Shown piece by piece: positions 1 through 64,000 of a DNA stretch of 64,000 nt. The stretch spans positions 3,172,001 through 3,236,000 of the forward strand of contig NZ_WBOF01000001.1 of the NCBI RefSeq assembly GCF_009569385.1, read 5' to 3'. The notes below the pieces were generated by a model, which saw only the letters and a list, made by a program, of their open reading frames with translations, was not told the DNA's origin and ran no database searches. Origin of the DNA: Streptomyces kaniharaensis (GTDB taxonomy: Bacteria > Actinomycetota > Actinomycetes > Streptomycetales > Streptomycetaceae). The first letter of the stretch is position 1. Each line of letters starts with the position of its first letter. The position numbers were made by a program, and so were the translations under genes.

Positions 1-2
1 CC

Positions 3-383
3 AAGGAGCTCGTCCACGCCGGCCGGACTTACGCGGCCAGCGGGCTGTCCACCGTGGTCACCGACCCAGCCTGCCGCGGCCTCGGGTACGGGCGGCGGCT
101 GGTGGCGGCGGCCCGCGACGCCGCCCGCGAAGGCGGCGCGGACCTCGGACTCTTCACCTGCGACCGCGGGCTCCGGGGCTTCTACGAGAGCGCGGGCTGG
201 GCGGTGCTGCCGGGCGCGGTGCTGGTCGGGGGCACGGCGGAGGAACCGTTCCCCAGCGACCGGGAGGGCTTCGACAAGGTGACGATGGCGGCCTTCTTCA
301 CCGCGCACGCCGAGCGCCACCGGGTGGACTTCCCGCACAGCCGGATCGCCCTCCACCCCGGGGCGATTGACCGGCTCTGGTAG
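3..383 (+). CDS. GNAT N-acetyltransferase, C-terminal part (truncated by window edge)
   Basis: The reading frame is open from the first bases of the window to the TAG at 381-383, so the true start lies upstream. The first ATG-like start inside the window would cut through the conserved core. The visible part holds the acetyl-CoA pyrophosphate-binding signature of GNAT enzymes (TDPACRGLGYGRRL, an R-x-x-G-x-G loop) followed by an alpha-helix rich in alanine and the usual beta-strand/FYES segment (GFYESAGW). These enzymes move an acetyl group from acetyl-CoA to an amine; the substrate cannot be told from this fragment. The stop is 19 bases from the end of the convergent phosphatase gene. Family assignment is secure, substrate unknown. 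Confidence 0.8.
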   Translation, partial: KELVHAGRTYAASGLSTVVTDPACRGLGYGRRLVAAARDAAREGGADLGLFTCDRGLRGFYESAGWAVLPGAVLVGGTAEEPFPSDREGFDKVTMAAFFTAHAERHRVDFPHSRIALHPGAIDRLW

Positions 384-402
384 GCCGTGGCCTGGTAGCC
401 GC

Positions 403-1143
403 TCAGAAGTCCGGCAGCAGGCGGGCGCGGACGGCGGCGATGTCGGCGGGGGAGACCCCGGCGGCGAGCAGGTGGGCGGCCGGGTCGAAGCCGTCGAGCG
501 CGTCGGCCAGGGCGGCCTCGGCGGTGGTGCCGGCCTCGGCGAGCACCGCGTCGATCCGGTGGTAGGGGTCCGGCAGGCCCAGCATGCCGTACAGCGGGCG
601 GACGTTGGGGCCGCTGAGCAGGTAGTCCTCGGTGATCGCGGCCGGTTCGACGCCGGCCAGGGCGAGCAGCAGGAGGGTGGCCAGGCCGGTGCGGTCACGG
701 CCGGCGCCGCAGTGGATGACCAGTCCGCCGGGCCGGGCGCCGGCCACGGTGGTGATCAGCTCGGCGGCGGCGTGCGGGCAGTGGTCCAGGTAGGGGCGCA
801 GCGCGAGCGGGGTGCCGTCGAGCCGGCCGTACGTCTCCCACCAGGCGGGGCCGGCGAGCTCGTCCAGCGGGATGCGGATCAGGTCGATGCCCTCGGGGAG
901 CGGGAGGAGCGGCTTGTACTCCTCGACGTTGCGCAGGTCGACGACGGTGCGGATGCCGTGGTCGAGGAGGGCGTCCCAGCCCTCGGCGGTGAGGCGGTCG
1001 AGGTTGTCGGCCCGGACGACGGCGCCGCGGGCGGTGAGCCGGCCGTCGGCGGTGGGCAGTCCGCCCAGGTCACGGACGTTCAGGCAGCCGTCCCAGACGA
1101 GGGTGCGGTCCTCGGTGGTGGTCGGCGTGTACGTCCGGCTCAT
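403..1143 (-). CDS. tyrosine-protein phosphatase family protein
   Basis: This 246-residue protein has the cysteine phosphatase P-loop HCGAGRDRTG (residues about 144-153, C-x5-R with Cys145 and Arg151) that forms the phosphocysteine intermediate. It also has the N-terminal NVRDLGG motif typical of the bacterial Y_phosphatase3 / IphP-like group. No signal peptide or membrane segment is visible, so it should act in the cytoplasm. A GGGGAA ribosome site precedes the ATG. The physiological substrate (phosphotyrosine protein, phosphoinositide or other) is not indicated by the neighbours, which are an unrelated acetyltransferase (convergent) and a membrane protein (same strand, 106 bases upstream). 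Confidence 0.88.
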   Translation of the reverse strand: MSRTYTPTTTEDRTLVWDGCLNVRDLGGLPTADGRLTARGAVVRADNLDRLTAEGWDALLDHGIRTVVDLRNVEEYKPLLPLPEGIDLIRIPLDELAGPAWWETYGRLDGTPLALRPYLDHCPHAAAELITTVAGARPGGLVIHCGAGRDRTGLATLLLLALAGVEPAAITEDYLLSGPNVRPLYGMLGLPDPYHRIDAVLAEAGTTAEAALADALDGFDPAAHLLAAGVSPADIAAVRARLLPDF

Positions 1144-1249
1144 GGGGTTCCCCGTTCCTCGTTCCGGGGGTCCCGTTACCCCCTCGTTATGAAGGACTCC
1201 CGGGAGATCCGGATGGTTCCTCGCCGTTCGATCCGCCGCTGGGAGCCGT

Positions 1250-1957
1250 TCAGGCGGCGGTGGGGGCGTCGGCCTCGGTGCGGACCAGCTTCTCGATCGG
1301 CTCGGCGGCGATCTGGCCGAGCATCGAACCGGCCACGATGGCGCCGATCAGGAAGACGGTGGACAGCCAGGCCATGGTGGAGACCGGCAGGGTGAACGCG
1401 CCGACCACGCGGGCCACGCACTCGGTCAGCAGCGCGGTGCCCCAGATGCCGGAGAAGAGGCGCTCGTAGCGGCGGAAGGCGCGGGAGCCGGCCGCCCGGC
1501 CCTCGACCAGCCGCTGCCAGGCGCCGGCGCGGTCGCGCTTGCCCTTGGTCATGAAGGGCATCAGCATCGGGGTCATCACCGGCCGTCCGACCAGTGCGGA
1601 GAAGAGGATCGCCAGCGCCACGGTGCCGCTCAGCCCACCGTCCTTGGCGATCATCAGCCGGGCGTCGCCGGTGACGAAGGTGAGCGCCAGGCCGGCCAGG
1701 TTGACGGCCAGCATCAGCGCGGCCCACGTGTTGAGCTTGCGCTCGCGCAGCAGGCCGGCGACGGTCCGGCCGGCCGGGACGGCGCTGCTCCAGGCCAGGG
1801 CGGCGAACTCGCTGAGGCCGCAGGCCGAGTGCAGCAGGTAGTAGCCGGCCAGCGGGGCGGCCACGTCCAGGGCGAGCGGGCGGAGGGCGGAGACCAGCGG
1901 GTTCGGAGCCTCGGCGGCCTCGGCGGTGACGGCGGCGGCGCTGAGGGTCTGGCTCAT
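1250..1957 (-). CDS. VC0807-like integral membrane protein
   Basis: A 235-residue protein with about five or six hydrophobic segments (for example around residues 35-55, 70-95, 115-140, 170-190 and 195-215) separated by a basic cytoplasmic loop (KGKRDRAGAWQRL). The layout resembles the VC0807 family of uncharacterised membrane proteins common in actinobacteria. The start is supported by a GGGGAGGA ribosome site seven bases upstream of the ATG. No catalytic or transport motif can be recognised. The next gene upstream (ECF sigma factor) is divergent and 413 bases away, so nothing in the context suggests a function. Confidence 0.7.
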   Translation of the reverse strand: MSQTLSAAAVTAEAAEAPNPLVSALRPLALDVAAPLAGYYLLHSACGLSEFAALAWSSAVPAGRTVAGLLRERKLNTWAALMLAVNLAGLALTFVTGDARLMIAKDGGLSGTVALAILFSALVGRPVMTPMLMPFMTKGKRDRAGAWQRLVEGRAAGSRAFRRYERLFSGIWGTALLTECVARVVGAFTLPVSTMAWLSTVFLIGAIVAGSMLGQIAAEPIEKLVRTEADAPTAA

Positions 1958-2370
1958 GGTGGGTTCCTCCCCGGCTGGTGGCCGCGGGCCGGTGCCCGCG
2001 TCGTGCCTTCAGTTTTCCGGGGCGACCCTTTGCCGCAGCAGTGTCGTCCGTTGCCAGATCCGTATGACAGACGTCATGGCGCGCAGCGTGACACCGGCTC
2101 CGACCTGCACCTTCATCCCAGGCGCGGAACCGTTCGTCCCCACTGGGAGGGAGCGCGGCGTGGTGATCCGGGCGTCACTCGGTGGCGGTGTCGTCCGAGC
2201 GCGGACGGCCGGGGCGGGCGAGCGGGGCCCGGCGGCGGCCCAGCTGATTCGTCCACGGACCATGCGGTCCGGGCGGGCCCGTCGAGGCCGCCGGGCGAAC
2301 GGCAGCCGTCCGCAGGACCGAGGGCCGGGGCCAAATCGGTCCTGCGGCCGGAGCCGATCCGTTCGCCCGA
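1958..2370. other. 413-base intergenic region between divergent genes
   Basis: This gap separates the VC0807-like gene (minus) from the ECF sigma gene (plus). I see one small inverted repeat, ATGAC-N4-GTCAT (2064-2077), and otherwise GC-rich sequence with no ORF that has recognisable protein features. It must hold the promoters of both flanking genes, but no convincing -35/-10 pair stands out. Confidence 0.5.
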
Positions 2371-3198
2371 ATGGCGCATGATGTGGCGGGTGCAGAGTGC
2401 AGAGCGCCCCGGAGCGGGCACCGGCAGCCCCGTCGGCCGGTCCGGACAAGTCCCCCCACCGGCCCGCCACCGGGCCCGGCCCCCGCTCCCACCGACCTGA
2501 CCGAGGCCGTCCAGGCCGCGCAGCGCGGCGACGAGGAGGCCTTCCGACTGCTGTTCCGGAGCGTCCAGCCGGGTCTGCTGCGCTACCTGCGGGTGCTGGT
2601 CGGCGGCCGCCCGGAGGACGCGCAGGACGCCGAGGACATCGCCTCCGAGGCCTGGCTGCAGATCGCCCGCGACCTGAGCGGCTTCACCGGCGACGGGGAC
2701 GGCTTCCGCGGCTGGGCCGCCACCATCGCCCGCAACCGCGCGCTGGACCACCTGCGCGCCCGGCGCCGCCGCCCGGTCGCGGACCTGCCGTTCGAGTACC
2801 TGGCCGAGCTGTCCGCCGGGGACGACACCGCCGGCTCCGCGGTGGCCCGGGTCGGTACGTCCGACGCGCTGGCGCTGATCTCCCGGCTGCCGCGAGACCA
2901 GGCCGAGGCCGTGCTGCTGCGGGTCGTGATGGAGCTGGACGCCGAGAGCGCCGCGCAGGTGCTCGGCAAGCGGGCCGGCAGCGTCCGGATGGCCGCCCAC
3001 CGGGGGCTGAAGCGGCTGGCCAAGCTGCTGGAGCAGCCGTTCGGGGCGGGCGCGGGGATTCCGGCCGCGCAGGTGGCGGACCGGGCCCTGGGGACGGCCG
3101 GGAAGGGCGCCGGCGGGGCCGCCGGAAGAGCCGAGAAAAAAATTCCTCCGCAGGGTGTGACAGAACGCCGGGCCGCGACGCTGAAGGACATGAGATGA
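2371..3198 (+). CDS. ECF-type RNA polymerase sigma factor
   Basis: The protein (up to 275 residues) has the sigma-70 region 2 (residues about 60-135: EEAFRLLFRSVQPGLLRYL, DAEDIASEAWLQIARDL, GWAATIARNRALDHLRARR) and region 4 (QAEAVLLRVVMELDAESAAQVLGK, RAGSVRMAAHRGLKRLA). Domains sigma-1.1 and sigma-3 are absent, as expected for an ECF factor that directs RNA polymerase to a small regulon. The first 40 residues are proline-rich and no ribosome site is evident, so the start (ATG 2371 or GTG 2383) is uncertain. The stop overlaps the next start as ATGA, which means translational coupling to a membrane protein likely to be its anti-sigma partner. A basic, glycine/alanine-rich tail of about 55 residues follows region 4. 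Confidence 0.9.
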   Translation: MAHDVAGAECRAPRSGHRQPRRPVRTSPPTGPPPGPAPAPTDLTEAVQAAQRGDEEAFRLLFRSVQPGLLRYLRVLVGGRPEDAQDAEDIASEAWLQIARDLSGFTGDGDGFRGWAATIARNRALDHLRARRRRPVADLPFEYLAELSAGDDTAGSAVARVGTSDALALISRLPRDQAEAVLLRVVMELDAESAAQVLGKRAGSVRMAAHRGLKRLAKLLEQPFGAGAGIPAAQVADRALGTAGKGAGGAAGRAEKKIPPQGVTERRAATLKDMR

Positions 3199-4172
3199 GC
3201 ACCAACCGATCCCGTCGGATCGACCGTGATACTGCCGAGCAGCTGCTCGGCGGTGCCGTGGGCGGCCCGTCGGCCGGGCAGGACGCCTCGCTCACCGGAC
3301 CGGACGGCGGTCCCGGGCAGCTCGCCCGGGTACTCGCCGCGGCCGCCGCTCCCGCGACGGCCGCCGAGCTGGCCGGGGAGGAGGCCGCCCTGACCGCGTT
3401 CCGGGAGGCCCGTCTCACGCCCGACCCCGTAGTGAAGACCGCACCCGTCCGGAGACGATCGATGGCAACCGCCGCGCTGGCCAGGGCCTTGAGCACGAAG
3501 GCCACTGCCGCCGTGCTCAGCGCCACTGCGCTGTGCGGGGTCGCGGTCGCCGCCGGCACCGGGAACCTGCCGTCGCCGTTCAGCGGCGGCTCCGCCACGC
3601 CCGATCACGCCTTCGCCGGTGGCGACACCGGCACCTCGCCCTCCTCCGGGCGCGGGACGGGCGGCGCGACCACGGGCGGTTCGTCCCGCCCGTCCGGCTC
3701 CGGTTCGTCCGGTGGCGGCTCGCAGGCGCTCGGGCCGTCGGCCTCGCCGTCGGCCGGTTCGTCGGCCACGGACGGGCACGGCACCGCGCCCTCGCCCGCG
3801 ATGGTGGCCCTCTGCCGGGGGTTCACCGACCGGACGGCCAAGGGCGAGCGCTCGCGCCAGCTGGTCACGGACCCGCAGTTCGCCCAGCTGGTCGCCGCGG
3901 CCGAGGGGCCGGACAAGGTGGAGGAGTACTGCGGACAGGTGCTCGCCCGGGCGAACGACGACGCCCACAAGAACGCCACTTCGCAGCCGCACGACCCCGG
4001 CCGGCCGAGTGCCGACCCCGGCAACGGGACCGACGCCGGCAAGAACGGCGGCGGCGCCGGAGACGGCGGCGCCAAGCCCAAGGGCGGAGCCACCGGGTCC
4101 GCCCAGCCGGCGGCGCCCACACCGCCCGACGGGCACCAGGTCAAACCCGACAACTCACCAGCCCACAGGTGA
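3195..4172 (+). CDS. putative membrane-anchored anti-sigma factor
   Basis: This 325-residue protein starts in an ATGA overlap with the ECF sigma gene. The cytoplasmic N-terminus (DRDTAEQLLGG, LARVLAAAAAPATAAELAGEEAALTAFREA, residues about 10-80) resembles the zinc-free anti-sigma segments paired with some actinobacterial ECF factors. A single hydrophobic segment (about residues 97-117, KATAAVLSATALCGVAVAAG) follows. The outer part is Ser/Gly/Thr/Pro-rich with a small conserved-looking block containing two cysteines (ALCRGFTD and EEYCGQVLARA, about residues 205-250), then a Lys/Gly/Pro tail. The role as anti-sigma factor is inferred from position and N-terminal pattern; no zinc HxxxCxxC motif is present. 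Confidence 0.7.
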   Translation: MSTNRSRRIDRDTAEQLLGGAVGGPSAGQDASLTGPDGGPGQLARVLAAAAAPATAAELAGEEAALTAFREARLTPDPVVKTAPVRRRSMATAALARALSTKATAAVLSATALCGVAVAAGTGNLPSPFSGGSATPDHAFAGGDTGTSPSSGRGTGGATTGGSSRPSGSGSSGGGSQALGPSASPSAGSSATDGHGTAPSPAMVALCRGFTDRTAKGERSRQLVTDPQFAQLVAAAEGPDKVEEYCGQVLARANDDAHKNATSQPHDPGRPSADPGNGTDAGKNGGGAGDGGAKPKGGATGSAQPAAPTPPDGHQVKPDNSPAHR

Positions 4173-4181
4173 GCCCAGAAC

Positions 4182-4229
4182 TCCGGGTGGGTGGCGAGCG
4201 AATCCCCCCGGGCTCGCCGCCCACCCGGA
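4182..4229 (+). terminator. hairpin terminator after the ECF operon
   Basis: Seventeen-base arms at 4182-4198 and 4213-4229 pair with a single G-T wobble, starting nine bases after the stop codon at 4172. There is no T-run, as is usual in high-GC actinobacteria. Confidence 0.65.
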
Positions 4230-4255
4230 CCGAACCACCGCAGCACCCCGCAAGG

Positions 4256-4281
4256 CCGCAGTAACCGCAGTACCGCAGTAA
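4256..4281. repeat. three tandem CCGCAGTA(A) repeats
   Basis: Units at 4256-4264, 4265-4272 and 4273-4281 are head-to-tail copies of CCGCAGTA with an extra A in the first and third. They lie in non-coding DNA between two hairpins. The function is unknown. Confidence 0.6.
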
Positions 4282-4403
4282 CCACCCGAAGACCCCGGGT
4301 GGCCGGTCGGCTCCCCCGTGCCCGCCGTCCACCCGGCCGGCCCAGGCCGGACCGGCAACGCGCAGACCCCCCGGACGCGCCGCCGGACCGGCCGGACCGA
4401 AAC

Positions 4404-4440
4404 GTGTGGCCCGCCCGCCCGCAGTCCGGGCGGGCCACAC
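4404..4440. terminator. perfect 14-base-pair inverted repeat before the membrane-protein gene
   Basis: Arms 4404-4417 and 4427-4440 are exact reverse complements with a nine-base loop. The hairpin sits 35 bases before the probable GTG start at 4476. It could be a second terminator of the sigma operon or a structure in the leader of the downstream transcript. Confidence 0.5.
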
Positions 4441-4475
4441 ACCCCCTGCGCCACCCAGACCACCTGGACCCGACC

Positions 4476-5159
4476 GTGACCGTCACCGCGCACGACCACG
4501 AGCCGGCGGTCGGGGATCCGCTGCCCGGTTCCCCGGCCGCCTCCCCCACCCCGGAGGCCTTCGCGACCGCCGTCTTCCCGGCGTACGTGTCCTCCCTGTC
4601 CCCCGAGAACGCCGACACCGCCGAACTTCCGGTGTTCGTGGCCTCCCCGTTCCCGGCCCCGCCTCCGGAGTCCCCCGCTCCGGCGGTGGCCGGGACCGAC
4701 CCGGCCCCGGTGTTCGTGGACTCCTCCGGCCGACGCCGGCGGCGGGTCCGCCGACTGGCCTTCCTGCTGGCCGTCCCGGCCGCCGGCTACGTCGCGCTGC
4801 TGGTCAGCACGGTGCTCGGCGGGCCCACCGTCAACGCGCCGTTCCTGCCGCAGCCGCCCGCGGCCGCCGCACCCACGCCCCAGCCGGCGGCCACCACCGC
4901 GCCGGCCGAACCGGCGCCGACCGGTCCCGGGACTGCCCGTCCGGCCCCCGTTCAGCCGAGCCCCGTCCAGCCGACGGCCGCCCACCACCCGACCGCCACG
5001 GCGGCCCCGACGCGTTCCGCGGCGCCGGCCGTACCCGTCGAACCCCCGTCGCCGGTCGCCCCCGCGCCCAGCGCGACGGGCGCCGCAACGCCCACCCCCG
5101 GCCCGACCCCCGGCCACGGCCGCCCCACCAGCGCGCCGGGCAAGCCGAACAAGCCCTGA
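4476..5159 (+). CDS. single-pass membrane protein with Pro/Ala/Thr-rich outer tail
   Basis: From GTG 4476 the protein has 227 residues. An N-terminal segment of about 85 residues is acidic and proline-rich, then comes a basic cluster (RRRRRVRR), one transmembrane helix (about residues 92-112, LAFLLAVPAAGYVALLVSTV) and a long low-complexity Pro/Ala/Thr tail. The conserved-looking piece is the helix and the following GGPTVNAPFLPQP. The start was chosen because upstream sequence in frame is basic, repetitive and overlaps hairpins. It lies just upstream of the deacetylase/glycosyltransferase gene on the same strand, so a helper role in polysaccharide export or synthesis is possible, but this is inference. 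No enzyme motif is seen. Confidence 0.6.
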   Translation: MTVTAHDHEPAVGDPLPGSPAASPTPEAFATAVFPAYVSSLSPENADTAELPVFVASPFPAPPPESPAPAVAGTDPAPVFVDSSGRRRRRVRRLAFLLAVPAAGYVALLVSTVLGGPTVNAPFLPQPPAAAAPTPQPAATTAPAEPAPTGPGTARPAPVQPSPVQPTAAHHPTATAAPTRSAAPAVPVEPPSPVAPAPSATGAATPTPGPTPGHGRPTSAPGKPNKP

Positions 5160-5272
5160 CCCGGCCTCCGCCGCCGACAGCCAAGCGCGTCGCTCGCGCC
5201 GCGCCGGTCCGTCGTACCCCCGTCCCGTCGCATCCCCGTCCCGTCCGCCACCACCCGGAAGCACCCGTCCCC

Positions 5273-7519
5273 GTGAGCGCATCCCGTCGCCGAAGAACCC
5301 CCGCACCCTCCCCCACCGCCCGGCGGGGCCGGCGCGGGGTGCCCCGCCAGCGGCCGCTGCGCATGCACTGGGCGCTGCTGACCGTCACGCTGCTCACCCT
5401 TGCCGCCGCCCTGCTGTTCCAGGGCTACACCCAGCACCTGTACGACGACCGCCCCGACCAGGCCGCCGCCCCGGCCGCCGCGGACGGCGTCCCGCCGGCG
5501 ATCCACACCGGCGGCCCGGTGATCGACACCGCCGAGGGGGGACCCCGCAGCGCGTCCCCCAAGCCCGGCACGATCGCCCTCACCTTCGACGACGGCCCGG
5601 ACCCGCGCTGGACCCCGCAGATCCTCGACGTCCTGCACCGGGCCGGCGTCCACGCCACCTTCTTCCTGGTCGGCACCCAGGCCGCCGCCCACCCCGAGCT
5701 GGTCCAGCGGATGGTCGAGGAGGGCCACCAGGTCGGCGTCCACACCTTCACCCACACCGACCTCGGCGCCGCCCCCGCCTGGCGCCGCACGCTGGAGCTG
5801 CGCGAGGCGCAGCTGACGCTGGCCGGCGCCGCCGGTGTGACCAGCTCGCTGCTGCGCCCGCCGTACTCCTCGACCGCCGACGCCCTGGACGACCCCGGCT
5901 GGTCCGCCGTCCAGCAGGCCGGTCGGGAGGGCTACCTGACCGTGCTCACCACCCAGGACAGCGAGGACTGGCGCCGCCCCGGCGTGGGCGAGATCGTCAA
6001 GGGCGCCACCGCCGGGCCCGGGAACACCGGCCAGATCGTGCTGATGCACGACGCCGGCGGTGACCGCTCGCAGACCGTCGCCGCGCTGGGCGACGTGGTG
6101 ACCCGGCTCAAGGCCCGCGGCTTCCGCTTCACCACCGTCAGCGAGGCGGTCGGCATGCCCGACCCGGTCCACTCGGCCGGGGCGGGCGACCACTGGCAGG
6201 GCCTGGCCCTGATCTGGCTCATGGGGGCCGGCGGCTGGGTGGTCACCGTGCTGGGCTGGCTGCTGTGGGCGGCGGGCGTGGTGAGCGCGCTGCGCGCGGC
6301 GGTCGTGCTGATGGCCGCGGCGCGGCACAAGCGGCTCCGCCGCCGCGGCTGGGGCCCGCCGGTCACCGATCCGGTGAGCGTGATCGTGCCCGCGTACAAC
6401 GAGGTGGCCGGGATCGAGCCGGCCGTGCGCTCGCTGCTGGCCTCGGACCACCCGGTCGAGGTGATCGTGGTCGACGACGGCTCCACGGACGGCACCGCCG
6501 ACCTCGTGGAGTCGCTCGGCCTGCCGTACGTCCGGGTGATCCGGCAGGAGAACGCGGGCAAGCCGGCCGCCCTCAACACCGGGATCGCCGCCGCGCGGGC
6601 CGAGCTGCTCGTGATGGTGGACGGCGACACGGTCTTCGAACCGGACGCCGTCCGGATGCTGGTGCAGCCCTTCGCGGATCCTTCGGTCGGCGCCGTCTCG
6701 GGCAACGCCAAGGTGGTCAACCGCGGCGGCCTGCTGGGGCGGTGGCAGCACATCGAGTACGTGGTCGGGTTCAACCTGGACCGCCGGCTGTTCGACCTCG
6801 CCCAGTGCATGCCCACCGTCCCGGGCGCGGTCGGCGCCTTCCGCCGCTCCGCGCTGCTCGCCGTCGGCGGGGTCGGCGAGGAGACCCTGGCCGAGGACAC
6901 CGACCTCACCATGGCCCTCTGCCGGGACGGCTGGCGGGTCGTGTACGAGGAGCGCGCCAAGGCCTGGACGGAGGCGCCCGCTTCGCTGAGCGCGCTCTGG
7001 CGCCAGCGCTACCGCTGGTGCTACGGCACCCTGCAGGCGATGTGGAAGCACCGCGGCGCGCTCGGCCAGCGCGGTCAGGCCGGCAAGCTGGGCCGCCGCG
7101 GCCTGCTCTACCTGCTCATGTTCCAGGTGCTGCTGCCGCTGCTCGCCCCGGTCGTGGACGTCTTCGCGCTGTACGGCCTGGCGTTCCTGGACCCGGTCCG
7201 GATCATCGGCATCTGGGCCGCGTTCCTGCTGCTCCAGGTGCTGATGGGCGCGTACGCGTTCCGGCTCGACAAGGAGCGGCTGGGGCCGCTGTGGAGCCTG
7301 CCGCTGCAGCAGTTCGTGTACCGGCAGCTGATGTACCTGGTGGTGATCCAGTCGGTGTTCACGGCGCTGGCCGGCTCCCGGCTGCGCTGGCAGCGGATGC
7401 AGCGCTACGGCAGCCTCCAGAGGACGGCCGCCCCGGACGCTCGTCCGGAGCCCGTAGGAGTCGGCGGCTATCGTGCACAGGTGCACGATGCGGCCCGGAA
7501 CCCCGGGCACGGCACGTGA
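5273..7519 (+). CDS. bifunctional polysaccharide deacetylase / family 2 glycosyltransferase
   Basis: Starting at GTG 5273 (alternatively ATG 5362) the protein has 748 residues. After an N-terminal membrane anchor (about residues 30-50) comes a NodB-type deacetylase domain with TFDDGPD (104-110) and HTFTH (157-161), the metal-binding residues of carbohydrate esterase family 4. A central membrane segment (about 305-345) leads to a GT2 domain: VIVPAYNE (370-377), VVDDGSTDGT, VDGDTVF, EDTDLTM and QRYRW (578-582). The last is the Q-x-x-R-W motif of processive synthases such as NodC, hyaluronan and poly-GlcNAc synthases. Further C-terminal membrane helices follow. The enzyme probably polymerises an amino-sugar chain at the membrane and de-N-acetylates it; the polymer is not identified. 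The kinase gene starts 12 bases after its stop. Confidence 0.88.
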   Translation: MSASRRRRTPAPSPTARRGRRGVPRQRPLRMHWALLTVTLLTLAAALLFQGYTQHLYDDRPDQAAAPAAADGVPPAIHTGGPVIDTAEGGPRSASPKPGTIALTFDDGPDPRWTPQILDVLHRAGVHATFFLVGTQAAAHPELVQRMVEEGHQVGVHTFTHTDLGAAPAWRRTLELREAQLTLAGAAGVTSSLLRPPYSSTADALDDPGWSAVQQAGREGYLTVLTTQDSEDWRRPGVGEIVKGATAGPGNTGQIVLMHDAGGDRSQTVAALGDVVTRLKARGFRFTTVSEAVGMPDPVHSAGAGDHWQGLALIWLMGAGGWVVTVLGWLLWAAGVVSALRAAVVLMAAARHKRLRRRGWGPPVTDPVSVIVPAYNEVAGIEPAVRSLLASDHPVEVIVVDDGSTDGTADLVESLGLPYVRVIRQENAGKPAALNTGIAAARAELLVMVDGDTVFEPDAVRMLVQPFADPSVGAVSGNAKVVNRGGLLGRWQHIEYVVGFNLDRRLFDLAQCMPTVPGAVGAFRRSALLAVGGVGEETLAEDTDLTMALCRDGWRVVYEERAKAWTEAPASLSALWRQRYRWCYGTLQAMWKHRGALGQRGQAGKLGRRGLLYLLMFQVLLPLLAPVVDVFALYGLAFLDPVRIIGIWAAFLLLQVLMGAYAFRLDKERLGPLWSLPLQQFVYRQLMYLVVIQSVFTALAGSRLRWQRMQRYGSLQRTAAPDARPEPVGVGGYRAQVHDAARNPGHGT

Positions 7520-7531
7520 GGGGAGTTCCAG

Positions 7532-9052
7532 ATGATCGGACGGGCGCTCAACGGGCGTTACGAACTCGCCGAGATAATCGGCGTCGGCGGCATGGCCACC
7601 GTCTGGCGCGCCACGGACCGCGTGCTGGGGCGCCAGGTGGCCGTCAAGGTCCTCAACGGCGGTCTCGCCGACGACCCGCGCTTCGCCGAGCGGTTCGGCC
7701 GGGAGGCGCAGCACGCCGCCATGCTGGCGCACCCGCGGATCGTCATGGTCTTCGACTCGGGCGTCGACCAGGGCTCGCCGTACATCGTCATGGAACTGGT
7801 CCAGGGCCGCTCGCTGGCCGCAGTCCTGGCGCAGACGCCGCCGGGCGGCCTGCCGGTCGAACGGGCGGTGGGCATCGCGGCCGCGGTGTGCGAGGCGCTG
7901 ACCGTCGCCCACGCGGCCGGGCTGGTGCACCGGGACATCAAGCCCGGCAACATCATGATCACCGACGACGGCGGGGTGAAGGTCGTCGACTTCGGCATCG
8001 CCCGGGCCGGGTCGTCGGGCAACCTGACCCAGACCGCGAGCGTGCTCGGCACGGCCGCCTACCTCGCGCCCGAGCAGGCCACCGCCTCCGCGCTGGACGG
8101 CCGCACCGACCTCTACGCGGTCGGCTGCGTGCTGACCGAGATGCTGACCGGCGAGACCCCGTTCACCGCCGAGACCCCGGTGGCGATCGCCTTCAAGCAC
8201 GTCAGCGAGCTGCCGCTGCCGCCGTCCGCCCGCCGCCCCGGGCTGCCACCCGCACTGGACGCCGCGGTGCTGCGGCTGCTCGCCAAGAAGCCGGCCGATC
8301 GACCGGCGGACGCGGCGGCGGCACGCGCCGAGCTCCTCGCCACCGTCCCGGGTCTGGCCGTCGGCGACCCGACGGCGGAACTGCTGGCGACGGCCGGCCC
8401 GACCCAGATGCTCCCGCCGGTGGCCGCGGTGAACCCCGACCACCAGCACACCACCCTCCTCCCGTCCCAGGCCGCCCCCGCGACCTCCCTGATGGCGCCG
8501 ATCCCGCTCGCCGAAGACCCCGAGCCGCCCGCCCGCAACCGCCGCAAGCCCCTCGTCCTGGGCGCGCTGGGCGTGGCAGGGCTGGCCGGCATCGCCGCCA
8601 TCGCCCTCACCGCCTTCGACGAGCCCCCCGGCCATGCGGCCGCCGCCAGACCCCCGGCCGCCGCCACGGCGGCCCCGAGCGCGACGGCCACCCCGTCCCC
8701 GAGCGCACCCACCACGGCGTCCGCCCTGCCCACCCCCACCCCGACCATTCCGCGCAACCAGCCGCCCGCCGTCCAGCTGAGCGCCCTGCGCCAGGCCGTC
8801 GCCCAGACGCCGGTCGGCGGCAAGGCCGCCGACCGCCAGGCCGAACTCCTGCGCGTCCTCGACGACGCCTCCGCCCGACTCAACGAGAACAACCCCGACG
8901 CCGCCGCCCAGGGGCTGAAGGACGCCCAGAAGGTGGTCCGCGACATGAGCAAGAAGCACGCCATCGACGGCCCCACCGCCCAGAACTGGAACTCCCGCCT
9001 CGGCTCCCTCCTCAGCGCCCTCCACACCGCCGCGGACAACCAGAACGACTGA
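7532..9052 (+). CDS. transmembrane serine/threonine protein kinase
   Basis: A 506-residue Hanks-type kinase. Residues 16-24 (IGVGGMATV) form the glycine loop, Lys39 is the ATP-binding lysine (VAVKVL), HRDIKPGN (133-140) the catalytic loop, and DFG (153-155) binds magnesium. A Pro/Asn linker leads to one membrane helix (about 338-362) and an extracellular part with an alanine/threonine/proline stretch and a helical C-terminal domain (about 410-506). No PASTA repeats are present, so it is unlike PknB. The GGGGAG ribosome site is seven bases before the ATG. It is probably co-transcribed with the polysaccharide synthase, suggesting (not proving) that it senses or controls envelope polymer synthesis. 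Confidence 0.93.
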   Translation: MIGRALNGRYELAEIIGVGGMATVWRATDRVLGRQVAVKVLNGGLADDPRFAERFGREAQHAAMLAHPRIVMVFDSGVDQGSPYIVMELVQGRSLAAVLAQTPPGGLPVERAVGIAAAVCEALTVAHAAGLVHRDIKPGNIMITDDGGVKVVDFGIARAGSSGNLTQTASVLGTAAYLAPEQATASALDGRTDLYAVGCVLTEMLTGETPFTAETPVAIAFKHVSELPLPPSARRPGLPPALDAAVLRLLAKKPADRPADAAAARAELLATVPGLAVGDPTAELLATAGPTQMLPPVAAVNPDHQHTTLLPSQAAPATSLMAPIPLAEDPEPPARNRRKPLVLGALGVAGLAGIAAIALTAFDEPPGHAAAARPPAAATAAPSATATPSPSAPTTASALPTPTPTIPRNQPPAVQLSALRQAVAQTPVGGKAADRQAELLRVLDDASARLNENNPDAAAQGLKDAQKVVRDMSKKHAIDGPTAQNWNSRLGSLLSALHTAADNQND

Positions 9053-9091
9053 CGGGCCGGCCCGGCCGCCGGGGTCGAGCGGCCGCCGGGC

Positions 9092-9610
9092 CTACGCTTT
9101 CCGCTGGATCCGGGTCTCGACGTTCGACCGGATCGTCCGGGTCAGCGTTCCCGCGGCCGCCGCGAGGAAGACGAAGTTGTAGCAGATCTGCAGGATCACC
9201 ACGAGCCGCGCGTCCTGGCCGGACGGGGTGATGTCGCCGTAGCCGACGGTGGCCATGGTCACCACGGTGAAGTAGAGCGCGTCGAGCCGCGTTTCCAGGC
9301 CCTTGAACTCGCCCAGGCGGGCGGCGAAGACGTAGTACGTGGCCGAGAAGACGATGACCGCCAGGCAGATCAGGAAGATCAGCCCCACCACCGGTCGGCG
9401 GCTGGTCCCCTGCAGGACGGCGAGGATCTGCGTGAGCAGCAGCGCACCGAGCGACGTGAGCAGGGCGATCAGGACGAACCAGCTGAGCGCCGGCCGCTGA
9501 CTGCCGAAGAAGCGCAGCGGGATCGTGAAGTACACGGTCATCAGCACCGTGAGCGAGCCCAGCAGCCAGGCCGTGGACGGCAGGTCGACGCGTTGCGGGT
9601 TCTCGGACAT
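9092..9610 (-). CDS. two-pore-domain-like potassium channel protein (ion channel 2 family)
   Basis: The 172-residue protein has three hydrophobic segments (about residues 14-34, 43-64 and 74-94), a pore loop with the K+ selectivity filter TVGYGD (121-126) and a final pore-lining helix (about 135-155). No cytoplasmic RCK/TrkA domain is attached, so gating is unclear. Gene and kinase gene are convergent. A weak CAGGCT -10-like hexamer seven bases before the ATG suggests possible leaderless transcription. Confidence 0.9.
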   Translation of the reverse strand: MSENPQRVDLPSTAWLLGSLTVLMTVYFTIPLRFFGSQRPALSWFVLIALLTSLGALLLTQILAVLQGTSRRPVVGLIFLICLAVIVFSATYYVFAARLGEFKGLETRLDALYFTVVTMATVGYGDITPSGQDARLVVILQICYNFVFLAAAAGTLTRTIRSNVETRIQRKA

Positions 9611-9985
9611 CCCGTCCAGCCTGCGGCAGCCGAGCCCAGGACGCCCGCGCGCCTGCTCCGTTCGGACCAGCCCCTGCTGGATCGCCAGGACCCTCGATTG
9701 CCAGGACCGTGAGGCGGACCCGGTTGCGGCTGCCGGTCTCGGTCAGGTCTCCCCGGGACCCTGGAGCGCACCCCGGCCCCGGCTGATCGTCCCTCAGGCG
9801 GAGACCGTGGGTCCTCCTTCGGGCCACCGCGGTCGGGCTCGTCCGGCAGCTCCGGCATCGTCAGGACGCCGACCGGAAAGGGCGTCAGGCAGAGCGTCAC
9901 CGAAACCGTCGGGTGGCGCCGGGACGGCGGAAGCCCCCGGTTCCGTCGTCGGACGGGACCGGGGGCTTCCGGAAGAGCGAAGGAC
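9611..9985. other. 375-base gap holding the tatA terminator, otherwise featureless
   Basis: The stretch upstream of the K+ channel gene and downstream of tatA contains one clear hairpin (9929-9970). The remaining roughly 300 bases have only overlapping shadow frames in Arg/Pro/Gly-rich composition; no gene is supported. Confidence 0.5.
9929..9970 (-). terminator. terminator of tatA
   Basis: Arms of about 15 bases (GGAAGCCCCCGG... at 9929-9944 and ...CCGGGGGCTTCC at 9955-9970) lie 16 bases after the tatA stop on the minus strand. Confidence 0.75.
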
Positions 9986-10270
9986 TCAGGCGGTCGTCTC
10001 GGGCCGCGGGGTCTCGGTCGCCTTGGTCACGTTGGTCGGCGTGACGGCCGGGCGGTCGGCCGGCTGCTGGGCGGTGCTCTGCGCGGTGCCGGCGGCCTGG
10101 GCGTCGGCCGGGGCGTCGTCCTCGCGCAGCGCCTTCGTCTCCGCCTTCAGGATGCGCATGGACTTGCCGAGGCCGCGGGCCATCTCCGGCAGCTTCTTCG
10201 ATCCGAACAGCAGGACTACGACCGCAAGCACCACCAGGAGGTGCCAGGGCTCAAGACCGTTCCGCAGCAT
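9986..10270 (-). CDS. tatA: Sec-independent protein translocase subunit TatA
   Basis: The 94-residue protein has the TatA layout: a short N-terminus (MLRNGLEP), one transmembrane helix (about residues 9-22), the [23 protein letters not shown] amphipathic-helix region (FG at 22-23) and a disordered Ala/Thr/Pro-rich tail. TatA oligomers form the pore through which folded twin-arginine substrates cross the membrane, together with TatC (not in this window). It is a stand-alone gene with its own hairpin terminator. TatB is an alternative, but the helix and hinge fit TatA/E better. Confidence 0.92.
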
Positions 10271-10524
10271 CCCTGGCCACCGGTCCCTTCTTGTCTAGAG
10301 TCACGGGAGGGCTAGCGCCCGTGCTCGCCAGTATGCCTGGCCCTGACGGCGTACGGGTACACCGGCCGGGAAACGCTGGTCGAAAACCAGGTGCCGCTCG
10401 GGCGGAGCGCGAGTGTCGCAGACTGCTTTCGGCCGGAAACCGACCCCGCGTGCCCAAGCTCACACTGCTTCGCCGGCGATCCGGTGGGCGACCCGGTGGG
10501 CACCCGAGTGGACGGCGGTGCGGC

Positions 10525-11169
10525 TCAGCCGACCCGACGGGCCAGCAGGTACGCGCGCCGGGTCGGGGCCTCCTGCGGGAGGCCCTCCCGCTCCAGCCGC
10601 GCCTCGACGGCGAACCCGGCCCCGGTGAGCTGCGCCGCGACGGCGTCCGCCGCCAGGAAGTGGAAGTCGACGTCGACCGGGTGCCCCCACCACTCGTCCA
10701 GCCGCCGCACCTCGGTGCCCAGGTGGAACGAGACCAGCAGGAACCCGCCGGGCCGCAGCACCCGCCGCATCTCGGCGAACGCGGGCGCCAGTTCGGCGGG
10801 CTCCAGGTGGATCACCGAGTACAGGGCCACGGCCGCCGCGAACTCGCCGTCGGTGGCGGGCAGTTCCAGCAGGTCACCGGTGCGGAAGACGGCCTCGGGG
10901 TGCTCCCGGCGGGCCAGCTCCACCATCCGCGGGGAGAGGTCGATCCCGACGACCTCGGCCCCGCGTCCGGCCAGCCACCCCGCGACGTGCCCCGGCCCGC
11001 ACCCGAGGTCCGCCACCAGCCCGCCGGCCGCCTCCTCCAGCACCACCCCGAGCAGCGCCCGGTCCACCGCCTTGTACGCGAGCTCACCCCCGATCCGCCC
11101 CAGGTACTCCTCCGCCACGGTGTCGTAACTCCCGCGCACCCGCCCGTGATCAGCAACCATGGCGTTCAC
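10525..11169 (-). CDS. class I SAM-dependent methyltransferase
   Basis: The 214-residue protein shows motif I (VADLGCGPGHVAGWL, about residues 52-66), the acidic residue binding the SAM ribose (VVGIDLSPRMV) and motif II/post-motif regions (LYSVIHLEP, VLRPGGFLLVSFH). The start may be GTG 11169 or ATG 11160. It resembles small actinobacterial UbiE/Methyltransf_25 proteins. The acceptor substrate is unknown and the neighbours do not help. The promoter must lie in the 143 bases that also contain the terminator of the upstream MFS gene. Confidence 0.85.
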   Translation of the reverse strand: MNAMVADHGRVRGSYDTVAEEYLGRIGGELAYKAVDRALLGVVLEEAAGGLVADLGCGPGHVAGWLAGRGAEVVGIDLSPRMVELARREHPEAVFRTGDLLELPATDGEFAAAVALYSVIHLEPAELAPAFAEMRRVLRPGGFLLVSFHLGTEVRRLDEWWGHPVDVDFHFLAADAVAAQLTGAGFAVEARLEREGLPQEAPTRRAYLLARRVG

Positions 11170-11243
11170 CCTGCCACGCCGACCGAAACCTGCAACAGAC
11201 GAGGTCCATCGGAACCTCTAGACACGCCTTCGGCGCAACGGCG

Positions 11244-11277
11244 GAGAGCCCCTGTCCGACGGTGGGCAGGGGCTCTC
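11244..11277 (-). terminator. terminator of the MFS pump gene
   Basis: Fourteen-base arms 11244-11257 and 11264-11277 pair with one wobble, 36 bases after the MFS stop on the minus strand. Confidence 0.75.
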
Positions 11278-11312
11278 GATGACTCGCGTGGATCGGGCCG
11301 CAGGGGCCGGGG

Positions 11313-12863
11313 TCAGGCGGTGGCGGGCTCCGGATCGGCGGTCGGGGCGGCGGCCGGGAGGTGGCGCATCAGGCGGTAGGCCAGGACGGAGGCGCCGAGG
11401 GCGAGGACCAGGCCGACCAGCGCGGCGACGTGCAGGCCGTCGGTGAAGGCCGTCCGGGCGGCCTCCAGCAGGTCGGCGCCGAGCCGGCCGGGGAGGTGGG
11501 CGGCGACGGTGGCCGCGCCGCCGAGGGTGTCCTGGGCGGTGCGGGCGGCCTCGCCGTCCACGCCCGCCGGGAGGGCGCCGTCCAGTCGGTGGCGGTAGAT
11601 CGCGGCGCCGGCCGCGCCGAGCAGCGCGATGCCGAGCGAGCTGCCGAGCTCGACCGCGGTCTCGGAGGTGGCGGAGGCGGCGCCGGCCCGCTCGACGGGG
11701 GCGGCGGAGACGACCATCTCGGCGGTCATGGTCATGGTGCCGACGGTGCCGGCGGCCAGCACGCCCGCCGCGACCAGGATGAGCGCCAGCGGGGAGTGCG
11801 CGCCGACCAGCGTCATCATCGCGAAGCCCGCCGCGCCGACCAGGAACCCGCTGCCCATCAGCACCGCCGGGCGGACCTTCCCGGCGAGCGCCGAGCCGAT
11901 CCCGACCGCCGCGCCGACGCCGACGCTCGGCACCAGCGACCAGAGCGAGGCGGTGAGCGGGCTCATGCCCTTGACCAGCTGCAGGTACTGCGAGGTGAAG
12001 AGGGTGAAGCCCATCATCGCGAACATCGCGATCGTGTTGACGCTGATCGCCCCGCTGAAGGTGCGGATCCGGAACAGGCTCAGGTCGAGCAGGGGGTCGG
12101 CGGCGGTGCGCTGGCGCCACACGAACGCGGCGGCGAGCAGCAGCCCGGCGGGGACGGCGAGCGCGGGCAGCAGGCTCCAGCCCTCCACCGAGAGGGTCTT
12201 GACGCCGTAGACGAGCGGCAGGATCGCGGCCATCGAGAGCGCGGCGCCGAGCAGGTCGAACCGACCGTTGGAGGCGGCGGAGCGGTACTCGGGGAGCAGT
12301 ACGGGTGCGGTGAGCAGCACCAGGGCCATCACGGGGACGGCGAGCAGGAAGGCGGAGCCCCACCAGTAGTGGTCGAGCAGCAGGCCGCCGGCGACCGGGC
12401 CGAGGGTGGCCCCGGCGGTGAGCATGCCGCCCCAGGCACCGAGGGCGATCTGCCGCTGCCGGGCGTCGTGGAACATGTTGCGGATCAGCGCGAGCGTCGA
12501 GGGCATCACGGTGGCCCCGGCGGTGCCGAGCAGGGCGCGGGCGGCGATCAGCTGGCCGGCGCTGTCGGCCCAGGCGGCCAGCAGCGAGGCCCCGATGAAG
12601 CCGGCCGCGCCGATCATCAGCAGCCGGCGGCGGCCGATCCGGTCGCCGAGCGCGCCCATGGTGATGAGCAGGCCGGCCAGCAGGAACGAGTACATGTCCA
12701 TGATCCACAGCTGCTGGGTGCCGGTGGGGGCGAGCGTGGTGGAGATGTAGGGGACGGCGAAGAAGAGCACGCCCATGTCCATGGCGAGGACGAGTGTCGG
12801 CAGGAGGAGGACGGCCAGGCCGATCCATTCGCGGCGGCCTGCGCGGCCGGTGGTTGCGGTCAT
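11313..12863 (-). CDS. MFS drug:H+ antiporter-like transporter (DHA2/QacA-EmrB type)
   Basis: The 516-residue protein has about 14 hydrophobic segments and MFS signatures: motif A-like GALGDRIGRRRLL in loop 2-3 and the DHA2 pattern LDMYSFLLAGLLITMG / ALGAWGGMLTAGATLGPVAGGLL in helix 5. It is probably a proton-driven efflux pump. A promoter with TAGACA (12894-12899) and TACTGT (12871-12876), read on the minus strand with a 17-base spacer, ends seven bases from the ATG, so the mRNA is probably leaderless. A 12-base palindrome overlaps the -35 box and the divergent gene is a TetR repressor, so control by that repressor is likely. Confidence 0.92.
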   Translation of the reverse strand: MTATTGRAGRREWIGLAVLLLPTLVLAMDMGVLFFAVPYISTTLAPTGTQQLWIMDMYSFLLAGLLITMGALGDRIGRRRLLMIGAAGFIGASLLAAWADSAGQLIAARALLGTAGATVMPSTLALIRNMFHDARQRQIALGAWGGMLTAGATLGPVAGGLLLDHYWWGSAFLLAVPVMALVLLTAPVLLPEYRSAASNGRFDLLGAALSMAAILPLVYGVKTLSVEGWSLLPALAVPAGLLLAAAFVWRQRTAADPLLDLSLFRIRTFSGAISVNTIAMFAMMGFTLFTSQYLQLVKGMSPLTASLWSLVPSVGVGAAVGIGSALAGKVRPAVLMGSGFLVGAAGFAMMTLVGAHSPLALILVAAGVLAAGTVGTMTMTAEMVVSAAPVERAGAASATSETAVELGSSLGIALLGAAGAAIYRHRLDGALPAGVDGEAARTAQDTLGGAATVAAHLPGRLGADLLEAARTAFTDGLHVAALVGLVLALGASVLAYRLMRHLPAAAPTADPEPATA

Positions 12864-12870
12864 GGGGAAG

Positions 12871-12899
12871 ACAGTACGGACGTGTCAGACATATGTCTA
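12871..12899 (-). promoter_or_regulatory. promoter of the MFS gene overlapped by TetR operator
   Basis: On the minus strand TAGACA and TACTGT are separated by 17 bases, and the start codon at 12863 is seven bases beyond the -10. The perfect palindrome AGACATATGTCT (12887-12898) covers most of the -35 hexamer, a classic repressor position. Confidence 0.65.
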
Positions 12900-12907
12900 G
12901 TACGCTT

Positions 12908-12946
12908 GTGTAAATCGATCGTGCAAGACATCCGTGCAATCCATGC
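12908..12946 (+). repeat. three direct repeats with 13-base period upstream of tetR
   Basis: GTGTAA (12908), GTGCAA (12921) and GTGCAA (12934) recur exactly 13 bases apart between the MFS operator and the start of the divergent tetR gene. They may be additional regulator contacts. Confidence 0.5.
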
Positions 12947-12968
12947 CGCACTTCCGTAGGATCAAGCC

Positions 12969-13553
12969 ATGGGAAACCGCGAAGACCTGATGGCCGGCGC
13001 CAAGCGCTGCCTGTACGAGAAGGGCTATGGGCGCACCACCGCCCGCGACATCGCGACCACCTCCGGCGTCAGTCTGGCCGCGATCGGTTATCACTTCGGC
13101 TCGAAGGACGCGCTGCTCAACGCGGCGATGATCGAGGCGATCGGCGAGATGGGCATGGCCCTCGGAGCGGTGGTTCACGCGGCGAACCAGGTGTCGGAGG
13201 ACCCGGAGGAGCGCTTCGCCGCCGTCTGGGACGGCCTGATCGGCGTCTTCGTCGAGCACCGCGGGCTCTGGGCGGCCCAGTTCGAGGCGCTCGCACAGAC
13301 CGGGCACGCGCCGGACCTGGCCCGGGCCTTCGCGGAGACGCAGAAGGACGGCCGGCTCGGCCTCGCCGCGCTGTTCCAGGGCCTGCCCGAGGTGCCGGAC
13401 ACCGAGGAGGAGATCACCCGCGGCGCCTTCTACCAAACGCTGCTCGCCGGGTACGCGGCGCAGTGGCTGGCTGCGCCCGACCTGGCGCCCAGCGGGCAGG
13501 ACTTCCTGCGCGGACTGCGGCTGGTCAGCGCAAGCGTGCTCAACCCTCGCTGA
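12969..13553 (+). CDS. TetR-family transcriptional regulator of the divergent MFS pump
   Basis: The 194-residue protein has the TetR N-terminal helix-turn-helix (residues about 1-48: RTTARDIATTSGVSLAAIGYHFGSKDALL) and a helical ligand/dimerisation domain. A TAGGAT -10-like box (12957-12962) lies six bases before the ATG and no ribosome site is present, so it is probably leaderless. Divergent arrangement with the MFS gene and the palindrome between them suggest it represses the pump and is induced by a pump substrate. Confidence 0.92.
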   Translation: MGNREDLMAGAKRCLYEKGYGRTTARDIATTSGVSLAAIGYHFGSKDALLNAAMIEAIGEMGMALGAVVHAANQVSEDPEERFAAVWDGLIGVFVEHRGLWAAQFEALAQTGHAPDLARAFAETQKDGRLGLAALFQGLPEVPDTEEEITRGAFYQTLLAGYAAQWLAAPDLAPSGQDFLRGLRLVSASVLNPR

Positions 13554-13562
13554 GCAGGCCCG

Positions 13563-13880
13563 CTACGCGGTGACGACCGTCAGCAGCACCACCGAGTCGA
13601 CGTGGGCCAGCAGCCCGTGCCGCTCCTGCGGGACGGGTGCCAGCTGGCCCGCCGACAGCTCCTGATGCCGCCCGGCCACCGTCAGCGCGACCCGGCCGCG
13701 CAGCACCTGGACGCTGCCGGCGGTCGGCGGGGTGTGCTCGTCCAACGAGGTGCCGCCGGTCAGGGCGATCACGGTCTGCCGCAGTACGCCGTCGTGCAGG
13801 ACCAGGTGGGCGCTGCGGCCGTGCGGGCTCTCGGCGGCCTTGGCGGCGTGCTCCACCGCGAGCTGTTCGAGATCGGGCAT
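13563..13880 (-). CDS. small cupin-domain protein
   Basis: A 105-residue single-domain beta-barrel protein. The first cupin motif is degenerate (TGGTSLDEHTPPTAGSVQVLRGRVALTV, with only one clear His) and the second is reduced (LSAGQLAPVPQERHGLLAHVDSVVLLTVV). With few metal ligands it may be a binding or sensing protein rather than an oxygenase. A GGAGG ribosome site precedes the ATG. It is convergent with the TetR gene (nine bases between stops). Confidence 0.75.
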   Translation of the reverse strand: MPDLEQLAVEHAAKAAESPHGRSAHLVLHDGVLRQTVIALTGGTSLDEHTPPTAGSVQVLRGRVALTVAGRHQELSAGQLAPVPQERHGLLAHVDSVVLLTVVTA

Positions 13881-13989
13881 CGCGCGTCCTCCTGACCGGG
13901 CCTAGCGCCCAGGTTCGCGGACGCGGTCGGCTCGCGCACCCGGAGCCGCTCGGGATGCGGGCCCCGCCGAGTGCCCGCATCGTGGAGGC

Positions 13990-14256
13990 ATGGCGACAAA
14001 CGAGAGTTTCCTCACCGGGTTCCAGGTCAACCGTCCGCTGCTGACCGGCGGCGCGGTGCTCACCGGCATCGGTGCGCTGCTCGGCGCGGCCGGCGCGACG
14101 ATGGTGTGCGCGGCGCTGGCCACGGCCGGCCGCAGCTGGGTGCGCAGCCTGGACACCCCGCCCACCGTGCTGGCCCACCGTGCGATGCACCAGGCGAAGG
14201 TGGCGTCCACCGCGGGCTTGGATGCCTGGCGTGCCGAGCACAGTTCGCCGAACTGA
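13990..14256 (+). CDS. small conserved membrane protein of unknown function
   Basis: Eighty-eight residues with one or two hydrophobic segments (about residues 17-45, LLTGGAVLTGIGALLGAAGATMVCAALATAG) and a cytoplasmic-looking C-terminus with several His/Ala residues. A GGAGG lies only one base from the ATG, too close for a ribosome site, while CATCGT (13978-13983) six bases upstream could be the -10 of a leaderless promoter. I do not recognise a domain. Confidence 0.6.
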   Translation: MATNESFLTGFQVNRPLLTGGAVLTGIGALLGAAGATMVCAALATAGRSWVRSLDTPPTVLAHRAMHQAKVASTAGLDAWRAEHSSPN

Positions 14257-14266
14257 CGTCCGGTAC

Positions 14267-14303
14267 GTTCACCCGCCCGGCCCGGTCTGCCGGGCGGGTG
14301 AAC
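14267..14303. terminator. bidirectional terminator
   Basis: Perfect 14-base arms (14267-14280 and 14290-14303) sit between the stops of the small membrane protein (plus) and the acyl-CoA dehydrogenase (minus), serving both. Confidence 0.8.
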
Positions 14304-14348
14304 GGCGGGCCGCCATGGGGGTACGGCCCGCCGCAGCTGTGAACCCGC

Positions 14349-15506
14349 CTACAGGCCGAGCGACTTGGCGACGATGCTGCGCATGACCTCGCTGGTGCCT
14401 CCGTAGATCCGGAAGACCCGGTTGTCGGTGTAGAGCCGGGCGATCGGGTACTCCAGGATGTAGCCGTAACCGCCGTGCAGCTGAAGGCACTTGTCGATGA
14501 CGGTGGAGGCCGACTCGGTGCAGAACAGCTTCGTCGCGGCCGCGTCGGCGACGGTCAGCTCACCGCTCTGGTAGAGCTCCAGCGCGCGGTCCACCATCGA
14601 CTGCTGGGCCACCACCTGAGCCTCGCAGTCCGCCAGGGTGAACTTGGTGTTCTGGAACTCGGCGACGGCCTTGCCGAACACCTTGCGGTCCTTGACGTAC
14701 TGGATCGCGAACCGCACCGCCGCCGCGGCCGCCGCGTAGGCGCCGACCGCGATCGCCAGCCGCTCCTGCACCAGGTTGTGGGTCAGGTAGGAGAACGCCC
14801 TGCCCTCCTCGCCGAGCAGGTTCTCCACCGGCACCTTGACGTCGCTGAACGCCAGCTCGGCGGTGTCCGAGGTGCGCAGGCCGATCTTCTGCAGCTTGCG
14901 GCCGACGCTGTAGCCCTCGGACGTGGTGTCCACGCAGAGGATGGACAGCCCGGCCCGGCGGTTCTCCGGGTCGGACGGGGAGGTGCGGCAGACCACCAGG
15001 ACGAGGTCGGCCAGCACGCCGCCGGTGATGAAGGTCTTGGCGCCGTTCAGGACGTAGTGGGTGCCGTCCTCGGAGAGCCGCGCGGTGGTGGTGATGCCCG
15101 CGAGGTCGGAGCCGGCGCCCGGCTCGGTCATCGCGATCGCGGTCATGATGTCGCCCGAGACGAAGCCGGGCAGCCAGCGCCGCTTCTGCTCCTCGGTGGC
15201 GTACTCCAGCAGGTAGGGCAGGACCAGCCCGGTGTGCACCCCGGACGAGCCGAAGCTGACGCCCGCCCGGGCCGTCTCCTCGGCGATCACCGCCTGGTAC
15301 TTGAAGCCGCTCTCGCCCGCGCCGCCGTACTCCTCGGGCACCTCGATGCCGTAGACGCCGAGCGCGCCGAGCTGCCGGTAGAAGTCGCGCGGGGGGTGGC
15401 CGTCGGCCTCCCAGCTCTCGTAGACCGGGACGACCTCGCGCGCGATGAAGTCCCGGATGGTCTCCCGGAAGGCCTCGTGGTCCTCGGTGAACACGGTGCG
15501 GCGCAC
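14349..15506 (-). CDS. acyl-CoA dehydrogenase
   Basis: From GTG 15506, which has AAGGGAG seven bases upstream, the protein has 385 residues, normal for the family. It has the FAD/substrate signatures MTEPGAGSDLAGI and FITGG and the C-terminal block LHGGYGYILEYPIARLYTD. At the position of the usual catalytic Glu (IYEGT) it has Gly (IYGGT, about residues 367-371), as in long-chain and isovaleryl-CoA dehydrogenases. The base is therefore probably Glu248 in VQERLAIA. It oxidises acyl-CoA to enoyl-CoA in fatty-acid or branched-chain catabolism and passes electrons to ETF. It is divergent from a double-HTH TetR protein that probably controls it. Confidence 0.93.
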   Translation of the reverse strand: MRRTVFTEDHEAFRETIRDFIAREVVPVYESWEADGHPPRDFYRQLGALGVYGIEVPEEYGGAGESGFKYQAVIAEETARAGVSFGSSGVHTGLVLPYLLEYATEEQKRRWLPGFVSGDIMTAIAMTEPGAGSDLAGITTTARLSEDGTHYVLNGAKTFITGGVLADLVLVVCRTSPSDPENRRAGLSILCVDTTSEGYSVGRKLQKIGLRTSDTAELAFSDVKVPVENLLGEEGRAFSYLTHNLVQERLAIAVGAYAAAAAAVRFAIQYVKDRKVFGKAVAEFQNTKFTLADCEAQVVAQQSMVDRALELYQSGELTVADAAATKLFCTESASTVIDKCLQLHGGYGYILEYPIARLYTDNRVFRIYGGTSEVMRSIVAKSLGL

Positions 15507-15558
15507 GGCGGCGCTCCCTTCGGTGGTACCGACGGTGATCCTGCCAGGTGATGGCCCC

Positions 15559-15691
15559 ACAAGTTAATCCCGGGTAGCTTCGGCTGTCCAGGGTCGGCGC
15601 GGCCGGCGGAGCCCGTGATCGCCAGCCGTGGCCCGGGACAAGTGAATCCTTGCTAGCCTTCGCCCGGTGGATTCGCCCGCCCGGTGAATCC
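15559..15691. promoter_or_regulatory. cluster of four GAATCC-type repeats between acyl-CoA dehydrogenase and tetR
   Basis: AAGTTAATCC (within 15559-15582) and AAGTGAATCC (within 15638-15662) belong to two longer direct repeats sharing ACAAGT-AATCC-TAGC-TTCG. GGTGGATTC (inverted, ending 15674) and CGGTGAATCC (ending 15691) add two more half-sites. They lie between the two divergent genes, consistent with a regulator binding site. Confidence 0.65.
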
Positions 15692-15727
15692 GCTCGGCGT
15701 GGCGGCACGAACCGGGAGGGTCATGGC

Positions 15728-16909
15728 ATGGTGGTCCGACGTCCGCCCGGGCGGCGCGCCCAGATCCTCGCCGTGGCGGCCGACCGCTTCCACCGCAGCG
15801 GCTACCACCAGGTCTCGATGACCGAGGTCGCCGCCGGTGTCGGCATCACCGCGCCCGCCCTCTACCGGCACTTCCGCGGCAAGCCCGAACTCCTCGACCG
15901 CGCCGTCCGCCTCGGCCTGGACGCGCTGGCCGACGGGCTCCGCACGGCCGACTCCACCGACGCGCTGGCCGCGGCCCTGGCCGCCGTCGCCGTCGGACAC
16001 CGCCCGCTCGGCACGCTGGTGCAGCGCGACGCCCGGCTGCTGGCGCCGGCCCGCCGGGCATCCCTGCGCCGCGAACTGCGCGCGGACACGGCCCTGATGG
16101 CCGCCGTCCTGCGGGCCGAGCGGCCGGAACTGCCGGACCGGGACGCCGAGTTGCTCTGCTGGTCGGCGCTCTCGGCGTGTGCCGGGCTCTCCTACCAGTC
16201 GGCCGCGCCGCAGCCCCGCCGCGCCGAGGCGGTGCTGCGCGAGCTGGTCGCGGCCGTCCTCGCGGTCTCCCTCGACGGCACCGACCTGTGCTCCCTGCCC
16301 GCCGACGGACTGGGGGAGGCCGGGGGAGAGATGCCCGTCACCCCTGGCCCCCGCCCGCAGGCGCGCCGCGAGGAGCTGCTCGTGGCGGCCGTCCGGCTGT
16401 TCCACGAGCGCGGCTTCGACAACGTCAGCACCGACCAGCTCGGCGCCGCCGTCGGCATCACCGGCCCCAGCGTGTACCGGCACTTCGACAGCAAGGCGCA
16501 GCTGCTCGCCGCCTCGCTGGTCCGCAGCCGCGAGCGCCTGTGGCACGAGGTGGACGGCGCGATCTCGGCGGCGGACGGCCCGGCGGCCGCGCTGGAGGCC
16601 GGCCTGGCGGCGTACGTCGGCTTCGCCCGGCGCAACGGCGACTACCTGGGCGCGATGCTCAGCGAGACGGAGCGGCTGGCCCCGTCCGACCGACGGGTCG
16701 CGGTGGACTTCCGCCGGGACTTCCTGCGGACCTGGGTCGGGCTGCTGCGCCTGGTCCGCCCGGAGTGCGACGCGGTGGAGGCCCGGATCCGCGTCCACGC
16801 CCTGTTCGCCCTGGTCAACGACGGGGTCCGGAACCGCCCGCACAGCGCCCGCCCGGACCTCGGCGACTGCCTCCTGCGCCTCGGCCGGGCCGTCCTCGGG
16901 GTGTCCTGA
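15728..16909 (+). CDS. tandem TetR-family regulator with two helix-turn-helix domains
   Basis: From ATG 15728 the protein has 393 residues and consists of two complete TetR units. The first HTH is around residues 12-58 (YHQVSMTEVAAGVGITAPALYRHF) and the second around residues 217-263 (FDNVSTDQLGAAVGITGPSVYRHF), each followed by a helical domain of about 130-150 residues. The duplicated form is known in actinobacteria near acyl-CoA metabolism genes. The divergent acyl-CoA dehydrogenase and the repeat cluster between them suggest it represses fatty-acid or amino-acid degradation in response to an acyl-CoA. The GGGAGG ribosome site lies about ten bases upstream. Confidence 0.9.
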   Translation: MVVRRPPGRRAQILAVAADRFHRSGYHQVSMTEVAAGVGITAPALYRHFRGKPELLDRAVRLGLDALADGLRTADSTDALAAALAAVAVGHRPLGTLVQRDARLLAPARRASLRRELRADTALMAAVLRAERPELPDRDAELLCWSALSACAGLSYQSAAPQPRRAEAVLRELVAAVLAVSLDGTDLCSLPADGLGEAGGEMPVTPGPRPQARREELLVAAVRLFHERGFDNVSTDQLGAAVGITGPSVYRHFDSKAQLLAASLVRSRERLWHEVDGAISAADGPAAALEAGLAAYVGFARRNGDYLGAMLSETERLAPSDRRVAVDFRRDFLRTWVGLLRLVRPECDAVEARIRVHALFALVNDGVRNRPHSARPDLGDCLLRLGRAVLGVS

Positions 16910-16983
16910 CCCACGGCCGGGCCGGGTGCCCGCCCCGGGCCGGTGTTGAGGAGGAAGGCGAATGAATTCCACAACCCCGCGCT

Positions 16984-17000
16984 GTCAACGTCGAGTTGAC
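16984..17000. promoter_or_regulatory. inverted repeat GTCAAC-N5-GTTGAC upstream of the Hsp90-like gene
   Basis: Six-base perfect arms around a five-base spacer, 62 bases before the Hsp90-like start, in a locally AT-richer stretch. It could be an operator; the right arm also reads as a TTGAC -35-like element. Confidence 0.4.
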
Positions 17001-17062
17001 CGAAATCTCCGCGGAGAGAAAGAAATGGTCGCCGGATAGTCGCACTGGCACACTGGGTTCCC

Positions 17063-19000
17063 ATGTCTGAAGGTCTCCCGCCCGAGAGCGCCCCCGCCGA
17101 GGATCTGCGTACGACCGAGGTCGATCTCGGCGGCCTGGTGAACGTCCTCGCCACCCACCTCTACTCCACCCCGCTGGTCGCCCTGCGCGAACTCGTCCAG
17201 AACGCCCACGACTCGCACACCCGCCGGCTGCTGGAGGACCCCGACGGAGACCACCGCCCGCTGATCCGGGTGCGCGGCGACGCCACCCGGCGGACCGTCG
17301 GCATCGAGGACACCGGGGCCGGCCTCACCGAGCCGGAGATCCACGCCTACCTCGCCACCGTCGGCACCGGCTACACCCGGATGCTGCGCGAACTCACCGG
17401 CAACCAGGAGCTGATCGGCGCCTTCGGGCTCGGCTTCCTCTCCGCCTTCTCGGTCGCCGACGAGGTCGTCGTCACCACCACCTCGCACCGCGAACCGGGG
17501 CTCGGCCACCGCTACCGCAGCCGCGGCGGCCAGCAGTACCGGGTCGACCCGGTGCCCGCGCGGCCGCAACCGGGGACGGTCGTCGAGCTGACGCTCAAGG
17601 CCGAACACGCCCACCTCGCCGACGAGGACGCGCTGCGCGAGGTGCTCGGCCGGTACTGCGTGCTGCTGCCGATCCCGGTCTTCGTCGGCGACGACGACGA
17701 GCCCGTCAACGCCGTCGAGGTGCCCTGGCGGCAGTCGTCCGTCGAACGAGACGCCACGCGTCGCCCCTCAGACGGCGACCCGCACGCCGCCCGGATGCGC
17801 TTCGCCGCCGCCTTCGGCCGCCGCTTCGAGCCGCTGACCGCCTTCCCGGTCCACCCGGTCGAGGGCGGCACCGACGCGATCGGCCTGCTCTGGGTCCAGG
17901 ACGGCGGCACCTACGGCACCAGCGACAACCGCGACCTCGCCGTCTACCTGCGCGGCATGCTGCTCGCCGAGGACGCCCGCGACCTGCTGCCCGGCTGGGC
18001 CGGGTTCATCGGCGGCGTCGTCGAGTCGAACCGGCTCACCCCCACCGCCAGCCGCGAGGACCTCCAGCGCGACGAGCACTACCGTGCGCTCCAGCGGGCC
18101 CTCACCGACGCCATCGTCGACGGCCTGTACGAGACCGCCCGGCTGCGGCCCGCCGCCTGGCGCCGCATCCTCACCCGGCACGGCCAGGACCTGCTGGGCG
18201 CCGCGCTCTGCGACGACCGGCTGTTCACCCTGCTCGCCGACGACGTCCCGGTGCCCACCTCCCAGGGGGACCTGACCGCGGGCGCCCTGCGGGCGGCCGG
18301 AGGGGGAGCGGTGCACGTCGCCCTCGGCAGCGGCGGCGGCTTGGAGGAGATGCTGTACCGGGCCATGCGGGTGCCGATCGCGCGTGGCGACCGGTACGCC
18401 GTCCTGCCGTTCCTGCGCCGCTACGCCCAGCTGCGCGGCTGCCGGGTGGTCGAACTGGGCAGCGAGCACGGCGACCGCGCGCTGTTCCGCGACCCGGAGC
18501 GCCCGCTGCCCGCCGGGGAGACCGCCTGGCTGGCCGGCGCCCTCGCCGACCCGGGCGAGCAGCTCGTCCCGGCCCGGTTCGACCCGCCCGGCCTGCCGCT
18601 GGTCCTGGTGCCCGACCGGGAGGCCGAGCTGAAGGCACGGATCGAGGACGACCGGGCCGACGCCCGGATCCCGTCCGCGGCGCTGCGGCTGGCCCGGGCC
18701 TTCACCGCCCGCACCGACGGCGAGGTCCGGGCCCGGCTCTACCTCAACCTGGCCTGCCCGGCCGTCCAGGACCTGCTCACCGCCTACCGCGGCGGGCACA
18801 CCGGCAGCGCCACCGCGGCCGGGCTGCTCCGCTCGCTCAAGGTGATCATGGCGGCGGCCGGCGCCGCGGGTTCGTCCGGCGGGGACCTGACCGCCGCGCT
18901 CTCCGGCATCGGCACCGCCGTCTCCGCGCTCACCGCCGCCGTCCCGGCCGGCCTGCCGGACGTCCCGGACACCCCCGGCGCCCTCTCGGAGGGGCCGTGA
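17063..19000 (+). CDS. Hsp90-family ATPase (HtpG-like)
   Basis: The 645-residue protein has the GHKL ATP-binding motifs of Hsp90: ELVQNAHDS (43-51, with the Mg-binding Asn), DTGAGL (83-88), the ATVGTGYTR segment (98-106) and GAFGLGF (119-125). In the middle domain TASREDLQ (about 328-335) matches the conserved catalytic-arginine loop (SRE-LQ) of Hsp90, supporting true ATPase function. The C-terminal third is divergent from E. coli HtpG. A possible CACACT -10 lies eight bases before the ATG. The next gene, 70 bases on, encodes a TPR protein, echoing eukaryotic Hsp90/TPR co-chaperone pairs; a joint chaperone or quality-control role is inference. The pair is not known to me to be characterised. 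Confidence 0.88.
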   Translation: MSEGLPPESAPAEDLRTTEVDLGGLVNVLATHLYSTPLVALRELVQNAHDSHTRRLLEDPDGDHRPLIRVRGDATRRTVGIEDTGAGLTEPEIHAYLATVGTGYTRMLRELTGNQELIGAFGLGFLSAFSVADEVVVTTTSHREPGLGHRYRSRGGQQYRVDPVPARPQPGTVVELTLKAEHAHLADEDALREVLGRYCVLLPIPVFVGDDDEPVNAVEVPWRQSSVERDATRRPSDGDPHAARMRFAAAFGRRFEPLTAFPVHPVEGGTDAIGLLWVQDGGTYGTSDNRDLAVYLRGMLLAEDARDLLPGWAGFIGGVVESNRLTPTASREDLQRDEHYRALQRALTDAIVDGLYETARLRPAAWRRILTRHGQDLLGAALCDDRLFTLLADDVPVPTSQGDLTAGALRAAGGGAVHVALGSGGGLEEMLYRAMRVPIARGDRYAVLPFLRRYAQLRGCRVVELGSEHGDRALFRDPERPLPAGETAWLAGALADPGEQLVPARFDPPGLPLVLVPDREAELKARIEDDRADARIPSAALRLARAFTARTDGEVRARLYLNLACPAVQDLLTAYRGGHTGSATAAGLLRSLKVIMAAAGAAGSSGGDLTAALSGIGTAVSALTAAVPAGLPDVPDTPGALSEGP

Positions 19001-19070
19001 CGGCGGGCCCGGACGGATTGTCAGTGGCAGGCGGCAGACTCTCCATCAGCACGACGCAGGGGGACAGGGC

Positions 19071-21428
19071 ATGACGACCGACATCTGGGCCTGGGTGCAC
19101 GACACCCACCAGCAGCTGGCCGAGGCCGGCCACCAGCGGCTGGCCGACGCCGTCTACGAGCTCCCCGGCCACGCCAACGAGGGCCGAAACGACCAGCTCG
19201 ACGCGGCCTTCCCGGAGGCACTGGCCGCCGCCCGCGCGCTCGGCCTGCCCTGGGTCGAGGTCTACCTGCGGCACTGGCGGATGCAGAACCTGCTGAACAA
19301 GCGCCACCAGGGCGAGCAGGCCCTGCCCGAGGCGGTCGACCTGCTGGAGTTCGCCCACCGCGAGGAGACCGCGGGCTGCCCGCAGTCCGTCTGCGTCGTG
19401 CAGGACTTCGCGATCTGCCACGCCCGGGTCGACGGCCCCGGCTACGTGCCGGAGCGGCTCGCGGTGCTCGGCGAGACGCTGGAGCGGATCGAGCCCGCCC
19501 GGTCCTGCTTCGACTGCCTCTCCCGCGAGTACTCCGACGCGCTGGAGGACGACGGCCGGGCCGAGGAGGCGCTCGCCTACCTCGACAAGGCCGCCGCCCG
19601 GATGCAGGCGGCCGGCGAACGGCTCTCGCTGGAGTTCCACCACTCCCGGGCCGGCACGCTGCACCGGCTCGGCCGGTACGACGAGGTCCTCGCGCTGCTC
19701 GACACCGCCGAGCGGGCCGCGCGCTCCGCCGGGCGCGAGTTCGGCGAGAACGACCGGCTCTGGGGCGGCCTGCTGCGGGCCCGCGCCCTCGCCGCACTCG
19801 GCTGCACGGACGAGGCGCTCGCGCTGCTGCCCGCCCGGGAGGCCGCCGAGCGCCACGCCGACCTGCGGTCGAACTGGACCGAGACGGTCGAGCGGCTGGT
19901 CGCGGCCGGAGCCTGGGAGAACGACGCAGAGCTGGGCGCCGTCCTGGCCGGCTGGGTCGGCTACCTCGACGGCACCGGCGCCCACCGCCCGTGCGTCGAC
20001 CTGCTGCTGGCAGCGGGTCGGCTCGCCCTCGACCGCGGCGCCCGGACGGTCGCGCTCACCCTCGCCGCGACGGGTGAGCGTAAACTCGCCCAGCTGCGCC
20101 GCACGGACGGCGTGGCCACGGAGATCGCCGCGCTGCGGGCCGCCGCCGAGGCGCTGCCCGTGCCCGAACTGCCCGTTCCGCCGAGCGAACTGACGGCGCA
20201 CCTCGCCGAGCAGAAGGTGCCCCACGAGACCGGCGCCGACCTGCTCTCCGTCGCCCTGGACCGGTACCGGGGTGAGCAGGCCGGCGCCACCGCCCTGGCG
20301 GTCGACCTGGCCGCCGCGCTCGGCCGTCTCGGCCACCCCCGTGCCGCCGCCGACCTGCTGTGGCAGCGGCTGGACGCCGACCCGGGCAGCGAGGTGCTGG
20401 CCGGCCTGCTCGGCGCGCTGCTGATCGACGCCGGGGACGGAGACGGCGTGCGCCGCCTCGCCGGCCGGCTGGCCGTGACGAGCCCGGCCGACGGGCACTG
20501 GGTGCGGGCCCGCTGGGCCGCCGCCGAGAGCCGATGGGCCGAGGTGGTGGAGCACTGCGCGGCGATCCTGGCCGACCACCCGGACCGGATCAACCCCCGC
20601 CGGCTGGCCGCCGGCGCCGCCACCGAGCTGGGCGACCACGCGACCGCGCAGCGGCTGTACCAGGAGATCCTGGAGCACGCCCTTCCTGCCGAGGGCACCC
20701 CCGAGGAGGAGCGCCACCGTACGGTCCAGCAGCCCGACCTCTGGCACCTGGTCACCGCGGCCACCGTCAACCGGGACTGGGCCGTGGTCCGCTCCACCGG
20801 CGCGCTGCTCGGCGTCGAGTTCGACGAGCCCGACGGGCCGGTGGACGAGGAGTGGCAGCCGGTCACCGTCCGCGCCACCCGGACCGACGGCGCGACCGCC
20901 GACCTGCCCGCCCTGCGCACCGGCCCGGCCACCGCCCGACTCCTGCCGGTGCTCGGCGACGACCTGACGCTCAACCACGGCGACGTCGTCGTCTTCGCCC
21001 CGGCGCTGCTGGAGCCGCCGCCCGCCGACGACGCCCCCGAGGCGGAGCGGGAGCGGTGGCGGCCGGTGTTCGAGATGCTGACGCTGCTCGACCCGGCCGG
21101 GTACACCACGTACTGGATCGACGGCGGCTGGCCCGGCGACGAGGCGTGGACCGCCCTGCGGGAGGGCCTGCGGGAGTCCGGCTACGCGGTGTGGGCGTAC
21201 AGCGGGGAGCGGTACAGCATCACCGACCCGGGGGAGGAGGACGGCATGCTGCCCGGCATCTACGCCGCGGTCGGCGTGCCGCCGACGGCCTCGGCGGCCG
21301 AGGCCGACGCGCTGCTGCACCGGCTCACCGCCTCCTGGCCGCACCCGCTGGCCTGGCCCGCTCTGGCAGAGGCGGCGGGCGTGGACACCGCGCCGCACGA
21401 GGCGATCGTCGAGCGCTACGGCCTCTGA
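19071..21428 (+). CDS. tetratricopeptide-repeat protein
   Basis: A 785-residue soluble, helix-rich protein. TPR-like helix pairs are clearest at about residues 150-260 (DALEDDGRAEEALAYLDKAAARM, GTLHRLGRYDEVLALLDTAERAA, LGCTDEALALLPAREAAE) and again around 440-530. A C-terminal region of about 200 residues (NRDWAVVRSTGALLGVEFDEPDG onwards) looks like a separate domain I cannot name. There is no signal peptide. GGGGGA lies eight bases before the ATG. It follows the Hsp90-like gene on the same strand and is probably in the same operon, so it is a candidate client adaptor or partner. Confidence 0.75.
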   Translation: MTTDIWAWVHDTHQQLAEAGHQRLADAVYELPGHANEGRNDQLDAAFPEALAAARALGLPWVEVYLRHWRMQNLLNKRHQGEQALPEAVDLLEFAHREETAGCPQSVCVVQDFAICHARVDGPGYVPERLAVLGETLERIEPARSCFDCLSREYSDALEDDGRAEEALAYLDKAAARMQAAGERLSLEFHHSRAGTLHRLGRYDEVLALLDTAERAARSAGREFGENDRLWGGLLRARALAALGCTDEALALLPAREAAERHADLRSNWTETVERLVAAGAWENDAELGAVLAGWVGYLDGTGAHRPCVDLLLAAGRLALDRGARTVALTLAATGERKLAQLRRTDGVATEIAALRAAAEALPVPELPVPPSELTAHLAEQKVPHETGADLLSVALDRYRGEQAGATALAVDLAAALGRLGHPRAAADLLWQRLDADPGSEVLAGLLGALLIDAGDGDGVRRLAGRLAVTSPADGHWVRARWAAAESRWAEVVEHCAAILADHPDRINPRRLAAGAATELGDHATAQRLYQEILEHALPAEGTPEEERHRTVQQPDLWHLVTAATVNRDWAVVRSTGALLGVEFDEPDGPVDEEWQPVTVRATRTDGATADLPALRTGPATARLLPVLGDDLTLNHGDVVVFAPALLEPPPADDAPEAERERWRPVFEMLTLLDPAGYTTYWIDGGWPGDEAWTALREGLRESGYAVWAYSGERYSITDPGEEDGMLPGIYAAVGVPPTASAAEADALLHRLTASWPHPLAWPALAEAAGVDTAPHEAIVERYGL

Positions 21429-21434
21429 CGGGCT

Positions 21435-21465
21435 CGCCCCCTCGCCCCGCCCGGGGGAGGGGGCG
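21435..21465 (+). terminator. terminator after the TPR gene
   Basis: Nine-base arms 21435-21443 and 21457-21465 begin seven bases after the TPR stop codon. Confidence 0.55.
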
Positions 21466-21605
21466 CCGACTCTGCCACGCCGGGTAGGCGCCCGCCGCCC
21501 GGCCGGAGGACGCGACGTACATGTGCGTTCGGCCATTCGATCAGGCAAGGTGTAACCCGAGATCGAACGGTGGCCCGCGGCCACCAGGGGTGGCAAGGAG
21601 CGGAA

Positions 21606-23456
21606 GTGCCGAAGCAGGGCCGACCGGGCGGAGGCGAGCGGGCGAACGGAGACCGGGCAGCCGGCCAGGTGCGGCAGACGCCACCGGTGCGGCCGGCGCA
21701 CCCCGCCGAGGCGCCGCCCACCGAGGGCCTGCTCGGCCACCCCGCCCCGGCCCCCGCCGCCGAGCCCACCGTCACCATCTCGCGCGGCGGCCCGGTCGAC
21801 CCGCCCGCCCCCGAGACCAAGGGCCTGCTGGTCCCCGGGCCCGCGCCCGCGCCCGAGCCGCAGCCGGCGCCGTCCCTGGAGCTGCCGCAGTCGTCGTCCG
21901 AGGCGGCCGCCGAAGGCCGACGCCCGAACCGCCGCCGCTCGGTCGCCGAGGACACCCTCACCCCCGAGGAGTGGCGGGCCGCCGGCTACACCCCGCCGGC
22001 CGGCATCCCGGTCCCCGAGCTGACGCCCGGCGCGCCCGGCGAGGCGCCCTGGCCGGACCGGATGCGCACGCTGCTGCGCACCCCGATGTTCGAGCGCCCC
22101 GCCTTCGAGCGGACCGCCCGCGAGATGCACCCCTCGGCGGGCCGGAACGTCCCCCGCATCCTCGACCTGACCCTGCGCATCGGCGAGCTGCTGCTGGCCA
22201 GCGGCGAGGCCGCCGAGGACGTCGAGGCGGCGATGCTCGGCATCGCGCACGCCTACCGGCTGGACCGCTGCGAGCCGCAGGTGACCTTCACCCTGATCGG
22301 CATCTCGCACCAGCCGTCGCTGGTCGAGCCGCCGATCACCGCGGACCGGGTGGTGCGCCGCCGCACCTCCGACTACACCCGCCTCAACGCGGTCTACGAG
22401 CTTGTCGCGGACATCACCGCGGAGAAGGTCACGGTCAACGACGCCTACCGCCGGCTCGCCGTGATCCGCCGCAACCGGCACCCGTACCCGGCCTGGCTGC
22501 TCGCCCTGAACACCGGACTGCTGGCCGGCGCGGCGACCTTCCTGGTCGGCGGGCGGATCGACGACAAGGCGCTGCTGGTCTTCGCGAGCGCGTTCATCGC
22601 GGCCGTGCTCGGCGACCGGCTGGCCTCCGTGCTCGCCCGGCGCCGGCTGCCGGAGTTCTACCAGTTCGTCGCGGCCGCGATGCCGGCCGCCGCCTCCGGG
22701 ATCATCCTCTCGTTCAACGACTGGGGCCTGCGCGGCTCGGTCGTGATCACCGGTGGGCTGTTCGCGCTGTTGCCCGGGCGGGCACTGGTCGCCGCCGTCC
22801 AGGACGGCCTGACCGGCTTCTACATCACGGCCGCCGCGCGCCTGCTGGAAGTGATCTACCTGGTCGCGGGCATCGTGATCGGCGTGATGCTGATCCTCTA
22901 CCTGGGGGTCGGCTTCGAGGCGAGGCTCCGGCCGGACGAGAGCCTGGTGGGGAGCAGCTATCCGCCGGTCCAGATGGTCGCCGCGCTGGTGCTGACCCTC
23001 GCGTTCGCGATGCTGCTGCAGACCGACCGCCGCACCCTCGCCCTCGTCACGGTGAACAGCGGCATCGGCTGGTCCAGCTACGGCGCGCTGGTCCACAACG
23101 CGGGCATCTCCCCGATCGTCGCGACCGGGGTGGCGGCCGGCCTGGTCGGACTCTTCGGCCAGCTGATGGCGCGTTACCGCAACGGCTCCGCGCTGCCGTA
23201 CGTGACCGCCGCGATCGGCCCGCTGATGCCCGGTTCGGCGCTCTACCTGGGGATGCTCGCCTTCGCCCAGGGGCACTCCAGCGCCGGCCTGGTGTCGATC
23301 ACCCGGGCGGCGGCGATCGCGATGGCGCTGGCCATCGGTGTGAACCTCGGTGGCGAGGTCGCCCGGCTGTTCCTGAAGCTTCCCGTCGGTGCCGAGCGTC
23401 CCTCCCTGTACCCGGCCGAGCCGCGCCGGGCCGCCAAGCGCACCCGGGGCTTCTGA
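21606..23456 (+). CDS. threonine/serine exporter (ThrE) family protein
   Basis: GTG 21606 has AAGGAG six bases upstream and gives 616 residues. About 125 disordered Pro/Ala/Glu-rich residues precede the cytoplasmic DUF1212/ThrE domain (about 175-330: LRIGELLLASGEAAEDVEAAM). About ten membrane helices from residue 300 onwards cover both the ThrE and ThrE_2 halves in one chain, as in Corynebacterium ThrE (about 490 residues). The protein probably exports small neutral amino acids driven by the proton gradient. The long N-terminal extension is larger than in Corynebacterium. A small perfect hairpin (21569-21585) sits just upstream of the ribosome site. Confidence 0.88.
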   Translation: MPKQGRPGGGERANGDRAAGQVRQTPPVRPAHPAEAPPTEGLLGHPAPAPAAEPTVTISRGGPVDPPAPETKGLLVPGPAPAPEPQPAPSLELPQSSSEAAAEGRRPNRRRSVAEDTLTPEEWRAAGYTPPAGIPVPELTPGAPGEAPWPDRMRTLLRTPMFERPAFERTAREMHPSAGRNVPRILDLTLRIGELLLASGEAAEDVEAAMLGIAHAYRLDRCEPQVTFTLIGISHQPSLVEPPITADRVVRRRTSDYTRLNAVYELVADITAEKVTVNDAYRRLAVIRRNRHPYPAWLLALNTGLLAGAATFLVGGRIDDKALLVFASAFIAAVLGDRLASVLARRRLPEFYQFVAAAMPAAASGIILSFNDWGLRGSVVITGGLFALLPGRALVAAVQDGLTGFYITAAARLLEVIYLVAGIVIGVMLILYLGVGFEARLRPDESLVGSSYPPVQMVAALVLTLAFAMLLQTDRRTLALVTVNSGIGWSSYGALVHNAGISPIVATGVAAGLVGLFGQLMARYRNGSALPYVTAAIGPLMPGSALYLGMLAFAQGHSSAGLVSITRAAAIAMALAIGVNLGGEVARLFLKLPVGAERPSLYPAEPRRAAKRTRGF

Positions 23457-23532
23457 CCGCGTCGGACCGGTGTCGGCCTCCGGGCCACGTCACGGCGGGC
23501 AGGACGCAGGACCAGGAACGAAGGTAAGACCC

Positions 23533-24645
23533 ATGACCACACTGCTGGACGGCTACCGCGAGCACATCGTCGCCGCGCACAAACAACCGCTGCTCCTGCT
23601 GCTGGTCGGGTTCATCACCTCCTTCGTCTTCATCCGGTTCAGCGTGCGGATGATCCGGGCCCAGGTGCGCTGGTGGCCCGGCAACGTCACCCCCGGCGGC
23701 CTGCACATCCACCACATGGTGTTCGGCCTGGGCTTCCTGCTGGTCGGCGGCATCGGGGTGTTCGCCACCTACGGCGGGCACCCGTGGATCGACTGGTTCG
23801 GGCTGATCTTCGGCATGGGCTGCGGCCTGGTGCTGGACGAGTTCGCGCTGATCCTGCACCTGGACGACGTGTACTGGAGCGAGCAGGGCCGCAAGTCGGT
23901 GGACGCGGTGATCTTCGGGATCCTGTTCACCGCCCTGCTGCTGGTTGGGTACGTGCCGCTCGGCGTGGTGCCCGGGGAGGAGACCCGGTGGGGGCTGGTC
24001 AGCGTGATCTCCGTCAACGCGCTGGCCTCGGTGATCACCCTGCTCAAGGGCAAGGTGTGGACCGGCCTGCTCGGCATCATGGTCCCCGGCCTCTCCTGGA
24101 TCGGCGCGATCCGGCTGGCCCGGCCGACGAGCCCGTGGGCCCGCTGGCTGTACGCCACGCGCCCCCGCCGCCGGGCGCGTGCGCTCCGGCGTGAGCGCCT
24201 GCTGCACCGGCGGGCGGACCGGGCGCGGACCTGGTTCTTCGACCTGATCGCCGGCGCGCCCGACAAGGTGTCGGCCAACCACCCCGCCGCCCACCGGGTG
24301 GCCGAGCGGATGGCCGCCCGGGCCACCGCCCACCTGGACGCCCATGAGGCCCGGGCGCTGGCCCGGCGCTCCGCGCGGCTCGCGGACCGGCGGTCGGCTG
24401 CTGCCGCCCGGACGGCTGTCGCCGGGGCCGCCGCGGGCGCAGCGCACGGTCCGGCGGCGGCGCACGAGGTCTCCGTCGACGGGGTGCCCGGGACGGGGCA
24501 CGGCCGCGGGCGCCGGGCGCAGCAGCGCCGCCGGACGGTCCGGGCCGGGCGCAACCGCACGTACGCGGTCCGGCCGCTCGGGCTGGAGCCCCGGCCCGAA
24601 CGGCACCCGCACGTGCGGACGCACACCCGCCGGATCATCCGGTAG
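23533..24645 (+). CDS. integral membrane protein of unknown function
   Basis: From ATG 23533 the protein has 370 residues: six or so transmembrane segments in the first 200 residues, including a conserved-looking stretch with clustered histidines and acids (GGLHIHHMVFGLG, LVLDEFALILHLDDVYW), then a very basic Arg/Ala-rich cytoplasmic tail of about 150 residues. The His/Asp pattern in the membrane could bind metal or lipid, but no family function is known to me. It lies 76 bases after the ThrE-like gene on the same strand. Confidence 0.7.
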   Translation: MTTLLDGYREHIVAAHKQPLLLLLVGFITSFVFIRFSVRMIRAQVRWWPGNVTPGGLHIHHMVFGLGFLLVGGIGVFATYGGHPWIDWFGLIFGMGCGLVLDEFALILHLDDVYWSEQGRKSVDAVIFGILFTALLLVGYVPLGVVPGEETRWGLVSVISVNALASVITLLKGKVWTGLLGIMVPGLSWIGAIRLARPTSPWARWLYATRPRRRARALRRERLLHRRADRARTWFFDLIAGAPDKVSANHPAAHRVAERMAARATAHLDAHEARALARRSARLADRRSAAAARTAVAGAAAGAAHGPAAAHEVSVDGVPGTGHGRGRRAQQRRRTVRAGRNRTYAVRPLGLEPRPERHPHVRTHTRRIIR

Positions 24646-24658
24646 TTGGTTCGCCTTC

Positions 24659-24694
24659 GTGTGCCTGGTGCGCCTGGTGCGCCTCGTGCGCCCG
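24659..24694 (+). repeat. four 9-base tandem repeats (GTGCGCCTG type)
   Basis: Units GTGTGCCTG, GTGCGCCTG, GTGCGCCTC and GTGCGCCCG follow head to tail, starting 14 bases after the membrane-protein stop. Confidence 0.65.
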
Positions 24695-24715
24695 GCCGGA
24701 CTTGAGGCCTGATCG

Positions 24716-24730
24716 GATCATCTGATGATC
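24716..24730. promoter_or_regulatory. 15-base palindrome upstream of the NlpC/P60 gene
   Basis: GATCATC-T-GATGATC is a perfect inverted repeat, 166 bases before the start of the secreted hydrolase and followed by an AT-richer stretch. It may be an operator. Confidence 0.4.
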
Positions 24731-24895
24731 ACCCGTCCGGCTGTGCGCGTTCGGCGTGTGAAGAGCGCCCGGCTTGAGACCATATGCGACGAATGGCTGT
24801 TTTGTGGCGCGATGGGGTGCCTTGCCGAACCGCCCGTCCGCTGCTCTGTCCGACGCGTGACTCGTCCGACCCCGTTCCGTGAGAAGGGATGTCTC

Positions 24896-26128
24896 GTGAC
24901 GCGCAGGTTCCTGACGACCCTCCTGCTCCTCCTCACCGCCCAGCTGGGGCTGTTCCCCGCCGCCCAGGCCGCCCGGGCGGATCCCGAACCGGCCGCCGGA
25001 GCCGACCCGTACCCCTCCGCGGAGGACGTCGACCGGGCCCGCGCCGAGGCCGACCGCAAGGCCGCGTCGGTGGCCGGCATCGAGGCCGGGCTGACCGCCG
25101 CCCAGGCGGAGCTGGACCGGGCCGGCCGGAGCGCCGAACAGGCCGTCGAGGCCTACAACGGAGCGCAGCTCGCTCTCGCCCGGGCCCGTACCGAGGAGAC
25201 CGCCGCCGGCGGGCGGGCCGCCGAGGCCGAGGCCGACCGCGCCGCCGCGACCGAGGACGCCGCCCTACTCGCCGGCGAGACCTACCGGCAGGGCGCCGGC
25301 GCCGAACTGTCCGCGCTCAACGCCCTGCTCGGCGCACGCGGCCCGCGCGAGGCCGCCGACCGAGCTGCTGCGGTCGGCGTCGCCAGCGATCGCGCCCGGC
25401 GGATCCTCGACGCCGCCACCTCCACGGCGGCCGCCGCGAGCCGTGCCTCCGCCGCCGCCCGGGCCGCCGCCGAGGCCGCGGGGAAGGCCGCCGCCGAGGT
25501 GGGCGCGGCCAGGAGCCGGGCGGAGGCCAGGCTGGCGGCGCAGCAGACGGAGGTGGCCGCCATCGGGCAACGCCGCGAGCAGTTGCTGGCCGACCTGGCC
25601 GCCGCCCGGGACACCACCGTCGAGCTGGAACGGCAGCGCCGCGAGGCCCTGGAGGCGATCGCCGCGCGCGAGGCCGAGGCCGCCGCCCGGGCCGCGGCCG
25701 AAGCCGCCGCTGCCGCTGCCGCCAAGTCCGGTCCGGCGGCGCCGCCCGCCCGTCCGTGGTCGGCCGAGGGCGCGGCTGCGGCCGTCGCCTTCGCCCGGTC
25801 CAAGATCGGCCTGCCGTACGTCTGGGGCGGCGATGGCCCGGGCGGCTACGACTGCTCCGGGCTGACCATGATGGCCTGGCGGGAGGGCGGTAAGCGGCTC
25901 AACCACTTCGCCGCCGACCAGTACGCCCAGAGCACCCCGATCACCTACCGCGACCTCCGCCCCGGCGACCTGGTCTTCTGGACCGCCACCGGCCGGGCCG
26001 CCGACATCCACCACGTCGGCCTCTACATCGGCGACGACCAGATGATCGAGGCCCCGCGCACCGGCATGCCGGTCAAGCAGGCCAGCCTCTGGATCATGGG
26101 CACGCCCAACTTCTACGCCCGCCCGTAG
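24896..26128 (+). CDS. secreted NlpC/P60-family peptidoglycan endopeptidase
   Basis: GTG 24896 has GAAGGGA six bases upstream and gives 410 residues starting with a signal peptide (TRRFLTTLLLLLTAQLGLFPAAQA, cleavage near residue 25). A long alanine-rich coiled coil (about 45-285) is followed by the NlpC/P60 domain: YVWGGDGPGGYDCSGL with catalytic Cys320, and DIHHVGLYIG with His372/His373. The family cleaves D-Glu-gamma-mDAP bonds in cell-wall peptides, and the coiled coil resembles that of RipA/CwlO-type hydrolases that are kept inactive until activated. It acts outside the membrane. It has a long leader region with a palindrome and repeats, but I found no c-di-AMP riboswitch core. Confidence 0.93.
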   Translation: MTRRFLTTLLLLLTAQLGLFPAAQAARADPEPAAGADPYPSAEDVDRARAEADRKAASVAGIEAGLTAAQAELDRAGRSAEQAVEAYNGAQLALARARTEETAAGGRAAEAEADRAAATEDAALLAGETYRQGAGAELSALNALLGARGPREAADRAAAVGVASDRARRILDAATSTAAAASRASAAARAAAEAAGKAAAEVGAARSRAEARLAAQQTEVAAIGQRREQLLADLAAARDTTVELERQRREALEAIAAREAEAAARAAAEAAAAAAAKSGPAAPPARPWSAEGAAAAVAFARSKIGLPYVWGGDGPGGYDCSGLTMMAWREGGKRLNHFAADQYAQSTPITYRDLRPGDLVFWTATGRAADIHHVGLYIGDDQMIEAPRTGMPVKQASLWIMGTPNFYARP

Positions 26129-26171
26129 AGGGTGCCGGACGCGGCGAACCGGTGAGGACCATCCGGTGCGG

Positions 26172-26516
26172 TCAGCCGTGGGACTGCAACTCCTCCCGCC
26201 GGGTGCGGAGCAGGACGCCGCCCCAGATCCAGGCGGCGGAGAGCGGGACGGTCAGGACGGAGACGCCGACCGCCCCGCGGATCCGCTCGGCCGCGCGGGA
26301 GTCGCAGGTCGCCGAGTCGTACCGGTCCCCCCGTGCTCCGGAGAACACCGGGGAGCCGCAGTCGACCCTGCCGTCGTAGGCGTCGGCCGGGTAGAACGCC
26401 AGCCAGATCGCCCAGATCCAGCCGACGACCGTCAGCGTCCCCAGCAGCTTCGCCAGATTGCTCCGCCTTTCGTAGGCCTTCACCGCGTGAAGGTGGCGGA
26501 GGTAGTCGTCGTCCAT
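26172..26516 (-). CDS. small two-helix membrane protein
   Basis: The 114-residue frame from ATG 26516, with GGGGGAA three bases upstream, has two membrane helices (about 25-43 TLTVVGWIWAIWLAFYP and 80-100 VSVLTVPLSAAWIWGGVLL). The connecting outer loop of about 35 residues contains two cysteines (VDCGSPVFSG and SATCDSR) that could form a disulfide. The pattern resembles uncharacterised actinobacterial membrane proteins. No function can be given. Confidence 0.65.
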   Translation of the reverse strand: MDDDYLRHLHAVKAYERRSNLAKLLGTLTVVGWIWAIWLAFYPADAYDGRVDCGSPVFSGARGDRYDSATCDSRAAERIRGAVGVSVLTVPLSAAWIWGGVLLRTRREELQSHG

Positions 26517-26653
26517 GGTTCCCCCTGAAGAGATCGTGCGTGTCTGAACCGGGACGAGGATTCCAGGGCGCGGCCGGCCGCACCAGCGGGCTCTGGCGAT
26601 CCGTCGGTGCCCACCGCTAGCGTGACCGTTCCGACTGTTGGTGGGGAGGCGCG

Positions 26654-27229
26654 ATGCGGCTGCGGGACGTCGAGGAGAGCGACGCCGAGGCGTACGTCCG
26701 GATGCGGTGCGACCCGGTGATGATGGCCGAGTTGGGCGGGCCGCTGCCAAAGGAGCGGGTCGTCGAGCGGTTGCGGAACGAGGTCCGGGAGGCGGCCGAG
26801 GACCGCTCCTGGATCAGGATGATCGTCGTTCCGGACGGGGCCGGGCCGGGGGAGGCCGTGGCCGGCGGGATAGCGCTCTGGTCCCATGAGTCCCACGAGT
26901 CCCGAGAGTCCCGAGAGTCCCGCGGGTCCAACGAGGACGGCGGCGCCGCGATCAGCGAGATCGGCTGGATGGTGCTGCCCGAGTACCAGGGGCGCGGCCT
27001 CGCCAAGGCGGCCGTCCGGCAGCTGCTGGACCAGGCCGCGCGGGACGGCCGTTGGGGCTCGGTGCACGCGTTCCCCGCGGTCACCAACGGACCGTCCAAC
27101 GGCATCTGCCGGGCGCTCGGTTTCCGGCTGCTCGGCGAGCGGGAGGTGGACTTCGCGGACCGCGTACTGCACTGCCACCACTGGGTGGTGGAGCCCGGAG
27201 AGCACGCCGGGTCGGGCACGGATAAATGA
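26654..27229 (+). CDS. GNAT N-acetyltransferase with Ser-Arg/His-Glu tandem repeat insert
   Basis: The 191-residue protein follows the RimJ/RimL-like GNAT pattern (MRLRDVEESDAEAYVRMRCDP; EIGWMVLPEYQGRGLAKAAV as acetyl-CoA loop; RALGFRLLGE). Between strands beta-3 and beta-4 (about residues 77-94) six three-residue units S-H/R-E are encoded by 9-base tandem repeats (26882-26935), making a charged surface loop. GGGGAGG lies five bases from the ATG. The acceptor is unknown. Confidence 0.88.
   Translation: MRLRDVEESDAEAYVRMRCDPVMMAELGGPLPKERVVERLRNEVREAAEDRSWIRMIVVPDGAGPGEAVAGGIALWSHESHESRESRESRGSNEDGGAAISEIGWMVLPEYQGRGLAKAAVRQLLDQAARDGRWGSVHAFPAVTNGPSNGICRALGFRLLGEREVDFADRVLHCHHWVVEPGEHAGSGTDK
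26882..26935 (+). repeat. six 9-base in-frame tandem repeats inside the GNAT gene
   Basis: Units of TCCCRYGAG type follow without interruption and in frame, encoding SHE SHE SRE SRE SRG SNE. Copy number could vary between strains without a frameshift. Confidence 0.75.
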
Positions 27230-27266
27230 GGTGCCGCCATCGGGCGGGCGGTCGTACCGTGGCCCA

Positions 27267-28547
27267 ATGGGCAACTCCTTCGACGGTGACGCCGTCGAGA
27301 CTGTCAACGGAATCCAGATCCGCGCGGTCGCCGAGGACGAGGTCGCGGCGTGGGACCGGGCGCTCGCTCTCGGTTTCCTCCGCTCGCACGTCGAGAGCGC
27401 GGCCGAGTACCGCCGCCTCCAGTGGGAGCCCGGGCGGATGCTCGGCGCCTTCGACGAGGGCCGCTGCATCGCGACCTTCCGCAGCTTCGACGTCGAGCTG
27501 ACGGTCCCGGGCGGGGCCACCGTCCAGGCCGACGCGGTCACCGGCGTCACGGTGAGCGCCACCCACCGCCGGCGAGGGCTGCTCAGCGCCATGATGCGGC
27601 GGGACCTCACCGCGGCCCGTGCGCGCGGCTCGGCGGTCGCCGTCCTGATCGCCGCCGAGTACAACATCTACGGCCGGTACGGCTTCGGCCCGGCCACCCG
27701 CGGCCACGGCTGGGACGTCGACCTGCAGCGCAGCCGCGGCCTGCGCGACGGCGTGCCCACCGTGCCCGGCGGGCGGATCGACTTCGTCACCATGGAGGAG
27801 GCCCGCAAGATCGGGCCCGAGCTCCACGACCGCTGGCGGCTCACCCAGCCCGGCGCGCTGGCCCGCGACGACGTGTGGTGGAAGCGCAACACCGGCGAAG
27901 TCAACGTCCCGGGCTTCGAGTTCAAGGAGCCGTTCGTCGCCGTCCACCGGGACGCCCAGGGCGCCGCCACCGGCCTGGTGGCCTACCGCGTCGACGACAC
28001 CTGGGACGGCAGCTATCCGAACTGCACCCTGACCGTGGTCGACTTCTTCGCCCTCGACCGGGCGACGGCCGCCGAGCTGTGGCGCTTCGTCTTCTCCGTC
28101 GACTGGGTGCGCAAGGTCGTCGCCGAGAACATCGGCCCGGACGATCCGCTGCCGCTCCTGCTCCAGGACCCGCGCGCCGCGACGCCGTACGAGGACAACG
28201 CCGACTTCACCTGGCTTCGCGTACTCGACGTCGAGGCCGCGTTCAACGCCCGGACGTACGGCGCACCCGGGCGCGTGGTGCTGGACGTCGAGGACCGGCT
28301 CGGCTTCGCGGCCGGTCGCTGGGCGATCGAGGTCGCGGCCGACGGCACGGGCCGATGCACCCCGACCGAGGACGCGGCCGACCTCGCCCTGGGAGCCTCC
28401 GAGTTGGGCACGCTCTACCTCGGCGGCGAGACCCTTCCCCGGCTGGCCGCGGCCGGCCTGGTCACCGAGCTGCGCCCGGGCGCGGCCGCGGCGGCGGACC
28501 TCCTGCTGCGGACGCCGCTGCTGGCCTGGAACCCGGACAACTTCTGA
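27267..28547 (+). CDS. Eis-like GNAT acetyltransferase with C-terminal SCP2-type domain
   Basis: The 426-residue protein has the Eis layout: a GNAT domain with VTGVTVSATHRRRGLLSAMM as acetyl-CoA site (about 91-110), a second degenerate GNAT domain, and a C-terminal sterol-carrier-like domain. It ends in Phe, whose carboxylate serves as general base in Eis enzymes (..NPDNF). Tyr residues in NIYGRYGFG (about 133-141) match the catalytic-acid region. The length is close to Mycobacterium Eis (about 400). Eis enzymes acetylate amines of aminoglycosides and peptides at several positions; the natural substrate here is open. A TACCGT box six bases before the ATG suggests a leaderless mRNA. Confidence 0.88.
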   Translation: MGNSFDGDAVETVNGIQIRAVAEDEVAAWDRALALGFLRSHVESAAEYRRLQWEPGRMLGAFDEGRCIATFRSFDVELTVPGGATVQADAVTGVTVSATHRRRGLLSAMMRRDLTAARARGSAVAVLIAAEYNIYGRYGFGPATRGHGWDVDLQRSRGLRDGVPTVPGGRIDFVTMEEARKIGPELHDRWRLTQPGALARDDVWWKRNTGEVNVPGFEFKEPFVAVHRDAQGAATGLVAYRVDDTWDGSYPNCTLTVVDFFALDRATAAELWRFVFSVDWVRKVVAENIGPDDPLPLLLQDPRAATPYEDNADFTWLRVLDVEAAFNARTYGAPGRVVLDVEDRLGFAAGRWAIEVAADGTGRCTPTEDAADLALGASELGTLYLGGETLPRLAAAGLVTELRPGAAAAADLLLRTPLLAWNPDNF

Positions 28548-28568
28548 GGACTCGCTCGTCCTGCGCCC

Positions 28569-28602
28569 GAGAGCCGGCCCGCACGTCCGCGGGCCGGCTC
28601 TC
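28569..28602. terminator. bidirectional terminator between eis-like and tetR genes
   Basis: Perfect 14-base arms at 28569-28582 and 28589-28602 with a six-base loop lie between two convergent stops. Confidence 0.85.
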
Positions 28603-28625
28603 GGCGTTCGCAAACGACCTGGACG

Positions 28626-29453
28626 CTATTTCGTGGCGGTCTTGCCGATGGTGGGCAGGATGAAATCCTGAATGAGGCCCTTGGCGTCGCGGACGATCGG
28701 CCGGAAGACCCGATAACGGGAGAGGTTGATGACCCGGGCGGCCATGGGAGTCGACCGCCGGACGAATTCCCGCGTCCGCTCGGTGTCCGGTGTGCGGTCG
28801 AACACCCAGTAGAGCACCACGACCATGAGGTTCAGCCACAGGACGTCGGGCAGCAGTTCCACCAGCTCGGCGTCCAGCTTGGGCGCCAGCTCGGAGCCTT
28901 GCAGGACGTCGCGGAACAGCTCGACCTCGGTCGCCCGCGCCGGGTGGGACTCGTTGGAGAACGGGCTCAGCGAGCTGTTCGGATCGGCGGCCGTCCGGAA
29001 GAACTGCGCCGCGAACTCGTGGTACGGAGCAGCAGTGTCGAGCCAGGAGGTCAGCGCGATCTGCAGGCGCTCGGCGAAGTCCCGCGTACCGGCCATGCGA
29101 TTCCTGGCGTCCGCCGCGTGGTCGTACGTCATCCGGTCATAGAATCCTTGGATCAAGAATTCCTTCGCCGAGAAGTAGTAGTAGGCATTGCCGACCGAAA
29201 CTCCCGCCTCGGTGGCGATGGCACGCATCGTGGTCTTCTCGTAGCCGCGCTCCTGGAACAGGCGCATCGCCGTCTCCAGGATCAGCGCCCGGGTGGCCTC
29301 GCTCTTGTCCGTCTTCGGCTGGGCGCGACTGCCCCGTGGCTCGACGGGCGGTACGGCCACGGCCGCTCCGCCCTCCGCCTCGGGGGTGGCGGCTGCCGTT
29401 TCGGCCGTACCGCTCGTGCCGTCCGTTCCGTTGGTCGCTTCGAGGTCTGCCAC
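28626..29453 (-). CDS. TetR-family transcriptional regulator
   Basis: From GTG 29453 the protein has 275 residues: a disordered Thr/Ala/Glu-rich N-terminus of about 55 residues, the TetR HTH (EKTTMRAIATEAGVSVGNAYYYFSAKEFLI, about residues 79-108) and a helical ligand domain. The GNAYYYF recognition helix is typical. TAGGCT (29461-29466, minus strand) seven bases before the GTG and lack of a ribosome site suggest a leaderless transcript. Two GAAC-NN-GTTC palindromes upstream lie between it and the divergent acetyltransferase; they are likely its operators. Confidence 0.9.
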   Translation of the reverse strand: MADLEATNGTDGTSGTAETAAATPEAEGGAAVAVPPVEPRGSRAQPKTDKSEATRALILETAMRLFQERGYEKTTMRAIATEAGVSVGNAYYYFSAKEFLIQGFYDRMTYDHAADARNRMAGTRDFAERLQIALTSWLDTAAPYHEFAAQFFRTAADPNSSLSPFSNESHPARATEVELFRDVLQGSELAPKLDAELVELLPDVLWLNLMVVVLYWVFDRTPDTERTREFVRRSTPMAARVINLSRYRVFRPIVRDAKGLIQDFILPTIGKTATK

Positions 29454-29552
29454 GGGAATGAGCCTAGCCGGAGAGCAGGCTCCAACCGGTGTCGGTGCGT
29501 ACGGCACCGGATGCCCCCTCCGCATCCGGTGCCGCCGCTCCGCCCCCGTTCA

Positions 29553-29570
29553 TTTCGAACGCGTTCAAAA
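29553..29570. promoter_or_regulatory. operator-like palindrome 1 (GAACGCGTTC)
   Basis: GAACGCGTTC (29557-29566) is a perfect palindrome flanked by TTTC and AAAA that extend the symmetry with one mismatch. It shares half-site and spacing with the second palindrome 42 bases away. Confidence 0.6.
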
Positions 29571-29595
29571 GCATGCTCGCACTGTAGCGGGCGCG

Positions 29596-29611
29596 ATTGA
29601 ACATGTTCAAT
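29596..29611. promoter_or_regulatory. operator-like palindrome 2 (ATTGAACATGTTCAAT)
   Basis: A perfect 16-base palindrome 26 bases before the start of the divergent acetyltransferase gene, where it would block that promoter. It carries the same GAAC-NN-GTTC core as the first palindrome. Confidence 0.7.
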
Positions 29612-29636
29612 GCGGCGGGTGTGGGAGGCTCGTCAC

Positions 29637-30173
29637 ATGATCGGATCCGATGAGACCGCCATTCGGCGCGGCGGGGCGCACGATGCCGAGACCGTCGCCG
29701 ACCTCCACGCCCTCAGCTGGCGGACCGCCTACCGCGGCATCGTCCCCGCCGAGGCGATCGGCGACGGGCTGGCCGCCGAGCGACGCGAACTGTGGGCGCT
29801 GCGGCTGACCGCCGACTACGGGGAGCCGGTCGACACGCCGGAACTGCTGATCGCCGAACGGGCCGGTGAGGCGGTCGGGTTCGCCTACCTCGTCCCGCAG
29901 CCGGACGGCCGGGTGCTGCTCGACAACCTGCACGTCCGGCCCGGCCGCACCGGCGGCGGCATCGGCCGCGCCCTGCTGGCCGAGGCCCGCGCGCACGTCG
30001 CGGAGCGTCATCCGGGTGCGGCGCTGTACCTGGAGGTGCTGCGCGACAACACCCGTGCCGTCGCCTTCTACGAGCGCGAGGGCGGCCGGCGGACGGCGGC
30101 GCAGGAGGGTGTCTTCCCGGGCGGCCACCTGCTGCCCGAGTACGTGTACACGTGGCCCGCGGCTCAGTCGTAG
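29637..30173 (+). CDS. GNAT N-acetyltransferase
   Basis: ATG 29637 has GGGAGG seven to nine bases upstream and gives 178 residues. Motifs are ALSWRTAYRGIVPAEAI (N-terminal substrate region common in RimI-like GNATs), LDNLHVRPGRTGGGIGRALL (acetyl-CoA loop, about 100-119) and LEVLRDNTRAVAFYEREGG (C-terminal helix). It is divergent from TetR and preceded by a 16-base palindrome, so it is likely the TetR target; a resistance or detoxification role is possible. Its 3' end overlaps the convergent macro-domain gene by ten bases. Confidence 0.88.
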   Translation: MIGSDETAIRRGGAHDAETVADLHALSWRTAYRGIVPAEAIGDGLAAERRELWALRLTADYGEPVDTPELLIAERAGEAVGFAYLVPQPDGRVLLDNLHVRPGRTGGGIGRALLAEARAHVAERHPGAALYLEVLRDNTRAVAFYEREGGRRTAAQEGVFPGGHLLPEYVYTWPAAQS

Positions 30174-30643
30174 TCGTAGACCGTCACCGGCACCCCCCGC
30201 TCCACCAGCCGTGCCGTCACCAGTGGTTCGACGAGCTCCCAGCGCCCGCCGGCCAGGCCGCAGCCGATCCGCGGCATGTGGACGGAGGCGCCGAGCTCCC
30301 GCGCCCGCTCGCCCAGGGCGGCCAGCGCGGCGTCCATGGCCTCGTACCGCACCGGCACACCCGTGGAGCGGCCCGTCCGGATGCCGCGCTGGCCGACCAG
30401 GTTGGCCACCCAGACGTACGGCTCGACCTGCACCAGCTGCAGGGCGCCCAGCCCGAAGTCGTTCCGCGCCCGCTCCCGGTGCCAGCGCCGGAACGCCGCC
30501 TCCGGCTCGGGCCAGCGCTTCGATATCGCGACGACGAAGCCCTTGCCCCAGCCGCCGAGGTCGTTGCAGACGTGCGCGATCACCTTGACGCCCTTGGCCT
30601 GGGGCGCGGTGGCGTCGCCTCGGACGTACGTGATGGTCGACAT
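30164..30643 (-). CDS. macro-domain protein (ADP-ribose-binding, TARG1-like type)
   Basis: The 159-residue single macro domain starts TYVRGDATAP, then VIAHVCNDLGGWGKGFV (ADP-ribose-binding loop 1 with Asn) and PRIGCGLAGGRW (phosphate-binding loop). The absence of the NAANS motif and the presence of HVCND place it nearer the TARG1/ALC1-like group, which removes ADP-ribose from acidic residues or nucleic acids, than the MacroD group. TAGCGT (30650-30655, minus strand) six bases before the ATG suggests leaderless expression. The ADP-ribosyl transferase partner is not in the window. Confidence 0.88.
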   Translation of the reverse strand: MSTITYVRGDATAPQAKGVKVIAHVCNDLGGWGKGFVVAISKRWPEPEAAFRRWHRERARNDFGLGALQLVQVEPYVWVANLVGQRGIRTGRSTGVPVRYEAMDAALAALGERARELGASVHMPRIGCGLAGGRWELVEPLVTARLVERGVPVTVYDYD

Positions 30644-30652
30644 GTCCGAACG

Positions 30653-31918
30653 CTAGCGCGCCGCACTGACAACCCGTTCGGAATTCTCCGCCGGCCGCGG
30701 CCCAGGACCTGAACCGATCAGGTGCCGCCGTCCGGCCAGGGCGATCAGCAGGGCGAGGGCGGCCGCCCCGGCGGGCAGCGCGTAGCCGGTGCCGGGCGCG
30801 GTGTGTTCGGCGACCGTCCCGGCGAGCGCCGCGCCGGCCGAGATGCCGACCACGATGCCCGACACCGCCACCGCCATGCCCTCGTTCAACTGCCGCTGCG
30901 GCAGCAGCTCCTGGACGAGCGTCATGCCGGTCACCATGGTCGGCGCGGTGCCCGTGCCGGCCGCGAACAGCGCCACCCCGAGCAGGCCGAGCCCGGCACC
31001 GCCCAGCCCGGCGGCGAGCGGCAGGAACAGCAGCCCGGCCATCGCCGCGACCCCGCGCAGGAAGCGGACCCCGGGGGTCTTGCGCGACGCCAGCAGTCCG
31101 AACAGCAGCCCGGCCGCACAGGAGCCGGCCGCGACCAGCGCCAGCAGCCCGCCCGCGACCGGCTTGTGGCCGAGCGAGTCGGCGTACGCGACGGTGGTGA
31201 TCTCCGTCGAGCCGAAGACCGCGCCGGTGGCGATGAAGGTCAGCAGCAGCACCCGCAGCCCGGGTACGCGGATCGGCGAGCCGTGGTGGGGCGTCGAAGA
31301 AGGCCGGGACAGCGGTGGTTCGGTCCGTCGTTGGGCGGCGAACAGCAGGGTGCCGGTGGTGCCGAGCGTCCCGGCGGTGAGCAGTCCTGCCTCCGGGGCG
31401 ACCGTCGTGCAGAGCAGCATCCCGAGGACCGGCCCGGCCATGAAGCAGAGCTCGTCCAGCGCCTGTTCGAAGGAGTTGGCCAGGTGCCGGGCGGCCGGGT
31501 CGGCCCGGTACAGGTGCGCCCAGCGGGCCCGCGCCATGCCGCCGAGGTTGGGTGCCGCCGCGCAGGCCGCCCAGCAGGCGTACAGCGCCCAGTCGGGTGC
31601 GCCGAGCCGGACGCAGAGCAGCAGGCCGAGGAGCGGTACGGCGTTGTACAGCGTGGCCGGGACGGCCACCCGCGCCTGCCCGTACCGGTCCACCAGCCGC
31701 CCGAGCAGCGGCATCCCGACCGCGCCGGTGGCGAGCCCGGCCGCCGCGACGGTGCCCGCGAGCGCGTACGAGCCGCGCCGCTCGGCGATCAGCACCACCA
31801 GCGAGACGCCGGTCATCGAGAACGCGAGCCGGCCGAGCAGCCCGGCGAGGGTGAAGGCGGCGGTGCCGGGGGCCGCGAACAGCCGCCGGTAGGAAGCGAA
31901 AAGGGCGCGCGAGGGCAT
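30653..31918 (-). CDS. MFS transporter
   Basis: ATG 31918 has AGGAG four bases upstream and gives 421 residues with 12 hydrophobic segments and the MFS loop LLGRLVDRYGQARVAV (motif A variant). It is of the short sugar-efflux/drug-export type with no recognised substrate motif. Divergent from a LysR regulator whose intergenic region holds a palindrome, so it is probably regulated by it. The macro-domain gene downstream is nine bases away on the same strand and could be read through. Confidence 0.88.
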   Translation of the reverse strand: MPSRALFASYRRLFAAPGTAAFTLAGLLGRLAFSMTGVSLVVLIAERRGSYALAGTVAAAGLATGAVGMPLLGRLVDRYGQARVAVPATLYNAVPLLGLLLCVRLGAPDWALYACWAACAAAPNLGGMARARWAHLYRADPAARHLANSFEQALDELCFMAGPVLGMLLCTTVAPEAGLLTAGTLGTTGTLLFAAQRRTEPPLSRPSSTPHHGSPIRVPGLRVLLLTFIATGAVFGSTEITTVAYADSLGHKPVAGGLLALVAAGSCAAGLLFGLLASRKTPGVRFLRGVAAMAGLLFLPLAAGLGGAGLGLLGVALFAAGTGTAPTMVTGMTLVQELLPQRQLNEGMAVAVSGIVVGISAGAALAGTVAEHTAPGTGYALPAGAAALALLIALAGRRHLIGSGPGPRPAENSERVVSAAR

Positions 31919-32001
31919 CGGGCTCCTGAGGAGTCGTCGGGGGATGCGTACAGCCTCGCCCGGGCGACCGGCGCCGGTCCAACACCTGTTCCGCCGCACT
32001 C

Positions 32002-32016
32002 ACAACACGGTGTTGT
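32002..32016. promoter_or_regulatory. LysR-type operator candidate
   Basis: ACAACAC-G-GTGTTGT is a perfect 15-base inverted repeat ending just before the TAATCT -10-like box (32017-32022) of the LysR gene. Position suits autoregulation plus control of the divergent MFS gene. Confidence 0.6.
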
Positions 32017-32028
32017 TAATCTGTCGCC

Positions 32029-32994
32029 ATGTCCCGTGACCTGCACCCCCGCCTGCTCCGCGGCTTCGTCGCGACGGCCGAGACGCTGCACTTCGGCCGG
32101 GCCGCCGGGCAACTGCACGTGGCCCAGCAGGCGCTCAGCCGGGACATCCGCACGCTGGAGCGGCTGCTCGGCGACGCCCTGTTCACCCGCACCACCCGCA
32201 GCGTCGAACTCACCCCGGCCGGGCTGCGGTTGCTGCCGCAGGCCCGCCAACTCCTCGCGCTGCACGACGAGATCGTCGCGGGCACTGCCGAGCGGCCCCT
32301 GCTGCTCGACCTCAACAGCGACGTCACCGGCCCCGACCTGACCGCCGACCGGGTGCTCGCCCGGGCCCGGGCCGCCCGGCCGGAGGGCGAACTGCTGGCC
32401 CGCTTCCACGGCGGCCTCGCCGCGGCCGCCGCCGAACTGCTGGCCCACCGGCTGGACGTCTCGTTCGGCCGTTTCGCCGGGCTGACCGCCGAACTGCGCG
32501 GCCAACTCGCCCAGCGGCCGGTCCGGCTGGAGCGGATCTCGGTGATGATGGCGGACACCCACCCGCTGGCCGGCCGTCCGGCGCTGCGCCTCGCCGACCT
32601 GGCCGGGCACCCCGTCGACATCTGCGCGGGCAACCCGGCCACCACCGAGTGGGCCGACCTCGGCGCCCGGCTGCTGCGCGAGCACGGGCTGACGGCGGCG
32701 GCGCCGTACGTGCCGCCGGTGGGCGTGGACGAGACCGCCCGGTACCTCGCCCGGCACCGCGACCCGATGCTGACCACGGTCGGCGGCCCGCACATCCCGG
32801 GCGCGGTGAACGTGCCACTGGTCGAGCCGGTGCCGCTCAGCCTGGTCAGCCTGGTGCACCGGCCCGGGATGCGGCACCCGGGCCTGGCGGCGCTGGCCGC
32901 GGCGGCGGCGGAACTCGGCGCGGCCGAGGGCTGGTTGAGCCGCCCACCGGGCAGCTGGCTGCCGGCGGCGGACGCGGCCCTGCTGCCGGGCTGA
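32029..32994 (+). CDS. LysR-family transcriptional regulator
   Basis: The 321-residue protein has the N-terminal winged HTH (LLRGFVATAETLHFGRAAGQLHVAQQALSRDIRTLERLLG, residues 9-47; FTRTTRSVELTPAG following) and a periplasmic-binding-fold effector domain. It has the AQQALSR variant typical of actinobacterial LTTRs. TAATCT is six bases before the ATG with no ribosome site, so it is probably leaderless. It is divergent from the MFS gene. Confidence 0.92.
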   Translation: MSRDLHPRLLRGFVATAETLHFGRAAGQLHVAQQALSRDIRTLERLLGDALFTRTTRSVELTPAGLRLLPQARQLLALHDEIVAGTAERPLLLDLNSDVTGPDLTADRVLARARAARPEGELLARFHGGLAAAAAELLAHRLDVSFGRFAGLTAELRGQLAQRPVRLERISVMMADTHPLAGRPALRLADLAGHPVDICAGNPATTEWADLGARLLREHGLTAAAPYVPPVGVDETARYLARHRDPMLTTVGGPHIPGAVNVPLVEPVPLSLVSLVHRPGMRHPGLAALAAAAAELGAAEGWLSRPPGSWLPAADAALLPG

Positions 32995-33072
32995 GCCCCG
33001 GCGAACATGCCGCATCGGAGAGGGTTCCCCGGCGGAAATGCCGGGCGTCCGCCCGTTGTTCTGCCGGAACGG

Positions 33073-33113
33073 CGCACCGCCCCTGCCGCTCGGGGGTCGG
33101 CAGGGGCGGTGCG
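33073..33113. terminator. bidirectional terminator between lysR and yceI
   Basis: Perfect 16-base arms 33073-33088 and 33098-33113 between two convergent genes. Confidence 0.85.
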
Positions 33114-33152
33114 GGTCCGGTGGTGGCGGGACGACGGCCGTGGACGGCCGGG

Positions 33153-33779
33153 TCAGGCCGCCTTGACGGCGGAGATGTCGAAGCTGAGCTTGACCTTCTC
33201 GCCGATCAGCACGCCGCCGGTCTCCAGCGCCGCGTTGTAGGTCAGGCCGAAGTCGGTGCGGTCGACGACGGCCGAGCCCTCGAAGCCGACCCGCTCGGCG
33301 CCGTAGGCGTCGGTGGCGCTGCCGGTGTAGTCGAGGTCCAGGACGACCGGGCGGGTGGTGTCCTTGATGGTCAGCTCGCCGGTCATCCGGAAGGAGTCGC
33401 CGCGCAGCCGCTCGGTCGAGATGCTGCGGAAGCGGATCTCCGGGTAGGCCTCGGCGGCGAAGAAGTCGCCGGTGCGCAGGTGCTCGTCGCGCTGGGCCTG
33501 GTTGGTGTCGATGCTGGCGACCTTGATCACCAGCTCGGCGGAGGAGTTGCCGGGCGCGCTGCCGTCCAGGTGCAGCTTGCCGTCGTAGTCGGTGAAGCGG
33601 CCCTTGACGTTGGTGACCATCGCGTGGCGGACCGAGAAGCCGATCTCGCTGTGCGTGGTGTCGATCGCCCAGTCGCCGGTCAGGTGGGCGAGGTCCGGGC
33701 CGGCCGGGGTCCCGACGACGGTGGCGACGGCCGTGGTGGCGGGGGCGGCGGCGGTCTTGGTGCGGTTGAACAGGCCCAT
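33153..33779 (-). CDS. YceI-family protein
   Basis: The 208-residue protein has the YceI lipocalin-like barrel: LTGDWAIDTTHSEIGFSVRHAMVTNVKGRFTDY at residues about 30-62 and SAELVIKVASIDTNQAQRDEHLRTGDFFAAEAYPEIRF. Members bind long isoprenoid or fatty molecules. There is no signal peptide here, so a cytoplasmic location is likely, as in many actinobacterial members. AGGAG is five bases upstream of the ATG. It is divergent from the SNF2 helicase gene with 158 bases between starts. Confidence 0.9.
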   Translation of the reverse strand: MGLFNRTKTAAAPATTAVATVVGTPAGPDLAHLTGDWAIDTTHSEIGFSVRHAMVTNVKGRFTDYDGKLHLDGSAPGNSSAELVIKVASIDTNQAQRDEHLRTGDFFAAEAYPEIRFRSISTERLRGDSFRMTGELTIKDTTRPVVLDLDYTGSATDAYGAERVGFEGSAVVDRTDFGLTYNAALETGGVLIGEKVKLSFDISAVKAA

Positions 33780-33937
33780 GGCTCCTCCTCGGGTTCGAAG
33801 CCAGTTGTTTAGGCTTCAACTTCTTGGTCTCCACCATAGACCCGCATCGTTCAACTTTCAACCATGCGTCCGACTGATTTGTCCGAGGCCGCCGTTAGTC
33901 TTCGAAGACGGTTCCGCCGACCCCGAGAGGCCCGCCC

Positions 33938-36900
33938 ATGTTCGTCCTGCAGGCGCTCTGGCGCGCGGACGGCCGGCTGGCGCTCTGGGCCGAGGACGCC
34001 CGCCGCTATCCCGCCGCGACGGCCGAGGCGCCGCCCGTCCGGCCGTCCCCGCGCGCCCACCCCTACGCCTGCACGGCCGCCGACGTGGCCGCCGTGCTCG
34101 GCGGGATCGGCCCGGGCCTCGGTTGGCTGGCCGGGCAGGCGCCCGAGCGCTGGGCCACCCTGCTGCTGCCCACCGTCGGCGGCCTGCCCGCGCCCTCGCC
34201 CGACCTCCCGGTCACCCCCGTGCGCGGCGGGGCGGCGCTCGCGCCCTGGCGGGTACCCGCGCTGCTCTTCGACGAGGGGGCGGCGGCCCAGCTGCTGGGC
34301 GAGGTCTTCGACCCGCACTGGGCCGTGACCGGCACGGATCTGCCCGGCACCGGGCGCGTCGACGTCGTCCACGGGCCCTCGCTGCGCTGGCTCACCGGGG
34401 TGCACGACCTCGCCTGGCGGACGGTCGGCGGCGGCCGGGTGCTGCCGGCTCCCGTCCTGACGGACGGCGCCCCGCAGGCCCGCTGGCGCCCGGACCTCAC
34501 GCCCGCCGGCCGCCGGGAGGCCGCCGCCCTTGCGGCCGGCTGCCCGCCGGTCGCGCTGGGGGAGTGGCCCGCCACCGGCGTCACCGGCGAGGCGCTGGTG
34601 GACGCCGTGCTGACCGCCCTGGTGGACGTCGAAGCCCGGGCCGCCCTCGCCACGGCGCCCCCGCTCCTGCGCGGCGCCGGCGCACCGACGGGCGCCGCCG
34701 AGCACTGGCTGGCGGCACTGTCCGCTCCGGACGGCCGTTTCGCCGCGGATCCGGCCGACCTCGCCGACCTGCACGGCCGGCTCTCCGCCTGGTACGCCGC
34801 CGCCGAGCCCACCGACCCCGCGCTGCGGCTCTGCTTCCGCCTGCTGGAGCCGCTCGGGCCGGACCCGGACGACCCCGAGGGCCGCCCGTCCGACGACGCC
34901 TGGCAGGTGGAGTTCCTGCTCCAGGCCGCCGACGAGCCCTCCCTGCTGGTCCGCGCCGCCGACCTGCACGAGGGCGGCGCCGCGCTCGCCGTCCTCGCCC
35001 GCAAGGCCGACGACCCGGCCGGCGTGCTGACGGCCGAACTCGCCCGCGCCGCCCACCGCTGGCCCGAGCTGGACGGGCTGCGCCACCGCTCCCGCCCGTC
35101 CGTCCTCCCGCTCGACCGGGCCGGGGCGCTGGACTTCCTGCGCACCGGCGCGCCCGCCCTCGCCGAGAGCGGCTTCGGCGTGCTGCTGCCCGCCTGGTGG
35201 CGCCGCAAGCCCCGGCTGGGGCTCGCCCTGCACGTCGCCGGCCCGCCCGCGCCCGGCTCGCTCGCGGTCACCAGCCAGGTGGACCGGGACGCCGTGGTCG
35301 CCTTCCGCTGGCAGGCCGCGCTCGGCCCGGACGGCGACCCGCTCGACGAGCAGGAACTCGCCGAACTGGCCGCCGCCAAACAGGGGCTGGTCCGGATGCG
35401 CGGCACCTGGCTGGAGGCCGACCCGGCGCAGATCGCCGCCGCGCTCTCCTTCCTGAACCACCGGCGCGACGGCGCCCTCACCGCGGCCCAGCTCCTGCGC
35501 ATGGCACTCGATCCGGAGGCCACGGTCGCCGGGCTGCCCGTCACCGGCGTCCGGGTCGACGGACCGCTCGGTGACCTGCTCGCCGGGCGAACGGCCCCCG
35601 CCCCGGTGCCCGACCTCCCGCCGGACTTCCGTGCGACCCTCCGCCCGTACCAGGAACGGGGGTTGGCCTGGCTGCGGACCATGGCCAGGCTCGGCCTGGG
35701 TGCCGTCCTGGCCGACGACATGGGCCTCGGCAAGACCGTCCAGACCCTCGCGCTGCTGGCCGCCGAGCAGGGGGAAAGGACCGGCCCGACCCTCGTCGTC
35801 TGTCCGATGTCCGTGGTCGGCAACTGGCAGCGCGAGGCCGAGCGCTTCGCCCCGGGCCTGCGCCGCCACGTCCACCACGGCGCCGGCCGCCTCGGACCGG
35901 ACGAACTCGCCGCCGCCGTCCGCGACGCCGACCTCGTCATCACCACCTACGGCGTGGTCCAGCGCGACCTCGCCGCCCTGCGCGAGGTCCGCTGGCGCCG
36001 GGTCGTCGCCGACGAGGCGCAGCACATCAAGAACGCCGGCACCGCGCAGGCCCGGGCGATCCGCGCCCTGCCCGTGGCCGTCCACCGGATCGCCCTGACC
36101 GGCACCCCGGTGGAGAACCGGCTGTCCGAGCTGCACGCCGTGCTGGACTTCGCCAACCCCGGGCTGCTCGGCCCGGCCGAGCGCTTCAAGGAGCGCTACG
36201 CGATCCCGGTCGAGCTGCACCGCAGCCCGGACCGCACCGCCGAACTCCGGCGCCGCACCGCCCCGTTCGTGCTGCGCCGGCTCAAGACCGACCCGGCGGT
36301 GGCGGCCGAGCTGCCGGCGAAGCAGGAGATGACCGTCTGGTGCAACCTCACCGCCGAGCAGGCCGGCCTCTACCAGGCGGTGGTGGCCGACCTGTTGCGG
36401 CGGGTCGAGGGCATCAAGGGCGTGGAGCGGCGCGGCACCGTGCTGGCCGCGATCGGCAAGCTCAAGCAGGTGTGCAACCATCCGGCCCAACTGCTGCACG
36501 ACGGTTCGGCGTTGGGGGAGCGCTCGGGCAAGGTCGCCCGGCTGGCCGAACTCCTCGAGGAGGCGATCGCCGAGGGCGACCGCACGCTGGTCTTCACCCA
36601 GTACGCCGAGTTCGGCGCGATGCTCCGCCCGTACCTGGCCCGGCGGCTCGGCGAGGAGGTGCTGTATCTGCACGGCGGACTCTCCCGGGCCCGCCGCGAG
36701 GAGCTCGTCCAGCGCTTCCAGTCCCCCGACGGGCCACGGGTGTTCATCCTCTCGCTGCGGGCCGGCGGCACCGGACTCAACCTGACCGCCGCCAACCAGG
36801 TGATCCACCTCGACCGCTGGTGGAACCCGGCGGTCGAGGAGCAGGCCAGCGACCGTGCGTTCCGGATCGGCCAGCGCCGGGACGTCCAGGTCCGCCGGCT

Positions 36901-37078
36901 GGTCTGCGTCGGTACGGTCGAGGAGCGGATCGACGAACTCCTCGCCGCCAAGCGTTCGTTGGCCGACACGGTGGTGGGGGAGGGCGAGCGCTGGCTCACC
37001 GACCTGCCCGCCGACGCGCTGCGCGAACTGGTCGAGCTCACCCGCGACGACGCGGTGGCCGAGGAGGAGGACGGATGA
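33938..37078 (+). CDS. SNF2-family DEAD/DEAH-box ATPase/helicase
   Basis: The 1046-residue protein has a large N-terminal region (about 1-540) containing the SNF2-associated DUF3670-type domain, then the SNF2 ATPase: motif I DDMGLGKT (593-600), motif II DEAQ (692-695), TGTPVENR, and the helicase C domain (LVFTQYAEFG, SLRAGGTGLNLTAANQVIHLD, DRAFRIGQRRDVQV). Bacterial SNF2 proteins of this HepA/RapA-like group translocate on DNA and remodel protein-DNA complexes. A GAGG site precedes the ATG. The stop overlaps an ATGA start; in other actinomycetes that position is usually held by a SWIM zinc-finger gene (from memory), but here only a short ORF follows. Confidence 0.93.
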   Translation: MFVLQALWRADGRLALWAEDARRYPAATAEAPPVRPSPRAHPYACTAADVAAVLGGIGPGLGWLAGQAPERWATLLLPTVGGLPAPSPDLPVTPVRGGAALAPWRVPALLFDEGAAAQLLGEVFDPHWAVTGTDLPGTGRVDVVHGPSLRWLTGVHDLAWRTVGGGRVLPAPVLTDGAPQARWRPDLTPAGRREAAALAAGCPPVALGEWPATGVTGEALVDAVLTALVDVEARAALATAPPLLRGAGAPTGAAEHWLAALSAPDGRFAADPADLADLHGRLSAWYAAAEPTDPALRLCFRLLEPLGPDPDDPEGRPSDDAWQVEFLLQAADEPSLLVRAADLHEGGAALAVLARKADDPAGVLTAELARAAHRWPELDGLRHRSRPSVLPLDRAGALDFLRTGAPALAESGFGVLLPAWWRRKPRLGLALHVAGPPAPGSLAVTSQVDRDAVVAFRWQAALGPDGDPLDEQELAELAAAKQGLVRMRGTWLEADPAQIAAALSFLNHRRDGALTAAQLLRMALDPEATVAGLPVTGVRVDGPLGDLLAGRTAPAPVPDLPPDFRATLRPYQERGLAWLRTMARLGLGAVLADDMGLGKTVQTLALLAAEQGERTGPTLVVCPMSVVGNWQREAERFAPGLRRHVHHGAGRLGPDELAAAVRDADLVITTYGVVQRDLAALREVRWRRVVADEAQHIKNAGTAQARAIRALPVAVHRIALTGTPVENRLSELHAVLDFANPGLLGPAERFKERYAIPVELHRSPDRTAELRRRTAPFVLRRLKTDPAVAAELPAKQEMTVWCNLTAEQAGLYQAVVADLLRRVEGIKGVERRGTVLAAIGKLKQVCNHPAQLLHDGSALGERSGKVARLAELLEEAIAEGDRTLVFTQYAEFGAMLRPYLARRLGEEVLYLHGGLSRARREELVQRFQSPDGPRVFILSLRAGGTGLNLTAANQVIHLDRWWNPAVEEQASDRAFRIGQRRDVQVRRLVCVGTVEERIDELLAAKRSLADTVVGEGERWLTDLPADALRELVELTRDDAVAEEEDG

Positions 37079-37302
37079 CCGAGCCCGACACCACCCCTGC
37101 GATGGACGCCCCTGCGGTGGACGCACCTGCCGTGAACGTCGCCTCGTACTGGCGCGGCGACTTCACTCTGCGCGCGGAGGCACAGCAGGACGGCGAGCCC
37201 GACGAGCCCTCGCTGCGCCGCCTGGGCCCGTCCGGCATCACCGTGCGCGGCCGCGACCTCGCCACCCTGCTCGCCCCCGCGTACGACGCCTTCCTCGGCT
37301 GA
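37075..37302 (+). CDS. 75-residue ORF coupled to the helicase, possible remnant of a SWIM-finger gene
   Basis: The ATG overlaps the helicase stop (ATGA), so it is translationally coupled. The product has an acidic Ala/Pro N-terminus, then VASYWRGDFTL and LRRLGPSGITVRGRDLATLLAPAYDAF. From memory, the C-terminal end of SWIM zinc-finger proteins encoded after this helicase in Streptomyces looks similar (an FW... segment, then LRRLGP and a final A/PAYDAL helix). If so, the zinc-finger and central part have been lost in frame and only the first codons and the tail remain. No C-x-C-x-H motif is present. The protein could still bind the helicase. This identification is an inference. Confidence 0.5.
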   Translation: MTEPDTTPAMDAPAVDAPAVNVASYWRGDFTLRAEAQQDGEPDEPSLRRLGPSGITVRGRDLATLLAPAYDAFLG

Positions 37303-37344
37303 CACCCCGGTGCCCGGCGGCCGCGCTGAGGTAGCGTCGGCCGG

Positions 37345-38247
37345 GTGACCGACACCATCGACTCCCCCGGCCTCGCCGAGTTCGAGCAGCACCGGCGCAT
37401 GATCTTCGGCATCGCCTACCGCATGCTCGGCAGCGTCGCCGACGCCGAGGACCTGGTCCAGGACACCTGGCTGCGCTGGAGCCGGGTCACCGGCCCGGTC
37501 GCCCACCCGGGCGCCTACCTGGCCCGGACGGTCACCAACCTCGCCCTCAACCGGCTCGACTCGGCCGCCGTCCGTCGCGAGTCCTACGTCGGCCCGTGGC
37601 TGCCCGAGCCGCTGGTCACCGAGCCGGACGCGACCGAGGACGTCGAGCGCGCCGAGACCGTCTCGCTCGCCGTGATGGTGCTGCTGGAGAGCCTCTCCCC
37701 GCTGGAGCGGGCGGTCTTCGTCCTCAAGGAGGCCTTCGGCTTCTCCTACAAGGAGATCGCCGAGGCCCTGGACCGCACCGAGGCCGCGTGCCGCCAGGTC
37801 GGCAGCCGGGCCAAGGCGCACGTCCAGGCCGGCCGGCCGCGCTACGACGCCCCGCCGGAGCTGCGCCGCCGGGCCACCGACGAGTTCCTCGCGGCCTGCG
37901 CCGGCGGCGACCTCAACCGGATGCTGGAACTGCTCGCCCCCGATGTCACCTCGTGGACCGACGGCGGCGGCGTGGTCCGCGCCGCGCTGCGCCCGATCAC
38001 CGGCGCCGACAAGGTGGCCCGCTTCATCCTCGGCGTGCTCAGCCAGCTCGGCGAGGGCGCCGACGCCCGACCCGCCCTGGTCAACGGCCAGCCCGGCCTG
38101 CTCGTCACCGTGGACGGCGCGGTCGACTCCGTGATGGCGTTCGATTTTGTCGAGGGCTCCGACGGCGGGCCCCGGATCGCCGCGATGCGCTCCATCCGCA
38201 ACCCGCACAAGCTCAGCCACGTCGCCGCCGGCACGAAGGGGGCTTGA
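37345..38247 (+). CDS. ECF41-type RNA polymerase sigma factor with SnoaL-like C-terminal domain
   Basis: The 300-residue protein has sigma region 2 (EFEQHRRMIFGIAYRMLGSVADAEDLVQDTWLRW), region 4 (LSPLERAVFVLKEAFGFSYKEIAEAL) and a C-terminal SnoaL/NTF2-like domain of about 110 residues that serves as a built-in regulator in ECF41 factors. The family motifs are visible: WLPEPL (85-90), DGGG (about 210) and NPHKL (about 288). TAGCGT lies seven bases before the GTG, indicating a leaderless start. The carboxymuconolactone decarboxylase/oxidoreductase/epimerase partner gene usual for ECF41 is absent next to it. Confidence 0.9.
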   Translation: MTDTIDSPGLAEFEQHRRMIFGIAYRMLGSVADAEDLVQDTWLRWSRVTGPVAHPGAYLARTVTNLALNRLDSAAVRRESYVGPWLPEPLVTEPDATEDVERAETVSLAVMVLLESLSPLERAVFVLKEAFGFSYKEIAEALDRTEAACRQVGSRAKAHVQAGRPRYDAPPELRRRATDEFLAACAGGDLNRMLELLAPDVTSWTDGGGVVRAALRPITGADKVARFILGVLSQLGEGADARPALVNGQPGLLVTVDGAVDSVMAFDFVEGSDGGPRIAAMRSIRNPHKLSHVAAGTKGA

Positions 38248-38281
38248 CCCTCGACCTGGTCGAGCCACCACAGTCACCGGC

Positions 38282-39388
38282 ATGGAGAGCGACCTGCACA
38301 GCATCGGCGAACTGGCTCGCGCGAGCGGCCTCGGCATCGGCACCCTGCGCTACTACGACGGCGCCGACGTGCTCACCCCCGCCCGGGTCGACCCGCAGTC
38401 CGGCTACCGCTGGTACGGGCCCCGGCAGGTAGCCGACGCCCGGCTGCTCGCCCGGCTGCGCCGGGTCGGCCTCCCGCTGGCCGGCATCCGCGCCGTCCTC
38501 GGCGCGGCCCCCGGCTCCGGCGAGGCCCACCGGGTGGTCGACGCGCACCTGCGCCGGCTGGAGGACGGCCTCGCCGACGCCCGCCGCGAGCTCTCCCTGA
38601 TCCGCACGCTGATCGACCAGAGGGAGAACCCGATGACCACCGCCCCCGCCGAACTCCGGCTCACCGTCCCGGCCCACGAACTGGCCGCCGCCCTCGACGC
38701 GGTCCGCTTCGCGGTCGGCGCCGACCCCGAACTCCCGGTCCTCGCCGGGGTGCTGTTCGACCTGGACGGCACGGTGCTGCGCCTGGTCGCCACCGACCGG
38801 TACCGGATGGCGCTCGCCGAGGTGGCCCTCCCGGCGGCCCCCGAGACTGCGCCGCCCACCGGCACGATCGTCCCCACCGCCCTGGTGGACGCCCTGCGCG
38901 CACTGCTCGGCGCGGGCGCCGCCGAGGCCGAACTGACCCTCGGCGGCGGCCTGGTCCGCGCCGAGACCGGCGGCCACCGGATCGAGGGCGCCACCGTCGA
39001 CCTCGACTACCCCGACTACCGCGCGCTCACCCGGCTCGACCCGCAGCACCGGATCGGCCTGCCCGCCGCAGACCTGCGCGGCGCCGTCGAGTCCGGCGCC
39101 ACCCGCACCCTGCCGTCCGGCCCGCACGGCGAGGACTGCACGGTCACCGTCCTCGCCCTCACCCCGGACGGCCGCCTCGCGGTCGCCCCGGCCGACGCCG
39201 ACCCCGCGCCGGGCGAGCTGCGGGTGGCCGTCAACCGGGACTTCCTGCTGGACGCCCTGCGGGTCGGCCGTCCCGAGCAGCTGGTCCTCGAACTCGGCGG
39301 CCCGATCGCCCCCCTGGCGATCCGCACGCCCGGCCGGGACGGCACCTTCTCCATCCTGATGCCGGTCCGGGTGCCCGAACTCGGGTGA
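38282..39388 (+). CDS. MerR-type regulator fused to a DNA polymerase III beta-clamp-like domain
   Basis: The 368-residue protein starts with a MerR HTH (HSIGELARASGLGIGTLRYYDGADVLTPARV, about residues 6-75) and a helical linker (85-115), then about 245 residues resembling the second and third domains of the sliding clamp DnaN: PVLAGVLFDLDGTVLRLVATDRYRMALAE (152-180), VDLDYPDYRAL, VNRDFLLDALRVG and a C-terminal ILMPVR. In normal MerR proteins the C-terminal part binds a ligand. Here a clamp-like fold may mediate dimerisation, DNA encircling or replisome contact. A CACAGT box seven bases before the ATG may serve as -10; the ECF41 gene ends 34 bases upstream. It is intact and without frameshift. 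Confidence 0.85.
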   Translation: MESDLHSIGELARASGLGIGTLRYYDGADVLTPARVDPQSGYRWYGPRQVADARLLARLRRVGLPLAGIRAVLGAAPGSGEAHRVVDAHLRRLEDGLADARRELSLIRTLIDQRENPMTTAPAELRLTVPAHELAAALDAVRFAVGADPELPVLAGVLFDLDGTVLRLVATDRYRMALAEVALPAAPETAPPTGTIVPTALVDALRALLGAGAAEAELTLGGGLVRAETGGHRIEGATVDLDYPDYRALTRLDPQHRIGLPAADLRGAVESGATRTLPSGPHGEDCTVTVLALTPDGRLAVAPADADPAPGELRVAVNRDFLLDALRVGRPEQLVLELGGPIAPLAIRTPGRDGTFSILMPVRVPELG

Positions 39389-39395
39389 CCCGCCG

Positions 39396-39422
39396 AGCGG
39401 CCGCCCCCGCGGCGCGGCCGCT
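39396..39422 (+). terminator. hairpin after the MerR-DnaN gene
   Basis: Nine-base arms 39396-39404 and 39414-39422 begin seven bases after the stop codon. Confidence 0.45.
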
Positions 39423-39481
39423 GCCTCGGCTCGTCCGTGCTGCCCGACTCCGCCGTCACCCGTTTGCTACTGCTAGCGCCC

Positions 39482-39513
39482 CGCTTGCATTTGCAAGCGC
39501 GGTGTTGCAGGCT
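39482..39513 (+). promoter_or_regulatory. leaderless promoter and autoregulatory operator of the XRE gene
   Basis: CGCTTGCA-TT-TGCAAGCG (39482-39499) is a perfect inverted repeat. TTGCAT inside it (39485-39490) is spaced 17 bases from CAGGCT (39508-39513), and the start codon follows six bases later. The repeat therefore covers the -35 box of a leaderless promoter, as expected for autorepression. Confidence 0.6.
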
Positions 39514-39519
39514 GTGGGT

Positions 39520-39945
39520 ATGGCCTCACTGAACGTCGGCTCGCTGGGCGAGTACATCCGCGAACAGCGCCGGAACGCCCAGTACTCGCTGCGGCAGCTG
39601 GCGGAGGCCGCGGGCGTGTCCAATCCGTACCTCAGCCAGATCGAGCGCGGGTTGCGCAAGCCCAGTGCGGAGATCCTCCAGCAGATCGCGAAGGCGCTGC
39701 GGATCTCGGCGGAGACGCTCTACGTCCAGGCCGGGATCCTGGAGGAACGGCGGGGTGAGGGCCTGGAACTGCGGGCCGCGATCCTGGCCGATCCGCTGAT
39801 CAACGAGCAGCAGAAGCAGGCGCTGCTCGCGGTCTACGACGCCTTCCTCAAGGAGAACGCCGCCCTGCGGGGCACGGTGTCCGACGGCTCGGCCCCGGCC
39901 GGCACCGGCACCGGCGCTCCGACGACCGACGGCCCAGCCACCTAG
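39520..39945 (+). CDS. XRE-family helix-turn-helix regulator
   Basis: The 141-residue protein has a Cro/CI HTH (YIREQRRNAQYSLRQLAEAAGVSNPYLSQIERGLRKPSAEILQQIAKAL, residues 11-59) and a helical C-terminus (about 70-115) that may dimerise, ending in a Gly/Thr/Ala tail. No ribosome site is found; the promoter described just upstream makes it leaderless. The next gene, a coiled-coil protein 22 bases on, is probably in its operon. Confidence 0.9.
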   Translation: MASLNVGSLGEYIREQRRNAQYSLRQLAEAAGVSNPYLSQIERGLRKPSAEILQQIAKALRISAETLYVQAGILEERRGEGLELRAAILADPLINEQQKQALLAVYDAFLKENAALRGTVSDGSAPAGTGTGAPTTDGPAT

Positions 39946-39967
39946 ACATCCACCGGGAGGACCGGTC

Positions 39968-40483
39968 ATGCCGATCACCGACGAGCTCAAGAAGACCCTC
40001 ACCGACCCGACGCCGCTGTACGCCCTCGCCGGCGCCAGCGACCTCGCCTACGAGAAGCTGCGTGAAGTTCCGGGCAAGGTCGAGGCGCTGGCCGCGGACC
40101 GCAAGGGCGCGCAGGAGCGGGCCGGCGCCCGCCTCCACGAGGCGCAGGCCAGGCTGGCCGAGGCGCAGGCCAAGGTCGCCGAGACCGTCACGACGCTCCC
40201 CACCGACCTCAAGACCCTGCAGGAGCGGGCCCAGGACTTCGCGATCCAGCAGGTGGGCCGCGCGGTCGAGCTGGCGGTTAAGGCGAAGGAGACGTACGAC
40301 GAGCTGGCCGAGCGCGGCAAGGTCGTGGTCGAGCGCACCCGCCCGGGCAGCCCGAGCGCGCCGGTCGAGGCCGCGGAGCCCGCCGCCGACGAGCCGGTCG
40401 AGGCCGAGCTGGTCGAGGGCGACGCCGAGTCCGCGCCGAAGAAGAACGCCCGGGCCCGGAAGGGTGTCGACCGAGGCGAGTGA
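39968..40483 (+). CDS. coiled-coil protein resembling heparin-binding hemagglutinin
   Basis: The 171-residue protein has an N-terminal PLYALAGASDLAYEKLREVPGKVEAL segment, a long Ala/Glu/Lys coiled coil (about residues 35-115) and an acidic Ala/Pro region followed by a short basic end (KKNARARKG). The pattern is that of HBHA-like proteins of actinobacteria, which bind glycans or DNA. There is no signal peptide. GGAGG lies before the ATG. The function in non-pathogenic actinomycetes is unknown. Confidence 0.75.
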   Translation: MPITDELKKTLTDPTPLYALAGASDLAYEKLREVPGKVEALAADRKGAQERAGARLHEAQARLAEAQAKVAETVTTLPTDLKTLQERAQDFAIQQVGRAVELAVKAKETYDELAERGKVVVERTRPGSPSAPVEAAEPAADEPVEAELVEGDAESAPKKNARARKGVDRGE

Positions 40484-40602
40484 ACCGCCCCCGAACGGGG
40501 CACATCCGGTGACCGCGGGACGTTGACACCAGGGCGGACGGACCACCGTGCCAGGACGGGCGGCGGACCGCACGCCGGATCCGAGAGACAGAGGAGACCG
40601 CG

Positions 40603-40956
40603 ATGGGCGGAGTGGCCCAGATCCTGGACCTGGCCTATCTGAACCCGATCTGGTGGCTGTCCGTCGCCATCCTGGGTTTCAAGCTGTTCGCCCTGCTCGA
40701 CGGCGCCTCCCGCCGTGAGGACGCCTACCGGGCGGCGGACAAGAAGACCAAGCCGTTCTGGCTGACGATCCTGGGTGTCGCGTTCGGCTGGGACCTGCTG
40801 TTCGGGGTGAACTTCTTCACCGGCATCGGGACGCTCGCCGGACTGGTCGCCGCGATCGTCTACATGGTGGACGTGCGCCCGGCGATCCGTGAGCTGACCA
40901 ACCGCGGTGGCCGGGGCGGCGGCCGGAGCAACACGGGGCCGTACGGGCCCTGGTAG
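40603..40956 (+). CDS. DUF2516-family membrane protein
   Basis: The 117-residue protein has three or four hydrophobic segments (about residues 10-30, 50-68 and 72-92) with the conserved core LLDGASRREDAYRAADKKTKPFWLTILGVAFGWDLLFG and a Gly/Arg-rich end. This matches the DUF2516 family found across actinobacteria, of unknown function. GAGGAG lies seven to ten bases from the ATG. Confidence 0.85.
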   Translation: MGGVAQILDLAYLNPIWWLSVAILGFKLFALLDGASRREDAYRAADKKTKPFWLTILGVAFGWDLLFGVNFFTGIGTLAGLVAAIVYMVDVRPAIRELTNRGGRGGGRSNTGPYGPW

Positions 40957-40982
40957 GCCGCGCGAGCCGGCCGAGCCGAGAA

Positions 40983-41025
40983 CGGCGGCGCCCGGGCAGG
41001 TGGACCACCTGCCCGGGCGCCGCCG
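40983..41025. terminator. strong bidirectional terminator
   Basis: Twenty-one-base perfect arms (40983-41003 and 41005-41025) followed by TTT lie between the convergent DUF2516 and SpoIIE-phosphatase genes. Confidence 0.88.
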
Positions 41026-41043
41026 TTTCCGTGTGCCCGTGCC

Positions 41044-42555
41044 TCACCCGAGGACCAGGTGCACCGGGTTCCGCTCCAGCAGCAGCACCGCGACGTCGTC
41101 CGTCAGCGCGCCGCCGTTCAGCTCCTCGACCTCGGCGATGGCGCTGTCGACCAGCCGGCCGCGGGTCAGCCCGGCGGACTGGTGGTCGCCGACCAGGTCC
41201 GCCAGCCCGTCCTGCCCGAGGCGGCGGGACCCGGCTCCCACCCGGCCCTCGATCAGCCCGTCGGTGTAGAGCAACAGCCGCCAGCCGGGCCGGAGTTCGA
41301 CGTGGTGGGCGGGCCACGCGGCCTGCCTGTCGTGACACGGCAGGAGGCCGAGCGCGGGCCCGGCGAGGTCGGAGGGGAGCGACATCGGCTGGTGGTCCCG
41401 GCCGAGCAGAAGGGGCGCCGGGTGTCCGGCGAGGTAGAGGCGGGCGCGCTCGCAGGCACCGGGCGCGCCCGGTCCGCCGCGGCCGCCGCCGTCCGTGCCG
41501 GGTTCGATGACGAGCATGCAGAGCGTCGCGAAGATCTCGTCGCTGCGCCGCTCGTGTTCCAGCACGTGTTGAAGGGTGGTGAGCAGGGCCTCGCCGGTGA
41601 GGCCCGCGAAGACGAGGGTGCGCCACGCTATCCGGAGGGCGACGCCGAGCGCGGCCTCGTCGGGGCCGTGCCCGCAGACGTCGCCGATGACGACGTGGAC
41701 GGTGCCGTCGTCGGTGCGGACGGCGTCGTAGAAGTCGCCGCCGAGGAGGGCGCGGCGGCGACCGGGGCGGTAGCGCCGGGTGAAGGAGAGGCCGGCGCCG
41801 TCGAGCAGCGGGGTGGGCAGCAGGTGGCGCTGGAGGCGGGCGTTCTCCTGGCCGCGCAGTTCGGCCTCGACCAGGCGGCGCTGTGACTCGTCGGCGCGCT
41901 TGCGTTCGACGGCGTAGCGCAGGGCCCGGGCGAGCAGCGGGCCGTCCGTCTCGTGCTTGATCAGGAAGTCCTGGGCGCCGGCGGCGACGGCGGCGGCGCC
42001 GAGTTCGGCTCCGGCCGCGTCGGTGAGGACGACGACCGCGGTGTGCGGGGCCCGGCGGAGCAGTTCGCGCAGGCCTTCCAGCCCGTCGGCGGTTCCTCCG
42101 CCGCCGGCGGCCGGGCGGGGCCCCCAGACGGGGCGTGGCAGGTCGGCCGGGGCGGCGAGGTCGAGCAGGACGCAGCTGAACTCGCTGGCGCGGGGGCGTC
42201 CGCGCCGGTTTCCGGCCGGGGTGGGGGCCAGCAGGGGGGTGGCCTGTTCGAGGCCGCGGACCCAGTGGACCTCGATGGAGGTGCCGCTGTCCGCCACCGC
42301 CGCCTTGATCAGCTGGGCGTCGGAGGCGTCGTCCTCGATCACCAGCAGTTTGAGCGGTGCGCCGCCGGGGCCGGCGGGGGCGTCGCCGGGTGCCGGAACG
42401 CTTCCGGCCTGCGACCTCGGGTGAGGTATCGGGGGAGCGTCCGTCAGCGGAACGGCCGCGGCCGGGCGGCTGACGGCATGGCGGGGGCGGGCGCCGTCGC
42501 GGGCGCCCGGCAGGTCCGCGGCACCAGGTGCCCGCCCGTCTCCCGTTGCGGGCAT
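41044..42555 (-). CDS. receiver-domain protein phosphatase (PP2C/SpoIIE type)
   Basis: ATG 42555 has GGAAGG eight bases upstream and gives 503 residues. A proline-rich start (1-65) leads to a receiver domain (about 68-215: LLVIEDDASDA, phospho-acceptor Asp132 in CVLLDL, VVLTDA, Lys200 in FLIKHE) with an unusual Pro/Gly-rich insertion of about 25 residues right after Asp132. A short coiled coil (216-243) joins it to a SpoIIE phosphatase (LLGGDFYDA 270-278; VIGDVCGHG; YTDGLIEGR; LTDDVAVLLLER). Such proteins dephosphorylate anti-sigma antagonists when a partner kinase phosphorylates the receiver. No histidine kinase or anti-sigma antagonist gene lies next to it. Confidence 0.9.
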   Translation of the reverse strand: MPATGDGRAPGAADLPGARDGARPRHAVSRPAAAVPLTDAPPIPHPRSQAGSVPAPGDAPAGPGGAPLKLLVIEDDASDAQLIKAAVADSGTSIEVHWVRGLEQATPLLAPTPAGNRRGRPRASEFSCVLLDLAAPADLPRPVWGPRPAAGGGGTADGLEGLRELLRRAPHTAVVVLTDAAGAELGAAAVAAGAQDFLIKHETDGPLLARALRYAVERKRADESQRRLVEAELRGQENARLQRHLLPTPLLDGAGLSFTRRYRPGRRRALLGGDFYDAVRTDDGTVHVVIGDVCGHGPDEAALGVALRIAWRTLVFAGLTGEALLTTLQHVLEHERRSDEIFATLCMLVIEPGTDGGGRGGPGAPGACERARLYLAGHPAPLLLGRDHQPMSLPSDLAGPALGLLPCHDRQAAWPAHHVELRPGWRLLLYTDGLIEGRVGAGSRRLGQDGLADLVGDHQSAGLTRGRLVDSAIAEVEELNGGALTDDVAVLLLERNPVHLVLG

Positions 42556-42789
42556 CGGTGGTTCCTTCCTTTCCCCGAGTGCGTAACGGCCGGCGTCCGT
42601 CCGCAGTGCCCGCCTGGCACCCTGCGTCGGGGAACGTCTCGCGACCATAACGTGATCTCCGGGGGATTGCTCTGGCCCATCGGCGCCGTTGTGGCTATTG
42701 CCAGGCCGGTGACGGTGTGGTGATCGGACTCGGACGACGGCTCGGGCCCGTTCCCCAGCGGGTGCCGGGGCGGGCGGAGAAGGGGGTAC

Positions 42790-43383
42790 ATGATGGTGAC
42801 GCGGATCACCCTGGTCGAGGGTGACATCACGGAACAGCGGGTGGACGCGGTGGTGAACGCCGCCAACTCGTCCCTGCTGGGCGGCGGCGGGGTGGACGGC
42901 GCGATCCACCGCAAGGGCGGGCCGCAGATTCTGGAGGAGTGCCGCCGGCTGCGCGCCTCGCACTGGGGCAAGGGGCTGCCCACCGGGCGGGCGGTGGCGA
43001 CGACGGCCGGGCGGCTGCCCGCCCGGTGGGTGGTGCACACCGTCGGGCCGGTGTACAGGGCGGAGGAGTACGAGGAGCGGGCGGGGCTGCTGGCCTCCTG
43101 CTATCGCGAGTCGCTGCGGGCGGCGGCGGAGCTGGGTGCGCGCACGGTGGCGTTCCCGGCCGTGTCGGCCGGGATCTACGGCTGGCCGCCGGCCGACGCG
43201 GCCCGGATCGCGCTCTCCACCGTCGCCGAGGTGGTGGACGGCGGTGACGAGCACGCCGGGGCGGGGCTGGACGAGGTGCGGTTCGTGCTGTTCGGGGCGG
43301 AGATGTACGGGGTGTTCGAGCAGGCGTGGCAGGCGCTGCGGGAGCAGCGGGAGGGGGAACGGCGGGAAGGTGGCGACGGCTGA
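42790..43383 (+). CDS. MacroD-type macro-domain protein (O-acetyl-ADP-ribose deacetylase family)
   Basis: The 197-residue protein has the classical loops GDITEQRVDAVVNAANSSLLGGGGVDGAIHRKGG (residues 10-44; NAANS and GGGGVDGAIH) and SAGIYGWP near residues 136-143. These enzymes hydrolyse O-acetyl-ADP-ribose and mono-ADP-ribosylated aspartate/glutamate. It belongs to a different subclass from the macro protein at 30164-30643. It stands divergent from the SpoIIE phosphatase. Confidence 0.9.
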   Translation: MMVTRITLVEGDITEQRVDAVVNAANSSLLGGGGVDGAIHRKGGPQILEECRRLRASHWGKGLPTGRAVATTAGRLPARWVVHTVGPVYRAEEYEERAGLLASCYRESLRAAAELGARTVAFPAVSAGIYGWPPADAARIALSTVAEVVDGGDEHAGAGLDEVRFVLFGAEMYGVFEQAWQALREQREGERREGGDG

Positions 43384-43525
43384 ACAGGGCGAGCACCGGG
43401 CGGCGGTGCTGAACTCCGCTCGGTGCCCTCCATCGTGGCGTGACGGGGCGTCAACGCGCCAGGGGAATTCGATAACTCGTTCGAGTGAAACGTACGGGTC
43501 ACTGCCGGATCCGGCGCCGCTCCTC

Positions 43526-44356
43526 CTACGGCGCGAGTGCCGTCCACGGCACCGTGACCTCGCCCTGCCGCCACCGGCCGCGGGCGTCCACCAGCGGCCA
43601 GTCACCCGCCAGCGCCGTGCACGCGGCCACCCAGCGCTGCCGCGCCCCGAACGCCCCGTACGGCGCCGCGGCCGCCCAGGCCCGGTCGAAGTCGCTCAGG
43701 AACCGGTGCACCGGCCGGCCGGGCACGTTGTGGTGGATCAGCGCCTTCGGCAGCCGCTCGGCCAGGTCGGAGGGCTGGCCGAGGCCGCCCAGCCGAGCCG
43801 CGAAGGTCACCGTCCGCGGCCCCTCCGGGCCGAGCGCGACCCAGACGTGCCGGCGCCCGATCTCGTCGCAGGTGCCCTCGACGAGCAGCCCGTCCGGCGC
43901 CAGCCGCGCGCAGAGCCGCTCCCACACGGCGGCCACCGCCGCCTCGTCGTACTGCCGCAGCACGTTGGCGGCCCGGATGAGCTGCGCCGGCGTGCCGCCG
44001 TCCAGCGGCACCTCGAAGCCGCCGCGCCGGAAGGTGAGCCGCGGCGGCTCGGCGTACGGCAGCGCCGCGGCGACCCGCTCCGGCTCGATCTCGATCCCGA
44101 CCACCCGGACGTCCGCCCGTACCGCCCGCAGCCGCCCGGCCAGCTCGACGGCCGTCCAGGGCGCGGCGCCGTAGCCGAGGTCGACGGCCACCGGCGGACG
44201 GTCGGCGGCGCGCAGGGTGCGGCCGAGGGCGTGGGCGATCCAGCGGTCCATCCGCCGCAGCCGGTTGGTGTTGGTGGTCCCCCGGGTGACCGTCCCCACC
44301 GGGCGCCCGGCCCGCCCGCGGGCGGGCGCGGTCGCGGAGTCGAAGGAGGCAGCCAT
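43526..44356 (-). CDS. class I SAM-dependent methyltransferase-like protein
   Basis: From ATG 44356 the protein has 276 residues. It shows [19 protein letters not shown] (motif I, GxG replaced by GYGAAP), [11 protein letters not shown] (acidic ribose-binding loop) and [36 protein letters not shown]. The fold is recognisable but motif I departs from the consensus, so activity is likely but not sure. TACCCT seven bases before the ATG suggests leaderless transcription. It is divergent from mshA, a pairing also known in other Streptomyces (from memory). Confidence 0.8.
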
Positions 44357-44571
44357 GCCCAGAAGGGTACCGAGACGCGCGACCACAGCCTCCCACCTGC
44401 GATGATCCCCGGCCCCGCGATCAGTGCGCCCGGTCGGGAATGCCGGACCTCGGCCGGGCGGTTGGCACACTGGTGGTGATGTGTGCCCGGACGGGGCAGC
44501 GCACACCGGACAGTCGGCGGGCCGAACTCGGGCCGCCGGAGACGGGCCGCACACGAGGAGGCTTCAGCCAG

Positions 44572-45957
44572 GTGATCCAGCACCCCGTCCGTTCGGTACG
44601 CCGTGCCCAGTCGGCCGCGCCCGCGCGCGGCCGGTTCCAGGCGCTCGTTACGGGCCGCCGCCGCCCGCGCCGGATAGCCATGCTCAGCGTCCACACCTCG
44701 CCGCTGCACCAGCCCGGCACCGGGGACGCGGGCGGGATGAACGTCTACATCGTGGAGCTGGCCAAGCGCCTCGCCGAGCTCGACGTCGAGGTCGAGGTGT
44801 TCACCCGCGCGACCTGCTCGGACGACGCCCCCACCGTCGAGCTGGCCCCGGGCGTGCTGGTGCGGCACGTCACGGCGGGGCCGTACGAGGGCCTGATCAA
44901 GGAGGACCTGCCGGCTCAGCTGTGCGCCTTCACCCACGGGGTGCTGCGCACCGAGGCGGGTCACCGCCCCGGCCACTACGACCTGGTGCACTCGCACTAC
45001 TGGCTCTCCGGGCAGGTCGGCTGGCTGGCCGCGCAGCGCTGGGGGGTGCCGCTGGTGCACACCATGCACACCATGGCGAAGGTGAAGAACGCCGCGCTGG
45101 CCGAGGGCGACACGCCCGAGCCCGCGGCCCGGGTGATCGGCGAGACCCAGGTGGTGGAGGCGGCCGACCGGCTGATCGCGAACACCACCGAGGAGGCCGC
45201 CGAGCTGGCGCTGCACTACTCCGCCCGACCGGACCAGCTGGCCGTCGTTCACCCCGGCGTCAACCTGGACCTCTTCCGGCCGGACGGGCCGGACGCGCGG
45301 CCGGACGCGCGGGCGGCGGCGCGGGCCCGGCTGGGCCTGCCGCAGGACGCCGCCGTGCTGCTCTTCGCCGGCCGGATCCAGCCGCTGAAGGCGCCCGACG
45401 TGCTGCTGTGCGCGGTCGCCGAGCTGCTGGACCGCCGGCCGGACCTGCGCGAGCGGCTGGTCGTCCCGGTGGTGGGCGGCCCGTCGGGCACCGGGTTGGC
45501 CCGGCCGGAGAGCCTGCACAAGCTCGCCGCCCAGCTGGGCATCTGCGACGTGGTGCGCTTCCACCCGCCGGTCGGCCAGTCCAAGCTCGCCGAGTGGTAC
45601 CGGGCGGCGACGGCCCTGGTGATGCCCTCGCACAGCGAGTCCTTCGGGCTGGTCGCCTTGGAGGCGCAGGCCTGCGGCACCCCGGTGGTGGCCGCCGCGG
45701 TCGGCGGGCTGCCGGTCGCGGTGCGGGACGGCGTGACCGGCACGCTGGTGCGCGGCCACGACCCGCGGGACTGGTCGCACGCGCTGGAGCCGTACGTCAC
45801 CGACCCGGCCCTGGTCGCCCGGCGGGGGGCGGCGGCGGCCCGGCACGCGGCCGGGTTCGGTTGGGACACCGCGGCGGCGACCACCGCCGAGGTGTACGCC
45901 GGCAGCCTGGCCCGCCCGGCCGGTCGGCTGCCCGGGGCCCGGCGGCGTCTGGTCTGA
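44572..45957 (+). CDS. mshA: D-inositol-3-phosphate glycosyltransferase MshA
   Basis: GTG 44572 has GGAGG ten bases upstream and gives 461 residues, normal for the family. It is a GT4 enzyme: [20 protein letters not shown] (N-terminal sugar-phosphate loop), [24 protein letters not shown] (UDP-binding) and [23 protein letters not shown] (E-x7-E). MshA joins GlcNAc from UDP-GlcNAc to 1L-myo-inositol 1-phosphate, the first step of mycothiol synthesis, which is the actinobacterial glutathione substitute. The remaining msh genes are elsewhere. Confidence 0.95.
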
Positions 45958-46021
45958 CACCCCGGACGGGGTGGCGGCCGCCGGGTGCGTGCCACCGGTA
46001 CCGCCGAGTAACGTCACCCCC

Positions 46022-46534
46022 ATGGCAACCCGCACCAAGGACGAGGCCCTGACCCTCCTGCGCGCCGCCCTGGACCACGCCGGGGTGGCCTGGGAGCCGG
46101 CCGCCACCGACCCGTACACGCTGGTGGCGACGCTCCCGGGCACCCGCAAGCTGAGCACCACCTGCGCCCTGCGGGTCGGCGACCACACCCTCTCGGTGAA
46201 CGCCTTCGTGATCCGCCGCCCGGACGAGAACCACGAGGCCGTCTACCGCTGGCTGCTGGAGCGCAACACCCGGCTCTACGGCGTCGCCTACGCGATCGAC
46301 GCGCTCGGGGACGTCTACCTGGCCGGCCGCCTGCCACTGGAGGCGCTGACCGCGGACGCGGTGGACAAGCTGCTCGGAACGGTGCTGGAGAACGCCGACG
46401 AGCCCTTCAACACGCTGCTGGAGCTGGGCTTCGCCTCGGCGATCCGGCGCGAGTGGGAGTGGCGGACCAAGCGCGGGGAGTCCACCCGCAACCTGGCCGC
46501 CTTCGCCCACCTGGCCGCCCCGGCGGCCGAGTGA
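46022..46534 (+). CDS. YbjN-domain protein
   Basis: The 170-residue protein has the YbjN/T3SS-chaperone-like fold: a two-layer alpha/beta sandwich with LRAALDHAGVAWEPAATDPYTLVATLPG, STTCALRVGDHTLSVNAFVIRR and ALTADAVDKLLGTVLENADEPFNTLLELGFASAIRREWEWR. It is conserved beside mshA in actinobacteria and of unknown role. TAACGT (46009-46014) seven bases before the ATG and no ribosome site suggest a leaderless mRNA. Confidence 0.85.
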   Translation: MATRTKDEALTLLRAALDHAGVAWEPAATDPYTLVATLPGTRKLSTTCALRVGDHTLSVNAFVIRRPDENHEAVYRWLLERNTRLYGVAYAIDALGDVYLAGRLPLEALTADAVDKLLGTVLENADEPFNTLLELGFASAIRREWEWRTKRGESTRNLAAFAHLAAPAAE

Positions 46535-46541
46535 CCGGACC

Positions 46542-47840
46542 TCAGGAGCCCGCCGGAGCCTTCACGGCCTCGGCGGGCGCCGGCGTCCGCACGTCCGTCA
46601 CGTCGTGGTCCCTGCCCGCCGTGCCACCCGTGCGGCGGCCCAGCAGCACGTGCCCGATCGCCGCGACCGTGCCGCAGACCGCGCACACACCCCACAGCAT
46701 CACCGGGCCCGCCTGCTCCAGCAGCACACCGCCGGCCGCCGGGCCGACGAACGAGGCGAGCGACCAGGAGAGCGAGTAGACGCCCTGGTACCGCCCGCGC
46801 GCATGGGTCGGCGCCAGCTCGGCGACCAGGCTCATCATGGTCGGGGCGTTCAGGATCTCGCCGATCGTCCAGACCGCCACCGAGCCGGCGAAGATCCATG
46901 CGGACGACCCGGCCAGCGCCGCCAGCCCGAAGCCCCAGCCCGCGAACAGGCAGCTTGCGATCAGCAGCCCGGTCCGGGAGCGGCCCTCCATCCACCGGGT
47001 GAGCGGGATCTGCAGCACCACGATCAGCACCCCGTTCAGGCCGATGACCAGCCCGTACTCGGTGGACGTGATGCCCGCGTGGCCCATGCCGACGGCCAGC
47101 GTGGTGCTGCCCTGCTGGAAGACCAGGGCGAGCAGCAGGTTGAGCGCGACGACCGTCATGAACCGGCCGTCCCGGAACACCGTGCCGAGGCCGACCGCCG
47201 GCTCCTTCGCCTGTGCTGCGGGCGGCGCCGCCGGCTTGGTCTCCGGGATCCGGATGAAGATCACCACCGCGCAGACCAGCGTGCTGAGCGCGTCGAGCAG
47301 GAAGAGCGTGAGGTAGCCGTGGGTGGCGATCAGGCCGGCCGCGGCGGCGGAGAGGCCGAAGCCGATGTTGATCGCCCAGTAGTTCAGGGCGTAGGCGCGG
47401 ACCCGGTCCTCGGCCGGGACGAGGTCGGCGATGATCGCCGAGACGGCCGGCCGGGAGGCGTTGCTGCAGAGGCCGACCAGGAAGGCCACCACCGCGATCG
47501 CCGTCCGGCCGTCCGCGAAGCCGAGCACGGCGGTGAACAACGCGGTGCCGAGCTGCGAGGCGACGAGAGTCGGGCGGCGCCCGATCCGGTCGGTCAGGAC
47601 GCCCGCGCCGAGCGCCGAGACCGCCGAGCCGAGGCCGAACAGGGAGGCCACCAGGCCCGCGTAGGAGTCCGAGTAGCCGCGGTCGTGGGTCAGGTACAGG
47701 GAGAGGAACGTCACGACGAACGCCCCGAGCCGGTTGATCAGCGTCGAGGTCCAGAGCCACCAGAACTGCCGCGGCAGCCCGCCCATCGTCTCGTGCAGAA
47801 GTCCTCTGATCCGGCCGGGGGCGGGTCGGGCGACGGGCAT
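46542..47840 (-). CDS. MFS transporter
   Basis: The 432-residue protein has 12 hydrophobic segments, the MFS signature GAGVLTDRIGRRPTLV in loop 2-3 (about residues 79-94) and a cytoplasmic centre (ETKPAAPPAAQAKEP). It belongs to the DHA1-like drug/sugar efflux group; the substrate is unknown. The stop is only seven bases from the stop of the convergent YbjN gene, with no hairpin between. GGGAG is close upstream of the ATG. Confidence 0.9.
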   Translation of the reverse strand: MPVARPAPGRIRGLLHETMGGLPRQFWWLWTSTLINRLGAFVVTFLSLYLTHDRGYSDSYAGLVASLFGLGSAVSALGAGVLTDRIGRRPTLVASQLGTALFTAVLGFADGRTAIAVVAFLVGLCSNASRPAVSAIIADLVPAEDRVRAYALNYWAINIGFGLSAAAAGLIATHGYLTLFLLDALSTLVCAVVIFIRIPETKPAAPPAAQAKEPAVGLGTVFRDGRFMTVVALNLLLALVFQQGSTTLAVGMGHAGITSTEYGLVIGLNGVLIVVLQIPLTRWMEGRSRTGLLIASCLFAGWGFGLAALAGSSAWIFAGSVAVWTIGEILNAPTMMSLVAELAPTHARGRYQGVYSLSWSLASFVGPAAGGVLLEQAGPVMLWGVCAVCGTVAAIGHVLLGRRTGGTAGRDHDVTDVRTPAPAEAVKAPAGS

Positions 47841-47988
47841 GTGGGGGCTCCCGAGGGCAGGCGTCCGCCGAGCGGTACGGGCAGGTTCGCTCAGCCGACA
47901 AGTGTAAGTGGCGCTCTAGCTCGGCACACGTTACACAGGGCCAAAGGCCCCCGGCCAGGGGTTTTCCGGCTCCACTAAGCTGGACGCC

Positions 47989-48747
47989 ATGGCCGACACG
48001 ACGTACCGACTCATCCTGCTCCGCCACGGCGAGAGCCAGTGGAACCAGAAGAACCTGTTCACCGGTTGGGTCGACGTCGACCTCAACGAGAAGGGCGAGA
48101 AGGAAGCCGCTCGCGGTGGCGAGCTCCTGGCCGCCGAGGGCCTGCTGCCCGACGTGGTGCACACCTCGCTGCTGCGCCGCGCGATCCGCACCTCGCAGAT
48201 CGCCCTGGACAAGGCGGATCGCCACTGGATCCCGGTCAGCCGCAGCTGGCGCCTCAACGAGCGGCACTACGGCGCGCTCCAGGGCAAGGACAAGGCACAG
48301 ACCCTGGCCGAGTTCGGCGAGGAGCAGTTCCAGCTCTGGCGCCGCTCCTACGACACCCCGCCGCCGGTGCTGGCCGACGACAACGAGTACTCGCAGGCCG
48401 GCGACGCCCGCTACGCCGACATCCCGAGCGAGCTGCGTCCGCGCACCGAGTGCCTGAAGGACGTCGTCGAGCGGATGCTCCCGTACTGGTACGACGCGAT
48501 CGTCCCGGACCTGGCCGCCGGCCGCACCGTCCTGGTCACCGCCCACGGCAACAGCCTGCGCGCGCTGGTCAAGCACCTCGACGGCATCTCCGACGAGGAC
48601 ATCGCCGGCCTGAACATCCCGACCGGCATCCCGCTGGTGTACGAGCTCGACGCCGACTTCAAGCCCGTCACCACGGGCGGCCGCTACCTCGACGCGGAGG
48701 CCGCCGCCGCCGCCATCGAGGCGGTCAGGAACCAGGGCAAGAAGTAG
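47989..48747 (+). CDS. gpmA: 2,3-bisphosphoglycerate-dependent phosphoglycerate mutase
   Basis: The 252-residue enzyme has the phosphohistidine motif [10 protein letters not shown] (His12), the [11 protein letters not shown] segment, [24 protein letters not shown] and [15 protein letters not shown] (second His). It interconverts 3- and 2-phosphoglycerate in glycolysis and gluconeogenesis. TAAGCT (47976-47981) lies seven bases before the ATG without ribosome site, indicating leaderless expression of this housekeeping gene. A hairpin follows at 48761-48798. Confidence 0.97.
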
Positions 48748-48760
48748 GCCCGAACGCGCG

Positions 48761-48798
48761 ACGGCCCCGCCGCCCGGTTTCGCCGGGGGCGGGGCCGT
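48761..48798 (+). terminator. terminator of gpmA
   Basis: A GC-rich inverted repeat (ACGGCCCCGC... with ...GCGGGGCCGT) starts 13 bases after the gpmA stop. Confidence 0.8.
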
Positions 48799-48912
48799 GT
48801 GCTGTCCGGTCGCTGGTCAACCCGTTCGTGCGATGCGGGAGTTCTGCACCCCGGCACCGCAGACCGGGGTGCACGGCCGTCTCCCACGGCGGCACCGCAC
48901 CCCGGGAGTGCC

Positions 48913-49092
48913 TCAGTGGCCGCCGCAGCAGCCGCCGTCCGTGCCGCCGCACTGGCAGGGGGCGCCGGACTGGCAGCCGCAGCCGCAGCCAGGACCGCAG
49001 CCGCAGCCGGCGGCGAGGACGGGCAGCAGCTTCGGGGTGGGCGGCTCGACGGTGTCGTGTGGCGGTGCCGGTCGGGTCGGGTTGGCCTTCAT
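48913..49092 (-). CDS. 59-residue cysteine-rich mini-protein
   Basis: ATG 49092 has GGAGG nine bases upstream and the frame runs to TGA at 48913. The product starts with a proline-rich segment of about 25 residues (MKANPTRPAPPHDTV, then PPTPKLLPVLAAG). It ends with a run of nine cysteines in about 28 residues (CGCGPGCGCGC, then CQC and CC) and a terminal His. The pattern is metallothionein-like (C-x-C clusters), so metal binding is the simplest idea; a modified peptide precursor is another, but no modification gene is adjacent. The strong ribosome site argues against a chance ORF. Confidence 0.65.
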   Translation of the reverse strand: MKANPTRPAPPHDTVEPPTPKLLPVLAAGCGCGPGCGCGCQSGAPCQCGGTDGGCCGGH

Positions 49093-49289
49093 CGTGCTGA
49101 ACCCTCCTAGTGACAGGCACACTTCGGTGCCTACGGCTTCGAGTGAAGCCGCCGGTCGGAGGGGGCGTCAACGGGCGCGCAGTGGTGGGGTGTTCGGATC
49201 GCCGTGCACCCACACCCCCCTCGCCCGAGGTTTACTCACCCTCACGGGCCCCGGGGTGAGCGCGCCGAGGTCACTGCGCCCCGCCGAGG

Positions 49290-49970
49290 TCACTCCGCGG
49301 CCGAGGCCTCCGAGGTGGCGATGAAGTCGGCCACGTGCTCACCGGTCACCAGGTACACGACGCGCTTGGCGACCGACACGGCGTGGTCCGCGAAGCGCTC
49401 GTAGTAGCGGCCGACCAGGGTGATGTCGACGGCGGTCTCGATGCCGTGGGCCCAGCGGTCGTCGATCAGGTGCGACAGCAGCTCACGGTGGAGCGTGTCG
49501 ATGGCGTCGTCGTCCTGCTCCATCTCCAGCGCCTTGTCGACGTCCTTGGTGGCGATCACCAGGCCGGCCTTGGCCACCAGGCGCTGGGCGAGCTGGCCCA
49601 TCTCCAGGACGGTGGAGTGCAGGTCGCGCGGCACCGCCGACTCGGGGTAGCGCATTCTGGCGACCTTGGCGACGTGCCGGGCGAGGTCGCCGCAGCGCTC
49701 CAGGTCGGAGCTCATCCGCAGCGAGGTGACGACGATGCGCAGGTCGGTGGCGACCGGCTGCTGGCGGGCGAGCAGGTCGATGGCGCGGTCTTCCAGATCG
49801 TGGTGGAGCTCGTTGATCTTCTCGTCGGCGGCGATCACGCTCTCCGCCAGCGCCAGGTCCGCGTCGAGGAGTGCGGTGGTCGCCCTGCCCAGGGCCGAGC
49901 CGACCAGCCGGGCCATCTCGACCAGGCCGTCGCCGATCGCATCGAGTTCCTCGTGGTACGCGTCGCGCAT
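49290..49970 (-). CDS. phoU: phosphate signalling protein PhoU
   Basis: The 226-residue all-helical protein contains two PhoU repeats (about residues 1-105 and 110-215), each with the E/D-x3-D metal-site pattern (ADEKINELHHDLE, SSDLERCGDLARHVA; QDDDAIDTLHRELL, YYERFADHAVSVAKRVVYL). PhoU restrains the phosphate sensor kinase when phosphate is plentiful. It is divergent from phoR-phoP, the arrangement known in Streptomyces. GGAG lies three bases from the ATG. pst transporter genes are not in this window. Confidence 0.96.
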   Translation of the reverse strand: MRDAYHEELDAIGDGLVEMARLVGSALGRATTALLDADLALAESVIAADEKINELHHDLEDRAIDLLARQQPVATDLRIVVTSLRMSSDLERCGDLARHVAKVARMRYPESAVPRDLHSTVLEMGQLAQRLVAKAGLVIATKDVDKALEMEQDDDAIDTLHRELLSHLIDDRWAHGIETAVDITLVGRYYERFADHAVSVAKRVVYLVTGEHVADFIATSEASAAE

Positions 49971-50276
49971 GCTCTCTCCTCAGTAGCTGTGTCGGTGGCG
50001 GTGCCGACCGGTCATCCCGTCCGACCGTCTCCACGGCGCACGGATGACCGCTGCTGGTGCGCGCATGGTACGCGCACCCCGGGGCGGCGGCTGCTTGGTT
50101 CGACACACCGCCCAGTCCCACACGGGCTGCGCGTCCAACCTTGCGCCGCCCGGGCGACCACGCACGACCCGAGCGGTGAATCGGCCGCTACGTGGAGGTG
50201 AATTCTCGGCAACGCGAGGCCGATGCCTTGATCTGCCTCTTGGGGAAGGCCCAGGCCATGCGCTTACGCTGGCCAC
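49971..50276. other. phoU-phoR divergent control region
   Basis: A 306-base spacer with no gene. It contains the putative PHO-box repeats at 50175-50203 and the TACGCT -10-like box (50265-50270) directly before phoR. Confidence 0.55.
50175..50203 (-). promoter_or_regulatory. candidate PHO box (PhoP binding repeats)
   Basis: GGTGAAT occurs at 50175-50181 and 50197-50203, exactly 22 bases (two 11-base units) apart. The reverse complement, ATTCACC, differs by one base from the GTTCACC direct-repeat unit of Streptomyces PHO boxes. The middle unit is degenerate. Location between phoU and phoR fits autoregulation. Confidence 0.5.
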
Positions 50277-51677
50277 ATGGACGTGAACGTGGCCGCCGCC
50301 GCTGCCTGCGCCATAGCCGGGCTCGGCGTCGGCCTCACGGCCTCCATCGCCTTCCGCTGGAGCGAGCGCGAGCAGGCCAGAGGCAGGTACAGCGGCACCA
50401 ACGGCAGGAACCACGGTCGGCACCAGGTGCTGGGCGCCGGCACCCAGGAGCCCCCGTTGCCTCCCGGTGTGGACACCGTGCTCTCCGTGCTGCGCTCGTG
50501 CGCGATCGTGCTCGGCGAGGCCGACGAGGTGGTCAAGGCCAGCTCTGCGGCGTACGCGATGGGCCTGGTGCGCGGCGGCGCGGTCGCCGTCGACCAGATG
50601 CTCGCGCTGGCCCGCGCCACCCGACGGGACGGCGAGATCCGCCAGGTCGAACTGGAGGTGCCGCGCCCTGGTGCCGCCCGCGCCGCCGAGCCGCTCGCGG
50701 TCTCGGTCCGGGTCGCCCCGCTGGGCTCGCGGCTGGTGCTGGTGCTGGTCGAGGACCAGACCGAGCGCCGCCGGGTGGAGGCCGTCCGCCGGGACTTCGT
50801 GGCCAACGTCAGCCACGAGCTCAAGACCCCGGTCGGCGCCCTGTCGCTGCTCTCCGAGGCGGTCGCGGACGCGGCCGACGACCCGGAGGCGGTGCAGCGC
50901 TTCGCCGGCCGGATGCAGATCGAGGCGACCCGGCTGGCCAGCCTGGTCCAGGAGATCATCGACCTCTCCCGGGTCCAGGACGACCGGCTGATGGTCGACC
51001 CGGAGCCGGTCGCGGTGGACGAGCTGATCGCCGAGGCGATCGACCGCTGCCGCCAGCAGGCCGCCGCCAAGCAGATCCTGATCGCCGCCGGCGGCATCGC
51101 CGGCCTCTACCTGCACGGCAACCGCGGCCAGCTCGCCGCCGCACTCGGCAACCTGGTCGAGAACGCCGTCAACTACAGCCCGCCCCGCACCCGGGTGGCG
51201 ATCGCCACCCGCCGGATCTCCAGCGCCGCCGCGCTCGGGGAGGCGGACGGCGAGCTGATCGAGATCTCGGTCACCGACCAGGGCATCGGCATCTCCGAGA
51301 AGGACCGCGAGCGGGTCTTCGAGCGCTTCTACCGCGTCGACCCGGCCCGCTCCCGGGCCACCGGCGGGACCGGCCTCGGTCTCTCCATCGTCAAGCACGT
51401 CGCCGCCTCGCACGGCGGCACCGTCTCGGTGTGGAGCGTCGAGGGCCAGGGCTCGACCTTCACCGTCCGCCTGCCCGCCGGACAGGCACCCGGGGCCGAG
51501 GACGACGGCCCCGACGCCGCGGACGACCTCGACGCTGCCGGCTCCGCCGCCGCACCCCGGACCACCACCACAGACCGGACGGCCTCCACGGGCCGCACGG
51601 ACCGTTCGCTCCCCGCCGGGGAGCGGGAAGAACAACCGCTGTCAGACACAACCCCCCAGCTTGCCCCGGAGGCCTGA
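50277..51677 (+). CDS. phoR: phosphate sensor histidine kinase PhoR (SenX3 type)
   Basis: The 466-residue protein has one N-terminal membrane helix (residues 4-24, VAAAAACAIAGLGVGLTASIAF), a PAS-like region (about 60-160), the phospho-acceptor site VANVSHELKTP with His180, and the ATPase boxes GNLVENAVNYS, DQGIGISEKDRERVFERF and GTGLGLSIVKHVAASHGG. A Ser/Thr/Ala-rich tail follows. It phosphorylates PhoP when phosphate is low. TACGCT six bases before the ATG and absence of a ribosome site suggest leaderless transcription. phoP starts two bases after its stop. Confidence 0.95.
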   Translation: MDVNVAAAAACAIAGLGVGLTASIAFRWSEREQARGRYSGTNGRNHGRHQVLGAGTQEPPLPPGVDTVLSVLRSCAIVLGEADEVVKASSAAYAMGLVRGGAVAVDQMLALARATRRDGEIRQVELEVPRPGAARAAEPLAVSVRVAPLGSRLVLVLVEDQTERRRVEAVRRDFVANVSHELKTPVGALSLLSEAVADAADDPEAVQRFAGRMQIEATRLASLVQEIIDLSRVQDDRLMVDPEPVAVDELIAEAIDRCRQQAAAKQILIAAGGIAGLYLHGNRGQLAAALGNLVENAVNYSPPRTRVAIATRRISSAAALGEADGELIEISVTDQGIGISEKDRERVFERFYRVDPARSRATGGTGLGLSIVKHVAASHGGTVSVWSVEGQGSTFTVRLPAGQAPGAEDDGPDAADDLDAAGSAAAPRTTTTDRTASTGRTDRSLPAGEREEQPLSDTTPQLAPEA

Positions 51678-51679
51678 TC

Positions 51680-52375
51680 GTGACCCGAGTACTGGTGGTC
51701 GAGGACGAGGAGTCGTTCAGCGACGCCCTCTCGTACATGCTCCGCAAGGAGGGCTTCGAGGTGGCCGTCGCCGCCACCGGCCCCGACGCGCTGGAGCAGT
51801 TCGAACGGAACGGCGCCGACCTCGTGCTGCTCGACCTGATGCTGCCGGGCCTGCCGGGAACCGAGGTCTGCCGCCAGCTCCGGGTGCGTTCCAACGTCCC
51901 GGTGATCATGGTGACCGCCAAGGACAGCGAGATCGACAAGGTCGTCGGTCTGGAGATAGGCGCGGACGACTACGTCACCAAGCCCTACTCCACCCGTGAG
52001 CTGGTCGCCCGGATCCGCGCGGTGCTGCGGCGCCGCGGCGAGGACGGCGGCGCGGGCGACAACGGCGGCGGCCCGGGCGCCCTGGAGGCCGGCCCGGTCC
52101 GGATGGACGTGGACCGGCACGTGGTGACGGTGGACGGCGCCAAGGTCGACCTGCCGCTGAAGGAGTTCGACCTGCTGGAGATGCTGCTGCGCAACGCGGG
52201 CCGGGTGCTCACCCGGATGCAGCTGATCGACCGGGTCTGGGGCGCGGACTACGTCGGCGACACCAAGACCCTGGACGTCCACGTGAAGCGCCTGCGGGCG
52301 AAGATCGAGCCGGACCCGGGTGCCCCGCGCTACCTGGTCACGGTCCGCGGCCTCGGCTACAAGTTCGAGCCGTAA
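51680..52375 (+). CDS. phoP: phosphate response regulator PhoP
   Basis: GTG 51680 has GGAGG seven bases upstream, within the last codons of phoR, giving 231 residues. Receiver domain: EDEE (8-11), phospho-acceptor Asp52 (LLLDLMLPG), Thr/Lys switch residues (MVTAKD, TKPY). A Gly-rich linker (about 120-135) precedes the OmpR-type winged helix (LPLKEFDLLEMLLRNAGRVLTR, VHVKRLRAKIEPDPG). It activates pho regulon genes and in Streptomyces links phosphate to antibiotic production. The linker is longer than I recall for S. coelicolor PhoP (223 residues). Confidence 0.97.
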   Translation: MTRVLVVEDEESFSDALSYMLRKEGFEVAVAATGPDALEQFERNGADLVLLDLMLPGLPGTEVCRQLRVRSNVPVIMVTAKDSEIDKVVGLEIGADDYVTKPYSTRELVARIRAVLRRRGEDGGAGDNGGGPGALEAGPVRMDVDRHVVTVDGAKVDLPLKEFDLLEMLLRNAGRVLTRMQLIDRVWGADYVGDTKTLDVHVKRLRAKIEPDPGAPRYLVTVRGLGYKFEP

Positions 52376-52394
52376 ACCGCGAAGTCGCCCGACA

Positions 52395-52432
52395 CGCGAA
52401 GGCCCCCTCCGATGCCGGAGGGGGCCTTCGCG
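52395..52432. terminator. terminator of phoP
   Basis: Perfect 16-base arms 52395-52410 and 52417-52432 with a six-base loop, 19 bases after phoP. Confidence 0.85.
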
Positions 52433-52470
52433 TTGCGCCTGCCGGGCCAGGGGGCCGGCAGGCGCAACGC
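52430..52470. terminator. second hairpin, terminator of the convergent lipoprotein gene
   Basis: Perfect 16-base arms 52430-52445 and 52455-52470 overlap the phoP hairpin by three bases and lie six bases beyond the lipoprotein stop on the minus strand. Confidence 0.8.
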
Positions 52471-52476
52471 GACGCG

Positions 52477-53178
52477 TCAGTGGGTGCCGGCGGACGGCGT
52501 GGCCGCACCGGACGGCGTGGCGGCACCCGTGGCGCCGGCGGCGGGCGCGGCCGGGGTGGCGGTGCCCGCCGGGGTGGTGGCGCCGGCACCGGCGGCCGGG
52601 GTGGTGGCGGCCGGGGAGGCGTTCTTGGTCGGCACCGCGACCGGGGTGGTCGCGGTCGGGGTCGGGGTCGGGCCGAAGCCCTTGAACAGGGCCTTGTTCG
52701 GGCTCACGCTGGCCTGCGTGTCGACCTTCCGGCCGTCCTTGAAGGCGAAGGTGGTCGGAATCATGCCGCCGACCGTGACGCTCACGGAGGCGATCCGGGC
52801 GGACGGGTTGCCGTCACCGCCGATCAGCACGGCGCCGCCGGCCGGGACGACGATGCCGGTCAGCGGCGCGCCCGCGGGGTCGGCGAAGGTGGCGTTGGCG
52901 CCGCTGCCGACGGTGATCGACTGCAGCTCGACCGGCTCGGCCCCGGTGTTGGAGATGTTCACCGTCACGGCGGCGGGGCCGGTGTGCTGGCCCGAGGACT
53001 CGTCGCCGGTGACGACGATGATGTTGTTCAGCCGGACGTTCGTACCGAGCGTCGCCGACGCACTGTCGGGCTTGATCTGCAGGGTGTCCGGCTGGTTGCC
53101 GGCCGCGCAGGAGGACAGCGAGGCGATGGCGAGGGCGGCGAGGGCGGCGATGCTGCCGCGTCGAAGGCTGCGGCTCAC
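52477..53178 (-). CDS. secreted lipoprotein with low-complexity tail
   Basis: GTG 53178 has GGAG eleven bases upstream and gives 233 residues. A lipoprotein signal sequence (RRGSIAALAALAIASLSSC, lipobox LSSC at residues 21-24) is followed by a beta-rich domain of about 140 residues (NVRLNNIIVVTGDESSG, AVTVNISNTGAEPVELQSITVG, TGIVVPAGGAVLIGG) and a 65-residue Ala/Pro/Thr tail. It resembles DUF461/PCu(A)C-like copper-associated extracellular proteins in strand pattern, but no copper ligands are evident, so I leave it unassigned. TAATCT on the minus strand (53225-53230) may be its -10. Confidence 0.8.
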   Translation of the reverse strand: MSRSLRRGSIAALAALAIASLSSCAAGNQPDTLQIKPDSASATLGTNVRLNNIIVVTGDESSGQHTGPAAVTVNISNTGAEPVELQSITVGSGANATFADPAGAPLTGIVVPAGGAVLIGGDGNPSARIASVSVTVGGMIPTTFAFKDGRKVDTQASVSPNKALFKGFGPTPTPTATTPVAVPTKNASPAATTPAAGAGATTPAGTATPAAPAAGATGAATPSGAATPSAGTH

Positions 53179-53606
53179 GGCGGCGGCTTCTCCTATGGTC
53201 ACGTGTCGGTAGGTCAGGTCTCAGATTATCGACCTCGCTTATGCGGTCCTCACGGGGTGGTCCCCGTGTCGCACTCGGAAGGGCCGCCCGGGCGTCCGTC
53301 CGGCGGCACCGTGACGTGTCCGGGTCACTCGCGGGACAAGCTTCGACCAAGATCAGATAACGATCCGGATACGCCCCGACAAACGGTGAAAACTCAAGAT
53401 CCAATCACGGTTTCGGGCCTGTGGCGAGAGGTTTCGCCGAGCGCCAGAACCGCCTCCGACCTGCGGGAAGCCCCTCTCGAACACCGGTCGCAGCACGTCA
53501 TGGGGGTCCTTGTCAAGCCCCGAGACCTGCCCTGACCTGCGAAAACGCCCTTCGGGTGGGCCGAGAAGCGTGTTATTCTGGAAAGCCACGGAAGGGGTCC
53601 TGTCAC
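53179..53606. other. 428-base intergenic region upstream of carD
   Basis: A relatively AT-rich gap between the divergent lipoprotein and carD genes. TATTCT (53574-53579) is a possible -10 for carD with TTCGGG 17 bases before it, a weak -35; TAATCT on the other strand may serve the lipoprotein. No ORF with protein-like features and no clear structure was found in the rest. Confidence 0.5.
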
Positions 53607-54089
53607 ATGACGTTCAAGGTTGGCGACACGGTGGTCTACCCCCATCACGGGGCCGCGCTGATCGAGGCCATCGAAATTCGCCAGATCAAAGGTGTGGACA
53701 AGACCTACCTGGTGCTCAAGGTGCAGCAGGGAGACCTGACGCTCCGCGTGCCCGCCGAGAACGCGGAGTTCGTCGGCGTGCGCGATGTGGTCGGCCAGGA
53801 AGGTCTGGACCGGGTCTTCGAGGTGCTGCGCGCACCGTACACCGAAGAACCGACCAACTGGTCCCGTCGCTACAAGGCGAACCTGGAGAAGCTCGCCTCG
53901 GGTGACGTTATCAAGGTCGCCGAGGTTGTGCGCGACCTCTGGCGCCGCGAGCGCGAGCGCGGCCTCTCGGCCGGCGAGAAGCGGATGCTCGCCAAGGCGC
54001 GCCAGATCCTGGTCAGCGAGCTCGCGCTGGCCGAGAACACCAACGAGGACAAGGCGGAGACGCTGCTCGACGAGGTTCTCGCCTCGTAG
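53607..54089 (+). CDS. carD: CarD/CdnL-type RNA polymerase-binding regulator
   Basis: The 160-residue protein has the N-terminal RNA polymerase-interaction Tudor-like domain ([21 protein letters not shown], residues 3-23; [16 protein letters not shown]) and the helical DNA-binding domain ([32 protein letters not shown], about 86-120). CarD binds the beta subunit and stabilises open complexes at stable RNA and other promoters. It lies upstream of ispD as in related genomes. The C-terminal Trp-Arg-Arg (about 116-118) of the DNA wedge is conserved. Confidence 0.97.
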
Positions 54090-54350
54090 TGCAGTCGGGC
54101 TGCCGCCCACCGCTCACAGCGCCCGGTGCCGGCGCGCCGCTCCCCGGATCCAGCATCCGGGAGTGGTGCAGTGGCACTTCGGGCGCTGAGGCGTGTCCGG
54201 ACGCGACACCTCCTCCGCCCCGACGGTCTTCGGGCATGCCGGACCGTTCTGCGGATCTGTGGATCTGCGAAGCGCGGGCCGGGGACCGGTGGTTCGTCGG
54301 AAGGGGTCCATACGCCCGTCGTGCACGCCATGGCCATACCCACTTCGCCG

Positions 54351-54356
54351 AAGGAG
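54351..54356 (+). promoter_or_regulatory. ribosome binding site deciding a CTG start for ispD
   Basis: AAGGAG lies six bases before CTG 54363, is followed by an in-frame TGA at 54357, and the later GTG codons (54393, 54396) have no such site. The spacing is optimal for the CTG. Confidence 0.6.
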
Positions 54357-54362
54357 TGAAAC

Positions 54363-55118
54363 CTGAACGCCTCAGCAGCAGTCGCAGCAGCAGTGGTGCC
54401 CGCCGCCGGACGCGGTGAGCGGCTGGGCCCCGGCGCCCCGAAGGCCCTGCGGGAACTGGGCGGCGTGCCGCTCCTGGTGCACGCGGTCCGGGCGCTGGCC
54501 CGCAGCCGCGCGGTCGGCCTCGTCGTGGTCGCCGCGCCGGCCGACGGGGTGGCCGAGGTGGCCGCCCTGCTGGACAGCCACGGGCTGGACGGCAAGGACA
54601 TCCGCGTGGTGGCCGGCGGCTCGACCCGCCAGGAGTCGGTCCGGCTCGGCCTGGCCGCGATCCCGGCCGACGTGGAGATCGTCCTGGTGCACGACGCGGC
54701 CCGCCCGCTCGTCCCGGTCGAGGTGGTGGACGCGGTCGCGGCCGCCGTCCGGGCCGGAGCCGAGGCGGTGGTGCCCGCGGTGCCGCTGGCCGACACCGTG
54801 AAGCGGGTCGAGCCGAACCCGGGCCACCCCGAGCCCGTCCTCGACACGCCCGACCGGTCCACCCTGCGCGCGGTGCAGACCCCGCAGGGCTTCCGCCGGG
54901 CGACCCTGGCCGAGGTGCACGCCAAGGCGCTGGCCGAGGAGTCCGCGGGCGGCACCGGCGCGCCGCCGGTCACCGACGACGCCGGCCTGGTGGAGCGCTT
55001 CGGCGGCCAGGTCGTCGTGGTGCCCGGCCACGAGGAGGCGTTCAAGGTCACCCGTCCGCTGGACCTCGTGCTCGCCGAGGCCGTACTCGCCCGCAGGAGG
55101 GCCGCCGATGCCTACTGA
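54363..55118 (+). CDS. ispD: 2-C-methyl-D-erythritol 4-phosphate cytidylyltransferase
   Basis: Starting at CTG 54363 the protein has 251 residues and begins [22 protein letters not shown], which preserves the first beta-strand before the nucleotide loop ([15 protein letters not shown], residues 13-27). A start at GTG 54393 would remove most of that strand. Other motifs are [25 protein letters not shown] and [11 protein letters not shown]. IspD makes CDP-methylerythritol in the MEP isoprenoid pathway. It overlaps ispF by 11 bases and follows carD. Confidence 0.93.
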
Positions 55119-55608
55119 TCCGCAGGTTCCCCTGATCCCCCGCGTCGGGGTGGGCACCGACGTGCACGCCTTCGAGGCAGGGCGCCCGCTCTGGGTGGCC
55201 GGACTGGAGTGGCCGGACGCCGAGTTCGGGCTCTCCGGGCACTCGGACGCGGACGTCGCCGCGCACGCCGCCTGCGACGCGCTGTTCTCGGCCGCCGGAA
55301 TCGGCGACCTGGGCGCGCACTTCGGCACCGACCGCCCGGAGTGGGCCGGCGCGTCCGGGGTGAAGCTGCTCGGCGAGGCCGCCCGGCTGGTGCGCGAGGC
55401 CGGCTTCGAGATCGGCAACATCGCGGTCCAGGTGATCGGCGTGCGCCCGAAGATCGGCAAGCGCCGGGCCGAGGCGCAGGCCGCGCTGTCCGAGGCGGCC
55501 GGCGCGCCGGTGTCGGTCTCCGGCACCACCACCGACGGGCTGGGCCTCACGGGCCGGGCCGAAGGGCTGGCCGCGATCGCCACCGCCCTGGTGTACGAAC
55601 GGCGTTGA
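55108..55608 (+). CDS. ispF: 2-C-methyl-D-erythritol 2,4-cyclodiphosphate synthase
   Basis: The 166-residue enzyme has GTDVHAF (zinc ligands Asp18/His20), GHSDADV (His44 zinc ligand), [14 protein letters not shown] and [17 protein letters not shown]. It follows ispD in the pathway (with IspE between) and in the operon, with an 11-base overlap that implies translational coupling. Length is normal. Confidence 0.97.
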
Positions 55609-55756
55609 CGCCGGACGGATCCTACGAGCCGGGAATGCTTCGCGGCTGACGAGTGTTCAACGACCGTTGCGGGGGCCCGAGTCGATAGTGTGCGACGCGG
55701 GCCCGCGCAGACCGTTCCACCGGGTCCGTACCGCCGACGACGAGAAGAGGTTCCCG

Positions 55757-56152
55757 ATGAGCGCCCAACTCTCCGACCGTGCCAAGGCCCTGATCGACGG
55801 CAAGAGCTTCGCGGTGGTCTCCACCGTCCAGCCCGACGGCAGCCCCCAGTCCTCCGTGGTCTGGGTCGCCCGGGACGGCGAGGACATCGTGTTCTCCACC
55901 GTCGAGGGCCGCCGCAAGCACCTCAACCTGGTCAAGGACCCGCGCATCTCGCTGGTGGTCAACCCGCCGGAGAGCCCGTACGAGTACTTCGAGGTGCGCG
56001 GTTCGGTCACCCTGACCACCGAGGGCGGCCGGGAGCTGATCGACCGGCTGGCCGCCAAGTACCGTGGCGAGGACGTCTACCGCTTCGACGGGCCGGACGA
56101 CGTCCGGGTGGTGGTGCGGCTCACCCCGCGCAAGGTGGTCGGCAACATCTGA
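55757..56152 (+). CDS. PPOX-class F420/FMN-dependent oxidoreductase-like protein
   Basis: The 131-residue split-barrel protein has SFAVVSTVQPDGSPQSSVVWVARDGEDIVFSTVEGRRKHLNLVKDPRISLVV, matching the F420-binding members of the pyridoxamine 5'-phosphate oxidase superfamily in actinobacteria (K-x-x-N-L-x-x-D-P). These enzymes use F420, FMN or heme products; the substrate here is unknown. The ribosome site is weak (GAAGAGG six bases upstream). Confidence 0.85.
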   Translation: MSAQLSDRAKALIDGKSFAVVSTVQPDGSPQSSVVWVARDGEDIVFSTVEGRRKHLNLVKDPRISLVVNPPESPYEYFEVRGSVTLTTEGGRELIDRLAAKYRGEDVYRFDGPDDVRVVVRLTPRKVVGNI

Positions 56153-56244
56153 CTGCCACCCTGACCGCCGGCCGACTGCCTCCGGGCTGCCGTTCCCCCG
56201 GGAATGTGGCGGGGCACCCCTCGGTGCCCACTACGCTTGACGCT

Positions 56245-57639
56245 GTGAGCATTCGCCTGTACGACACCAGCACCCGCCAGGTACGCGACTTCGTCCCGCT
56301 TGTACCGGGTTGTGTCTCGATCTACCTGTGCGGCGCTACCGTCCAGTCGGCGCCACACATCGGGCACATCCGGTCCGGCCTCAACTTCGACATCATGCAG
56401 CGGTGGTTCGCCTACCGCGGCTACCGGGTGACCTTCGCCCGGAACGTCACCGACATCGACGACAAGGTGATCGCCAAGGAGCGCGAGCTCGGCACGCCGT
56501 GGTGGCAGATCGCCTACGCGAACGAGCGCGCCTTCGACGACGGCTACACCGTCCTCGGCTGCCTGCCGCCGACCGTCGAGCCGCGGGCCACCGGGCACAT
56601 CCCCGAGATGATCGAGATGATGCAGGGGCTCATCGCCCGGGGCCACGCCTACGCCGCCGACGGCAACGTCTACTTCGACGTGAAGTCGTACCCCGACTAC
56701 CTCGCGCTCTCCAACCAGAAGCTGGCCGACCTGCGCCAGCCCGAGGGCGAGGGCGAGACCGGCAAGCGGGACCCGCGCGACTTCGCGATGTGGAAGGCCG
56801 CCAAGCCGGGCGAGCCGAGCTGGGACACCCCGTGGGGCCGCGGCCGCCCGGGCTGGCACCTGGAGTGCTCGGCGATGGCCCACAAGTACCTGGGCTCGGC
56901 CTTCGACATCCACGGCGGCGGGCTCGACCTGATCTTCCCGCACCACGAGAACGAGATCGCCCAGTCCAAGGCCTTCGGTGACGACTTCGCCAACTTCTGG
57001 GTGCACAACGCCTGGGTCACCATGGCCGGCGAGAAGATGAGCAAGTCGCTCGGCAACTCGGTGCTGGTCTCCGAGATGGTCCGGCGCTGGCGGCCGATCG
57101 TGCTGCGCTACTACCTGGCCGCCCCGCACTACCGCTCGATGATCGAGTACAGCGAGGAGTCGCTGCGCGAGGCCGAGGCCGGGTTCGGCCGGATCGAGGG
57201 CTTCATCCAGCGCGCCGTCGAGCGCTGCGGCCAGGTCGACGCGGCGCCCGAGGTGCCGCCGGCCTTCGCCGAGGCGATGGACGACGACCTGGGCGTGCCG
57301 CAGGCCCTGGCCGTGCTGCACACCGCCGTCCGCCAGGGCAACAGCGCCCTGACCGCGGACGACAAGGAGAACGTGGTGGCGCGGCTGGCCGAGGTCCGTG
57401 CGATGCTCGGAGTGCTGGGTCTCGACCCGCTCGACCCGCACTGGGCCGGGGCCGAGCGCGGCGACGACCTGCACGGCGTGGTCGACTCGCTGGTCCGCCT
57501 GGTCCTGGACCAGCGGCAGGCCGCTCGCGAGCGCAAGGACTTCGCCACCGCGGATGCCATCCGCGACCAGCTCGGCCTGGCCGGGCTGGCGATCGAGGAC
57601 ACCCCGTCCGGCCCGCGCTGGACGATCAACAGCCAGTAA
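56245..57639 (+). CDS. cysS: cysteinyl-tRNA synthetase
   Basis: The 464-residue class I synthetase has zinc-binding Cys29 (LCGATV), the HIGH motif (HIGH 38-41) and KMSKS (264-268), plus WHLECSAM and [15 protein letters not shown]. Length and C-terminal anticodon domain fit CysS, not the shorter MshC. TACGCT (56232-56237) lies seven bases before the GTG with no ribosome site, indicating a leaderless mRNA. It charges tRNA-Cys and sits in the conserved ispF-cysS-rlmB order. Confidence 0.97.
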
Positions 57640-57665
57640 CCCCATCTGACGATCGGGGTGAGGGT

Positions 57666-57690
57666 GGGCCGCACCGGACCGGTGCGGCCC
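57666..57690 (+). terminator. terminator of cysS
   Basis: Twelve-base perfect arms 57666-57677 and 57679-57690 begin 26 bases after the cysS stop. Confidence 0.7.
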
Positions 57691-57774
57691 TCCCGCATGA
57701 CGTAGCGCATGCCGTCGGCCGCCGCCGCACCGAGCGGGACGGTCGGGCATGCCGGACAGACAGGAAGTACAGCC

Positions 57775-58764
57775 ATGGCCGGCAACAGCCAGCGCAGGAA
57801 CCGCCGCAACCCCGGATCGAAGAAGGGCGCGTCTGTCGGTACCGGCGGGCACAGCCGGAAGGCGCTCCAGGGCAAGGGCCCGACCCCGCCCGGTGAGGCG
57901 CGCAAGGGCCACCCCAAGCAGCGCGCCGCCAACGCCGCGCTCAAGCGCGAGCGGGACGCCAAGGCCCGCGCCGGCATGCGCCGCGCCGGGGCCGGCCGGG
58001 GCGGCCGCGGCGGCGCGGGCAGCGCCGAGCTGGTCTTCGGCCGCAACTCGGTGGTCGAGGCCCTGCAGGGCGACGTGCCGGCCAACGCGCTATACGTCCA
58101 GCAGTTCATCGACACCGACGACCGGGTCCGCGAGGCCTTCCAGGCCGCCAACGACCGCGGCATCCCGCTGATGGAGGCCCCGCGCCCGCAGCTGGACCAG
58201 ATGACCGGCGGGCTCAACCACCAGGGCCTGGTGCTCCAGGTGCCGCCGTACGAGTACGCGCACCCCGAGGACCTCCTGGAGGAGGCCGCCGACGCCGGCC
58301 AGGACGCGCTGATCATCGCGCTGGACGGCGTCACCGACTCGCGCAACCTCGGCGCCGTGGTCCGCTCCGCCGCCGCCTTCGGCGCGCACGGCGTGGTCAT
58401 CCCCGAGCGCCGCGCGGCCGGCATGACCGCCGGTGCCTGGAAGACCTCCTCCGGTGCCGCGGCCCGGCTGCCCGTCGCCCGCGCCACCAACCTGACCCGC
58501 ACCCTGGAGGCCTACCAGAAGGCCGGCCTGATGGTCGTCGGCCTGGCCGCCGACGGCGAGGCCGAGCTGGGCGACCTGGACGTGCTGACCGGCCCGGTGG
58601 TGGTCGTCGCGGGCAGCGAGGGCAAGGGCCTGTCCCGGCTGGTCTCGGAGACCTGCGACATCCGGGTGCGGATCCCGATGTCGGGTCTGACCGAGTCGCT
58701 GAACGCCGGTGTCGCGGCGGGCATCGTGCTGTACGAGGCCGCCCGGCTGCGCGCCAAGCGCTGA
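57775..58764 (+). CDS. rlmB: 23S rRNA (guanosine-2'-O-)-methyltransferase RlmB
   Basis: The 329-residue SPOUT (TrmH-type) enzyme has a basic, Arg/Lys-rich N-terminal extension of about 80 residues, an L30e-like substrate-binding domain (LVFGRNSVVEALQG onwards) and the knotted SAM domain: LDGVTDSRNLGAVVRSAAAFG, VAGSEGKGLSRLV and IPMSGLTESLNAGVAAGI. It methylates G2251-equivalent of 23S rRNA (E. coli numbering). The basic extension is typical of actinobacterial members and may bind rRNA. Confidence 0.93.
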   Translation: MAGNSQRRNRRNPGSKKGASVGTGGHSRKALQGKGPTPPGEARKGHPKQRAANAALKRERDAKARAGMRRAGAGRGGRGGAGSAELVFGRNSVVEALQGDVPANALYVQQFIDTDDRVREAFQAANDRGIPLMEAPRPQLDQMTGGLNHQGLVLQVPPYEYAHPEDLLEEAADAGQDALIIALDGVTDSRNLGAVVRSAAAFGAHGVVIPERRAAGMTAGAWKTSSGAAARLPVARATNLTRTLEAYQKAGLMVVGLAADGEAELGDLDVLTGPVVVVAGSEGKGLSRLVSETCDIRVRIPMSGLTESLNAGVAAGIVLYEAARLRAKR

Positions 58765-58853
58765 GCACGTCCGCTGAGCACGTCGCGGGACTGCCCAGCA
58801 CATCCCGGGGTCGTCGTGCAGGAGATCTTCTGAACTCCCCGTAGTCCGGGTGG

Positions 58854-58887
58854 AAAGCGATCGGGTCCGACCGGGCCCGATCGCTTT
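58854..58887 (+). terminator. terminator of rlmB
   Basis: Fifteen-base arms (AAAGCGATCGGGTCC with GGGCCCGATCGCTTT, one mismatch) end in TTTT, a rho-independent terminator. Confidence 0.85.
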
Positions 58888-58965
58888 TCTCATGATCACT
58901 TCAAGCGGTCGCCGGATATCCACCCGGGAGAGTGTCCTAAGCGGCCGTCACCCGGTTAGACGGGC

Positions 58966-60624
58966 GTGGACACCAGAACACCTCGGCGCCCCCTGTTCGG
59001 CGGCGGCAGCACCGGGATAGACGCGGGCCCCGGCCTCGACACCGTCAAGGTGCCGTCGGACCCCGCGCGTCTCAGCAGCACCCAGGCGAGCTTCCGGCTC
59101 CGGCTCGGCGCCCCGGTGGCGCCGCTGATCGAGGCGCCGGCCGGACTGCTGTCCACCGGTGCCGCGTTCGGCGACCCGTACGCGGGCCAGGGCCTGATCC
59201 GCCGTCCGCTGGTCGCCCCGCAGATGGTGATGCCCGCCGCCGTCCCGGTGCTGGCCGGGGCCGGTGCGCCGCGCCGCAAGGGCCGGGTCACCGCCGTCAC
59301 CTGGACCGGCCAGGCGCCCCCCGGGGACCTCGCTGCCACCCGGCTCCTGGAGGCCGTCCGGCTCAGCGGTTCCCCTTCGGGGGGCGGCGGCGTGGGCCTG
59401 GCCGAGGCGGACACCCAGGTGATCCCGTCCCTCGCGGGCGCCCGGACCGTCCCGCGCCAGCCGCGCGAGGGCGCCGGCACCGCGAGCGACGCGGGCGTCG
59501 GCCCGGTCGGCGCGCCGCAGGGCTGGGCGCCGAGCGGAGAACTGCCCGAGGTCTGCGCCGCCGACGCCGAGGGCAAGCAGCCCTGGTACCCCGGCCGCCG
59601 GGTCGACCTCGGTCTGGTGCTGCTGCCGCTGCGCGCCCTCCTCGGCTCGCTGACCGTCTACGCCGGGTTCAGCAAGCTCTGCGACCCGGTCTACTTCGAC
59701 GGCGGCGAGCGCGGCTCGATGATGCGCTGGCTGGCCTCGCTGCACCCCTGGAAGGTCGCCGAGCCGCTGCTGGCCTTCGCCATGGCGCACCCGGTCGGCG
59801 CCGGGTTGATGGTGTCGTTCACCGAGATCGTGGTCGGCGTGCTGACCGTCCTCGGCCTCTGGCAGCGGCTCGCGGCCGGCGCGGCGATGCTGCTCTCCGC
59901 CGTCCTGCTGTTCACCGTCAGCTGGCGGGCCGTGCCGGCCTACGACACCCCCGACCTGATCTTCCTGGCCGCGTGGAGCCCGCTGCTGATCGCCGGGGCG
60001 CCGTTCGCCTCGCTGGACGGGCGGCTCAACCTGGAGGCCTGGCGCCGCTACCCCGCGGGCGCGCCCGCGGCCCTGCGCAGCCGGGTGCTGCGCCGGGGCA
60101 CCCTGCTCGCCACGGTCGTCGTCGGCCTGACGCTCCTGCTCGGCTCGATGCTCGGCGCGGCGGTGCGCACCACGGCCCGCCCGCACCAGGGCCCGGCCCG
60201 GCCGGCCACCGACTACGGCACGCCGGTCTGGCCGAGCGGTTCCCCGTCCGGCGCCGCGGGAGGCCAGGGCACGTCCACCACGCCCTCGCCCGCCGCCTCC
60301 CGTCCGGCCACGCCGACGCCGAGCCCGACCGCGCCGCAGTCCTCCGCCCCGTCCTCCCGCCCCGCCTCGCCGACGCCGAGCGGCAAGCACTCCGGCAGGG
60401 CGGACAACGGCGCGGGTGCGGCCCAGGCCTCCTCGGCCGCCACGCCGGCCGGCTCCGCACCCGTCCAGCGCTCCACCCCGGTCCCCGGCGGCTCGGGGAC
60501 CGGGGCCCGGCCGAGCCCGAGTTCGGGCCCCGGCCTGCTGGGCGGAGTGCTCGGCAGCGGGCCGCTGGCCGATCTGTCCGGCGGTGACTGGTCCAGCCGT
60601 CCGGGGACCCCGACGGCGACCTGA
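58966..60624 (+). CDS. DoxX-family membrane protein with long disordered ends
   Basis: The 552-residue protein has an N-terminal cytoplasmic part (about 1-205) of unknown function, a DoxX-like four-helix membrane domain (about 208-340: LGLVLLPLRALLGSLTVYAGFSKLCDP, HPVGAGLMVSFTEIVVGVLTVLGLW, LFLAAWSPLLIAGAPFASLDGRLNLE), one further helix (about 370-390) and a Ser/Pro/Thr tail. DoxX-like domains are linked to quinone/thiosulfate oxidation and thiol stress (with SseA and SodA) in mycobacteria; the role here is unknown. TTAGAC four to five bases before the GTG may be part of its promoter. Confidence 0.8.
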   Translation: MDTRTPRRPLFGGGSTGIDAGPGLDTVKVPSDPARLSSTQASFRLRLGAPVAPLIEAPAGLLSTGAAFGDPYAGQGLIRRPLVAPQMVMPAAVPVLAGAGAPRRKGRVTAVTWTGQAPPGDLAATRLLEAVRLSGSPSGGGGVGLAEADTQVIPSLAGARTVPRQPREGAGTASDAGVGPVGAPQGWAPSGELPEVCAADAEGKQPWYPGRRVDLGLVLLPLRALLGSLTVYAGFSKLCDPVYFDGGERGSMMRWLASLHPWKVAEPLLAFAMAHPVGAGLMVSFTEIVVGVLTVLGLWQRLAAGAAMLLSAVLLFTVSWRAVPAYDTPDLIFLAAWSPLLIAGAPFASLDGRLNLEAWRRYPAGAPAALRSRVLRRGTLLATVVVGLTLLLGSMLGAAVRTTARPHQGPARPATDYGTPVWPSGSPSGAAGGQGTSTTPSPAASRPATPTPSPTAPQSSAPSSRPASPTPSGKHSGRADNGAGAAQASSAATPAGSAPVQRSTPVPGGSGTGARPSPSSGPGLLGGVLGSGPLADLSGGDWSSRPGTPTAT

Positions 60625-60664
60625 CGGGGTCTTCCGTCGGGTCTTCGCCGGCGGGGAACGCATC

Positions 60665-60694
60665 GGCCGGGTGCTCCAGGGGGAGCACCCGGCC
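60665..60694. terminator. bidirectional terminator
   Basis: Perfect 13-base arms 60665-60677 and 60682-60694 between two convergent genes. Confidence 0.8.
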
Positions 60695-60723
60695 GAACTG
60701 CTGTGTCGCTACTGGCTGTGCCG

Positions 60724-61518
60724 CTACTGGGGGGTGCGGCCGGCCCCGGCGGCGAGCTCCTTGGCCGCCTCCGTGAGGTCCTTCGCGGTGTCGATCGCTC
60801 GCCAGTACACGCCCTGCGGCAGCTGGTATCCCGCGAGCCGCTTGCTGCGGGCGAGTTGGGGGAAGGTGGTGCGCTCGTGGTCGCCCACGTCGGGCAGCAG
60901 CTCGGTGAACTGCGGGCTGAACACGTACAGCCCCGCGTTGATGAGGAACGGCGACGGCGGCGCCTCGATGAAGTCCAGCACGTTGCCGAACTGGTCGGTC
61001 TCCACCGCGCCCCACGGGATCCGCGGCCGGGCCAGCGCGAGCGTCGCGACGGCGTCCCGCTCGTGGTGGAAGGCGGCCATGTCGCGCAGGCTGAAACGGG
61101 TCCAGATGTCGCCGTTGGTGGCGTACCAGGGCTCGTTCGGGCGGGGCAGCGCCTTGGCCGCGTGCTTGAGCCCGCCGCCGCGCCCGAGCGGCTCGTCCTC
61201 GACCACCGTGCGGACGCGCACCGGCAGGTCCGCCTTGTCCAGCCACTCCTGCAGCACGTCGGCGAGGTGCCCGCAGGAGACCACCACGTCGGTGACGCCC
61301 TCGGAGGCGAGCCAGGCCAGCTGGTGGCCGAGGATCGGCACGCCCGTCCCCGGGATCTCGACCAGCGGCTTGGGGCGGTCGTCCGTGTAGGGCCGCAGCC
61401 GGGAGCCCTGGCCGCCGGCCAGGATGACGGCCTGTGTGACGGGCGTCGTGGTCGGCCGGGGCGGGCGGGGCTGCTGCGGGGACGTGAGGTCGGCGCTGGG
61501 GCCGGGATCAGCGGTCAT
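60724..61518 (-). CDS. sugar-nucleotide nucleotidyltransferase family protein
   Basis: From ATG 61518 the protein has 264 residues: the pyrophosphorylase signature VILAGGQGSRLRPYTDDRPKPL (about 29-50), GHQLAWLASEGVTDVVVS, the metal-site TNGDIWTRF and LINAGLYVFSP. It joins a nucleotide to a sugar-1-phosphate (mannose-1-phosphate guanylyltransferase or glucose-1-phosphate thymidylyltransferase type). Its short length and lack of the C-terminal left-handed helix suggest a minimal sugar-activating enzyme; which sugar is not evident. TATTGT (61525-61530, minus strand) six bases before the ATG suggests leaderless transcription. Confidence 0.85.
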   Translation of the reverse strand: MTADPGPSADLTSPQQPRPPRPTTTPVTQAVILAGGQGSRLRPYTDDRPKPLVEIPGTGVPILGHQLAWLASEGVTDVVVSCGHLADVLQEWLDKADLPVRVRTVVEDEPLGRGGGLKHAAKALPRPNEPWYATNGDIWTRFSLRDMAAFHHERDAVATLALARPRIPWGAVETDQFGNVLDFIEAPPSPFLINAGLYVFSPQFTELLPDVGDHERTTFPQLARSKRLAGYQLPQGVYWRAIDTAKDLTEAAKELAAGAGRTPQ

Positions 61519-61638
61519 GGCTGAACAATAGGCGCGTGGCGGGGTGCTGCGGAGGACGTGGCCGGGGCTGCGCGGGCGCCGGACCTCCGGCCGGGCCGTC
61601 AAGCCGGCGACCGGGCCCTCGGCCTGCGACCGGAGGCG

Positions 61639-62085
61639 TCAGCCGGCGACGCCTGCCGCGAACGAGCCGTCGCAGACCGGGCGGGCGAACGAGCGGGCCC
61701 GCTGCACGTCGCCCTGGTACTTCTTCACCGTCGCCTTGCCCAGCTCGGTGGCGAGTGAGGTGCAGTACGGCGTCAGCGACGGCTGCTCGCGCATCGAGCG
61801 CTCCAGCAGGTCCAGCGCCGCGGCCGGGCTGTGTGCGCGCAACTCGTCCAGCAGCGCGACCCGCAGCGCCTCCTGCGGCGCCAGGCCGTCCGCTGCCTTG
61901 CCGGCGGCGGTGGCGGTCCGGCCGATGCCCGCGCCGTCGCCGCTGGAGGCCGCCACGACCTGCTGGTCGAGTCCGGTCGGCGGGGCCCAGGGCACCCGGG
62001 TCACGGCGAGGGTGCCGGTGGTCACCAGGACGACGGGCAGGGTGAGGGCGACGGTCTGGCCGATACGGCGAACTAGCTGCTTCAC
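61639..62085 (-). CDS. small secreted or membrane-anchored helical protein
   Basis: The 148-residue protein begins with a signal-anchor-like segment (RRIGQTVALTLPVVLVTTGTLAV, about residues 6-28) and has a helical domain with two cysteines (PYCTSLA and RPVCDGSF) that may be disulfide-linked outside the membrane. TACGCT (62093-62098, minus strand) seven bases before the GTG suggests a leaderless mRNA. I do not recognise the family. Confidence 0.65.
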   Translation of the reverse strand: MKQLVRRIGQTVALTLPVVLVTTGTLAVTRVPWAPPTGLDQQVVAASSGDGAGIGRTATAAGKAADGLAPQEALRVALLDELRAHSPAAALDLLERSMREQPSLTPYCTSLATELGKATVKKYQGDVQRARSFARPVCDGSFAAGVAG

Positions 62086-62193
62086 GCTCAGGAGCGTAGC
62101 GGTGGGTGCGGGCCGGATCGCCCTCCGTTACACCATCGAGTGACGCCGTGTCCGGGTTCGTCCCTGCACCGTGTTGACGCGGGGGTGTACGGA

Positions 62194-62231
62194 CGGAGCC
62201 CGCCGGACCGGGGAAGGTCCGACGGGCTCCG
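62194..62231 (-). terminator. terminator of msiK
   Basis: Sixteen-base arms 62194-62209 and 62216-62231 pair with one wobble, 36 bases after the gene on the minus strand. Confidence 0.8.
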
Positions 62232-62266
62232 TGTGGCGGCCTGCTCGGCCGCCGATCGGCTGCCGG

Positions 62267-63358
<1,092 letters not shown>

Positions 63359-63437
63359 GGTTGTTGCTCTCCTTCACCGGCAGGAACGTGCCGGACGATC
63401 CGAGTAAAGGGGTTCGTGTGTCTCCGCCGGCCCGCCC

Positions 63438-63453
63438 AGTGGTCTGAACCACT
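63438..63453. promoter_or_regulatory. DasR-responsive-element-like palindrome upstream of msiK
   Basis: AGTGGTCTGAACCACT matches the dre consensus A(G/C)TGGTCTAGACCA(G/C)T at 14 of 16 positions; the two mismatches are in the central TAGA. Its symmetric arms CAGTGGT and ACCACTG extend one base further. It is 80 bases before the msiK start. Confidence 0.6.
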
Positions 63454-63594
63454 GCGCGAAACCGACTCCCGGCGACGCTACCTGCGCTTCCGCCGCTTGT
63501 CAGCCCCCTCCCGTCCGATTTCCGCATCGGTTCCATCTCGCCCGTCCCGGCCACCAACCGCCGGATATCCCCCCACCCCGCCACCCCGGCCCGG

Positions 63595-63600
63595 TAGACT
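63595..63600 (+). promoter_or_regulatory. possible -10 box of the tRNA-Thr gene
   Basis: TAGACT lies 41 bases before the tRNA. No clear TTGACA-like -35 is seen 17-18 bases upstream. Confidence 0.35.
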
Positions 63601-63640
63601 GCCCCCGGTGCCGCCGTGATCCCTCGCGGACGGCCACCGT

Positions 63641-63714
63641 GCCTCCTTAGCTCAGCTGGCCAGAGCACCGCTCTTGTAAAGCGGGGGTCGTCGGTTCGAA
63701 CCCGACAGGGGGCT
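63641..63714 (+). tRNA. tRNA-Thr (anticodon TGT)
   Basis: All four stems fold. Acceptor GCCTCCT (63641-63647) pairs with AGGGGGC (63707-63713) with one T-G wobble, discriminator T63714; the D stem is GCTC/GAGC; the anticodon stem is CCGCT/AGCGG with loop CTTGTAA and anticodon TGT (63675-63677) reading ACA. A TTCGAA T-loop follows. CCA is not encoded. No integrase or att-like repeat follows within the window. Confidence 0.96.
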
Positions 63715-64000
63715 CTCGTTTTCCACCCTGGATGAGCTGCAGTTCTGGCCTTCCGGGAGCTTCATCGCCGGCCTCGGACGACTCGTCCGAGGCCGTTTGC
63801 GTGAGCGGCTGGGCCTGGTCGGCCGGGTGGCTGCGGTGGACTGGGCGTCCTTGCGCGGTCGGCCGTAGACGGCGGCTTGCCCGGCGCTCCCCTCGTAGCG
63901 CCGGGCCTGCCGCCGTGTCGCCGCCGCTGTGAGCGGCGGGGGGCGGGCATGCGGTGCCTGATCGGGCCCGGTTCAGCGCGCGGAAGCCGCGTTCTTGGCC
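63715..64000. other. 286 bases after tRNA-Thr with two hairpins, no gene seen
   Basis: A perfect 11-base-arm hairpin (63771-63781 and 63783-63793) and a longer imperfect one (63871-63888 with 63897-63914) occur here. Small overlapping frames in this region show no protein-like features. The window ends before any clear gene. Confidence 0.45.

Follow-up and report, generated by a model that had tools for sequence, protein, structure and literature searches.

What might a bacterium do with a transcription regulator joined to a piece of a sliding clamp? The question is raised by one gene in the window, the 64,000-nucleotide stretch of Streptomyces kaniharaensis DNA analysed here. The gene (38282..39388, on the forward strand, as are all features described below) is an intact open reading frame of 368 codons followed by TGA, and its long form of 368 aa was delineated by ORF, Pfam and phmmer analysis together with AlphaFold2 superposition. 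A MerR_1 winged helix-turn-helix occupies residues 7-73 (38300..38500; Pfam 46.4 bits, cut-off 21.6). It is followed by a long helix at residues 81-115 (38522..38626), which links both parts in the secondary structure of the model and through which MerR dimerisation would be expected to take place. The rest of the protein comprises DnaN domain II (DNA_pol3_beta_2, residues 129-245, 38666..39016; 58.6 bits, cut-off 27) and a domain III-like portion (residues 246-364, 39017..39373), assigned by structure alignment, with a C-terminal LMPVR at the peptide pocket. The Pfam model of domain III, DNA_pol3_beta_3, matched residues 305-363 with 19.1 bits, under its cut-off of 27. When compared to PDB sequences with phmmer, residues ~123-363 matched DnaN chains (best E 7.6e-20), while residues 2-72 best matched chains named 'Multidrug-efflux transporter 1 regulator', which we take to be BmrR. 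An AlphaFold2 model, built from 38 aligned sequences with a mean pLDDT of 87.4, showed that residues 121-364 superpose on domains II-III of DnaN, with 224-231 residues aligned, Z of 23.5-26.9 and rmsd of 1.9-2.8 Å across the 50 matches listed. A single superposition accommodates both domains, so that the groove separating them is expected to have the layout of a real clamp. Only clamps occur among the structure matches listed because the clamp domain fills the list, and the assignment of the MerR part rests on sequence. The fusion is therefore composed of a MerR DNA-binding domain and clamp domains II-III of DnaN, as the original prediction had proposed from the letters alone, and both the profile searches and the structure prediction that it called for agree with it. 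With 75.4 bits against a cut-off of 137.65, the protein falls below the threshold of the DnaN equivalog model TIGR00663 of NCBIfam; two of the three clamp domains, II and III, are present, and a working ring clamp was rejected, domain I being missing.

The MerR-half-clamp fusion is a conserved family. For its study a sample of 84 distinct members, the window's included (set A), was assembled, with identical proteins and one interrupted protein of 206 aa (L055) left out, along with 23 remote members forming subfamily B, two of which (L131 and L147) come from genes with uncertain starts. MerR_1 and DNA_pol3_beta_2 were matched in all 84 proteins of set A, the other 83 being 44-92% identical to the window's, and in 19/19 subfamily B members scanned. 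A sequencing error joining two separate genes, raised earlier as an alternative, is ruled out by the presence of both parts in every one of the 84 distinct members. Alignment of the two profiles, set A and subfamily B, extends over their full length (hhalign probability 100, 28% identity), with 19 of the 23 remote members in the subfamily B alignment, and a model of subfamily B contains the same clamp half (Z 24.4-28.5 across the 50 matches listed). In a tree of the clamp half, which took in 32 of 84 set A, 14 of 23 subfamily B and 18 of 27 DnaN sequences, each of the three forms one group (support 100/99, 100/98 and 100/99, respectively). Close matches were detected in all of the 37 genomes searched from the window's genus, its own included, two of them having the match in pieces, and the named relatives with the fusion are Kitasatospora, Streptomyces, Micromonospora, Plantactinospora, Blastococcus, Pseudonocardia and a record labelled Saccharothrix. 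Counting both subfamilies, matches at E <= 1e-30 occur in 159 of the 297 genomes from the bacterial family. Among 396 genomes of the phylum, at least 11 matches (L058-L068) reach into both halves, and the other matches among those listed cover the clamp or the MerR part alone. A phage origin was rejected, the one phage record found matching the MerR part only and none carrying the fusion. A plasmid origin was also rejected, with five plasmid records 47.6-48.4% identical, three of which annotate the gene merely as 'MerR family transcriptional regulator'. No publication on a MerR-clamp fusion was found by title or abstract start in the open-access literature searched.

The peptide pocket and the ring interface have fared differently in these proteins. 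Pocket residues and the interface positions 272/273 were taken from the part of PMC11139829 used here. Among positions at least 80% conserved in 27 same-class DnaNs (27 of 30 loci being extractable), set A retains 13 of the 16 located in the pocket and 28 of the 94 lying outside it in domains II-III, a difference with a Fisher p of 1.4e-4, to be read with the alignment columns not being independent. The three changed pocket positions mostly show substitutions of L to M, Y to F and L to I/V, and Thr171, Arg175, Met360 and Pro361 are invariant in 84/84; positions 198 and 298-304, which shift between alignments, were excluded as evidence. The clamp pocket between domains II and III thus appears from these alignments to be kept in the fusion. 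In subfamily B, subsite I is kept and subsite II is changed. Griselimycins and mycoplanecins bind this very pocket, and the fold matches listed include clamps whose structures were determined together with griselimycin or mycoplanecin. The domain-III dimer interface of DnaN, on the other hand, has not been retained in set A: position 272 (E. coli) is Leu in 27/27 DnaN sequences versus Val in 44 and Thr in 27 of the 84 fusions, and position 273 is Val in 27/27 versus Arg in 67/84, with Val in just 2/84. When compared to DnaN, the fusion hence has in common the fold of domains II-III and most of the peptide pocket, and differs in being without domain I, in the attached MerR part and in the change at interface position 273.

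Directly upstream of the start codon, 82 of the 84 set A genes have a promoter with a putative operator. In the window this consists of a -35 element TTGACC (38244..38249), an inverted repeat CTCGACC-T-GGTCGAG (38250..38264) lying between -35 and -10, which is the commonest form in set A and is predicted to be a MerR-type operator from its conservation upstream, and a -10-like hexamer CACAGT (38269..38274), assigned by consensus, 7 nt before the start codon. The two exceptions are a gene at a contig end and one reading TTGACT. At the 19-bp spacing, which was taken from the alignment, the hexamer reads CAGAGT in 37 genes, and its second base A and sixth base T occur in 82/82. Long promoter spacers of this kind are a hallmark of MerR-activated promoters. 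The features of the MerR family are accordingly found together here, namely the winged helix-turn-helix, the long helix after it (in the model) and a promoter operator with a 19-20 bp spacer. In 80 of the 82 genes the start codon lies 37-39 nt past the first base of the -35 element, which suggests that the long-form mRNA is probably leaderless, and a Shine-Dalgarno (SD)-like motif at the first codon was detected in only 11/80. In many set A members codon 5 is a further start codon, and 50 of 52 of those are preceded by an SD-like motif, so that it is uncertain where exactly the long form begins; codon 5 of the window gene (within 38282-38296) is CTG. In subfamily B a related upstream site, TTGACCTT..., was found in 22/23 genes. 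The arrangement is that of a gene predicted, at the level of sequence, to regulate itself through its own operator.

A second conserved signal lies within the linker. An internal SD, AGGGAG (38621..38626), formed by the rare Arg codon AGG (residue 114) and the GAG that follows, was recognised by an SD scan, codon statistics and anti-SD energy, and it precedes an ATG (Met118) from which a predicted short form of 251 aa, the clamp domains II-III alone, could be produced (38633..39388). Codon 118 is ATG in 75 and GTG in 3 set A genes (78/84), all 78 with an SD-like motif, while the next best column for start plus SD anywhere in the gene reaches 50/83 (residue 5). Within the SD, Arg is encoded by AGG in 61/67, versus 32/2347 at other columns with at least 50 Arg, a comparison in which shared descent and codon usage are accounted for; in members with Lys, Gln or Glu in place of Arg, the SD persists at the nucleotide level as AAGGAG, CAGGAG or GAGGAG. 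A strong SD occurs in 72 of the 78, compared to a mean of 11.2 and a maximum of 19 in 2000 synonymous resamplings. The anti-SD energy averages -8.66 kcal/mol at the internal site versus -3.68 kcal/mol at other in-frame ATG/GTG codons, 4.4% of which reach the median of the internal site. Six of the 84 members do not have the internal start: five Micromonosporaceae have lost start and SD alike (-2.1 to -2.2 kcal/mol), and one Streptomyces-side gene has lost the start codon alone. No internal start site was found in subfamily B, where the best column reaches 9/23. As a control, the same scan was applied to MerR-TipAS genes (22 of 30 loci, L214 being short and L224-L230 left out), and SD plus ATG/GTG/TTG was found in the linker of 22/22. 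An effector-only isoform is thus predicted for 78 of the 84 fusions.

The operator was also sought elsewhere. In the window's own genome there is one exact site, that of the fusion itself, the next best having two mismatches. Across 61 genomes of the genus, 55 exact sites were found, 54 of them, by coordinates, directly before a full fusion. The remaining one, in genome G203, stands before a clamp-only gene of 252 residues, and a second full DnaN begins 875 nt past the operator, immediately behind that gene. The clamp-only gene keeps the AGAGGGA and ATG of the linker and has TAG in frame just upstream, leaving only the internal-type start usable. Fourteen sites with one mismatch were recorded: five precede the fusion, one lies 104 nt upstream of a second DnaN (genome G010) and eight occur elsewhere, none standing before a clamp gene among the five of these eight looked at. 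Genomes G203 and G010, whose fusions are outside set A, each also carry a full fusion with its own operator, and their spare DnaNs, which share 79% identity, have retained Leu272/Val273 at the ring interface. Pocket drift is seen in these two strains, with Ala365 in both fusions, Ser172 in that of G203, and Ser172, Gly174, Thr364 and Leu365 in the clamp-only gene of G203. In 70 Kitasatospora genomes, second full DnaN matches were found at 13 places, one with an internal stop, and the operator is absent within 900 nt of 11 of these 13 (at least 7 mismatches), as well as at three Streptomyces-side relatives of those second DnaNs. A search of 20 further genomes placed 20 of 21 exact sites before the fusion. 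This distribution indicates that the fusion gene is its own main target and that a spare clamp would be part of the response in two strains or more. Other second full DnaNs occur in the class, for example in G709, G726 and G741; second DnaN copies are possibly resistance or plasmid copies.

Among known systems, the closest in plan is TipA, in which a MerR domain is likewise joined to an effector. According to the part of PMC7762955 consulted, TipAL and TipAS arise from two alternative start codons, with TipAS predominant and sequestering, and the system is autoregulated. TipA genes also have a promoter of their own with TTGACC and an inverted repeat, complete in 5/22 of the 60-nt stretches, and share with the fusion the SD and start in the linker. 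The effectors differ, being TipAS in one and DnaN domains II-III in the other, and TipAL is said to activate several genes, unlike the fusion. A Pfam scan of the 84 members gave 7 families at E<=0.001, TipAS (PF07739) not being one of them, hence the fusion is not a TipA member. BmrR also combines a MerR winged helix-turn-helix with a ligand-binding C-terminal domain, and differs in its effector fold, described as a GyrI-like domain in PMC7762955. Judged by its domains, the fusion is a MerR regulator on TipA's plan, and is neither a TipA member nor a sliding clamp. A further likeness concerns GriR and MypR, the second DnaNs of the griselimycin and mycoplanecin clusters, which are thought to give self-resistance, griselimycins and mycoplanecins being compounds that bind DnaN (PMC10817943, for the portion drawn on here). 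Two second DnaNs stand behind the fusion's operator in the present genomes; the fusion systems differ in adding a half-clamp and a MerR switch, and in that an antibiotic cluster was not identified here.

Taken together, these data suggest, with a probability of roughly two in three, that the gene encodes a TipA-like, self-activating sensor of ligands of the clamp pocket, with a half-clamp decoy as its output and sometimes a spare clamp. The long form would dimerise via the MerR helix and sit on the promoter with the 19-bp spacer. A molecule directed at the clamp pocket would occupy the half-clamp, whereupon the MerR dimer would open the promoter, and the new mRNA would yield long and short forms. 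The clamp-only short form would mop up the ligand and so protect the real clamp, while in some strains the same operator would also drive a spare full clamp. The likeliest ligands would be natural products of the griselimycin/mycoplanecin type, or other clamp-binding peptides or proteins; clamp-binding natural products head the list since these compounds bind DnaN and their clusters contain a second DnaN. Phage proteins or host clamp partners may also be ligands of the pocket. Of the two ideas put forward in the original prediction, the use of the clamp fold as a ligand module is the better one, while the proposed tie to replication holds as far as the operator before a second full DnaN in two relatives and is not supported as regards action as a clamp. 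The operator, the internal start and the pocket had gone unnoticed in that prediction. Several observations count against the sensor reading: the internal start is lost in 6/84 and was not found in subfamily B, the operator stands at only 2 of the 13 second DnaNs and at none of their three Streptomyces-side relatives, the pocket has drifted in G203 and G010 and, at subsite II, in subfamily B, eight one-mismatch sites lie elsewhere, and no antibiotic gene cluster was identified beside the fusions, whose neighbours are partly annotated. A more specific version, which we place just short of an even chance, is that of a target mimic acting as sensor and sponge, in which the drug-binding half of the clamp is combined with a MerR switch and a decoy, such that a clamp attacker induces its own trap and, in some strains, a replacement clamp.

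It is also conceivable, albeit unlikely, that the half-clamp competes with the clamp for host proteins carrying clamp-binding motifs, with the MerR part thereby sensing replication stress or a shortage of clamp and raising clamp production. Since its pocket is like the one in actinobacterial DnaN, motifs of host proteins would be expected to bind there, the structure matches listed include clamps bearing DnaE1 and ImuB peptides, and the operator before a second DnaN in two genomes would be explained as well. Such a monitor of replication is difficult to reconcile with the sole exact operator in the window's own genome being that of the fusion, and not of repair genes or the main dnaN. Its decoy isoform would also titrate replication proteins away, and 138 of the 297 family genomes have no match at E <= 1e-30, which is odd for a core function.

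Improbable in our view is the re-use of the clamp fold for an unrelated small molecule, or merely as a rigid dimer or steric module. MerR proteins do carry varied effector domains, and 66 of the 94 conserved positions outside the pocket have drifted in set A. Against a re-purposed fold, the drift mostly spares the pocket, apart from the three positions changed, and the operator also stands before a clamp-only gene and spare DnaNs. A similarly low standing is given to a phage alarm, whereby the half-clamp would bind phage inhibitors or hijackers of the clamp and the decoy and spare clamp would rescue the host. Phage proteins that bind the clamp exist, as illustrated by 7evp (Gp168-clamp) among the structure matches listed, and the 41 Streptomyces-side set A loci have no neighbour cluster common to 5 or more, which fits this idea; none of 15 neighbour genes scanned with Pfam has a family name suggesting phage defence, and the lack of a phage record with the fusion also speaks against it. 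It is very improbable that the internal SD and ATG survive from an earlier gene junction and that the long form alone is made. Such a site might be left behind when two genes fuse, and its start codon is lost in some members, but the AGG codon is held, the SD bases persist under Lys, Gln and Glu, TipA-type genes bear the same signature and a natural clamp-only gene keeps the site.

Should the sensor reading be correct, the essential target of a drug, stripped of its function, would serve as both receptor and sponge, and we know of no described case of a drug target re-used in this manner. Clamp-targeting molecules still unseen would be predicted to exist in soil communities, and the system would amount to a tolerance mechanism complete in itself, of relevance for griselimycin-type leads. 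Genes labelled only as MerR family transcriptional regulators would gain a testable function. The promoter would lend itself directly to reporting new antibiotics that target the clamp, in the way that the tipA promoter has been used as a screen for thiopeptides (PMC3917276, in the part consulted).

Additional aspects of the locus concern its neighbours, among which no operon partners conserved across genera were found. The gene upstream of the fusion (37345-38247) is recognised by models for sigma factors of the ECF41 type (TIGR02957, 347.7 bits), and its stop codon (38245-38247) falls within the -35 sequence of the fusion promoter (38244-38249). The sigma factor noted earlier is thus present in the window, but a general link to it was rejected, as a match occurs in just 5/34 loci, some of them cut short, and one of the five is a 42-residue remnant. 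Kitasatospora loci share neighbours among themselves, as do Micromonospora loci, in which a saccharopine-dehydrogenase-like gene lies upstream and a seryl-tRNA synthetase gene downstream (Pfam, one locus scanned). A gene for a 232-aa protein without Pfam match adjoins 9/19 subfamily B fusions (L129:4559-5257 and eight other loci) and is possibly a partner of this subfamily. The window's own genome also encodes a 335-aa protein (L003:1489-2493; C7, ~45.4-46.4 kb) in which a degenerate DnaN domain II (26.7 bits, cut-off 27) is the sole Pfam match at E<=0.01, the gene for which sits on an 84.7-kb contig.
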